This document shows, piece by piece, positions 1 to 36,129 of a stretch of DNA of 36,129 nt. The notes beneath the pieces are model-generated. The model saw nothing but the letters and a program-made list of their open reading frames with translations, made no database searches and had not been told where the DNA came from. Source of the DNA: an uncultured Alphaproteobacteria bacterium. Lineage in GTDB: Bacteria; Pseudomonadota; Alphaproteobacteria; RF32; CAG-239. Numbering within the stretch: position 1 is the first letter of the stretch; every line of letters begins with the position of its first letter. The position numbers were made by a program, and so were the translations under genes. The DNA lies in assembly GCA_944390915.1 (NCBI GenBank), contig CALXRS010000017.1, forward strand, positions 1-36,129, in the 5' to 3' direction.

Positions 1-66
1 GAAATTAAACTTTCGTTAAGTTATTATTTGAGTGTTGCAAAAAAACGATCCTTTTCCCGCGACAGA
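1..66. repeat. Left arm of a 66-bp terminal inverted repeat
   Basis: Bases 1-66 are an exact reverse complement of 35974-36039. The match stops at base 67 on the inner side. It may extend beyond the window on the outer side, which cannot be seen. A core GCAAAAAAACGATC (37-50) recurs a third time at 36111-36124 in the same orientation as here. Both locations are noncoding and AT-rich. The likeliest reading is a dispersed intergenic repeat at which a contig was broken. It has no transposase and no clear terminal structure of an insertion sequence. Confidence 0.9.
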
Positions 67-87
67 TGAATAAAAAAATGAAATGCC

Positions 88-278
88 GAGGAGATGCCGA
101 AACAAGTTCGGCATGACAGTTTGGTGTAGAAATCGTGCAATAAAAAAATTGTGTAGATGATGTGTAACAATTTTTAGTATGAGTTCGGGGCAACGAAAAG
201 GCGTGAAGTGCATGAGATGCTTAAAACAAGTTCGGCATGACAAGAAGAAGAGATGCTTAAAACAAGTTCAGGATGACA
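88..278. repeat. Three copies of a short palindromic intergenic repeat
   Basis: Units lie at 88-118, 214-242 and 250-278. All follow the pattern GAGATG-(6 nt)-ACAAGTTC-(GG/AG)-(C/G)ATGACA. The first unit is an intact small hairpin, with GCCGAA pairing with TTCGGC across an ACAAG loop. The second and third have lost pairing on the left side. Translated, such units give the familiar spurious CHAELVSAS peptide, a known contaminant of predicted proteomes produced by a dispersed bacterial palindromic element. The phrase GTTCGGGGCA also occurs twice nearby (183-192 and 292-301). These units explain the short open frames in 1-440, which I do not regard as genes. Confidence 0.8.
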
Positions 279-414
279 CTCAATTGTACCAGTTCGGGGC
301 ACCGATTTGCGGCAGGCTCAAGATGATATCACGGCGATATTCCCATCGCTTAATTTCAATATTTTCCCCGCAATCAACCTGTTATAACTATATGAAACCA
401 GGGCGCTTTTTCAT

Positions 415-456
415 AGAAAAAACACCGTTATTATTTCAATAACGGTGTTTTTTTTC
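415..456 (-). terminator. Rho-independent terminator, probably bidirectional
   Basis: A 12-bp perfect stem (421-432 with 438-449) encloses a 5-nt loop. It is flanked by an A-run on the left and a T-run on the right, so it can end transcription from either side. It sits just past the stop of the minus-strand membrane protein gene at 468. Confidence 0.9.
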
Positions 457-467
457 AGGCCATGTTC

Positions 468-920
468 TTAAAGCGCTTCGTTGACGCTGTTGGAAAACGC
501 GCCGTTGAACTCGCGGATATGGGACAACGCCTGCAAATAACCGGAATAAACAGCAGTTTCATCTATTTTTTCCTGCAGAGAAAGCGTGTTGTCTTGCCAT
601 ACGGCGGCCAGTTCCCGATCGTAGCGTGCAATCAGGTTATTTACGCCTTCTTTTCTTAGAACAACATCCGCATACCAGTCCTGATTGGAGGGCGAAAGCT
701 GCCAGAAAAAATCGTCAAATTCCGGAGTGTCCGGCGACAGATGCATTTTCAGCCATCGAGCCCGCAATTTTTGCGTATGCAGATAGTGCCCGAAACATAA
801 GCCGCAGACAAACAGACAGGCCAAAAAAATAAAGGTGGCCGGTCCTGCCGGGAAAAAGCAGTACAACAGAAGGGCGATAACAACCTGAGAGGCTGCAAAC
901 AAAATTTTGATTTTTTTCAT
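468..920 (-). CDS. Small two-helix membrane protein of unknown function
   Basis: This 150-residue protein is not recognised. Residues about 5-24 and 28-46 are hydrophobic and separated by a short Pro/Gly turn, so a helical hairpin in the inner membrane is likely. From about residue 50 onward it is soluble, rich in Trp, Asp and Glu and predicted helical. The sequence gives no enzymatic motif. It is a single-gene unit with its own promoter (961-989) and a strong terminator at 415-456. The start ATG at 920 is the first methionine and leads directly into a Lys-rich stretch and the first hydrophobic segment, which fits a membrane topology start. Confidence 0.75.
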   Translation of the reverse strand: MKKIKILFAASQVVIALLLYCFFPAGPATFIFLACLFVCGLCFGHYLHTQKLRARWLKMHLSPDTPEFDDFFWQLSPSNQDWYADVVLRKEGVNNLIARYDRELAAVWQDNTLSLQEKIDETAVYSGYLQALSHIREFNGAFSNSVNEAL

Positions 921-960
921 GACAAAATTGTTAAGTTAATAATGCATTATTGATTTAGAC

Positions 961-989
961 AAAATACACCCAAAATCTGCGGATGTCAA
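961..989 (-). promoter_or_regulatory. Sigma-70-type promoter for the small membrane protein gene
   Basis: On the minus strand a perfect -35 TTGACA (984-989) is followed by a 17-bp spacer and a TATTTT -10 (961-966), about 40 bases before the ATG at 920. Confidence 0.65.
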
Positions 990-1361
990 CAGCGATATTT
1001 TTGTCTATACCGAAAAGTCTTGCATTTTTTTTTTCGCGGCGCGCTATTTCTCAAGTGAGAAAGTTGAATTATTATACCTTAAAAAATCGAAAAAATTATG
1101 ATTACGGCTTTTATCATTATGTGGTTGTTGTGGTTTTTTTTCGGCAAGCCGTCGCGCAGGGAGAAAAAGTGAAGGCCTTTCAAAAAATGCCTGTCCTCTC
1201 CGCCGCTGCCCCTGCTTCAGAAATTTTTTTATAAAAACCGGCAGCGTGAGCAAATGCCTGCTATCTGCCGTTTTTTTCTTTCGTTTTCAATATTCCCCCT
1301 TTTTTGTCCTGTCTGCGCAAAAAGGGGGAATTATTTTTTTGTCGATATCTGCCCGACAATG
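990..1361. other. AT-rich intergenic stretch without a convincing gene
   Basis: Short frames exist on both strands here, but they are dominated by homopolymer runs and have no credible ribosome-binding site or protein-like composition. The only clear structure is a hairpin in which CGGCAG (1239-1244) pairs with CTGCCG (1265-1270). It is flanked by A-runs and T-runs and could be a terminator or the end of a small RNA. I found no tRNA, SRP RNA, tmRNA or 6S-like signature. Confidence 0.5.
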
Positions 1362-1395
1362 CAAAAAAACCGGCGCTGTAAAAACAGGCCGGCTT
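1362..1395 (-). terminator. Terminator of rpmG
   Basis: On the minus strand CCGGC-CTG pairs with CAG-(C)-GCCGG across a 6-nt U-rich loop. One base is bulged, and a run of seven T follows. It lies about 20 bases past the L33 stop codon. Confidence 0.8.
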
Positions 1396-1416
1396 TGCGA
1401 AATCGGAAAAAGAAGA

Positions 1417-1584
1417 TTACTTCAGCTTCTTTTCAACAAATTCTTCATGTTTTTTCGATTTCTTGTCATATTTTTTCATGGTCAACTTTTCCGGATGCGT
1501 GCGCGGATTTTTTTCGGCAATGAAAAAGGTTCCGGTACCGGCGGTGCTTTCCATTTTAACTTTGACTTTTACTGCTTTTGCCAT
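1417..1584 (-). CDS. rpmG: 50S ribosomal protein L33
   Basis: The 55-residue product begins MAKAVKVKVKMESTAGTG and contains the family hallmarks STAGTG-x-FF, a KNPRTHPEKL segment and KKYD, ending in a Lys-rich tail. This is the usual length and layout of bacterial L33, a component of the large ribosomal subunit near the E site. It has no zinc-ribbon cysteines, so it is the zinc-independent form. The start is fixed by homology and by an AAGAG Shine-Dalgarno element at 1594-1598. The gene has a strong promoter (1630-1657) and its own terminator, which suits a highly expressed single gene. Confidence 0.96.
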   Translation of the reverse strand: MAKAVKVKVKMESTAGTGTFFIAEKNPRTHPEKLTMKKYDKKSKKHEEFVEKKLK

Positions 1585-1629
1585 GTTTTTATACTCTTAA
1601 AATTTAGTGTTAAACGCAAGTTTTTCTGT

Positions 1630-1657
1630 AATATAACGTTTTTTGCGGGCTTGTCAA
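1630..1657 (-). promoter_or_regulatory. Strong promoter of rpmG
   Basis: On the minus strand a consensus TTGACA -35 (1652-1657) is followed by a 16-bp spacer and a TATATT -10 (1630-1635), ending about 45 bases upstream of the rpmG start. Confidence 0.75.
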
Positions 1658-1674
1658 CAGCTTTTTGCGCCAAA

Positions 1675-1699
1675 CAAAAAAGGCCGCGAAAAAGCGGCC
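1675..1699 (-). terminator. Terminator of the 79-residue protein gene
   Basis: GGCCGC (1682-1687) pairs with GCGGCC (1694-1699) over a 6-nt loop, and on the minus strand a T-run follows. It separates this gene from the rpmG promoter immediately downstream. Confidence 0.85.
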
Positions 1700-1734
1700 T
1701 CGATTTTTGCCGGGACGGGCAAAAAATCTATGTT

Positions 1735-1974
1735 TTAACGATTAAAAATCGATAACGGCACACCGATAACCTCCTTGCCGTTTAGATAAAAACGAGTGAT
1801 GAGCTTGCCGGTATCGTCCCGATACTGCTCCCAACCAAACATATCACCTTTGCGGGGGCGTTTCATCCCGCGGAAACGGGTTTTGTACACCTCGATTTTT
1901 GTTTCGTCGTCAAAAAACAAGGTATACAAGTAGTTACTGATCATCACCTTTTGGATTTTTGCTTCCTTTATCAT
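1735..1974 (-). CDS. Small protein of unknown function (79 residues)
   Basis: The product is not recognised. It is basic and soluble, with no signal peptide or membrane segment. Alternating hydrophobic and charged residues (NYLYTLFFDDETKIEVYKT, then KLITRFYLNGKEVIGVPL) suggest a small beta-rich fold with an exposed Arg/Lys-rich loop (RFRGMKRPRKGD) in the middle. That loop would be compatible with nucleic-acid or ribosome binding, but this is inference. It is transcribed alone from a near-consensus promoter at 2005-2033 and ends at a strong hairpin terminator. This isolated, well-signalled arrangement supports it being a real gene. Confidence 0.75.
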   Translation of the reverse strand: MIKEAKIQKVMISNYLYTLFFDDETKIEVYKTRFRGMKRPRKGDMFGWEQYRDDTGKLITRFYLNGKEVIGVPLSIFNR

Positions 1975-2004
1975 AATTATAAATAATGAGTTTTACATGT
2001 TGTC

Positions 2005-2033
2005 ATGATAGCAGGGAAAAAGATTTTTGTCAA
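2005..2033 (-). promoter_or_regulatory. Near-consensus promoter of the 79-residue protein gene
   Basis: On the minus strand TTGACA (2028-2033), a 17-bp spacer and TATCAT (2005-2010) match the sigma-70 consensus at 11 of 12 positions, 30 bases before the ATG at 1974. Confidence 0.8.
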
Positions 2034-2041
2034 CAATTGCG

Positions 2042-2080
2042 AAAAAAATATTCCCGTTGCCGTGCGCCGGTAACGGGAAT
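2042..2080 (-). terminator. Terminator of the 234-residue protein gene
   Basis: A 13-bp stem (2050-2062 with 2068-2080, one G-U pair) has a 5-nt loop and is followed on the minus strand by TATTTTTTT. It lies 18 bases past the stop at 2098. Confidence 0.9.
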
Positions 2081-2097
2081 ACGAAAATTAGTTTTTT

Positions 2098-2802
2098 TTA
2101 ACGCTTAAAAAAACGAGTGATAACTTCTTCGTCGAGCACTTCCGGCAAGATGAAAGACGGCAGCCGCAAAACTTTTGAGTTTGTATAATCGGCGCCTTTT
2201 TTCTTGTCTTCCGCAAAGGCCTCTGCAAAGTCAATCATCTGCAAAATGCAACGGCGCACAAACAAATCTCCTTTCATCGGCAAGTCGGCATAAGCCACCA
2301 GAAAATGCAGGGCTTCCTGATAGTCGGGGCGGCGGAAAGCTCCAAATTCCCGAAGCAGGGCGCCGGCGGCGCAAATAATGTCGCCTTCGATTTTCAAACG
2401 GGCAGGCAATCGGTCGATATGCCCCATGGAAGTCAGATAAATATCTTCCCGCTCCTTGAAAAAGCTTTGCAGATTGGGAATGTTGTACCGCAGCACGTCC
2501 GGATTGTCGTCATATTGCGCCAGGGCATCGCGGATTTCCTGATTTTCCGTAAGATGAATGTTTCCCGCCCGTTCTTCAAACAGAACGACATTATCCATTT
2601 GCAGCTTGATGATGATCGGCGTGTAAGGCAGATATTCGGCCTCAACCTGATGTTTTTTGAACCAGTAAGGTTTTGGCGGAACCGAAAGAATGCAGTCTTC
2701 TTTAGGCAGATCTATCCGTGAGCCGTTCATGCCGACGATGACGTATTTATTTTCTTCGGAAATAATACGTTCAACCGTAAAGGTTTCTTTTTTTGTTTCC
2801 AT
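2098..2802 (-). CDS. Soluble protein of unknown function (234 residues)
   Basis: The product is not recognised. Residues 1-40 look like a small beta-rich element (TVERIISEENKYVIVGMNG, then RIDLPKEDCIL). The remainder is mixed alpha/beta with an acidic middle and a basic, aromatic C-terminus ending ITRFFKR. It has no signal peptide, membrane segment or nucleotide-binding motif. The first ATG is used because it lies about 55 bases from a very good promoter. The gene is flanked by its own promoter and terminator and so is probably monocistronic. Confidence 0.75.
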   Translation of the reverse strand: METKKETFTVERIISEENKYVIVGMNGSRIDLPKEDCILSVPPKPYWFKKHQVEAEYLPYTPIIIKLQMDNVVLFEERAGNIHLTENQEIRDALAQYDDNPDVLRYNIPNLQSFFKEREDIYLTSMGHIDRLPARLKIEGDIICAAGALLREFGAFRRPDYQEALHFLVAYADLPMKGDLFVRRCILQMIDFAEAFAEDKKKGADYTNSKVLRLPSFILPEVLDEEVITRFFKR

Positions 2803-2857
2803 ATAAACCGGATGTTAATGATTAATAATTTGAATATTCTTAAAAAAACTGTTCATC

Positions 2858-2886
2858 ATTATAGCATGGCGGCGTTGTTTTTGCAA
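2858..2886 (-). promoter_or_regulatory. Promoter of the 234-residue protein gene
   Basis: On the minus strand TTGCAA (2881-2886), a 17-bp spacer and a perfect TATAAT (2858-2863). Confidence 0.75.
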
Positions 2887-2888
2887 AC

Positions 2889-2925
2889 AAAAAAGCCGGC
2901 TGATTGCAACCGGCTTCCGTTTTTA
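2889..2925 (-). terminator. Terminator of tyrS, bidirectional in form
   Basis: AAGCCGG (2893-2899) pairs with CCGGCTT (2910-2916) over a 10-nt loop, with A/T-runs on both sides. It lies about 35 bases past the tyrS stop. Confidence 0.85.
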
Positions 2926-2949
2926 TTCTAATAAGACAGGGGCATGGTT

Positions 2950-4206
2950 TTAAGCCACTTTGATAAGCCCGTGTTTTTTCTTGCCCTGCGAAAGTTTTAT
3001 CTGTCCGTCCACCACGTCGGCGGCGGAAAGTTTGTAATTTTCGTCGGTAACCGGCTTGTCGTTTATCTTCAGCCCGTTTTGCTTAATCAGCCGGCGCGCC
3101 TCGCCCTTGCTGTCGACAAAACCTATCTGCAAAAAGGCGTCCAAAACCGACAGCTCTTCGGCCGAACTCATCTCTATCGTCGGCAGCTCGCCGCCGGCCG
3201 CGCCCTGTTCAAAAACCTGCACGGCGGTTTTTTCGGCGGCTTCCGCCTCGGCCGGACCGCGGCAGATTTTGGTGGCCTCGAAAGCAAGTATTTTTTTGGC
3301 TTCGTTGATTTCCCTGTCTTTTAAGGCTGCCAGCCGGCGCACCTCGTCCATCGGCAAATCGGTGTAGATGCACAGACATTTTTCCACTTCCGTATCGCCG
3401 ATATTGCGGAAATACTGGTAATAATTGTAAGCGGAAAGCTTGTCTTCGTTAATCCAGACCGCGTTGCCTTCGGACTTGCCCATCTTTTTGCCGGTCGAGT
3501 CGGTAATAATCGGGCAGGTAAAACCGAACAGTTCGACATTATATTTGCGTCGACCGAGTTCCGTGCCCGAGGTAATGTTGCCCCACTGGTCGGAACCTGC
3601 AATCTGCGCGCGGCAGCCGTATTTTTGGTACAGTTCGCAAAAGTCGTACCCCTGTAGCAGCATATAGTTAAATTCGAGAAAACTCATCGGCTGTTCGCGT
3701 TCCAGCCGGCTTTTGACGCTGTCCATGGTCAGCATACGGTTAACCGAATAGCAGGTGCCGATGTCGCGCAAAAAGGCAAGATAATTGATGTCCTTAAACC
3801 AGTCCCAGTTGTCAATCATTACCGCGTCGGTCTTGCCGTTGCCGAATTTTAAGAACTTGCCGAAAGATTTTTTTAAGCCTTCGATATTATGCGCCAGCGC
3901 TTCTTCGCTCAAAAACGGACGCAGCTTGTCTTTGCCGGAGGGGTCGCCGATGCGGGCGGTGGCGCCGCCGACGAGAGTGAGCGGTTTATGTCCGCATTTT
4001 TGGAACCAGCGGAGCATCATCAACGGCACGATATGTCCCACATGCAGGCTGTCGCCGGTCGGGTCGGAGCCGAGATAGCCGACGGCGGGCTCGCCTTTTT
4101 GTTCGCATTCCGCCAGATAGGCGTCAAAGCCTTCTTCGTTGGTGCATTGGTTGTAAAAACCGCGCTCAAGCATAATGTTAAAAAATTCAGATTTGAAATG
4201 GCTCAT
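2950..4206 (-). CDS. tyrS: Tyrosyl-tRNA synthetase
   Basis: A class I aminoacyl-tRNA synthetase that charges tRNA-Tyr with tyrosine in the cytoplasm. The 418-residue length is typical. The HIGH-type signature is seen as PTGDSLHVGH (residues about 49-58) and the KMSKS-type loop as KMGKS (about 241-245). Tyrosine-pocket motifs are visible in between (NYMLLQGYDF and AGSDQWGNI). An S4 RNA-binding domain occupies about 345-405 (AFLQIGFVDSKGEARRLIKQNG). The gene is divergent from anmK across an 80-bp gap and has its own promoter and terminator. The start at 4206 is preceded by AAAGG eight bases upstream. Confidence 0.98.
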   Translation of the reverse strand: MSHFKSEFFNIMLERGFYNQCTNEEGFDAYLAECEQKGEPAVGYLGSDPTGDSLHVGHIVPLMMLRWFQKCGHKPLTLVGGATARIGDPSGKDKLRPFLSEEALAHNIEGLKKSFGKFLKFGNGKTDAVMIDNWDWFKDINYLAFLRDIGTCYSVNRMLTMDSVKSRLEREQPMSFLEFNYMLLQGYDFCELYQKYGCRAQIAGSDQWGNITSGTELGRRKYNVELFGFTCPIITDSTGKKMGKSEGNAVWINEDKLSAYNYYQYFRNIGDTEVEKCLCIYTDLPMDEVRRLAALKDREINEAKKILAFEATKICRGPAEAEAAEKTAVQVFEQGAAGGELPTIEMSSAEELSVLDAFLQIGFVDSKGEARRLIKQNGLKINDKPVTDENYKLSAADVVDGQIKLSQGKKKHGLIKVA

Positions 4207-4239
4207 TGTTCTTACCTTTATTAAATATTAACGCCTACG

Positions 4240-4268
4240 AGTATATAAATTAAATTCTACGATTGCAA
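4240..4268 (-). promoter_or_regulatory. Promoter of tyrS
   Basis: On the minus strand TTGCAA (4263-4268), a 17-bp spacer and TATACT (4240-4245). The predicted transcript starts about 25 bases before the ATG, too short a leader for a riboswitch or an attenuator. Confidence 0.7.
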
Positions 4269-4285
4269 TAACCTGTAAGTAAAAA

Positions 4286-5395
4286 ATGAACAATATAAAA
4301 AGCGTGGTTGCTTTGGGCGTTGCCGGTTCCACTTCGCTTGACGGGCTGGGGCTTGCGCTTATGGAAACCGACGGCGTGGACATTTATCGGCAGGGGCCGG
4401 CCTATATTATCCCTTATGAAGAAGATCTGCTGGAGCAGATTCGCTCGGTGTTGGGCAAACGCGCCGATTCGCCCGAACGGGCGGAAGAAATCCGGCAGGC
4501 GGAAGAAGCTTTTACCGGGTTTGCCGCCGCGGCGGTGCGCGAATTTGTCAAAGACAACGATGCCGCCCCCGACGTGCTTGGTTTTGCCGGCCACACCATT
4601 TGCCACCGCCCGCAAGAGCACTATACCCACCAGATCGGCGATGGCCAGCGGCTGGCAGATTTGACGGGGTTGAAAACGGTGGCCCGTTTCCGCAATGCCG
4701 ACATTTTGGCAGGCGGGCAGGGGGCGCCTTTTGCGCCGGTTTATTACGAAGCTTTGGCGGCCGGTTTGCCGCGCCCGCTGGCCGTGGTCGACATCGGCGG
4801 CACGTCGGAAATTGTCTGGTTCGGCTCAAACGGCGAGATGAAAGCTTTTGTCAGCGGTCCCGGCAATGCGATTATCAACGACTGGGTGACAAAACACGGC
4901 GGCATGCATTTTGACTACAACGGCAAGCTGGCGGTTACCGGCAAAGTGCAAGATAAAATTCTGGCCACTCTCATGCACCACAAATATATTGCGCTCTATC
5001 CGCCGAAAGCCTGCGATCGGACGATTTTTGCCGAAAAGGCCGAACATCTGGAAGGGCTGACTCTGGAAGACGGCGCCGCCACCGCCACCGCTTTTGTCGC
5101 CGAGTCGATAGCTTATTCGATGGCTCTGTTTTTACCCGAACCGCCGACTAAGGTAATTGTTTGCGGCGGCGGTGCGAAAAACCCGACCCTGATGCGTTTT
5201 TTGCGTCAGCGGCTGCCGCAGACGGAGGTGGAAACGGCTGTTGCCGCCGGTTGGCCGCCGGAAGCCGTGGATGCGCAGGAGGCCGCTTTTTGGGCGGTGC
5301 GCCGGCTGCATTGCCTGCCGCTCAGTTTTCCTTCCACCACCGGTGCGGCCGAACCGGTTATCGGGGGCGAAATCTTTATCCCCGCCGCGGGCTAG
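4286..5395 (+). CDS. anmK: Anhydro-N-acetylmuramic acid kinase
   Basis: This enzyme phosphorylates and opens 1,6-anhydro-MurNAc released during peptidoglycan turnover, giving MurNAc-6-phosphate for recycling. The 369-residue length is normal. Visible family motifs are an N-terminal STSLDG phosphate loop, GHTICHRP, the LQIGDG equivalent HQIGDGQRLADLTG, the RNADILAGGQGAPFAP active-site block retaining the conserved Asp, VDIGGTSEIVW, and a C-terminal VCGGGAKNPTLM. The usual MSGTSxDG start is altered to VAGSTSLDG and the usual DFR to RFR, so the protein is a somewhat divergent member. It stands alone, divergent from tyrS. Confidence 0.9.
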   Translation: MNNIKSVVALGVAGSTSLDGLGLALMETDGVDIYRQGPAYIIPYEEDLLEQIRSVLGKRADSPERAEEIRQAEEAFTGFAAAAVREFVKDNDAAPDVLGFAGHTICHRPQEHYTHQIGDGQRLADLTGLKTVARFRNADILAGGQGAPFAPVYYEALAAGLPRPLAVVDIGGTSEIVWFGSNGEMKAFVSGPGNAIINDWVTKHGGMHFDYNGKLAVTGKVQDKILATLMHHKYIALYPPKACDRTIFAEKAEHLEGLTLEDGAATATAFVAESIAYSMALFLPEPPTKVIVCGGGAKNPTLMRFLRQRLPQTEVETAVAAGWPPEAVDAQEAAFWAVRRLHCLPLSFPSTTGAAEPVIGGEIFIPAAG

Positions 5396-5550
5396 TTCTT
5401 TTGATTCTTCGGGCGCCAGCTGATGCGGATGCCGAGAAAAGAAAGGCTTTTCCTTTCCGGCTTAAAGATTCTTTTGAGGTTTTGCAAAAAGCTGCGGAGG
5501 TCTTAAAGGCGGGTGTTTTTTTTGGGAAAGGTTGTTTCGGAAAAATTCTT
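5396..5550. other. Intergenic gap with a weak hairpin
   Basis: GAAAGG (5441-5446) pairs with CCTTTC (5452-5457) between GCCG and CGGC arms and could form a weak terminator for anmK. Nothing else is supported in this gap between convergent genes. Confidence 0.35.
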
Positions 5551-5838
5551 TCATTTCTGAAACTTGATAACGGTGCGGTAATCATAAACCGTGAGACCGC
5601 TTTCGTAGTCGGCTTCGATAACAACGGCAACATCTTTTTGCCGCAGCATTTCTCGTGCTTTTTCGTGCAGATTGTCAAGCACCAGAATATCGCCCGGGGT
5701 GCGGTAGAGCAGGGCGGAACTGCCGCCGTTATAAACAATTTCCGGCGCTTCGCCGGGCGGGTTTTTGCGGGCGGGTACGATAAAAGCCAGTTTGCCATCG
5801 GTGCTTACCAGCAGCTGATAATCTTTTGCGCAGTCCAT
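5551..5838 (-). CDS. Small protein of unknown function (95 residues)
   Basis: The product is not recognised. It appears soluble and compact, with alternating hydrophobic strands (YQLLVSTDGKLAFIVPA, then GDILVLDN) and a central helix (LHEKAREMLRQKD), ending in another strand-rich segment. It has no signal peptide. It lies 15 bases downstream of the other small minus-strand gene and is probably co-transcribed with it. The ribosome-binding site at 5838 is poor, so translation may depend on coupling, or the true start could differ. Confidence 0.6.
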   Translation of the reverse strand: MDCAKDYQLLVSTDGKLAFIVPARKNPPGEAPEIVYNGGSSALLYRTPGDILVLDNLHEKAREMLRQKDVAVVIEADYESGLTVYDYRTVIKFQK

Positions 5839-5853
5839 GGCCGAATATTTATT

Positions 5854-6150
5854 TTAAGAAAGTTTGCTGCGCGCCGTGTCGGCCACTTTTTTGAGCAGCA
5901 AGGCGCTGCCTTTTTCAACCTGTTTGGTGCTCCAGTCAACGGTCTGCTGGGTCTTTTTAATCATAAAATCGCCGATGCCGCTGCCAAGCGAGCAGCCCGA
6001 AAAATGAGAAGCCAGATTGCCCACTTCTTTCAGCAACACGCCGGTTGCCTCCATGCCGCAGCGGATGAGCACGCAACCGCCGACAATGCCGTATTTGGCA
6101 AGGGTTTCCGCAACCGTAACGCCGCCGCGGGCAATTTTTTTGCCGTCCAT
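5854..6150 (-). CDS. Small Gly/Lys-rich protein of unknown function (98 residues)
   Basis: The product is not recognised. A hydrophobic, glycine- and cysteine-containing segment (YGIVGGCVLI, then MEATGVLL) occupies about residues 19-41. Beyond it lies a second Gly/Ser-rich turn (CSLGSGIGDF) and a Lys-rich helical tail. The hydrophobic part could associate with the membrane but is interrupted by charged residues. I chose the ATG at 6150 rather than 6192 because AAGGA lies at an ideal 8-base spacing (6159-6163). The longer form would add 14 residues and lacks a ribosome-binding site. Confidence 0.6.
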   Translation of the reverse strand: MDGKKIARGGVTVAETLAKYGIVGGCVLIRCGMEATGVLLKEVGNLASHFSGCSLGSGIGDFMIKKTQQTVDWSTKQVEKGSALLLKKVADTARSKLS

Positions 6151-6283
6151 GATTTTTATCCTTAAATATTGTGAAACATCCTGTTTAGACAAAATATATC
6201 ATTTTTTGACGCAAAAGACAAGAAGATTTTTGCCTGTTTTTTGCCGATTTGCGCGCGGCGGTGCCGGATCGGCATTTAAGCGC

Positions 6284-6312
6284 TTGACTCGCCGCCGCTC
6301 TTGTATTACATT
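6284..6312 (+). promoter_or_regulatory. Candidate promoter of the ileS leader transcript
   Basis: TTGACT (6284-6289), a 17-bp spacer and TACATT (6307-6312) would start RNA near 6318-6320, about 30 bases before a leader peptide start and 170 bases before ileS. The -10 matches consensus at four of six bases. Confidence 0.55.
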
Positions 6313-6343
6313 ATCGGCTTGTAAATGATATTGCAGGACTTTT

Positions 6344-6423
6344 GTTTTATGTGCGTTTTTTTGATACATTCCGCTTTCATTATTATCCCCTGAGGGGATG
6401 ATATTTTATTTTGCACATAAAAC
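6344..6423 (+). promoter_or_regulatory. Candidate ileS leader attenuator
   Basis: An inner hairpin pairs 6381-6390 with 6394-6403 (10 bp including one G-U, 3-nt loop) and is followed by a U-rich tract (TTTTATTTT), like an intrinsic terminator. Its 5' arm is made of the consecutive Ile codons ATT ATT ATC and the Pro codon of an upstream short reading frame. An exact 11-bp outer inverted repeat (6344-6354 with 6413-6423) encloses it and covers that frame's start codon. A ribosome paused at the Ile codons would keep the inner hairpin open and let transcription reach ileS. The two stems are nested rather than mutually exclusive, so this is not the classical alternating design. Confidence 0.6.
6349..6393 (+). 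CDS. Putative ileS leader peptide (14 residues)
   Basis: The frame encodes MCVFLIHSAFIIIP followed by TGA. Four of 14 residues are isoleucine, three of them consecutive and just before the stop. This is the hallmark of a leader peptide that senses charged tRNA-Ile. AGGA (6335-6338) lies 10 bases upstream of the ATG. An in-frame ATG at 6325 would give a 22-residue version (adding MILQDFCF) but has no ribosome-binding site. The stop codon falls exactly in the loop of the hairpin described at 6344-6423, and ileS begins about 100 bases downstream. It is too short to be certain from sequence alone. Confidence 0.6.
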   Translation: MCVFLIHSAFIIIP

Positions 6424-6490
6424 ATTTACCGAAAAATCTGAATCCGATTGATTTTATACGTTCATCTGAAAAATTTAAGGTGTTGGAATA

Positions 6491-9400
6491 ATGACGAAAT
6501 ATTATGCCGAGCAGCAGGCAAAACCGGACTTTGCCGAACTTGAAAAAAACGTTCTCAAATTTTGGGAAGAAGATAAAACTTTTGAAAAATCCGTGCACAA
6601 CCGCGACGGCGCGGCCGAATTTGTTTTTTACGACGGCCCTCCGTTTGCCAACGGCACCCCGCACTACGGGCATATCATGGTGTCTTACGTCAAAGACGTG
6701 GTGGCTCGTTTCCAAACCATGTGCGGCAAAAAGGTAGACCGCCGTCTGGGATGGGACTGCCACGGTCTGCCGGCGGAAATGTCGGCGGAAAAACAGCTGG
6801 GTGTTTCCGGCCGCAAGCAGATAGAAGCTTACGGGGTTGAAAAATTCAATAACTTTTGCCGGCAGGACGTGTTGAAATATTCCAACATCTGGGTCGATAT
6901 GTTCAAGCGCATCGGCCGCTGGGTAGATTTTTCGCACGACTACAAAACCATGGATCTGCCGTTCATGGAAAGCGTGATACATAATTTCAGGGAGCTTTAC
7001 GACAAGGGGCTGATTTATGAAGATTTCCGCGTGCTGCCATATTCCTGGGCGGCGGAAACGCCGTTGTCTAACTTTGAGGTCAACCAGGGCTATCAGGACA
7101 AAACGGATACGGCGATTACGGTTTTGTTCAGGCTTGAAAACGGCATGAAAATTCTGGTGTGGACCACCACGCCCTGGACTTTGCCGTCCAACCTGATGCT
7201 TGCCGTCGGCAAAGATATTTCCTATGCCGTCATGGAAGAAGACGGGCAAAAATATATTCTGGCGGAAGCTCTGCTCGGACGCTACAAGCAGCAGCTGGCC
7301 AAAGCCGAACGCGTCGGCACCATGAAAGGTTCCGAGCTGGTGGGTTTAAGCTATGAGCCGATGTTCCCCTATTTTGCGCGGCTGAAGGAAAAAGGCGCGT
7401 TCAAAGTGCTGTCGGGCGAGTTTGTTTCCGTTGAAGACGGCACCGGCGTGGTGCATATCGCGCCGGGTTTCGGTCAGGACGACTTTGACGCCTGCCGCGC
7501 CTATGACAAAGATTTTCCGATCGTCTGCCCGGTGGACGAGGCCGGCAAGTTTACCGCCGAAGTTCCGGACTACGAAGGAAAGCAGGTGTTTGAAACCAAC
7601 GAGCCGATTATGCAGTGGTTGAAACAAAACGGTTTGCTGGTCAAAAAAGAGCAGTATACGCACTCTTATCCTTTCTGCTGGCGCACCGACACGCCGCTGA
7701 TTTACAAGGCGATGAGCTCCTGGTTTGTCCGGGTGACCGAGTTCCGCGACGAGATGGTTCGCCTCAATCAGGAAATCAACTGGGTGCCGGAACATATTAA
7801 AGACGGCCGTTTCGGCAAATGGCTGGAAGGCGCCCGCGACTGGTCGATCTCGCGCAACCGTTTCTGGGGCACGCCGATTCCCGTCTGGAAATCGGACAAT
7901 CCGCAATATCCGCATATCGACGTGTTCGGCTCGCTTGCGGAAATCAGAGAAAAAACCGGCGTGGAGGTAACCGATCTGCACAAGCCCTATATTGATGACG
8001 TGGTCTATCCGAACCCGACTGACCCCACCGGCAAAAGTATGATGAGGCGCGTGTCCGACGTGTTCGACTGCTGGTTTGAATCGGGCTCCATGCCTTATGC
8101 CCAGGTGCATTATCCTTTTGCCAACAAAGAATGGTTTGAAAGCCACTTCCCGGCCGATTTTATTGTCGAGGCAATGGATCAGACCCGCGGCTGGTTCTAT
8201 ACCCTGACCGTTCTGTCAACGGCTCTGCACCACAAGCCGGCGTTTAAGAACTGCATCTGCACCGGTCTGCTGATGGCCGAAGGCGGGCAAAAGCTCTCCA
8301 AGCGGTTGAAAAACTACCCCGATCCGGCAATGGTGCTCGATAAAATCGGCTCCGACACTTTGCGCTGGTTTTTGGTTTCTTCCCCGGTCTTGAAAGGCGG
8401 CAATCTGGCCGTTGATCAGGAAGGCAAAGAAATCGTCAAGGCCGCGAGGGTGGCGCAGATTCCGTTCTGGAACGCTTTTTACTTTTTCACCCTCTATGCC
8501 AATGCCGAGGGCTACCGCGCCAAAGAAGTCGCAACGTCCGAAGATTCGCTTGACCGGTATATTCTGTCGCGTCTGAAGATGCTTGCCGCCGAAGTCAAAA
8601 AAGGGCTCGACACTTATGACGTGGCGCATTCCTGCAACGAAATTGCGGCGTTTATGGAGGTTTTGAACAACTGGTACATCCGCCGCAGCCGCGACCGCTT
8701 CTGGGCGGGCGACAGGCAGGCTTTTGACGTGCTCTACACGGTGCTGGTCAATTTGAGCAAAATTTTGGCGCCGCTGATGCCCTTTACCGCCGAACATGTT
8801 TATCAGACGCTGGTTGATGCCAAAGCTTCGGTTCATCTTGCCGACTATCCGCTGCTGACGGATATCGAAGCCGACGACCGGCTGGTGGCGGAAATGGATT
8901 TTGTGCAGGATTTGTGCTCGGCCGGAAAATTCATCCGCGAAGAAAAAAATCTGCGCAACCGGCTGCCGCTTTCCTCGCTGACCGTTGCCGGAGAAAACAT
9001 AAGCTTTTTGCAGGGGCAATACAGGGAAATAATCAAAGACGAGCTGAACGTCAAAGAGGTTGTTTTTGACGAAGACGTTTCCCGCCACGCGGCAAAATCG
9101 CTTTACCTCTATACGCCGCTTTTGGGCAAAAAGCTCGGCAAGAGCATGGGGCAGGTGATGGCCGCCTATAACGAATACAGAAAAACGGGCGTGCCCTGCT
9201 GGGCGGAAAACGGCAATGAAGGCATTTCCCTTGCCGGTGTTTTCCTGACGCCCGATCTGTACGAAGAACGTCTGGAGATTTTGGGCGGCAAGGCGGGCAA
9301 GGCTTTTGCCGACAACAAGGCGGTGGTTGTTCTCGATACGGAAGTAACGCCCGCGCTTGCCCGCGAAGGCATGGCGCGCGATTTTGTCCGGCTGGTGCAG

Positions 9401-9640
9401 AATCTGCGTAAGGAAAAGGATTTTAACATTTCCGACCGTATCCGCCTGAGCTGGCAGACGGACGACGAAACCCTGCGCCTGGCCTTAAAAGAAAACGAAG
9501 AATATATCAAGTCGCAGGTTCTGGTGCCGGCGGAAGAAAAAGTTGCCGACAGCTGCGCGGCGGGAACGACGGCCGAAATAGAAGGAGCCACCGTTGTCTT
9601 TGACGTTGAGGTTCTGCCCTCGCTGAGAAAAGGAGCATAA
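6491..9640 (+). CDS. ileS: Isoleucyl-tRNA synthetase, eukaryote-like (IleRS2) type
   Basis: A class I synthetase that charges tRNA-Ile with isoleucine and edits misactivated valine. The HIGH motif is HYGH within PPFANGTPHYGH (residues 50-61), followed by GWDCHGLP. The editing (CP1) domain is seen around TTTPWTLPSNL and GFGQDDFDACRAYD. The KMSKS loop is KLSKR, followed by LKNYPDP (601-605). HYGH with a KxSKRLKNYP loop and the 1049-residue length place it in the type 2 clade shared with eukaryotic cytosolic enzymes, not the usual type 1 with KMSKSLGN and a C-terminal zinc finger. No terminal zinc-binding cysteine cluster is present. Type 2 enzymes are typically insensitive to mupirocin. It is co-transcribed with trmL five bases downstream. 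Confidence 0.97.
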   Translation: MTKYYAEQQAKPDFAELEKNVLKFWEEDKTFEKSVHNRDGAAEFVFYDGPPFANGTPHYGHIMVSYVKDVVARFQTMCGKKVDRRLGWDCHGLPAEMSAEKQLGVSGRKQIEAYGVEKFNNFCRQDVLKYSNIWVDMFKRIGRWVDFSHDYKTMDLPFMESVIHNFRELYDKGLIYEDFRVLPYSWAAETPLSNFEVNQGYQDKTDTAITVLFRLENGMKILVWTTTPWTLPSNLMLAVGKDISYAVMEEDGQKYILAEALLGRYKQQLAKAERVGTMKGSELVGLSYEPMFPYFARLKEKGAFKVLSGEFVSVEDGTGVVHIAPGFGQDDFDACRAYDKDFPIVCPVDEAGKFTAEVPDYEGKQVFETNEPIMQWLKQNGLLVKKEQYTHSYPFCWRTDTPLIYKAMSSWFVRVTEFRDEMVRLNQEINWVPEHIKDGRFGKWLEGARDWSISRNRFWGTPIPVWKSDNPQYPHIDVFGSLAEIREKTGVEVTDLHKPYIDDVVYPNPTDPTGKSMMRRVSDVFDCWFESGSMPYAQVHYPFANKEWFESHFPADFIVEAMDQTRGWFYTLTVLSTALHHKPAFKNCICTGLLMAEGGQKLSKRLKNYPDPAMVLDKIGSDTLRWFLVSSPVLKGGNLAVDQEGKEIVKAARVAQIPFWNAFYFFTLYANAEGYRAKEVATSEDSLDRYILSRLKMLAAEVKKGLDTYDVAHSCNEIAAFMEVLNNWYIRRSRDRFWAGDRQAFDVLYTVLVNLSKILAPLMPFTAEHVYQTLVDAKASVHLADYPLLTDIEADDRLVAEMDFVQDLCSAGKFIREEKNLRNRLPLSSLTVAGENISFLQGQYREIIKDELNVKEVVFDEDVSRHAAKSLYLYTPLLGKKLGKSMGQVMAAYNEYRKTGVPCWAENGNEGISLAGVFLTPDLYEERLEILGGKAGKAFADNKAVVVLDTEVTPALAREGMARDFVRLVQNLRKEKDFNISDRIRLSWQTDDETLRLALKENEEYIKSQVLVPAEEKVADSCAAGTTAEIEGATVVFDVEVLPSLRKGA

Positions 9641-9645
9641 TTGTC

Positions 9646-10116
9646 ATGCGTTTGGCCCTGTTTCAACCCGATATACCGCAAAACACGGGCACCATGCTTC
9701 GGCTTGGCGCCTGTGTGGACGTGGAAGTGGATATCATCGAGCCCTGCGGTTTTGTCTTTGACGAACGGGCATTGCGCCGCTACGGCATGGACTATCTGGA
9801 GCTGGTTAAATATCGCAGGCACGATTCTTGGGACGATTTTTGCAACTACGTTTATGCGCACCCCGAGGAATACGGGCGGATTATTTTGTTAACCACCAAA
9901 TCGCCGCTGCCGTATTATAATTTTGAGTTTCGTCCGAACGACGTCATTCTGGTCGGCCGCGAAAGCGCCGGCGTGCCCGAGGAAGTGCACAATTCGGTCG
10001 ATGCCCGGCTGACCATTCCGATGACCGAGGCGGCGCGTTCGCTCAACGTGGCCGTTTCGGCCACCATGGTTTTGGGCGAGGCTTTGCGGCAGACGCATAT
10101 GTTCCCGACAAAATAG
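9646..10116 (+). CDS. trmL: tRNA (cytidine/uridine-34 2'-O)-methyltransferase
   Basis: This SPOUT-superfamily enzyme methylates the ribose of the wobble base in tRNA-Leu isoacceptors using S-adenosylmethionine. The 156-residue length is typical. Motifs are the N-terminal LFQPDIPQNTGTMLRLGAC, LVGRESAGVPEEVH and the knot-forming C-terminal IPMTEAARSLNVAVSATMVL. It lies five bases after ileS, and its AAAGGAG ribosome-binding site is inside the end of ileS. The pairing joins two tRNA-maturation functions in one transcript. Confidence 0.95.
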   Translation: MRLALFQPDIPQNTGTMLRLGACVDVEVDIIEPCGFVFDERALRRYGMDYLELVKYRRHDSWDDFCNYVYAHPEEYGRIILLTTKSPLPYYNFEFRPNDVILVGRESAGVPEEVHNSVDARLTIPMTEAARSLNVAVSATMVLGEALRQTHMFPTK

Positions 10117-10146
10117 ATTTTTGCAAAAAAAAGAAAAAAACCGCAA

Positions 10147-10194
10147 AAACAGGCTGGATTTACCCTTGAAAATGTGGTATAATCAGGCCTGTTT
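10147..10194 (+). promoter_or_regulatory. carD promoter with flanking inverted repeat
   Basis: An extended -10 element, TGG-TATAAT (10175-10183), lies about 50 bases before carD. The -35 region is poor, as is usual for extended -10 promoters. An exact 8-bp inverted repeat (10147-10154 with 10187-10194) brackets it. This could be an operator, or an end-of-transcript hairpin for trmL. Confidence 0.5.
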
Positions 10195-10233
10195 CTAAAA
10201 AAAAGAAGGTTCTTTTGGGGGTAGGTTAACAAT

Positions 10234-10773
10234 ATGGGAAAACAGATTATGAGCAAAAAAACAGCACCGAAAATTGCGTTCAATTCCGGCGAGTTCGTCG
10301 TTTATCCGGCACACGGCGTCGGCAAAGTGGCCGATATTTCCAAACAGAAAATCGGCGGTACGGAGCTAGAGCTGATAGTCGTAAATTTTGACAGGGACAA
10401 AATGACGTTGCGGGTTCCGCTCAGCAAGGCGGAAAGCATCGGCTTGCGCAAGATTTCCGAAACCTCGACCATGAACGAGGCTCTCGGTGTGCTGAAGGGC
10501 AAGGCTAAAGTCAGAAAAATCATGTGGTCGCGCCGCGCGCAGGAATATGAAAACAAGATTAATTCCGGCAGCCCGGTAGCCATTGCCGAAGTTGTGCGCG
10601 ATCTTTACCGGCGCGAAAATCTGGCCGACCAGTCATACAGCGAGCGTCAGATTTACGAGCAGGCTCTCGACCGGCTGGCAAACGAATACGCCATCTGCAA
10701 CAACATCAGCGCCGGCGATGCCACCAAGCAGCTGTTGGACATTTTGTCGGCGGAACCTGTTGCCGCCGAATAA
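10234..10773 (+). CDS. carD: CarD/CdnL family RNA polymerase-binding regulator
   Basis: This family binds the beta subunit of RNA polymerase and stabilises open complexes, especially at rRNA and growth-linked promoters. Residues about 14-75 form the Tudor-like RNA polymerase interaction domain (GEFVVYPAHGVGKV, KIGGTELELIVV and MTLRVPLSKAESIGLR). The remainder is the helical DNA-binding domain containing MWSRRAQEYENKI and a Tyr-rich helix. The 179-residue length is usual for alphaproteobacterial CdnL. The first ATG (10234) has AGG at good spacing; MSKK at residue 6 is an alternative. It is a single-gene unit ended by a strong terminator. Confidence 0.95.
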   Translation: MGKQIMSKKTAPKIAFNSGEFVVYPAHGVGKVADISKQKIGGTELELIVVNFDRDKMTLRVPLSKAESIGLRKISETSTMNEALGVLKGKAKVRKIMWSRRAQEYENKINSGSPVAIAEVVRDLYRRENLADQSYSERQIYEQALDRLANEYAICNNISAGDATKQLLDILSAEPVAAE

Positions 10774-10791
10774 TCGGAAGTTTTGTCAAAG

Positions 10792-10825
10792 AAAAAATAT
10801 CTCCCCCGGGGGAGATATTTTTTTT
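10792..10825 (+). terminator. Terminator of carD
   Basis: A perfect palindrome with a CTCCCCC/GGGGGAG core, preceded by six A and followed by eight T, lies 20 bases past the carD stop. It can act in both directions. Confidence 0.92.
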
Positions 10826-10924
10826 GTGGTGAGGCTGCAGCCGCGCCGGATACTGCGCAAATAAAGATGTGCATAACTTTGTGAACAAAAAAGATTCCCG
10901 TTTGCAATTTCCCGGGAGTCCCGC

Positions 10925-10958
10925 TAACCTTTAATTAATATATGTTAATAAAAGGTTA
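10925..10958 (+). promoter_or_regulatory. AU-rich hairpin masking the apaG ribosome-binding site
   Basis: Fourteen-base arms (10925-10938 and 10945-10958) pair with one mismatch around a 6-nt loop. The AAAGG ribosome-binding sequence of the next gene lies inside the 3' arm, eight bases before its ATG. The stem is mostly A-U pairs and so of modest stability. This is compatible with a thermosensor or translational switch, but could also be chance in AT-rich DNA. Confidence 0.45.
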
Positions 10959-10963
10959 AGCAG

Positions 10964-11383
10964 ATGTCCGATTCGCTAAATGAAGAAATGGTTGTTGTCG
11001 AAAACGGCGATGTTGTCGTAACCGGCGGTTCGTCGCTGGTTGATTCGCCCGTTTGCGGCCGCGGCGATTTTTTGTGGGGATATTATTTTTGTATCGAAAA
11101 TAACTCGGACGAAAACATCACCCTGGTCGGCAAAGACTGGAATATCACCGATGACAGCGGCCGCAGTTTCAGCGACAATTCGGAAGGCTTTTCCGGAGAA
11201 ATTCCCGAACTTGCTCCCGGCGAATATTTCGAGTTCAGCGCCACGGCGCCGCTCAAAGCCGCCCATGCCGTGTTTTACGGCAGCTGTCGCATCCTGAAGG
11301 GCGCCGCCAAAATTGCCGAAAACATCCGTCTGCCGATACTAACCTTTGATGCCGGTCAGCGTGCGGCGGCGGCTGTCAACTGA
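10964..11383 (+). CDS. apaG: ApaG-domain protein
   Basis: The 139-residue product carries a complete ApaG (DUF525) domain, an immunoglobulin-like beta sandwich. Diagnostic stretches are YYFCIENNSDENITLVGKDW, TDDSGR, GFSGEIPELAPGEYFEF and SATAPLKAAHAVFYGSC. ApaG was linked genetically to cobalt and magnesium handling in enterobacteria. Its biochemical role is still unsettled, so no reaction is assigned. It stands alone, downstream of the carD terminator. The ribosome-binding site lies in a hairpin (10925-10958), which suggests translational control. Confidence 0.85.
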   Translation: MSDSLNEEMVVVENGDVVVTGGSSLVDSPVCGRGDFLWGYYFCIENNSDENITLVGKDWNITDDSGRSFSDNSEGFSGEIPELAPGEYFEFSATAPLKAAHAVFYGSCRILKGAAKIAENIRLPILTFDAGQRAAAAVN

Positions 11384-11409
11384 TTTTTCCTGCAGACTGC
11401 GGGACGATC

Positions 11410-11426
11410 TGCGGGTGTTGCCCGCA
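11410..11426. terminator. Hairpin between convergent genes
   Basis: TGCGGG (11410-11415) pairs with CCCGCA (11421-11426) over a 5-nt loop. On the minus strand the U-tract is absent and on the plus strand it is short, so it is a weak terminator for apaG at best. Confidence 0.4.
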
Positions 11427-11435
11427 AAATTCCTC

Positions 11436-11966
11436 TCAACCAAATCGTTTAACGATATAGTCGGCAATTTTGCCGGCGGTTTGTTCGGGCGTTTCACCTC
11501 CGTTGTCAATGATTAAATCCGAATGTTTATAAGCGTTCATGCCGTCGCGGTACATTTCTCCGATGCGTTTTTGTTCCCAGGCGGAAAGTTTTCTTGTTCC
11601 GCGGTCGGAAAGACAAACGGCGAGCGGCGGGTTTAGCGTGATGATGGCAAAGTTTGCGTTGTCGCCGGCGGTTTCTTTTATGGCGCGGTAGCCTTTGTCG
11701 CCCATCGGATAGGCAAAAATGATATAGTGCGGGGCACGGCTTTGCAGATATTTTGCCAGCAGGCGGTACAAACGGTTCAAGCGCTCAAGGATGCGTTCTT
11801 CAAAAGAAGGAAAATCTTTTTCTTCCTCATCGCTTAACAGGTCGTCCACCTCAATAAAAACGGAATCCGGCAGCATTTTTTCAAGCAGCTTGCCGACGGT
11901 CGATTTGCCGGCGTTGATGGCGCCGCCGATATTGATAATTGTACTTTTTTGAGTTTTTTCATTCAT
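11436..11966 (-). CDS. Small P-loop kinase-like ATPase
   Basis: The 176-residue product has a Walker A motif GGAINAGKST (residues 14-23), a DD pair shortly after (EVDDLL) resembling the substrate-binding Asp of small-molecule kinases, a YIIFAYP strand in the Walker B position, and a lid-like Arg segment (SDRGTRKLSAWEQKR). The fold and size match nucleoside or shikimate-type kinases. No substrate-specific signature was recognised, so the substrate is unknown. It shares a strand with the lipoprotein gene upstream but is separated from it by that gene's terminator, so it needs its own promoter around 11967-12010. Confidence 0.8.
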   Translation of the reverse strand: MNEKTQKSTIINIGGAINAGKSTVGKLLEKMLPDSVFIEVDDLLSDEEEKDFPSFEERILERLNRLYRLLAKYLQSRAPHYIIFAYPMGDKGYRAIKETAGDNANFAIITLNPPLAVCLSDRGTRKLSAWEQKRIGEMYRDGMNAYKHSDLIIDNGGETPEQTAGKIADYIVKRFG

Positions 11967-12006
11967 GGCTTTTCCCTTGGTCGACGGCTGATTTTTCCAT
12001 CGGGCT

Positions 12007-12043
12007 AAAAAAACGCCCCTTGCGAATAAAACCGTAAGGGGCG
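12007..12043 (-). terminator. Terminator of the lipoprotein gene
   Basis: CGCCCCTT (12014-12021) pairs with AAGGGGCG (12036-12043). Read on the minus strand, seven T follow. It lies about 30 bases past the stop at 12074. Confidence 0.88.
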
Positions 12044-12073
12044 GATGACAAGCGCGATTTTTTGGCTTAACTG

Positions 12074-12694
12074 TTATTCTTCTTCATAATCTTGAATATA
12101 ATCGGAGTCGGCAATGTACATATTCAGATATTTGTTAATGTTCATCTGCATACGGGCATTGAACTCGTCAAACAACTTTTCGACCATGCTGTTCCAGTAT
12201 CTTTCCTTGTCCTCGATGGTGGTGTCTACCGGAATGGTCAGTTCGCGCCAGGCTTCAAGCGAAGTTTCCGCGCTGGAGAAATTGTAAGGATCGCTGATGG
12301 TCAGCACGACGGACAGTCTGGCACGATATTTCAAGCTGTCTTTTTCAAAAATTTTGTCGGATTTAACCACTTCTTCGGTGACGCTTGCGTCTTTGATGAT
12401 GAAAGTAGCCTGTTTGTCGGAAGCAAAATCGACGGCTTTCAGACGATCCGTAGCCCACAACTTAGCTGTTTTTTCAATGGATACGGGGAACAGATGCTCC
12501 ACGTTCGGACGGGTAAAGGAGGGGGTGAACTCGGAAACGATTTCCACTTTGTTAACATTGAGGTTAACGACGCCGTCGGCGTTAAAACGCGGTTCGTTAT
12601 ATTTTTCGGGCACGGCCTCGTCGGAAGAGGCACAGGCCGTAAGCGTTGAAACCATAGCCAAAGCGCAGAATATAGAAAGAATATTTTTAATCAT
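12074..12694 (-). CDS. Putative lipoprotein of unknown function (206 residues)
   Basis: A type II signal peptide is clear: charged start MIKN, hydrophobic core to about residue 18, and the lipobox LTAC with Cys21. The mature protein would be lipid-anchored. The residue after Cys is Ala, which does not signal inner-membrane retention, so the outer membrane is likely if the Lol rules apply. The mature part is mixed alpha/beta, with a conserved-looking VNLNVNKVEIVSEF strand region and a long acidic C-terminal helix ending DYEEE. No catalytic motif is visible. It is divergent from recX across about 100 bp and has its own terminator. Confidence 0.85.
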   Translation of the reverse strand: MIKNILSIFCALAMVSTLTACASSDEAVPEKYNEPRFNADGVVNLNVNKVEIVSEFTPSFTRPNVEHLFPVSIEKTAKLWATDRLKAVDFASDKQATFIIKDASVTEEVVKSDKIFEKDSLKYRARLSVVLTISDPYNFSSAETSLEAWRELTIPVDTTIEDKERYWNSMVEKLFDEFNARMQMNINKYLNMYIADSDYIQDYEEE

Positions 12695-12796
12695 CTGTTT
12701 AATCCATAGTTGTTAAAACATTTTTGCTTGTCAATTCTATTTTCTTGTTTAACATGACAGCAACATAAAAATCAAGAATAAAAATAGGTTTTTGCG

Positions 12797-13354
12797 ATGG
12801 AAAATGACAAAAAAACGGCGCCGCCGCCCCCGAAAAAGAAAAAACTGACGTTTGAACGCCTGAAAAACATAGCTTTGTATTATTTGCAGCGTTTCGATTC
12901 TTCTTCCGAAAATCTGCGGCAGGTGTTGTGGCGGCGGGTATTGAACAACGCACGGGAAAATCCTGATTTTGACAAAGAAGCCGCTGCCTGCCGGATAGAA
13001 GAAATTATCAGTCTGTTTGAACGCGTCGGCTACCTTAACGACCGCCGCTATGCGGAAACGAAAATTTCGGCTTTTCTGGCCGCGGGCAAGCCGGAGCGCT
13101 ATATTCGTCTGAAAATGCGCGAAAAGGGGGTGGCCGAAGAGGTGATCAACGATATTTTGTCCGCAAGGGAAACGGACGAAGAAGGCGCGGCCGTAAACTT
13201 TGTCCGCAAAAAGAAAATAGGTCCCTTCCGCGAGGACGAAGAAAAACGCCGCGCCTGCCGGCAAAAAGATTTGGCAACGATGGTGCGGGCGGGATTTGAG
13301 TATGATTTGGCAAAAAAAATCGTCGGCGGTGATTTTTTTGACGAAAATTTATAA
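12797..13354 (+). CDS. recX: RecX family regulator of RecA
   Basis: RecX binds RecA filaments and limits their extension and ATPase activity. The 185-residue protein has a Pro/Lys-rich N-terminal extension (PPPPKKKK, about residues 10-16), then the three-helix RecX repeats. Recognisable segments are ALYYLQRFDSSSENLRQVLWRR, LFERVGYLNDRRYAETKISAF and KPERYIRLKMREKGVAEEVI. The motif GYLNDRRYA is a strong family marker. recA is not in the window. It opens the long plus-strand gene run. Confidence 0.92.
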   Translation: MENDKKTAPPPPKKKKLTFERLKNIALYYLQRFDSSSENLRQVLWRRVLNNARENPDFDKEAAACRIEEIISLFERVGYLNDRRYAETKISAFLAAGKPERYIRLKMREKGVAEEVINDILSARETDEEGAAVNFVRKKKIGPFREDEEKRRACRQKDLATMVRAGFEYDLAKKIVGGDFFDENL

Positions 13355-13424
13355 AATATTTGTAAAATTTCGTTTATTGGGCTAATATGGAAAAAGCCGG
13401 CAGTAGCATGAAAGAAAATGTAAA

Positions 13425-14819
13425 ATGGCGTCAGACGAAGAAAAAATAGCCGCGTTGAAAGCAATCAGGGATAAAACCCGCGCCGCTCTTCAGGCCAGAG
13501 GGGAAGACGGAGCCTTTGCCGTTTGCGACGAAGAGGAGGAAAAGCAGCCTCTGCCGCGGGAAGAAAAATATCCGGCGGAAAGCCATGATACGCGCCGCAA
13601 CGACGCGCCGGAAGACGATTATTCCGAAGACGACGGGGATTATGCGGACGCGCCGGAAGACGATTATTCCGAAGACGACGAGGATTATGCGGACGCGCCG
13701 GAAGACGATTATTCCGAAGACGACGGGGATTATGCGGACGCGCCGGAAGACGATTATTCCGAAGACGACGAGGATTATGCGGAAGAAGATGACGACGGTG
13801 ATGAAGATGAGGAAAAATTGCCGCCGGCAGCAGATGACGACGGCGGCCGGCCGGATCCCTGGCATGCCGTTTCCCGCTTGCCCGAAGATGATTTGCCGAT
13901 TTTGAATATTGAGTTTAACGGCAAAAATCTGGAAAACGGCGAATTTGATCACGAAGATCTGTCAAACGCCAATTTTTCGGCGGCCAACCTGTCGGGGGTC
14001 AACTTTTCCGGTTCCGATTTGCGCGGGGCGGATTTTTCGGGCGCCAACCTGACCAATACCAACCTTTCGGGCGCCAATCTGACCGGTGCGGTTTTTGCCG
14101 GCGCGCAGCTTATCGGCACCAATTTCACCGGCGCGATTATGAACGATGTGGTGCTGACCGACGTCTATTTTCAAGACGCCATTCTGCTGGACGTCACGAT
14201 GAACGAAATCAGCCTGCAGGAGTTGCAGAGTCTGGTGGAATATCTGGCGCAGTATTACCCGCACAAGCTGAACCTGAGTCGCATTAATCTGACCCTGCTC
14301 GATTTGCGCAAAATCGATCTTAGCCGTGTGAACCTTCGCGGGGTGGATTTTACGGGGGTCGATTTTACCGGCATCAACATCATGGAGCTGGATTTAAGCG
14401 AATGCATCATCACCCCCGAGCAGATAGCCCAGGCTTTGGGACGGGTGCCGACGGCCATGGAAATCAAAAAGATTCTGGCGCCGAAAAAGAAGCCGCGCGG
14501 CAAGTTTAAGAGTATAGATTTTTCGGATTTGTTTTTGGGAGACGCCCGCAATTACGGCGTTTATAACGTGGCCGGTTTTAAGGGAATGGATGTCGAAAAT
14601 CTGGTTAAAATCGGCAAAAAAGTATTTAAGCACAAAGAAAAGCCACCGGTGAAAGATAAAGAGGCTCTGGATCATATCCGCGAACAAAACCGCGCCAACA
14701 AAGAAGAACTGCGCAATGTTATTGAAGAGCGCAAACGGCGGGTTCTGGAAGCGCGCCGCCGGCAAAAAGAGCGGCCGGAACCTTTCCGTCGGCAAGAACG
14801 CGGCGGCTACGAACGGTGA
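13425..14819 (+). CDS. Pentapeptide-repeat protein with acidic tandem repeats
   Basis: This 464-residue protein has a striking charge layout. Residues 60-119 are four exact-length 15-residue units (DAPEDDYSEDD-(G/E)-DYA) followed by a further Asp/Glu-rich run to about 130. Residues about 178-240 and 282-328 are two blocks of A(D/N)LxG-type pentapeptide repeats (NANFSAANLSGVNFSGSDLR and similar), which should fold as a right-handed quadrilateral beta helix. The two blocks are separated by a helical linker with many hydrophobic residues. The C-terminus (about 420-464) is a strongly basic Arg-rich helix. There is no signal peptide, so it is probably cytoplasmic. It overlaps the rarA reading region at its stop. 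The function is unknown; a DNA-mimic role is one possibility for such beta helices but is unproven. Confidence 0.9.
   Translation: MASDEEKIAALKAIRDKTRAALQARGEDGAFAVCDEEEEKQPLPREEKYPAESHDTRRNDAPEDDYSEDDGDYADAPEDDYSEDDEDYADAPEDDYSEDDGDYADAPEDDYSEDDEDYAEEDDDGDEDEEKLPPAADDDGGRPDPWHAVSRLPEDDLPILNIEFNGKNLENGEFDHEDLSNANFSAANLSGVNFSGSDLRGADFSGANLTNTNLSGANLTGAVFAGAQLIGTNFTGAIMNDVVLTDVYFQDAILLDVTMNEISLQELQSLVEYLAQYYPHKLNLSRINLTLLDLRKIDLSRVNLRGVDFTGVDFTGINIMELDLSECIITPEQIAQALGRVPTAMEIKKILAPKKKPRGKFKSIDFSDLFLGDARNYGVYNVAGFKGMDVENLVKIGKKVFKHKEKPPVKDKEALDHIREQNRANKEELRNVIEERKRRVLEARRRQKERPEPFRRQERGGYER
13602..13781 (+). repeat. Four tandem 45-bp coding repeats
   Basis: Units at 13602-13646, 13647-13691, 13692-13736 and 13737-13781 are nearly identical. 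Units 1 and 3 carry GGG and units 2 and 4 carry GAG at the same codon, so the array is really a duplicated 90-bp pair. The near-identity at the DNA level points to recent expansion, and the copy number probably varies between strains. Confidence 0.95.
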
Positions 14820-14824
14820 TAGCC

Positions 14825-16153
14825 ATGGAAGAAGATACTCTGTTTTCGCGCAACGTCAAACGCCCGCTGGCCGATCGTTTGCGGCCGAAAGATTTGAGCG
14901 AGGTGGTCGGTCAGGAGCAGGTTACCGGCGCCGACGCACCTCTCGGGCGGATGGTTCGGTCGGGCAAAATCACGTCTTTTATCTTATGGGGGCCGCCGGG
15001 CTGCGGCAAAACCACCATTGCCCGGCTGATTGCCGAGCATACCAATCTGTATTTTGAGCAAATATCGGCGGTTTTTGCCGGCGTGGCCGATCTTAAGCGG
15101 GTTTTCCAATATGCGGAAGAACGCCGCGCCTCCCAAGGCAAGGGCACATTGCTGTTTGTGGACGAAATTCACCGTTTCAACAAGTCGCAGCAGGACGGCT
15201 TTTTGCCTTATGTCGAGGACGGCACGGTCATTTTGGTGGGCGCCACGACCGAAAATCCGTCGTTTGAGTTAAACGCGGCGCTTTTGTCCCGTTGTCAGGT
15301 TTTTGTGCTCAACCGCCTGAGCGCCGAAGATTTTGAAATTCTGCTCACGCGGGCGGAAAAGGAAGTCGGACGGAAGTTGCCGGTTGACGCCAAAGCCCGT
15401 GAACTGATGAAAGCCACCGCCGACGGCGACGGCCGCTATATTCTGAACCTGGCGGAAAGCGTTTTTAACTACGCCAAAGAAGGGGAAATTTTTGACGAAG
15501 ACGGGCTGCTCAAGATTATCCGTTCGCGGGCGCCGGTTTACGATAAGGGGCGCGACGGGCATTACAATCTCATTTCCGCCGTCCACAAATCGCTGCGCGG
15601 ATCCGATGTGGATGCCGCGCTGTATTGGGTGGCGCGGATGCTTTCGGCCGGCGAAGACCCCAAATATATTTTCCGCCGGCTGACCCGGTTTGCGGTGGAA
15701 GACGTGTCGATGGCCGACCCGAACGCGGTGTCGCAGGCCATTGCCTGCTGGGAAACGTACGAGCGTCTCGGTTCGCCGGAAGGAGATCTGGCGCTGATGC
15801 AGTTGACGGTTTATCTGGCCACGGCGCCAAAGTCGGCGGCGGTGTACAAGGCCATGGACAAGGCTTTGGCTCTGGCACGCAAAACCGGTTCGTTGATGCC
15901 GCCGAAACATATATTGAACGCGCCCACCAAACTGATGCAACAGCTCGGCTATCACGAAGGTTATGTGTACGATCAGGATTTGGACGACGGCTTTTCCGGG
16001 CAAAACTATTTTCCCGACGGCATCAGCCGACAGAAGCTCTATTTTCCCGTAGAGCGCGGCTTTGAACGGGAGGTGAAAAAAAGGGTGGCGTATTTTGAAA
16101 AACTCCGCTATGAGAAAAACAGGGACAAATCCAAGGAGGAAAAAAATGATTGA
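14825..16153 (+). CDS. rarA: Replication-associated recombination ATPase RarA (MgsA)
   Basis: An AAA+ ATPase of the clamp-loader clade that acts at stalled replication forks. Seen are Walker A GPPGCGKT (residues about 56-63), Walker B LLFVDEIHRF, the sensor stretch GATTENPSFELNAALLSRC, and the C-terminal tetramerisation region with HYNLISAVHKSLRGSDVDAALYW and APTKLMQQLGYHEGYVYDQD. The length (442 residues) is normal. The ATG at 14825 gives the usual family N-terminus; a GTG at 14816 would add three residues and overlap the previous stop. It overlaps the following kinase gene by eight bases. Confidence 0.96.
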   Translation: MEEDTLFSRNVKRPLADRLRPKDLSEVVGQEQVTGADAPLGRMVRSGKITSFILWGPPGCGKTTIARLIAEHTNLYFEQISAVFAGVADLKRVFQYAEERRASQGKGTLLFVDEIHRFNKSQQDGFLPYVEDGTVILVGATTENPSFELNAALLSRCQVFVLNRLSAEDFEILLTRAEKEVGRKLPVDAKARELMKATADGDGRYILNLAESVFNYAKEGEIFDEDGLLKIIRSRAPVYDKGRDGHYNLISAVHKSLRGSDVDAALYWVARMLSAGEDPKYIFRRLTRFAVEDVSMADPNAVSQAIACWETYERLGSPEGDLALMQLTVYLATAPKSAAVYKAMDKALALARKTGSLMPPKHILNAPTKLMQQLGYHEGYVYDQDLDDGFSGQNYFPDGISRQKLYFPVERGFEREVKKRVAYFEKLRYEKNRDKSKEEKND

Positions 16154-16952
16154 ACTGGCAGAAGACGAACAGCAGGAATTTACCCGCCAGATGGTGGAAA
16201 AAGCCCTGAAAGGCAAAACACCTTCGGCTTCGCCGACGCTTTATGCTCTGGTCGGCGCTCCCGGTTCGGGCAAATCGACCCTGGCCAAAAAGATTAAAAA
16301 TGCGGTGGTCGTTTCTTCCGACGACATTATTGCCGAATATGTCAAAACTTTGGGCATTGATATTCGCGACGATTTTTACGAGCCGGAAATCGGTCTGTTT
16401 GCCTCCAAAGTTTCCAACGAAATTTACAAAGCCGCCGTAAAAAACAAAATGGACATAGTTTACGATACGGCCGTTTTGCGTAACACGGAAAAGGTGATGG
16501 AGCATATTGAACGGTTTGGCTACCATACGCAGGTTAAAGTGATGTTGACCGACGAATATCAGGCGGCGATGAACGTTGTCGAGCGCAAAATGGACATTGA
16601 TGACGACTATACCGGATATCGCACTTTTCGCGAACAATACGGCTATCCTTCCGGCAACCCGCTGGCGGTTGATCCGAACGTGTCTCTCCATGTTTCGATG
16701 GCGGTGGAAGATTTTATCCGGATAGCGCAGATTAAAGGCTGGGATATGGAAATTTACGAATTCGGCAAAAAAGAGCCGTCGTTTAAGACCGGTGACGATT
16801 TTGACAAGTTTGTCGACAACCTGCAGCTAATGCCGATGGAAGAACATATCAACCGCTGCGAGCGGCTGGCAAAGCGCGCGGATCGCGCAGGCAGGGAAGA
16901 CGACTTTTTGAAGCTGATGGCCTTAAAAAAAGAAATGACGGGAAGAAATTGA
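16146..16952 (+). CDS. Zeta-toxin-like P-loop kinase
   Basis: The 268-residue product contains Walker A GAPGSGKST (residues 37-45), an SSDD pair about 15 residues later, and a long C-terminal helical region, resembling zeta-toxin and polynucleotide-kinase-like P-loop proteins. Zeta toxins phosphorylate UDP-N-acetylglucosamine. Whether this one does is not shown by the sequence. No epsilon-type antitoxin reading frame is adjacent. The start at 16146 is set by a full AAGGAGG ribosome-binding site, with the first codons overlapping the rarA stop, so translation is probably coupled. An upstream ATG at 16095 lacks such a site. It sits exactly between rarA and rluC, where many alphaproteobacteria carry crcB. 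Confidence 0.8.
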   Translation: MIELAEDEQQEFTRQMVEKALKGKTPSASPTLYALVGAPGSGKSTLAKKIKNAVVVSSDDIIAEYVKTLGIDIRDDFYEPEIGLFASKVSNEIYKAAVKNKMDIVYDTAVLRNTEKVMEHIERFGYHTQVKVMLTDEYQAAMNVVERKMDIDDDYTGYRTFREQYGYPSGNPLAVDPNVSLHVSMAVEDFIRIAQIKGWDMEIYEFGKKEPSFKTGDDFDKFVDNLQLMPMEEHINRCERLAKRADRAGREDDFLKLMALKKEMTGRN

Positions 16953-16953
16953 T

Positions 16954-17883
16954 ATGGCCGTGGAGCAGATAAAAGTTAAAGAAGCCGACGACGGCATGCG
17001 GCTTAACCGTTGGTTTTTGAAATATTATCCGAATCTGACGATGGGGCGGCTGCAAAAGCTTTTGCGCACCAAACAGATAAAGGTGGACGGCCGCCGCGCC
17101 GAAGCGGGGCTGAAGCTTGCGGCAGGGCAGATTGTGCGTGTTCCGCCGCTCAAAAACGACGAGGCCGACCCCGAAAAAAGCCGGCAGCCGACGGCGGGAG
17201 AAGCGGCGTTTATCCGCAGTCTGGTGATTTTTAAGGACGACAATGTCATAGCTCTGAACAAGCCGTCCGGGCTGGCGGTGCAGGGCGGCACCAACACCCG
17301 TTTCCATGTCGACGGTCTGGCGGAAGCCTTAAAGTTTGAAAAAGACGACAAGCCGCGTCTGGTGCACCGCATAGACAAAGATACGAGCGGCGTTTTGCTG
17401 CTGGCACGCAACCGCAAATATGCCGAACTTCTGACAAAAGCTTTCCGCGAGCACCGGCTGCCGAAAACCTATCTGGCGCTCACGGTCGGCGTGCCGCACG
17501 AAAACTACGGAGAGATTCGCGCGCCGCTTGCCAAATCGGGCGAAAAGATGGTTGTTCGTCCCGACGGGCAGCCGGCGCGCACGCTTTACCGTGTGCTGGA
17601 CAATGCCGGCGGGCATTTTGCCTTGCTGGAAGTTTCGCCGTTGACCGGCCGCACCCATCAGATACGCGCGCATCTGGAATCCATCGGCTGTCCGATTGCC
17701 GGTGACGACCGCTATTTTGGCCCCGTTCGGCAAAAATTCGACTTATTTGCCGACAAACTGCATCTGCATGCTTACAAAATCGATCTGTCGGCCATATATA
17801 ACAAACAGACGGTTATCGAAGCGCCGCTGCCGGATTATTTTGCGGCGGACATGCAGGCCGTGGGGCTTGGTTTGAAAATTTAG
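16954..17883 (+). CDS. rluC: RluA-family 23S rRNA pseudouridine synthase (RluC type)
   Basis: Isomerises specific uridines in 23S rRNA to pseudouridine. An N-terminal S4 RNA-binding domain (residues about 13-70, MRLNRWFLKYYPNLTMGRLQKLLRTKQIKVDG) is followed by the catalytic domain. The signature HRIDKDTSG is at 138-146 with catalytic Asp141. Further conserved blocks are LNKPSGLAVQGG, TYLALTVG and PLTGRTHQIRAHL. At 309 residues it has RluC/RluD length; the position downstream of rarA and upstream of an ATP12 gene favours RluC. It starts one base after the kinase stop. Confidence 0.93.
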   Translation: MAVEQIKVKEADDGMRLNRWFLKYYPNLTMGRLQKLLRTKQIKVDGRRAEAGLKLAAGQIVRVPPLKNDEADPEKSRQPTAGEAAFIRSLVIFKDDNVIALNKPSGLAVQGGTNTRFHVDGLAEALKFEKDDKPRLVHRIDKDTSGVLLLARNRKYAELLTKAFREHRLPKTYLALTVGVPHENYGEIRAPLAKSGEKMVVRPDGQPARTLYRVLDNAGGHFALLEVSPLTGRTHQIRAHLESIGCPIAGDDRYFGPVRQKFDLFADKLHLHAYKIDLSAIYNKQTVIEAPLPDYFAADMQAVGLGLKI

Positions 17884-17917
17884 CGTTCTGGGTTTATGGA
17901 ATACAGAGGAGAAAAAT

Positions 17918-20065
17918 ATGCGTTTTTTAAAGTGGTTGTTCGGCATTTTGTTGCTTTTGGTTGTTGCCGTTGTCGTCGGCGGTTATGTGTTTCTGAAAAA
18001 TTTTGACTTAAACAAATATAAGTCGCTGGCCGAAGAAATCGCCTATAAACAAACCGGCCGCAAGCTGGTTATCGCCGGCGACGCCAGCCTCGGCATTTCG
18101 CTGGTGCCGACACTGGTTATAAACGACATATCTTTTGCCAACCCCGAATGGGCAAAAAATCCGCAGATGGCGGAAATCGGCACGCTGGAATTAAAATTTT
18201 CGCTGCTGCCGCTTTTGAAAAAACAAATCGTGGTCGACAAGGCGGTGGTGTCCGATGCCGAAATATATTTGGAAACAACGGCCGACGGCAAAAACAACTG
18301 GACTTTTGCTCCGGCGGCAACCGAAGAAAAAACGCCCGCTGCCGACAAACGGGCGGCGGCAGGCGGCTGGCTGATTGCCGCCGCTTATGCCGGGGAAACG
18401 ACGACGGCGCCGGCTTTTTTGCAGACGTTAAACGACATCGTTGCCCGCGAAGTTGCCGTTTATGAAAGCGAAGTGAACTATCTGGCGGCGGGCGCAGAGC
18501 CGGTGCGGTTGCAAATAACCGGCCTTGCTTTTTCCGCCGAAGGCATCAATGCGCCGATGAATCTGGACTGGGATTTGCTTTTTAACGGCACGGAAATTTC
18601 CGGCAAGGGAATAACCGGTTCGCTCGCCGATCTGTTTGCCGCGGGCAAGCCCTGGCCGGCAGATGTCGAGGTCAGCGCCTTTAACGTTCGCGCCGAAGCA
18701 AAAGCCGAGCTTTATGATCTTACCGCAAGCCCGCGGGCGGAGTTTTCGATAAACGTCCATAATCCGGCCGGCAACTTCAACGCGCCGGAAACAACGCTTA
18801 TCGCCGACGGCCGCGCCGATATGCGGAAAGTGGAATTGAACATTTCTTCTCTGGATGTCGTCAACAATGTGATAACCGGTACGGTGACGGCCGATATTGC
18901 GGGCAAAAAGCCTTATGTCGCGGCCGATTTGAACAGCAGACAGATTGATCTGCGCAGCTTTGATACGGCCGGGCCGACGGCTTTTGTTCTGCCGGCGTTG
19001 ATTTCTTCCGCCGCCGCGAGCGAACTGGTGCCGGATATTGCCGTGCCCTACGATTTGTTGCAAACGGCAGATGCCGATGTCGATGTCGCCGTCGGCCGGC
19101 TGGTGGTAAACGATGCTTTTGCCGCCGACAACGTCAGCCTGAAAGCCAAATTAAACAACGGCGTTTTGGACATAAACCCGCTGCAAATGCAGTTTGGGCA
19201 GGGAACGGTGAAAATGACGGCCGAGGTTGACGGCGCCGCCCGTTCGGTTGTGCTCGGTATCAACACCGAAGATCTGTTGTTGCAGGATTTGCACCGCGAA
19301 TTCAAGGTGGAAGGGCAAAACGATTTCGGCGTTTTGGCAGGCGGCAAAAGCGAAGTTTACGCCGACTTGCGGGCTTCGGGCAAAACCTTGCGCGCGTTGA
19401 CGGATTCTCTTTCCGGCGAGCTGATTGTTTTGGCCGAAGAAACGGATATCCAAAGCGGCGCTCTCAGCTTTTTGAGCAGCAATTTTGCCCGCCAGCTCTT
19501 AGATGTCCTGAAAATCGATACGACCAGAGCCGAAAAGGCGGAATTGAAATGTGCGGTCGTTCGCGCCGATGTTAAAAACGGCGTTATCAATTTCCCGAAA
19601 GGCATTGCGATAGATTCCGACAAGCTGAGCATTGTCAGCGGCGGCACGGTCAACCTGCAAAACGACAGGCTGCAGCTGAGCCTGAACGCTTATCGCAGCG
19701 GACTGGCCGACATCAGCGTTATGCAGGCCTTGAGCAATCTGGTGGAAATCGGCGGTACTTTGCCAAGCCCGAAGATTGCTTTGGACAAGAAAGGCACGGT
19801 AAAAACGATTGCCGGTCTGGTGGCGGGTCCCGCCTATGCCGGCGCGGACATGCTGTTTGACCGCGATCCTGCCCCTTGCCATACGGCGCTGCTGAATACT
19901 CGCTATGCCGATCGTTTTCCGGCGGCCTCGGCGGCCAGAGGCGCGGCGCACAATACTTATCAGGGGGCGTCCGACGCTGTTTCGGCCGGTGTTAATGCCG
20001 CGGGCGATGCGGCCAAAGCGATCGGTCAGGGCGCGCGACAGCTGATTAAGAACTTGTTAAAATAA
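17918..20065 (+). CDS. asmA: AsmA-family protein
   Basis: The 715-residue product starts with one transmembrane helix (about residues 5-27) and continues into the AsmA N-terminal domain (NFDLNKYKSLAEEIAYKQTGRKLVIAGDASLGISLVPTLVINDISFANPEW). Then follows a very long beta-rich region and the AsmA C-terminal domain (about 540-665; NGVINFPKGIAID, VSGGTVNLQNDRLQL and GGTLPSPKIALDKKG). AsmA-like proteins are anchored in the inner membrane and span the periplasm as bridge-like beta grooves implicated in phospholipid movement to the outer membrane. An Ala-rich amphipathic tail ends the protein. A GAGGAG ribosome-binding site precedes the start. Confidence 0.93.
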   Translation: MRFLKWLFGILLLLVVAVVVGGYVFLKNFDLNKYKSLAEEIAYKQTGRKLVIAGDASLGISLVPTLVINDISFANPEWAKNPQMAEIGTLELKFSLLPLLKKQIVVDKAVVSDAEIYLETTADGKNNWTFAPAATEEKTPAADKRAAAGGWLIAAAYAGETTTAPAFLQTLNDIVAREVAVYESEVNYLAAGAEPVRLQITGLAFSAEGINAPMNLDWDLLFNGTEISGKGITGSLADLFAAGKPWPADVEVSAFNVRAEAKAELYDLTASPRAEFSINVHNPAGNFNAPETTLIADGRADMRKVELNISSLDVVNNVITGTVTADIAGKKPYVAADLNSRQIDLRSFDTAGPTAFVLPALISSAAASELVPDIAVPYDLLQTADADVDVAVGRLVVNDAFAADNVSLKAKLNNGVLDINPLQMQFGQGTVKMTAEVDGAARSVVLGINTEDLLLQDLHREFKVEGQNDFGVLAGGKSEVYADLRASGKTLRALTDSLSGELIVLAEETDIQSGALSFLSSNFARQLLDVLKIDTTRAEKAELKCAVVRADVKNGVINFPKGIAIDSDKLSIVSGGTVNLQNDRLQLSLNAYRSGLADISVMQALSNLVEIGGTLPSPKIALDKKGTVKTIAGLVAGPAYAGADMLFDRDPAPCHTALLNTRYADRFPAASAARGAAHNTYQGASDAVSAGVNAAGDAAKAIGQGARQLIKNLLK

Positions 20066-20110
20066 TTTGCTTATAATGGAGCGTCGGTTAAATTACGGGA
20101 AAGCTAAAAA

Positions 20111-20611
20111 ATGACGGTAGAAAAATTAAAACAGGCGGTGGGTGAAATACAGGAACGCAGAGAAGACGTGATAGACAGGCTGTTGCAGTTTGCGCCGACG
20201 GATTCGCTGTTGTTCTGGGGCAACAATGCCGGTCTGGTGGAAAAACAGGAAAGATTGTGGACCCCCATTTTGAGCTGGGCAAACAAGGAGTTTCACACCC
20301 GTTATGCAACCACGGACGGGCTGGATGTTCCCGAGCAGGAAGACGGTTCGTTCAGCCAATTGCGAAGTTTTATGGAAAATCTTTCCGACAAGGAGTTGGC
20401 GGCGTTTTATCTGGCTGCGGTCAACATGAAGTCGGAGTTGCTTGCTGCGGCACTGGTTAAAGGTCATATCAGCGCCGAGCAGGCTTTTGACGCGGCCAAT
20501 CTGGAAGAACTGTGGCAGACGGAGCACTGGGGCAAGGAAAGTGTTTCCGAAGAGCGCCGGCAAAGCTTAAAGCGTGAATTGCACGATATTGAGCAGTTTT
20601 TGAATCAATGA
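20111..20611 (+). CDS. Short ATP12-family F1-ATPase assembly chaperone
   Basis: ATP12 proteins escort the F1 alpha subunit during ATP synthase assembly and occur in alphaproteobacteria and mitochondria. The C-terminal family blocks are clear: PTDSLLFW, QERLWTPILSWANKEF, LSDKELAAFYLAAVNMKSELLAAALVKGHISAEQAFDAANLEELWQ split over about residues 95-140, and EHWGKESVSEERR. At 166 residues it is about 60-80 shorter than typical members and appears to lack most of the N-terminal domain. No upstream in-frame start recovers it. Being downstream of rluC matches alphaproteobacterial gene order. It overlaps acyP by four bases. Confidence 0.82.
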   Translation: MTVEKLKQAVGEIQERREDVIDRLLQFAPTDSLLFWGNNAGLVEKQERLWTPILSWANKEFHTRYATTDGLDVPEQEDGSFSQLRSFMENLSDKELAAFYLAAVNMKSELLAAALVKGHISAEQAFDAANLEELWQTEHWGKESVSEERRQSLKRELHDIEQFLNQ

Positions 20612-20901
20612 GCGAAAAAAGCGTCTATGTCCGCCTGTCCGGCAGGGTGCAGGGCGTCGGTTTTCGTCGCTTTGTCCTGCGGACGGCAACCGGTCTCGGC
20701 GGCGTCTCCGGCTGGGTGCGCAACGCCGAAAACGGCAGCGTGGAGATTTTTATGCGCGGAGAAGAAGAAAAACTGGAGATGATGGTTGCCGCCTGCCGGG
20801 AAGGTCCTTTATGGGCGCGGGTGGACAGGGTAGATTTTCTGCCGCCGGTCGCCCGCGGTTTTTTGCCGGACATAACAGACGGAAAGTTTGAAGTCATCTA
20901 A
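20608..20901 (+). CDS. acyP: Acylphosphatase
   Basis: Hydrolyses acyl phosphates such as acetyl phosphate or carbamoyl phosphate. The 97-residue protein has the diagnostic GRVQGVGFR loop with catalytic Arg20 and the GWVRNAENGSVEI strand with catalytic Asn39. It overlaps the ATP12 gene through an ATGA junction, so translation is likely coupled. The C-terminal strand (DITDGKFEVI) is a variant of the usual ending. Confidence 0.95.
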   Translation: MSEKSVYVRLSGRVQGVGFRRFVLRTATGLGGVSGWVRNAENGSVEIFMRGEEEKLEMMVAACREGPLWARVDRVDFLPPVARGFLPDITDGKFEVI

Positions 20902-20968
20902 AACCAATTTCCAATGGAAAGCAACGGAGCCAGAGCATATTTCCGAATAAAAGACGGAGGATTATGCC

Positions 20969-21577
20969 ATGGACAATGCCGGCACAAAAATTTTCAAGGC
21001 CTATCGGAAAGCAGCGGAAACGGTGGCCGGGCTTGTTTTGTATCAGGACAAAATGCAGGCCTGGCAGATGGTGGTGGACTTTTGCCGCGACGAACGCAAC
21101 CGGCGGGCGGAAAACAAAACCGCGCGCGATACGGTTTTGTTTTGGACCTATAACAATATGGCCGCTCTGGCGGCGGAAAACGGGGCGGATGTTTCTCTTG
21201 CCGCCGAATATTACCACAATTCCCTGCCGTTTGCGCCGGGCGAGCGCGACCGCGTTACCGTCTATCGCAAGTTGGCGCGTCTCTACCGGCAGTCGGGCGA
21301 TTTGTCTTCCTGGCTGGGGGCGGTGGGCGAAGTTGTGCGCAAAGAGGAAGATTTGGCCAAAATCTCCGCCTGTCTGAAAGAAGCGGAACATTGCGCCGAT
21401 GCCGCCGCCAAAAAGAAATATCTGCAACAGGCGTGGGCTTTGGCCGAATGCGGCGCGTCGGCGGAAAGCCGCGACTGTCAGCTGGTGGCCGAACATTGGG
21501 CGGGCGCCGCGCGCGAGGCCAGAGCCGTGCGCAAAAACCGGGAACGTCAACCCGCCCCGCGGGACAGGCGTATTTAA
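20969..21577 (+). CDS. Helical, TPR-like protein of unknown function (202 residues)
   Basis: The product is not recognised as a named family. It is almost entirely helical, with repeated hydrophobic and alanine spacing (NNMAALAAENGADVSLAAEY, then KLARLYRQSGDLSSWLGAVGE) that resembles tetratricopeptide repeats in the middle third. The end is Arg-rich and disordered (ARAVRKNRERQPAPRDRRI). It has no signal peptide. GGAGGA lies about eight bases before the chosen ATG. It ends the long plus-strand run and overlaps the 3' end of the convergent trhP gene by four bases. Confidence 0.75.
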   Translation: MDNAGTKIFKAYRKAAETVAGLVLYQDKMQAWQMVVDFCRDERNRRAENKTARDTVLFWTYNNMAALAAENGADVSLAAEYYHNSLPFAPGERDRVTVYRKLARLYRQSGDLSSWLGAVGEVVRKEEDLAKISACLKEAEHCADAAAKKKYLQQAWALAECGASAESRDCQLVAEHWAGAAREARAVRKNRERQPAPRDRRI

Positions 21578-22971
21578 TCCGAACTTCGGCTCAAAGCGGC
21601 AAAATCTTCTTTTTCGCGCGCTATCGTCTTTTTTTCGTTATCGGACAGGGCGGCCGGTTTGCGCGCCACCGTATATTGTGGCAGCTTTTGTTTCAGTATT
21701 TTTTCCGGCAGGCCGAAAGCCGCGGCGGAAATACGTATTTTTTTGCCCTGTCCGGCGGAAACGCGCGGGGTAATTTCGCCGGTTTCGGCATCGGTAAATT
21801 CCGTCAGCGTCAGGCGGATGTTTTCCAGCGAACCGGGGACGAGAAATTCGATAAATTCGCCGCCGTTGATGCAGTTGCGCAGTTCAAAAATAATGTCGCT
21901 GCCCTGCCATTTGACGATGGAGCCGGCAAACAGCCACTCGCCCGAAGTGCGCGTGTAATCGTAATTTTGACCGAGCGGCGAGATTTGTCCGTTATAAAAG
22001 CCGAGGCAATAGCCGCGGTTTTGCAGGGTATAAAGTTCGTCCATATAGCGTTTGGGAGAAAAACATGCCGGATTTTGCATATAGTCGTCGATGGCCTGTC
22101 GGTAGGCGCGGGCAGTGACGGCGGCGTAATATTCGGTTTTGTTACGCCCCTCGATTTTCAGGGAATCCATGCCGATATCGAGCAGATTGCCGAGTTTCGG
22201 CAGCAGACAGAGATCTTTGGAGTTGAGGATAAAAGAGCCGTGATCGTCTTCCGTAACTTCATAGAGTTCGCCGGGGCGAAAATCTTCTTTCAACAAAAAT
22301 TCGAACAGATCCCGGTTTTCGTCGGTGATTGTCAAATCTTTGACGGTGCCGTCTTTCAAGCGCAGATGCAGCCGATAATGCCAGCGGCAACAATGGGCGC
22401 ATTTCCCGCGGTTGGCGCTGCGGCCGGTAAGAAAGTTGGAAATCAGGCAGCGGCCGGAATAGGACATGCACATGGCGCCGTGGATAAAAGTTTCCAGTTT
22501 GATATCGGGGCAGCGGCGGCGGATTTCCGCCATTTCGGCAAAAGACACCTCGCGCCCGAGCACGCAGAGATCGGCGCCGAGCGACTGCCAGAAACGCACG
22601 GTCTGATAAGAACAGACGTTTGCCTGTGTGGAAACAAAGCGCTTGAGCTCCGGCGCGTGTTCTTTTAAGAACAGAAAAACGCCGGGGTCGGCAACCAATA
22701 CGCCGTCCGGTTTAAGCTCGCGCAGGGTGTTCACGAAATGCGGCAGTTTTTCAACATCTTCGTTGCGGGTGAAGAGGTTTAGCGTCAGGTAGATTTTTTT
22801 GCCTTTGGCATGGGCAAAATCTATGCCCTCGCTGATGTCCGCCAGCGAAAATTGCGACTGTGTGCGCAGGCTCATGTCCGGCGTGCCGGCATAAACGGCG
22901 TCGGCGCCGTAGAGAACGGCGGTTTTCAGTTTAACCGGCGAGCCGGCCGGCAATAAAAGTTCGGCAGCCAT
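21574..22971 (-). CDS. trhP: U32-family tRNA hydroxylation protein TrhP (YegQ)
   Basis: Members of this family use an iron-sulfur centre and prephenate to form 5-hydroxyuridine at the tRNA wobble position. The 465-residue protein contains LLPAGSPVKLKTAVLYGADAVYAG, SVQAN-type VSTQANVCS, and the U32 signature HGAMCMSYSGRC with GRSANRGKCAHCCRW, giving cysteines 168, 175, 191, 194 and 195. A second block, YILNSKDL-type FILNSKDLCLLP followed by GMDSLKIEGR, is also typical. The order and length match E. coli YegQ. It overlaps the upstream DUF3108 gene by one base (TAATG). Confidence 0.92.
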   Translation of the reverse strand: MAAELLLPAGSPVKLKTAVLYGADAVYAGTPDMSLRTQSQFSLADISEGIDFAHAKGKKIYLTLNLFTRNEDVEKLPHFVNTLRELKPDGVLVADPGVFLFLKEHAPELKRFVSTQANVCSYQTVRFWQSLGADLCVLGREVSFAEMAEIRRRCPDIKLETFIHGAMCMSYSGRCLISNFLTGRSANRGKCAHCCRWHYRLHLRLKDGTVKDLTITDENRDLFEFLLKEDFRPGELYEVTEDDHGSFILNSKDLCLLPKLGNLLDIGMDSLKIEGRNKTEYYAAVTARAYRQAIDDYMQNPACFSPKRYMDELYTLQNRGYCLGFYNGQISPLGQNYDYTRTSGEWLFAGSIVKWQGSDIIFELRNCINGGEFIEFLVPGSLENIRLTLTEFTDAETGEITPRVSAGQGKKIRISAAAFGLPEKILKQKLPQYTVARKPAALSDNEKKTIAREKEDFAALSRSSD

Positions 22972-23750
22972 TATTTTGTTACCTCAATTTTGGTTGTGTA
23001 AACGTTTAGCTCCCCGAGCGGCGTGTCGTCAATTTTTACCCGGGCGATGAAAGGAGCGTCGCTTTCCCTGTCTTTCAATATCCAGAAATAGACCGGCCGG
23101 TCGGAGGAAAGCTGCCACAACAGGTCGTCGCCTTCGGCGCCGAGCTTGTCAATATACATGGAGCATTTGGCGGCCGCGCCGGCAAAAGGGGAATATTCGT
23201 TGGCCTTGAGGTTTTCCTGTCCCTCGTCGCGAAAAATGACGTCGAAGCGTTTTTTGCCGTCAAAAACAGCCACCCGCGAGTCGCAAAAACCAAGTTCGGC
23301 GTATTGGCGGGCGATGGCGGCCAGCACGCTTTGCAGGTTGGTCGTGTCTTTGCCGTCGGCGGGCAGGGTGATTTCCTTTTTCTTTTCCCGTTCGTTTTTG
23401 GTGCTGACGGCATAAACCGGCACGCCGTTTTTATATACCATCACTTTGCTGCGCCGGTTAAAGCGCGACTGCGACGTATAGTGATAGTTTTCGGTTACCA
23501 TTTTGTCGCCGTCGATGCGTCCGCCGGTGAAATAGTCGGCCTCAAACGGATATAAAAAGCCGAAAGTGCCGTAAGTGCGCACGGTTGCGCGGACGGCGTA
23601 ATTTTTTGGCTGCAGGTTATATTCAAATTCCGCGGTGCTGGCGTTAAACAGGCCGACAAACGCGGTAAAATAATGCCGAACGACGAGAGCGTCGGCCTTT
23701 GCCGGCAGCAGGACGGCCAAAAAGGCGATGACTATAAATTTTTTTATCAA
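22971..23750 (-). CDS. Exported DUF3108 protein
   Basis: The 259-residue product begins with a signal peptide (MIKKFIVIAFLAVLLPAKADA, cleavage probably after residue 21). The mature part is a beta-rich domain with segments such as AEFEYNLQPKNYAVRATVRTYG and ENYHYTSQSRFNRRSKV that match the DUF3108 family, common in proteobacteria and placed in the periplasm or outer membrane. Its molecular role is not known. It is translationally coupled to trhP, although the two have no obvious functional link. The upstream 75 bp shared with ddl must hold divergent promoters. Confidence 0.82.
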   Translation of the reverse strand: MIKKFIVIAFLAVLLPAKADALVVRHYFTAFVGLFNASTAEFEYNLQPKNYAVRATVRTYGTFGFLYPFEADYFTGGRIDGDKMVTENYHYTSQSRFNRRSKVMVYKNGVPVYAVSTKNEREKKKEITLPADGKDTTNLQSVLAAIARQYAELGFCDSRVAVFDGKKRFDVIFRDEGQENLKANEYSPFAGAAAKCSMYIDKLGAEGDDLLWQLSSDRPVYFWILKDRESDAPFIARVKIDDTPLGELNVYTTKIEVTK

Positions 23751-23825
23751 TTTTGTGGCTTTCTTAAAATTTATTTGTTATACCTCAAAGCAAAATCAAT
23801 GAATTTTTATAAGGATTTTCGGCAA

Positions 23826-24740
23826 ATGTCAAAGAAAGTTTTGGTGCTTGCGGGCGGTTTTTCCGCCGAAAGGGAGGTCAGCCTGATAAGCGGCCGCGGC
23901 GCGGCGGAAGCCTTGCGCAAATGCGGCTATGAGGTTGTTGAGCACGATCTGACGGATGTTTCCGTTTTTCTCGACCTGCTGGCGGCAAACAGGCCGGACG
24001 TCGTTTTTAACGCCCTGCACGGCAATTGGGGCGAAGACGGGGAAATTCAGGGGCTGCTCGATTTGTTGCAGATTCCCTACACCCATTCGGGGCTGAAAGC
24101 CTCCGCCGTGGGGATGGACAAAGACCTGACCAGATGCGTCTGCCGGTCGGTCGGGATAAAAGTGGCTTCGGGCGAAAAGACGACCCTGCGCGCCTTAAAG
24201 GAAAAAGGCACGCCTATTGCCATGCCCTATGTTATCAAGCCGGTCAGCGACGGCTCGAGCGTCGGCGTGTATATCGTTCGGCAACCGGCGGATTTGACGG
24301 CGGCTGAATATGACGACGAAGAGCGCGAAATTCTGGTTGAAAAATATATCGACGGCCGGGAACTGACGGTTTCCGTCGTCAACGGCAAAGCTCTGACGGT
24401 AACGGAAATTTGTCCCAAACAAGGGTTCTACGACTATCGGGTAAAATATACCGACGGGCTGGCCGCTCACGTCATTCCGGCCGATATTCCCGAAGCGGCT
24501 TTCACCACCGCTCTGCGCTACGCCGAAAAACTGCATCGCGCGCTCGGCTGCAACACGGTTTCGCGCACCGATATGCGCTATAACGAACAGGACGGCGTCG
24601 TGGTTTTGGAAATCAACACCAACCCGGGGTTAACGCCGTTTTCGCTGGTGCCTGAACAGTTCAGGTTTGTCGGCGGCAGTTATGAAGAGCTGTGCCGTCT
24701 TTTGGTGGAGAATGCCCGTTGCCGCAAAATATCCCGATAG
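23826..24740 (+). CDS. ddl: D-alanine--D-alanine ligase
   Basis: An ATP-grasp enzyme that makes the D-Ala-D-Ala end of the peptidoglycan stem peptide. Seen are VLAGGFSAEREVSLISG, FNALHGNWGEDGEIQGLLDLLQIPYTHSG, VIKPVSDGSSVGVYIV, EKYIDGRELTVSV and the metal-binding LEINTNPGLTPFSLVPEQ. The 304-residue length with the start at 23826 is typical, with AAGGA 10 bases upstream. Longer upstream frames would add an unrelated N-terminus. In many alphaproteobacteria ddl lies inside the dcw cluster next to ftsQ; here it is separate, ahead of miaA and mreB. Confidence 0.96.
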   Translation: MSKKVLVLAGGFSAEREVSLISGRGAAEALRKCGYEVVEHDLTDVSVFLDLLAANRPDVVFNALHGNWGEDGEIQGLLDLLQIPYTHSGLKASAVGMDKDLTRCVCRSVGIKVASGEKTTLRALKEKGTPIAMPYVIKPVSDGSSVGVYIVRQPADLTAAEYDDEEREILVEKYIDGRELTVSVVNGKALTVTEICPKQGFYDYRVKYTDGLAAHVIPADIPEAAFTTALRYAEKLHRALGCNTVSRTDMRYNEQDGVVVLEINTNPGLTPFSLVPEQFRFVGGSYEELCRLLVENARCRKISR

Positions 24741-25660
24741 TCATCGGCGGTCCGACCGCTTCCGGCAAGTCACAGCTGGCCATAGACCTGGCGCAGGCAT
24801 TTGACGGCGTGGTGATAAACGCCGACGCCAGCCAGGTTTATAAATCCATTCCGATAATTTCCGCCGCCCCGTCCGCAGCGGACAGGGAAAAGGCGCCGCA
24901 CCGCCTGTACGGCTATCTGGAAGACGAGGCGTCAGGCAATGTTGTTTCCTGGCTGACGGAGGCGGCGGAGGCCGTTCGGCAGGCCTGGGCGGAAAACCGG
25001 ACGCCGATTGTCGTCGGCGGCAGCGGTCTTTATCTCGACAATCTGATAAACGGCTCCACGCCGATACCGGAAGTTGACCCCGATGTCCGTCGGCGGCTGT
25101 TGGAGATTGCTGTGGCGGAAGGCACCGCTGGTTTGTATGCGCGGCTGCTTGCCGCCGATGCCGCCGGCGCGGCGATGGTCAACCCCGCCGACGCCACCCG
25201 TGTTCGTCGGGCGCTGGAAATTTTTATGACCACGGGCGTGTCAATCGCCGAGTGGTTTGCCAGACCGCTGATTAAAAAACTTCCCGAAACGGAATTTTTT
25301 GTCATCGGACTTATGCCCCCGAAACAGGATTTGGACATTCGTTGCAATTTGCGTTTTGACATGATGCTGGCGGAAGGCGCCATTGATGAAGTAAAAGGGC
25401 TTTTGGCCCGCGGAGTTTCTCCCCTGCTGCCGGTGATGAAAGCCAAAGGCGTGCCGGAACTGGCGGCCTGTCTGCAGGGTCGAACAACGCTGGCGGCGGC
25501 GACGGAAGATGCCAAACTGCACACCCGCCAATATGCCAAGCGCCAGCTCACCTGGTTTCGCAACAAACTGAAAACGGATGTTAATCTGCCGGTCTGTTAT
25601 GCGGGACAGTCCGATTTTATAAATAGTGTTAAAAAACAATATAAAATGTTGCAGAAATAG
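24719..25660 (+). CDS. miaA: tRNA dimethylallyltransferase
   Basis: Transfers an isopentenyl group to A37 of tRNAs that read codons starting with U. The P-loop GPTASGKS (residues 11-18), NADASQVYKSIPIISAAPS, HRLYGYLEDE, VVGGSGLYLDNLI and the C-terminal TRQYAKRQLTWFRN are all family blocks. I favour a TTG start at 24719 because GGAG lies eight bases upstream and the protein then begins right before the P-loop strand. A GTG at 24692 is the alternative. Either way the gene overlaps the end of ddl by 20-50 bases, so the two are coupled. Confidence 0.95.
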   Translation: MPQNIPIVIGGPTASGKSQLAIDLAQAFDGVVINADASQVYKSIPIISAAPSAADREKAPHRLYGYLEDEASGNVVSWLTEAAEAVRQAWAENRTPIVVGGSGLYLDNLINGSTPIPEVDPDVRRRLLEIAVAEGTAGLYARLLAADAAGAAMVNPADATRVRRALEIFMTTGVSIAEWFARPLIKKLPETEFFVIGLMPPKQDLDIRCNLRFDMMLAEGAIDEVKGLLARGVSPLLPVMKAKGVPELAACLQGRTTLAAATEDAKLHTRQYAKRQLTWFRNKLKTDVNLPVCYAGQSDFINSVKKQYKMLQK

Positions 25661-25669
25661 GGGAAATGA

Positions 25670-26755
<1,086 letters not shown>

Positions 26756-26760
26756 GCCGG

Positions 26761-26776
26761 CGGCCGGGAATGGCCG
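26761..26776 (+). terminator. Weak hairpin after mreB
   Basis: CGGCC (26761-26765) pairs with GGCCG (26772-26776), followed by TCTCCCTTTT. A plausible but imperfect end for the mreB transcript. Confidence 0.4.
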
Positions 26777-26898
26777 TCTCCCTTTTGGATCGGAAGACGG
26801 AGGTTAAGCCTGAAAATGAAGGGCTTTCGGGCAAGGAAAAGTGTGTGACCTTGCGTCGCGGCGGCATGTCGTTTTTCGGTTTGTCGCCTAAGCAGTGA

Positions 26899-27594
26899 TT
26901 ACGGGTGATTGCGGCAAATCGCGCTTTCGTAACGATAATTTTCGGGATTGTCCAGTTTTTTCTGTTCGTAAAGCAGAGTAGCCTTAAACTCGTCTACCAA
27001 AGGACGGATAAGCGCCACATATGCCTCATTCATGTCTGCCGTTGTCGCATCGCTTGCCGACAGACTTTCCACTCGTCGCGGACGAACGGAAGTCAGCTGC
27101 TTTTCTATCTGCCGACGGATACGCGGCAAAAAATATTCCAAAGCGGCCACGCTTATTTGCAGATGCTGATGTTCATGCCGCAAAACCTGCCGATAGCGGC
27201 AACTGTTTTGCGGCAGAGTGTTGTCGATATATATCTCCGGCTCGCGAAAACCGATAAACACATCCAGACCGGTCGGAAAAATGCAGACGCTGTCATCGGC
27301 CGCCGCTCGCGCTACCGTATCGAGCGATACCGACCAGTCAACGCCGATGAGCGACAACCCCGAAGCGGACATCCCATCCTCCACCAGCCCGTAGCTGCGG
27401 CCAAGCTCGGTTAGAGCCTGTCGGTCGAGATTTGTGTTGTAACGCAGTTGTCCGTAAGAAGAGGTCAAATTGAGCCGAATATCGTAATCAAAGTTGGCGC
27501 AAGGATCGGCCGCGCCGGCCGAGATGTTTTCCGCGGCCGACAAATTGAACGCTGCACAAATGCAAAATATTGATGTCAAATATAAAATTTTCAT
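26899..27594 (-). CDS. Exported protein with an HExxH zinc-protease-like motif
   Basis: The 231-residue protein has a signal peptide (about residues 1-20, cleavage near LSAA-ENIS). The motif HEHQH (140-144) fits HExxH of zinc metalloproteases and lies in a predicted helix (RQVLRHEHQHLQISVAALEYFLPRIRR read in part). A possible third ligand is not obvious; Glu residues occur about 30-45 residues downstream. Two cysteines (103 and 132) could form a disulfide in the periplasm. The family was not recognised with certainty; secreted DUF922-type zincins have a similar size and motif. It is divergent from the Ala-rich exported protein at 27638. Confidence 0.7.
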   Translation of the reverse strand: MKILYLTSIFCICAAFNLSAAENISAGAADPCANFDYDIRLNLTSSYGQLRYNTNLDRQALTELGRSYGLVEDGMSASGLSLIGVDWSVSLDTVARAAADDSVCIFPTGLDVFIGFREPEIYIDNTLPQNSCRYRQVLRHEHQHLQISVAALEYFLPRIRRQIEKQLTSVRPRRVESLSASDATTADMNEAYVALIRPLVDEFKATLLYEQKKLDNPENYRYESAICRNHP

Positions 27595-27637
27595 GTATGT
27601 TACATTAACGAAGATTGGTTAACATTAGGTTATGGTT

Positions 27638-28270
27638 ATGAAAAAAATTGCTTTTTATCTGGCTGCGTCTGTTTGTTTTGTCTTTTCGGCGGCATCAGCC
27701 CGTGCGGAATACGTGCGCAAAGCGCTCCGGCCGAATTTTTTTGTGCCTGCCGGAGAAGTCAACCGTGCGGAAAAGCTTCCGCCGTTTCCCGGTTGGGAAA
27801 AGGTAAAAGCGGAATATGCGCGTGAAAAAGCGGCCAAAGCCGCCCGCGCCGCCGCCGCGGAAGCCGAACGCCGAGCCGCCGAAGCGGAAGCGCGCCGACT
27901 TCGCGAAGAAAACGCCGCAATTTACGGAGATTATGTGCCGGAAATCAGTGAACCGGCCAATGTTCAAAACATTTATCCCGAAAAAAACGACGCGCCGGTC
28001 GATTACGATTTTGAAAAAATTCCGGCCTATCAAAAAATTCGCAGCGATTACGCCGCGGATTTGCAGGTTTTAAGCGAATCGGGAACGGCGCCGGAAAACG
28101 CGGACGTCAATGCCGTTTTGCAAAAAATGCAAAGCGGCGAAACTATTTGGGTTGACGACACTTTCGGACTGCCGCCGACAACCGGGGAAGAAAACGCTCC
28201 GACAAAAACGGAAGAAGAAAACGCTCCGGCAAAAAAGGAAACGGACACCGGGTCGACTGTTGCCCGATGA
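27638..28270 (+). CDS. Exported Ala/Glu-rich coiled-coil protein
   Basis: A signal peptide (MKKIAFYLAASVCFVFSAASARA) is followed by a short Pro-rich part, a charged Ala/Glu/Arg helix (about residues 58-90, AREKAAKAARAAAAEAERRA) likely to form a coiled coil, and an acidic, low-complexity tail with two repeats of EENAP-(T/A)-K. It has no recognised domain. I use the ATG at 27638 because AGG is eight bases upstream; the ATG at 27632 is too close to that site. It may span the periplasm, but this is inference. It converges with recN. Confidence 0.72.
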   Translation: MKKIAFYLAASVCFVFSAASARAEYVRKALRPNFFVPAGEVNRAEKLPPFPGWEKVKAEYAREKAAKAARAAAAEAERRAAEAEARRLREENAAIYGDYVPEISEPANVQNIYPEKNDAPVDYDFEKIPAYQKIRSDYAADLQVLSESGTAPENADVNAVLQKMQSGETIWVDDTFGLPPTTGEENAPTKTEEENAPAKKETDTGSTVAR

Positions 28271-28331
28271 AACGAACCGGAGCCGAAATTGCCGCGTTGC
28301 AAAATAAGAAATAAGCCGAAAAACGACCAGT

Positions 28332-29996
28332 TCAGGCGGTCAGCAATACTTTGGCCGCCGCGCGCGCCTCGTCGGTAATATGTTCGCCGGCCAGCATCCG
28401 CGCAATTTCCTCAAACCGCGCCGCTTTGTCCAGCTCAAAGACATAGGTGGTGGTGGTTTCGTTTTCCGTTTTCTTTTCCACTTTGAAATGATGGTTGCCG
28501 CAAGCAGCCACCTGCGGCGAATGGGTTACCACCAACACCTGCACGCATCCGGCCAAACGCGCCAGGCGTTCGCCCACCGCCTGCGCCGTTGCGCCGCCGA
28601 TGCCGGCGTCCACTTCGTCAAAAATCATGGTTTGGCAACCGCCGGTTTCCGCCAGATTAACCTTTAAGGCCAGCATAAAACGCGCCAGCTCTCCGCCCGA
28701 GGCGATTTTATTGAGAGGCCCCTGCGGCGAATTTGGGTTGGTCGATACGGTAAAGGTAACCGCATCCATCCCGTTTTCGCTCCAGGCCGTTTCCGGCAGA
28801 CGCTCCACTTCGGTTACAAAACGCGCCTTTTCCATTTTAAGCGGCGGCAGTTCGGCCATCACTTTCCAGTCGAGTTTTGCCGCGGCCTGCCGGCGCTTTT
28901 CGCTCAACACGCCGGCGGCGGCCAGATAATCCTGCCGGCATTGCGCCGTTTTTTTCCGACATTCCTCCAGACCGTCTTCCCCCAGTTCAATACCGTTTAG
29001 TTTCCGCCGCATCTCCTCCAGCATTGCCGGCAGCCCGTCAATGGTCGTCCGGTGTTTGCGTGCCGCCGCCCGCAAGGCAAACAAACGTTCTTCAATGCGG
29101 TCAATGTCGCTTTGGCTGAGGTTGACGGAAGCGCTGGCCTCTTCGATTTGGCGCAGGCTTTCGTCCGCGTTGATCAGCGTTTGCTCCAAGGTTTCCGCCA
29201 GAGCATCGTATTTTCCGTCCACCAGCCGGTTGGCGCGGTCAACGGCCGCCTGAGCATGGCGCACGGCCGACAGAACATCGGCGCTGCCGGCAAGACTGTC
29301 ATATGCCGTATTCAGATTTTCCAAAAGCTTTTCGGCGTTCATCATCTCGCTGCGGCGGGCGGTAAGCTCCTCTTCCTCGCCGGCGACGGGGTTCAGTTTT
29401 TCCAGCTCGTCCGCCCATGAGCGCAGATTTTCTTCGTCCGTTTTGGCCTGTCGCAGATTTTCTTCAAACTGTCGGCATTCTTCCAAAGCCTGCCGGTAAA
29501 GGGCGTATTTTTCCCTCACTTCCGCCAGAGCTTCGGGATATTTGCCGTAACTGTCCAGAATATCGCGGTGAAAAGACGGATTAAGCAGCCCCTGATTATC
29601 AAACTGGCCGTGCACCTCTACCAGATAGCGGCCGAATTCTTTCAGGGTTTTCAGAGAGACCTGCTGATCGTTGATAAAGATTTTGCCGCGGCCGCTAACG
29701 TCAAGCGTGCGTTTGACGGTCAACGCGTCGGCAAGCTCCAGATCATATTCTTCCGCCAGCGCATACAGCGGATGTCCGGCCGGCGGCAAGTCGAAAACCG
29801 CCGTCACCGAAAGTTTGTCCGCTCCCTGCCGGATGAGTCCCGTTTCCGCGCGGTTGCCCAGCACCAAACCGAGAGAGTCGAGCAAAATCGATTTGCCGGC
29901 GCCGGTTTCGCCGGTCAAAACGCTCAGCCCGCCGGCAAAATCCAAATCCAGCCGGTCTATCAACACCACGTTGCGGACGGACAAAGAGCAAAGCAT
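28332..29996 (-). CDS. recN: DNA repair protein RecN
   Basis: An SMC-like ATPase that acts in double-strand-break repair. The Walker A GETGAGKS (residues 29-36) is at the N-terminal head, a long coiled coil occupies about 150-380, and the C-terminal head has the ABC signature region LNKIASGGELARFMLALK, Walker B MIFDEVDAGIGG and the His-switch VLVVTHSPQVAA. The 554-residue length is normal. It starts three bases after bamD, a gene order seen widely in alphaproteobacteria (lpxC-bamD-recN). Confidence 0.97.
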   Translation of the reverse strand: MLCSLSVRNVVLIDRLDLDFAGGLSVLTGETGAGKSILLDSLGLVLGNRAETGLIRQGADKLSVTAVFDLPPAGHPLYALAEEYDLELADALTVKRTLDVSGRGKIFINDQQVSLKTLKEFGRYLVEVHGQFDNQGLLNPSFHRDILDSYGKYPEALAEVREKYALYRQALEECRQFEENLRQAKTDEENLRSWADELEKLNPVAGEEEELTARRSEMMNAEKLLENLNTAYDSLAGSADVLSAVRHAQAAVDRANRLVDGKYDALAETLEQTLINADESLRQIEEASASVNLSQSDIDRIEERLFALRAAARKHRTTIDGLPAMLEEMRRKLNGIELGEDGLEECRKKTAQCRQDYLAAAGVLSEKRRQAAAKLDWKVMAELPPLKMEKARFVTEVERLPETAWSENGMDAVTFTVSTNPNSPQGPLNKIASGGELARFMLALKVNLAETGGCQTMIFDEVDAGIGGATAQAVGERLARLAGCVQVLVVTHSPQVAACGNHHFKVEKKTENETTTTYVFELDKAARFEEIARMLAGEHITDEARAAAKVLLTA

Positions 29997-29999
29997 GGT

Positions 30000-30752
30000 C
30001 TATTTGCCTTTTTTGCGGTTGACTATTTTGGCCGCTTTGGCCGTCCAGTCGCTTTGCGGATAATTGTAGGACAAAACCTGATAAGCCGCGGCGGCCTCCT
30101 GCGGCAGCCCGAGGATAGTATAGATTTCCGCCTGTCGGTAGAGGGCTTCCTCGATGTAGCCCGTCCGGCTGTAATCGGCCACCACCGCCGAAAAACGGTT
30201 CAGCGCCGAAAGATAGTTTTTGCGATTGAGGTAATAGCGGCCGACCTCCATCTCCTTGCCGGCCAGATTGTCGCGCGCAAGCAACATTTTCTGTCTGGCG
30301 TCGGCGGCGTATTTGCTGTTCGGGAAACGGGCCGTCAACTGGGCAAAAGCCTCCAGCGCGCGGCGGGCTTCGCCCTGTCCGCGGTTAACGTCGCTTATCT
30401 GCTCATAATAGCACATTGCTTTCAGATAATAGGCATAAGCCGCATTGGCGTTGCCGGGATGAAAGCGGATAAAACGGTCAAGCGCCATTATCGCGTCGTC
30501 GTAATCTTCGTTTTTGTAATAGGCGTAGGCAGCCATGATTTTGGCATCCGTCGCCCAGCGGGAATAGGGATATTCCAGCTCCACCTTTTCAAAAGTTTCC
30601 GCCGATTTTTTATAGCGCGTTTCTTCAAGATAAACATGCGCCTGGTTGTAAAGTTCTTCGGCGCCCATGCTGTTGAGATCGACGTCATTGCCGGCGCAGC
30701 CGGTCAACAGGAAAACGGCAAACATTGCCGGCAGGAAAAAATGTTTTTTCAT
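30000..30752 (-). CDS. bamD: Outer membrane assembly lipoprotein BamD
   Basis: An essential lipoprotein of the BAM complex, which inserts beta-barrel proteins in the outer membrane. A signal peptide with lipobox LLTGC is followed by about five TPR-like helical pairs (ELYNQAHVYLEETRYKKSAETFEKVELEYPYSRWA read in part, YKNEDYDDAIMALDRFIRFHP and AYYLKAMCYYEQI). The last is the family marker. The ATG at 30752 is chosen because it begins the signal peptide. The longer frame to 30788 would bury it and run into lpxC. The gap to lpxC is four bases. Confidence 0.96.
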   Translation of the reverse strand: MKKHFFLPAMFAVFLLTGCAGNDVDLNSMGAEELYNQAHVYLEETRYKKSAETFEKVELEYPYSRWATDAKIMAAYAYYKNEDYDDAIMALDRFIRFHPGNANAAYAYYLKAMCYYEQISDVNRGQGEARRALEAFAQLTARFPNSKYAADARQKMLLARDNLAGKEMEVGRYYLNRKNYLSALNRFSAVVADYSRTGYIEEALYRQAEIYTILGLPQEAAAAYQVLSYNYPQSDWTAKAAKIVNRKKGK

Positions 30753-30756
30753 GTTT

Positions 30757-31611
30757 TTACACCACTTCAAAATTTGAGTTGTCCGCAAACAGAGCCGCCA
30801 ACAGACGATTGTTGTGGAAATGTCCGGTTTTTTCGGCCGTCAGTTTGCCCAAAATCCGATATCCCGAAGTATAAAGATCGCCCAGGGCATCCAGAACCTT
30901 ATGGTTGACGCATTCATGCGGGTGACGCAGTCCGCCGGGGTTGAGCACCGTGTCGCCGTCCAAAACGACGGCGTTGTCCAGGCTGCCGCCTTTAATCAGG
31001 CCGACGGATTGCAGATAGTCCACCTGATATTTTTCGCAAAAAGTGCGGCAGGGGGCTATTTCCGCGGCAAAAAGCTCCGGCGTTATCCGGCCGCAAAAAA
31101 CCTGATGTCCGACGATTTTTGACGGAAAATCTATGGCAAAAGAAACTTCCAACCCGTCGGCACAAGGCTCCAAAACCGCTCGATTGCCTTTGTCGTCAAC
31201 AAAAGAAACTTCCTTTTTTACTTTGAGCAGGCGACGGGGCGCGCTGCCCGAAACAAGCGGAACTTTTTGCAGAAAATCGTACCACACGGCGGCGCTGCCA
31301 TCCATAATCGGCAGTTCTTCGGCGTAAGCCTCCGCCAAAACATTGTCTATGCCGCGGGCGTAAAGAGCCGCCATCAGATGTTCTATGGTGCTGATGCGGT
31401 TGCCCGCGGAATCTTCCAGACAGGTGCAGTTGCGTGTATCCTTAACATTGGACCACAGGGCGGAAACTTCCGGCGCGCCGGCGATGTCCGCCCGCCGAAA
31501 AACAATGCCGCGGTTGTCGGCCAGGGGTTTGAGCACGACTTTGGACTTTGCGCCGGAATGCAGACCGATACCCTCAACTTCAAGCGGTTCTCCGATAGTT
31601 TGCTGCAGCAT
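30757..31611 (-). CDS. lpxC: UDP-3-O-acyl-N-acetylglucosamine deacetylase
   Basis: A zinc enzyme that carries out the committed step of lipid A synthesis. Zinc-ligand motifs are IEHLMAALYARGIDN (His78) and NHKVLDALGDLY. The catalytic region TAEKTGHFHNN follows near the C-terminus. The start at 31611 (MLQQTIGEPLEVEGIGLHSG) is set by GGAGGA four bases upstream and matches the family N-terminus. The upstream extension to 31710 would be translated from RNase P RNA and is not real. At 284 residues it is slightly shorter than most members. The start codon is only about 28 bases from the rnpB 3' end. Confidence 0.96.
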   Translation of the reverse strand: MLQQTIGEPLEVEGIGLHSGAKSKVVLKPLADNRGIVFRRADIAGAPEVSALWSNVKDTRNCTCLEDSAGNRISTIEHLMAALYARGIDNVLAEAYAEELPIMDGSAAVWYDFLQKVPLVSGSAPRRLLKVKKEVSFVDDKGNRAVLEPCADGLEVSFAIDFPSKIVGHQVFCGRITPELFAAEIAPCRTFCEKYQVDYLQSVGLIKGGSLDNAVVLDGDTVLNPGGLRHPHECVNHKVLDALGDLYTSGYRILGKLTAEKTGHFHNNRLLAALFADNSNFEVV

Positions 31612-31638
31612 CCGTTCCTCCGTAAAAAAATAAACTTG

Positions 31639-32040
31639 CAGGCAGTCTGTAAGCCGGGTTCTGTATCCCGTTTTCTTTGCCTTTGCGGCAAGGGTCGGGA
31701 TGGCAGCCATTCATCTCGGCCGCCCGTTGCCGGAACGGCTCAATGCGACCTACCTCTGGAGCAGGGTGGAAACGCCCCGTATAACCGGCAACAGCCGATC
31801 CTCCTGACTTGGTCTTGCTTCAAACAGGGTTTACCTCAAGCCAAAACCGTTGCCGGTTTTGCGGTGAGCTCTTACCTCGCCTTTTCAACCTTACCGGAAC
31901 CTGTCCGGCGGTAACTTTCTGCGGCACTTTCCCGTGGATTTCTCCAGCCGGACGTTATCCGGTGTTTTGTTTCCATGAAGCCCGGACTTTCCTCGTCGGC
32001 GGATTTTCCTTTCCGTGACGCGGCTGCCCGACCGCCTTGT
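31639..32040 (-). ncRNA. rnpB: RNase P RNA, bacterial type A
   Basis: The catalytic RNA that trims 5' leaders from tRNA precursors. On the minus strand the universal GAGGAAAGTCCGGGC core lies at 31980-31994, GAGGTAAGAGCTCACCGC at 31861-31878, and ACAGAACCCGGCTTA at 31650-31664. GATGAATGGCTGCC appears before the end. The 5' AGGCGGTC (about 32031-32038) and 3' GACTGCCT pair as helix P1, which sets the ends within a few bases. At about 400 nt it is of normal size. A T-run follows the 3' end (31624-31630). It lies directly upstream of lpxC. Confidence 0.96.
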
Positions 32041-32342
32041 TGTAAAAACTAATCTGAAGCCGCCGTAAAAGCAAGCAAAATTTGCCGGCGCTCCCCAAAA
32101 AAACGGTTTTTTGCTTTTTGCGTTTTTCCGGTGCGGGAGACTCGCGTCGTTCGTCGGAGCGGCATGTTTTTGCTGTTTTTATGGCGGGAACTTACTTTGT
32201 TTTCGGGAAATTATCCGAAAAATATCAAAAAAAACATTTTTTTGTCGCAAAACGCAAACCGGCTCTCATCACCGTTTTGCGGCTTGCGGCGGCAAGCGAA
32301 GACAAGAACAAACCGCGAACATTCGTATTTGTGTCAAAATTT
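32041..32342. other. Intergenic region between rnpB and mraZ
   Basis: About 300 bases between two divergent transcripts. It must contain the rnpB promoter (minus strand, near 32047-32085, no clear consensus found). The plus-strand open frames here are AT-rich, lack ribosome-binding sites and run into the mraZ promoter, so I do not call them. No further structure was recognised. Confidence 0.5.
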
Positions 32343-32375
32343 CCCATTGATTCCCATGTTTTCCCATGCTATACC
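32343..32375 (+). promoter_or_regulatory. mraZ promoter overlapped by three MraZ boxes
   Basis: CCCAT repeats begin at 32343, 32353 and 32363, an exact 10-bp period, the spacing known for MraZ binding (TGGG-type repeats, here read on the other strand). They overlap TTGATT (32347-32352) and TATACC (32370-32375), which form a promoter with a 17-bp spacer. Bound MraZ would therefore block RNA polymerase, consistent with autorepression of the dcw cluster. Confidence 0.8.
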
Positions 32376-32414
32376 ATTAACCTGACAGGATAAAGTGTAA
32401 TTTGAAAGAGCAAT

Positions 32415-32891
32415 ATGACGGCCGGAAAAACATTTCTGTTTATGGACACCATCGCCAACAAGGTAGACGCCAAAGGGCGCGTCTCCCTGCCGTCAGACTA
32501 CCGCGCAATCGTTAAAGAACTGTCAACGGATATTGTCTGCTACCGCAGTCTTTCCTCCCCCTGCATCGAGGGCTGCACCGAAGAGCTGCTCGACCGGCTG
32601 GCAAGCGACATGGAAAATTCGCTCGACTTTTTCTCGCAGACGCAAGACGAACTGACCAACCTCATTTTCGGCGACGCGAGGCGTTTTGCCTTTGACAGCA
32701 CCGGCCGCATCATGCTTTCGGAAAAGCTGCTTAAACATGCCGAGATTACCGATACCGCCGTCTTTGTCGGCAAGGGACGGAAGTTTCAAATCTGGAACCC
32801 CGAAAACTGGGCCAGGGAGGAAGCCCGCATCCGTGCCGAAGTGTTCAAAAAAAGACCGTCGCTTAAACCCGTCGGAGGGCAAAATGACTGA
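32415..32891 (+). CDS. mraZ: Transcriptional regulator MraZ
   Basis: First gene of the dcw cluster, a DNA-binding ring of SpoVT/AbrB-like domains that controls its own operon. Two copies of the domain are seen: residues about 11-30 (TIANKVDAKGRVSLPSDYR) and about 93-112 (FAFDSTGRIMLSEKLLKHA). The 158-residue length is usual. The first ATG is kept because the nine residues before MDTIANK align with the hydrophobic start of the family and GAAAGAG lies upstream. It overlaps rsmH by eight bases. Confidence 0.95.
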   Translation: MTAGKTFLFMDTIANKVDAKGRVSLPSDYRAIVKELSTDIVCYRSLSSPCIEGCTEELLDRLASDMENSLDFFSQTQDELTNLIFGDARRFAFDSTGRIMLSEKLLKHAEITDTAVFVGKGRKFQIWNPENWAREEARIRAEVFKKRPSLKPVGGQND

Positions 32892-33813
32892 TGCGCCGCG
32901 GCATATTCCGGTTATGTTGGCGGAAGTGCTTGCCGCCCTTGCGCCGACCGCGGGCAAAACATATATTGACGCCACGTTCGGCAACGGCGGTTACAGCCGG
33001 GCTCTGCTTGACGCCGCCGACTGTCGGGTGGTTGCCGTTGACCGCGACCCGAACGTTCGCCCCCGCGCGGAAGAGCTCAAAAACAGATATGGCGACAGGT
33101 TTGACTTTGTTGCCGGCTGTTTCGGCGACCTTGCCGAACTGATTGCCGCGCCCGCGGACGGCGTCGTTTTTGACATCGGTGTTTCGTCCATGCAGATAGA
33201 CGAGGGCAACCGCGGCTTTTCCTACAACAAAGAAGCCCCGCTCGACATGCGGATGTCCTGCGCGGGAACGTCGGCCGCCGAGCTTGTCAACGCCTGCGGC
33301 GAAAAAGAGCTGGCCGATCTCATCTACAAATACGGCGAAGAAAGAAAATCGCGCCGGATTGCCGCGGAAATCGTCCGCGCAAGAACCGCCGCCCCGATTG
33401 AAACCACCCGGCAGCTGGCGGAAATCGTCTATCGCGTTATCCATAAAAAACCCGGACAGCCGGATCCGGCCGTACGCACTTTTCAGGCGCTCCGGATTGC
33501 CGTCAACGACGAACTGGGCGAGCTTGAACGCGGCCTAAACGGCGCCCTCTCGCTGCTCAAGCCTGGCGGACGTCTGGCTGTGGTTACTTTCCATTCGCTC
33601 GAAGACCGCATCGTCAAAGCTTTTTTTAAGGAAAAATCGGGCAAAACCGCCGGCGTTTCGCGCTATCTGCCCGCCGGACAAACCGCCGCTCCGGCCGTTT
33701 TGGCCTTTTGTTCGAAAGCCGTGCCGCCGAGCGCCGAAGAAATTGCCGCCAACCCGCGCGCCCATTCGGCCAAGCTGCGCTTTGCAATTAAAAATGACAA
33801 GGAGACAGAATAA
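32884..33813 (+). CDS. rsmH: 16S rRNA (cytosine-1402 N4)-methyltransferase
   Basis: Also called MraW. Methylates C1402 of 16S rRNA near the P site using S-adenosylmethionine. Family blocks are HIPVMLAEVL, YIDATFGNGGYSRALL (cofactor loop), VVFDIGVSSMQID, GFSYNKEAPLDMRM, FQALRIAVNDELGELE and VVTFHSLEDRIVK. The 309-residue length is normal with the ATG at 32884, preceded by CGGAGGG. The longer upstream frame lies inside mraZ and is not used. Its stop shares one base with the ftsL start. Confidence 0.97.
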   Translation: MTDAPRHIPVMLAEVLAALAPTAGKTYIDATFGNGGYSRALLDAADCRVVAVDRDPNVRPRAEELKNRYGDRFDFVAGCFGDLAELIAAPADGVVFDIGVSSMQIDEGNRGFSYNKEAPLDMRMSCAGTSAAELVNACGEKELADLIYKYGEERKSRRIAAEIVRARTAAPIETTRQLAEIVYRVIHKKPGQPDPAVRTFQALRIAVNDELGELERGLNGALSLLKPGGRLAVVTFHSLEDRIVKAFFKEKSGKTAGVSRYLPAGQTAAPAVLAFCSKAVPPSAEEIAANPRAHSAKLRFAIKNDKETE

Positions 33814-34196
33814 TGAACACCACAAGATCTGCCGCTGTTTGCTTATGGACTGCCCTAACTGTTTTAACCGTCGTTATTTTTACCACTTTCATCATGAAGA
33901 ATCGCGTCCAAAATCTTGAAAAAGAGCTGGCGCAAATCAACGACGGCATCAGCGAAGACATAAAAACCATTCATATCCTCAAAGCCGAATGGAGCCATCT
34001 GAACAATCCCGAAAGGCTGAGAGTGTTGGCCGAAAAACATATTGATCTGCGTCCCGTGCAGGCGGAACAGATTATAAACTATGCCTCTTTGCCGTTTGAT
34101 TACGAAGCCGACCGGCAGATGTTGGCGCGTCACAACCTGAGCACGCTGGCTTCTCGCAACCGCGAACTGCGTCGGCTGGCCAGAGCCGAACGCTGA
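33813..34196 (+). CDS. ftsL: Cell division protein FtsL
   Basis: A small bitopic divisome protein that with FtsB and FtsQ activates septal wall synthesis. Residues about 8-28 form a single transmembrane helix (VCLWTALTVLTVVIFTTFIM). Residues about 30-65 form a coiled coil, followed by the alphaproteobacterial FtsL block LKAEWSHLNNPERLRVLAEKHIDL (part shown). The family is poorly conserved; identification rests on this block and on position between rsmH and ftsI. The TAATG junction implies coupled translation. Confidence 0.9.
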   Translation: MNTTRSAAVCLWTALTVLTVVIFTTFIMKNRVQNLEKELAQINDGISEDIKTIHILKAEWSHLNNPERLRVLAEKHIDLRPVQAEQIINYASLPFDYEADRQMLARHNLSTLASRNRELRRLARAER

Positions 34197-34208
34197 CCGG
34201 AGATGGCA

Positions 34209-35951
34209 ATGGCCGGTTTTTGGGGCAAAAAAGAAACGGGAAAATTTTATCATCCGGGAGAAGAAATCAAAATCAACCGGCGTTCGGCGTTTGCCGGTTA
34301 CGATTTTGCGCAAGATCCGCTTCAGGCCTGCAAAAACCGCATGCTTTTTGTTGTTTGCGCGTTTATTCTGGTTTACATGACAATTGCCGTTCGCACCGTA
34401 GGCGTTTGTCTCAGCGGGCTTTCTCCGCAGGAAGACCGCGCCGAAAACGATCTGCCTCGGCTGAAGATAGAAACGTCGATTGTTCGCTCCGACATTACCG
34501 ACCGCAACGGCACGATTATCGCCACTTCGCTGCCGACGGCCAATCTTTTTGTCCATCCGCGCAAAATCAAGGACAAAGAAACGGTTGCCGCCAAACTCAG
34601 CGAATATCTGCCCGACATGCTGTATGAAGACATTCTTGCGCTGCTTAACAAAGACGCCAATTTTGTTTATATCAGGCGCAATCTTTCGCTGGCGCAGAGC
34701 TACCGGATTTATGCCCTGGGCATTGAGGGGCTGGGGTTTGAAAATGTGGAAAAAAGGGTTTATCCGCAAAAGAATCTGTTTGCCCATGTTATCGGCAAAA
34801 CCAATATTGACAACATCGGCATTTCGGGGCTTGAAAAAGAGCTGGACGACCGGCTGACCGCGTCCGACGTGCCGCTTGAACTGAGCCTTGATCTCGGCGT
34901 GCAGGACACCTTGCGTCGCGAACTGAAAAAAGCCGTTGACGAATATCGGGCGCTCGGCGGCGCGGCCATTCTGATGGAAGTTGACAGCGGCGAAATCATT
35001 GCCATGCTTTCGCTGCCCGATTTTGACCCCAATCTCAGCCTGCCGCCGGAGACGAAAGCGCAGTTTAACTTTGCTACCAAAGGGCTGTACGAACCCGGCT
35101 CGGTGCTGAAAGTTTTTAACGCCGCTCTGGCGCTTGAAAGCGGCGAGATAAAGCTGACCGATCGTTTTGACGCCACCAAGCCGCTCAAGCTCAAATACAA
35201 CACCATCCGCGACTATCTCGGCAAAAACCGTTGGCTTGATCTTGAAGAGATCATGATTTATTCGTCCAACATCGGTTCGGCGCAGATTGCTCTGAAAATC
35301 GGCCAAAACAAACAAAAAAGCTTTTTAAGAAATTTAGGCCTGTTTGATGAAATATCTTCTTTCGAGGTGGCCGAAAAAGCCACCCCCGGTGTTCCCGGCC
35401 GTTGGGGAGACGCCACCACCGCTACCGTTGCTTACGGATACGGCCTGTCGCTGACGCCGCTGCACATCATTTCGGCCTTTTCGGCGATTGTCAACGGCGG
35501 CATTTATCATACGCCGACACTCATAAAGCAACATCAGGGCGCGACCCGCCGCGTCGTTTCCGAAAAAACGTCCGCCACCATGCGTCGCCTTTTGCGCGCC
35601 GTGGTAACCAAAGGTTCGGGCAGGCATGCCGATGTTCCCGGTTATGAGGTAGCGGGCAAAACGGGCACCGCCAACAAGCTTGTTAACGGCAGCTATGTCG
35701 ATAAAAAGGTGATGACTTCGTTTGTTGCCGCTTTTCCGGCCTCAAAGCCGCAATATGCCATACTTTTGATGTTGGACGAGCCCAAACCCGGCAAAGATTC
35801 TGTTTCCACGCAGGTCACGGCCGGTTGGAACATTGTTCCGGCGGCAGGCAGGATTATTGCCGCTGTTGCGCCGCAACTGAACGTTCGCACCAATTATGAC
35901 ACAACGTCCATGCGCAACGAATTGATCGAAGCGGCTTTCCGCTCCGAATAA
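34209..35951 (+). CDS. ftsI: Septal peptidoglycan transpeptidase FtsI (PBP3)
   Basis: A class B penicillin-binding protein that cross-links septal peptidoglycan. One transmembrane helix lies at about residues 43-64. The dimerisation domain follows, then the transpeptidase domain with SVLK (298-301, active-site serine), SSN (352-354) and KTG (484-486). The 580-residue length is usual. I prefer the ATG at 34209 because GGAG (34199-34202) is six bases away; the ATG at 34203 abuts that site. murE, which normally follows, is not present before the window ends. Confidence 0.96.
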   Translation: MAGFWGKKETGKFYHPGEEIKINRRSAFAGYDFAQDPLQACKNRMLFVVCAFILVYMTIAVRTVGVCLSGLSPQEDRAENDLPRLKIETSIVRSDITDRNGTIIATSLPTANLFVHPRKIKDKETVAAKLSEYLPDMLYEDILALLNKDANFVYIRRNLSLAQSYRIYALGIEGLGFENVEKRVYPQKNLFAHVIGKTNIDNIGISGLEKELDDRLTASDVPLELSLDLGVQDTLRRELKKAVDEYRALGGAAILMEVDSGEIIAMLSLPDFDPNLSLPPETKAQFNFATKGLYEPGSVLKVFNAALALESGEIKLTDRFDATKPLKLKYNTIRDYLGKNRWLDLEEIMIYSSNIGSAQIALKIGQNKQKSFLRNLGLFDEISSFEVAEKATPGVPGRWGDATTATVAYGYGLSLTPLHIISAFSAIVNGGIYHTPTLIKQHQGATRRVVSEKTSATMRRLLRAVVTKGSGRHADVPGYEVAGKTGTANKLVNGSYVDKKVMTSFVAAFPASKPQYAILLMLDEPKPGKDSVSTQVTAGWNIVPAAGRIIAAVAPQLNVRTNYDTTSMRNELIEAAFRSE

Positions 35952-35973
35952 AAAAACGTTAAAATTTGTTGCG

Positions 35974-36039
35974 TCTGTCGCGGGAAAAGGATCGTTTTTT
36001 TGCAACACTCAAATAATAACTTAACGAAAGTTTAATTTC
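35974..36039. repeat. Right arm of the 66-bp inverted repeat
   Basis: An exact reverse complement of bases 1-66, beginning 22 bases after the ftsI stop. A GCAAAAAAACGATC core in opposite orientation follows at 36111-36124, so this arm and that copy could pair as a large loop in RNA. The 90 bases beyond the arm are AT-rich and show no gene. Confidence 0.9.
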
Positions 36040-36129
36040 AAGATTATTTTTGCATTTATCAAAATGTTATAAAGCCTTTTGAAAACCGAGGAAAAGCCTT
36101 GAAAGCTGTCGCAAAAAAACGATCGTTTA
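36040..36129. other. Noncoding edge with a third copy of the repeat core
   Basis: The GCAAAAAAACGATC core (36111-36124) is oriented like the copy at 37-50, with additional similarity on either side. No open frame or RNA gene is visible. The next dcw gene would be expected beyond the edge. Confidence 0.6.

Follow-up and report, generated by a model that had tools for sequence, protein, structure and literature searches.

The region upstream of ileS, the isoleucyl-tRNA synthetase gene of an uncultured alphaproteobacterium, raises the question of whether expression of the gene follows the charging of tRNA-Ile and, if so, by what arrangement of RNA and ribosome. The window, i.e. the whole analysed stretch of 36,129 nucleotides, belongs to an alphaproteobacterial genome of 1.54 Mb in 45 contigs. 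A first-pass annotation had proposed a 14-codon frame behind a promoter-like sequence, followed by a 10-bp hairpin with the stop codon as its loop and a U-rich tail, and all of these parts are present (Table 1). The frame reads ATG TGC GTT TTT TTG ATA CAT TCC GCT TTC ATT ATT ATC CCC TGA, and the inner hairpin (6381-6403) pairs 10 bp around the TGA loop and runs directly into the U-tract. The outer inverted repeat is perfect and covers the start codon, as had been described, and is 12 bp long rather than 11.

Table 1. Features of the ileS leader locus and a further RNA gene in the window.
Feature	Position	Strand	Basis
Leader promoter, sigma-70-like, TTGACT-17-TACATT	6284-6312	+	Consensus scan of sequence
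Outer stem, 5' arm, spanning leader start codon	6343-6354	+	Inverted repeat, own-genome pairing
Leader peptide frame MCVFLIHSAFIIIP-stop, 14 codons	6349-6393	+	Read from sequence
ATA Ile codon, conserved in relatives (codon 6, position -9)	6364-6366	+	ATA in 38/49 leaders
Putative sensing codons ATT ATT ATC (Ile 11-13)	6379-6387	+	Ile conservation in 49 leaders
Inner hairpin, 5' arm UAUUAUCCCC, built from last sense codons	6381-6390	+	Scan, folding, within-genome pairing
Stop codon TGA, the inner hairpin loop	6391-6393	+	Stop codons in 49 leaders
Inner hairpin, 3' arm GGGGAUGAUA	6394-6403	+	Scan, folding
U-tract TTTTATTTT of putative terminator	6404-6412	+	T enrichment after hairpin in relatives
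Outer stem, 3' arm	6413-6424	+	Folding, inverted repeat, own-genome pairing
ileS Shine-Dalgarno-like AAGGTG, unpaired with leader hairpin arms	6477-6482	+	Sequence, pairing test
ileS, isoleucyl-tRNA synthetase, eukaryote-like, mupirocin-resistance-like type	6491-9640	+	Profile and structure matches
RNase P RNA, class A	31634-32039	-	Rfam RF00010, 262 bits

The evidence for the leader element from this single sequence is near chance. Consensus scanning gave one terminator-like site against 1.7 expected from shuffles and three promoter-like sites against 1.3 expected; the scans alone do not rise above shuffled sequence, and the fold of the whole leader reached a z-score of only -2.7 against shuffles. 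The significance of the element rests on comparison between genomes. No further perfect copy of the motif was found in the window's genome, the sole one being that which precedes ileS.

Comparison of the regions upstream of ileS in 30 sampled genomes of the order, among them that of the window, revealed the same frame and hairpin at 28 of the 30 loci. Both loci lacking the element belong to a single genus (g4), in which the exact motif was absent from all 18 genomes; across the order, 124 of 153 genomes carry it, and these fall in 16 of 17 genera. Among the g4 loci without the leader motif (e.g., L028 and L029), L028 carries a promoter-like sequence close to ileS instead. Thirty additional loci were tested, 28 of which were confirmed near ileS, and a total of 49 distinct leaders was compared.

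The frame itself is conserved in these leaders. All 49 leaders start with ATG, which is conserved together with purine-rich Shine-Dalgarno-like stretches, and their lengths range from 11 to 16 codons, with 14 or 15 codons in 46 of them. The terminal Ile-Ile-Pro-stop is shared by 48 of 49 leaders. The last sense codon is always Pro (CCC in 27, CCT in 22), the codon before it (position -2) is ATC in 49/49, position -3 is ATT in 48/49 and position -4 is an Ile codon in 30/49. The alignment of relatives suggested by the first-pass annotation thus yielded the conserved Ile-rich short frames that it had proposed to look for. The stop codon lies in the hairpin loop and is always in frame, with all three stops in use (TAG 35, TAA 11, TGA 3). 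Leaders that have CCT in place of CCC as the Pro codon lack one G after the stop, so that the two hairpin arms stay equal. Ile codons outside the last three positions amounted to 31% in frame, whereas the two remaining reading frames had 12% and 6%. One of these, at position -9, is ATA in 38 of the 49 leaders, while in five genes of the window ATA accounts for 14 of the 106 Ile codons. Since ATA is decoded by a different tRNA-Ile species from that which decodes ATT and ATC, the order leader may sample both.

The RNA stems are conserved as pairings. Outer-stem pairing scored -10.8 within the own genome at 28 loci and -8.1 (sd 0.47) after re-pairing, and the 49 leaders gave -11.2 and -8.7 (sd 0.36), respectively, with 0/20000 permutations in each case; the same within- versus between-genome pairing test gave no signal in adjacent control regions. 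The sequences of the outer stem vary from genome to genome (ATGTGC/GCACAT, GAAAAGC/GCTTTTC, TACGCAAA/TTTGCGTA). For the arms of the inner hairpin, which encloses loops of 3-4 nt in the order leaders, pairing within genomes likewise surpassed re-pairing between genomes (0/5000). A promoter of the form TTGACN or TTGATT-17-TANNNT was located 18-41 nt upstream of the leader ATG at 27 of the 28 loci. At least six T within eight bases, lying no more than 16 nt past the hairpin, were present at 71% of the 28 loci and in 14% of control stretches, and the T fraction at positions 5-8 past the hairpin was 0.71-0.92 in the 49 leaders.

A conserved alternative partner for either arm of the inner hairpin, upstream or downstream, was not found in the order leaders, and folding of the window leader with a ribosome masked produced no competing structure. 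These results argue against a classical antiterminator. Nor do they indicate that the ribosome-binding region of ileS is sequestered by the arms; pairing of the hairpin arms with the ileS Shine-Dalgarno region carried no conserved signal. When the footprint of a ribosome standing at any one of the last three Ile codons was masked in folding, the inner hairpin was lost and the outer stem was kept. The simplest reading is that an Ile-stalled ribosome blocks the terminator directly, and the simple ribosome-occlusion switch considered in the first-pass annotation is upheld, as neither arm was found to have a partner that would compete with the hairpin. A point against this reading is that a ribosome masked at the stop codon removes the hairpin as well, so termination would need release that is fast relative to RNA polymerase. 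With a release rate of about 1 per second, the value used in a modelling paper (PMC1183508), a sizeable basal read-through is predicted.

We consider it probable that a leader-peptide attenuator ties ileS expression to charged tRNA-Ile. Its conservation in Alphaproteobacteria makes it most likely that a stalled ribosome keeps the hairpin from ending transcription and thereby yields more synthetase when it is needed. In this scheme we infer that transcription starts near 6319, that the leader is translated, that transcripts terminate, and which way the response runs. The ribosome would translate the 14-codon leader and, when Ile-tRNA is scarce, would stall when one of codons 11-13 occupies its A site; in this position it would hide the 5' arm of the hairpin under its footprint, block the terminator and permit read-through into ileS. 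When Ile-tRNA is plentiful, the ribosome would pass these codons and be released at the loop's stop codon, after which the hairpin could form ahead of the U-tract and the transcript would end near 6405-6412. The outer stem would close over the leader start once the RNA is finished or if it is untranslated. By shutting the start region it probably stops new ribosomes from loading, and it would keep the hairpin domain compact. The lack of the element in genus g4 (18/18 genomes) counts against this scheme.

How far the element extends beyond the order was followed at the level of the class. A covariance model built on the order and run against 385 class genomes recovered only order members and one further family (G196), the leader of which reads MSDIRSISIIISIIIP-stop. 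As this model found almost nothing class-wide, the class form was sought directly in the sequences that precede ileS. Class leaders were also aligned for a second covariance model, but their 3' arms came out of register and this alignment was set aside. Among 101 class ileS upstream regions, ten more families showed a related layout. A short frame contains R-I-I-x-P close to its end, mostly with A or V as the next residue, and in nearly all families it leads into a strong hairpin that has the stop codon within or beside its loop. The bare count of Ile-tandem frames upstream of class ileS genes was not above that of other amino acids; only R-I-I-x-P together with the hairpin is informative. The motif CGAATTATCNNCCCG occurred in 62 of the 385 class genomes; from 30 of its loci that were fetched, 18 had the motif in a short frame that closes shortly behind it, and ileS came next in 16 of these. 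In a named collection the motif GCGAATTATCGGCCCGG was present in at least 120 stretches, mostly of Alphaproteobacteria, and at 59 of 80 exact motif places the site lay in a short leader frame with an ileS start within about 225 nt. Alphaproteobacteria with the layout in front of ileS include Rhizobium, Xanthobacter, Microvirga and Rhodobacter, the leader of Rhizobium johnstonii 3841 being MKKYRLAMMMRIIGPAFRAR. The hairpin arms of 45 of the ileS-linked sites paired worse when swapped between species (0/5000); the covarying arms anticipated at the outset were recovered for the inner hairpin, the outer stem and the class-level hairpins alike. The hairpin sequences themselves vary across the class while R-I-I-x-P stays. 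Some order leaders (L054, L055, L058, L059 and L072) read R-I-I-P and thus form a bridge between the order form and the class form, and the two may share descent.

Several class loci carry the motif in front of other genes. At two Azospirillum loci (L248 and L267) an R-I-I-G-P leader with a stop-in-loop hairpin is followed by a threonine-ammonia-lyase-family gene and not by ileS, as expected of an Ile sensor. Further R-I-I-x-P leaders precede small stand-alone proteins in Azospirillum (L259, L261), in Minwuiaceae (L280) and in genome G034 (L209); these proteins look alike by eye, have weak or no matches to the ACT domain (ACT_5), and are possibly a separate regulatory subunit tied to isoleucine synthesis. 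Two Pseudomonas matches (L238 and L294) contain the exact motif with no ileS after it and were rejected as ileS leaders. One genome of the same class (G284) holds seven copies of CGAATTATCGACCCG, probably a dispersed repeat.

The synthetase genes behind these leaders are of different types. The window ileS product scored 887 bits against TIGR00392 and about 735 bits against the MupA and MupB models, under the cut-offs of the latter, and cytoplasmic IleRS is among its closest solved structures. The IleRS of most sampled genomes of the class share only about 30% identity with it, and those behind R-I-I-x-P leaders have another N-terminus type (DYK/DYS..T..LP.T.FPM). If the leaders are homologous, the leader has outlived a change of synthetase type. 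We lean slightly towards the broader view that a widespread alphaproteobacterial Ile attenuator operates without an antiterminator, its sensing codons forming or abutting the 5' arm and its stop lying within or close to the loop, with an outer stem that shuts its start in the window's order. Such an attenuator would control ileS and sometimes Ile-biosynthesis genes, and would have been kept in the order despite the eukaryote-like ileS there.

GC-rich relatives bear on how the hairpin acts. They conserve the stop-in-loop hairpin mostly without a good U-tract, so intrinsic termination cannot be the rule across the class, and these relatives may rely on Rho or on some other step downstream. The same observation favours an alternative in which the Ile-sensing leader is retained and the RNA left after ribosome release is acted on by Rho, or in which the hairpin only pauses polymerase or alters mRNA stability, each prevented by a stalled ribosome. 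Within the order, however, the U-tract keeps a fixed offset from the hairpin and is much more frequent there than in neighbouring sequence, and we regard this alternative as unlikely, although the most credible of those weighed. The GC-rich versions raise a testable question, namely how read-through is decided in them.

The invariable Pro at the end of the order leaders could point to arrest by the nascent peptide, with Ile-Ile-Pro-stop pausing the terminating ribosome as in TnaC and the signal being something other than Ile-tRNA charging. This TnaC-like C-terminal Pro before the stop, found in 49/49 leaders of the order, is nevertheless not conserved in the rest of the class, where Pro mostly stands several codons before the stop and the residues after it vary; the Pro-stop context is thus not conserved. 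The hairpin itself requires the CCC codon, and Ile codons are enriched in frame upstream too. We regard peptide arrest as very improbable.

The palindromic and well-conserved core ATTATTATCCCYTARGGGGAT would also suit an RNA element resembling a tRNA or bound by a protein (e.g., a leader recognised by IleRS itself), or an operator at the DNA level, the frame being incidental in either case. We give this even less credence, as frame, stop and Ile codons are conserved while the three stop codons interchange, loops of 3-4 nt are unlike an anticodon loop, hairpin sequences of the class differ around a constant R-I-I-x-P, and no Rfam family fits. An ordinary constitutive 5' UTR terminator with a chance frame would agree with single-sequence scans that do not beat shuffles, is contradicted by all comparative results, is already refuted as to conservation and deserves practically no weight.

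Among known elements, nothing plausible was returned by Rfam, at gathering and permissive thresholds, for the window site or the R. johnstonii site. A T-box riboswitch, with its specifier loop and T-box sequence, was rejected as there was no Rfam match. The proposal made from the window sequence is supported, with termination itself putative; its layout is widespread in Alphaproteobacteria and no peculiarity of this genome. The 2004 survey by Vitreschak et al., the main survey of proteobacterial attenuators, may already contain a prediction for ileS. In the literature searched the phrase 'ileS leader' appeared in PMC4117421 only, a 2014 ribosome-profiling study that names the Caulobacter crescentus ileS leader CDS CCNA_03934, so that an ileS leader CDS had already been mentioned in an alphaproteobacterium, where the first-pass annotation knew of no described case of attenuation. 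CCNA_03934 serves there just as a negative control and as a cloned construct, with no sequence, structure or mechanism given (PMC4117421), and it resembles the window leader, by description alone, as a short CDS before an alphaproteobacterial ileS.

With the proteobacterial leader-peptide attenuators of amino-acid operons and pheST the ileS leader shares a promoter, a short frame, a run of cognate codons, a terminator-like hairpin, a U-tract and a regulated gene; in the window's order we found the leader frame after a promoter, the Ile codon run before ileS and the hairpin with its U-tract. As in pheST attenuation (cited in PMC1262725), the target is a synthetase gene. Classical trp and his attenuators possess a mutually exclusive antiterminator hairpin, whereas none was found in the ileS leader, which also differs from classical attenuators in placing the sensing codons and the stop codon inside the terminator hairpin and in having an outer stem over the leader start. 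In pyrBI-type attenuation a closely trailing ribosome covers the terminator, the signal being the speed of polymerase at low UTP. The direct block of the terminator by a leader ribosome without an antiterminator would be shared with pyrBI, but the Ile codons beside the hairpin imply charged tRNA as the signal. If our reading is true, attenuation would take a minimal form here, with the ribosome acting as its own antiterminator, and Alphaproteobacteria including Rhizobium, Xanthobacter, Microvirga and Rhodobacter would have a common charged-tRNA sensor for ileS. T-box elements precede ileS in Firmicutes. They also do so in several Actinobacteria (PMC1262725). They serve the same gene and respond to the same signal, the charging of tRNA-Ile; T-boxes bind tRNA directly and without a leader peptide, whereas the ileS leader has a peptide frame and no Rfam match. 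The alphaproteobacterial leader would, on this view, serve where Gram-positives use T-boxes.
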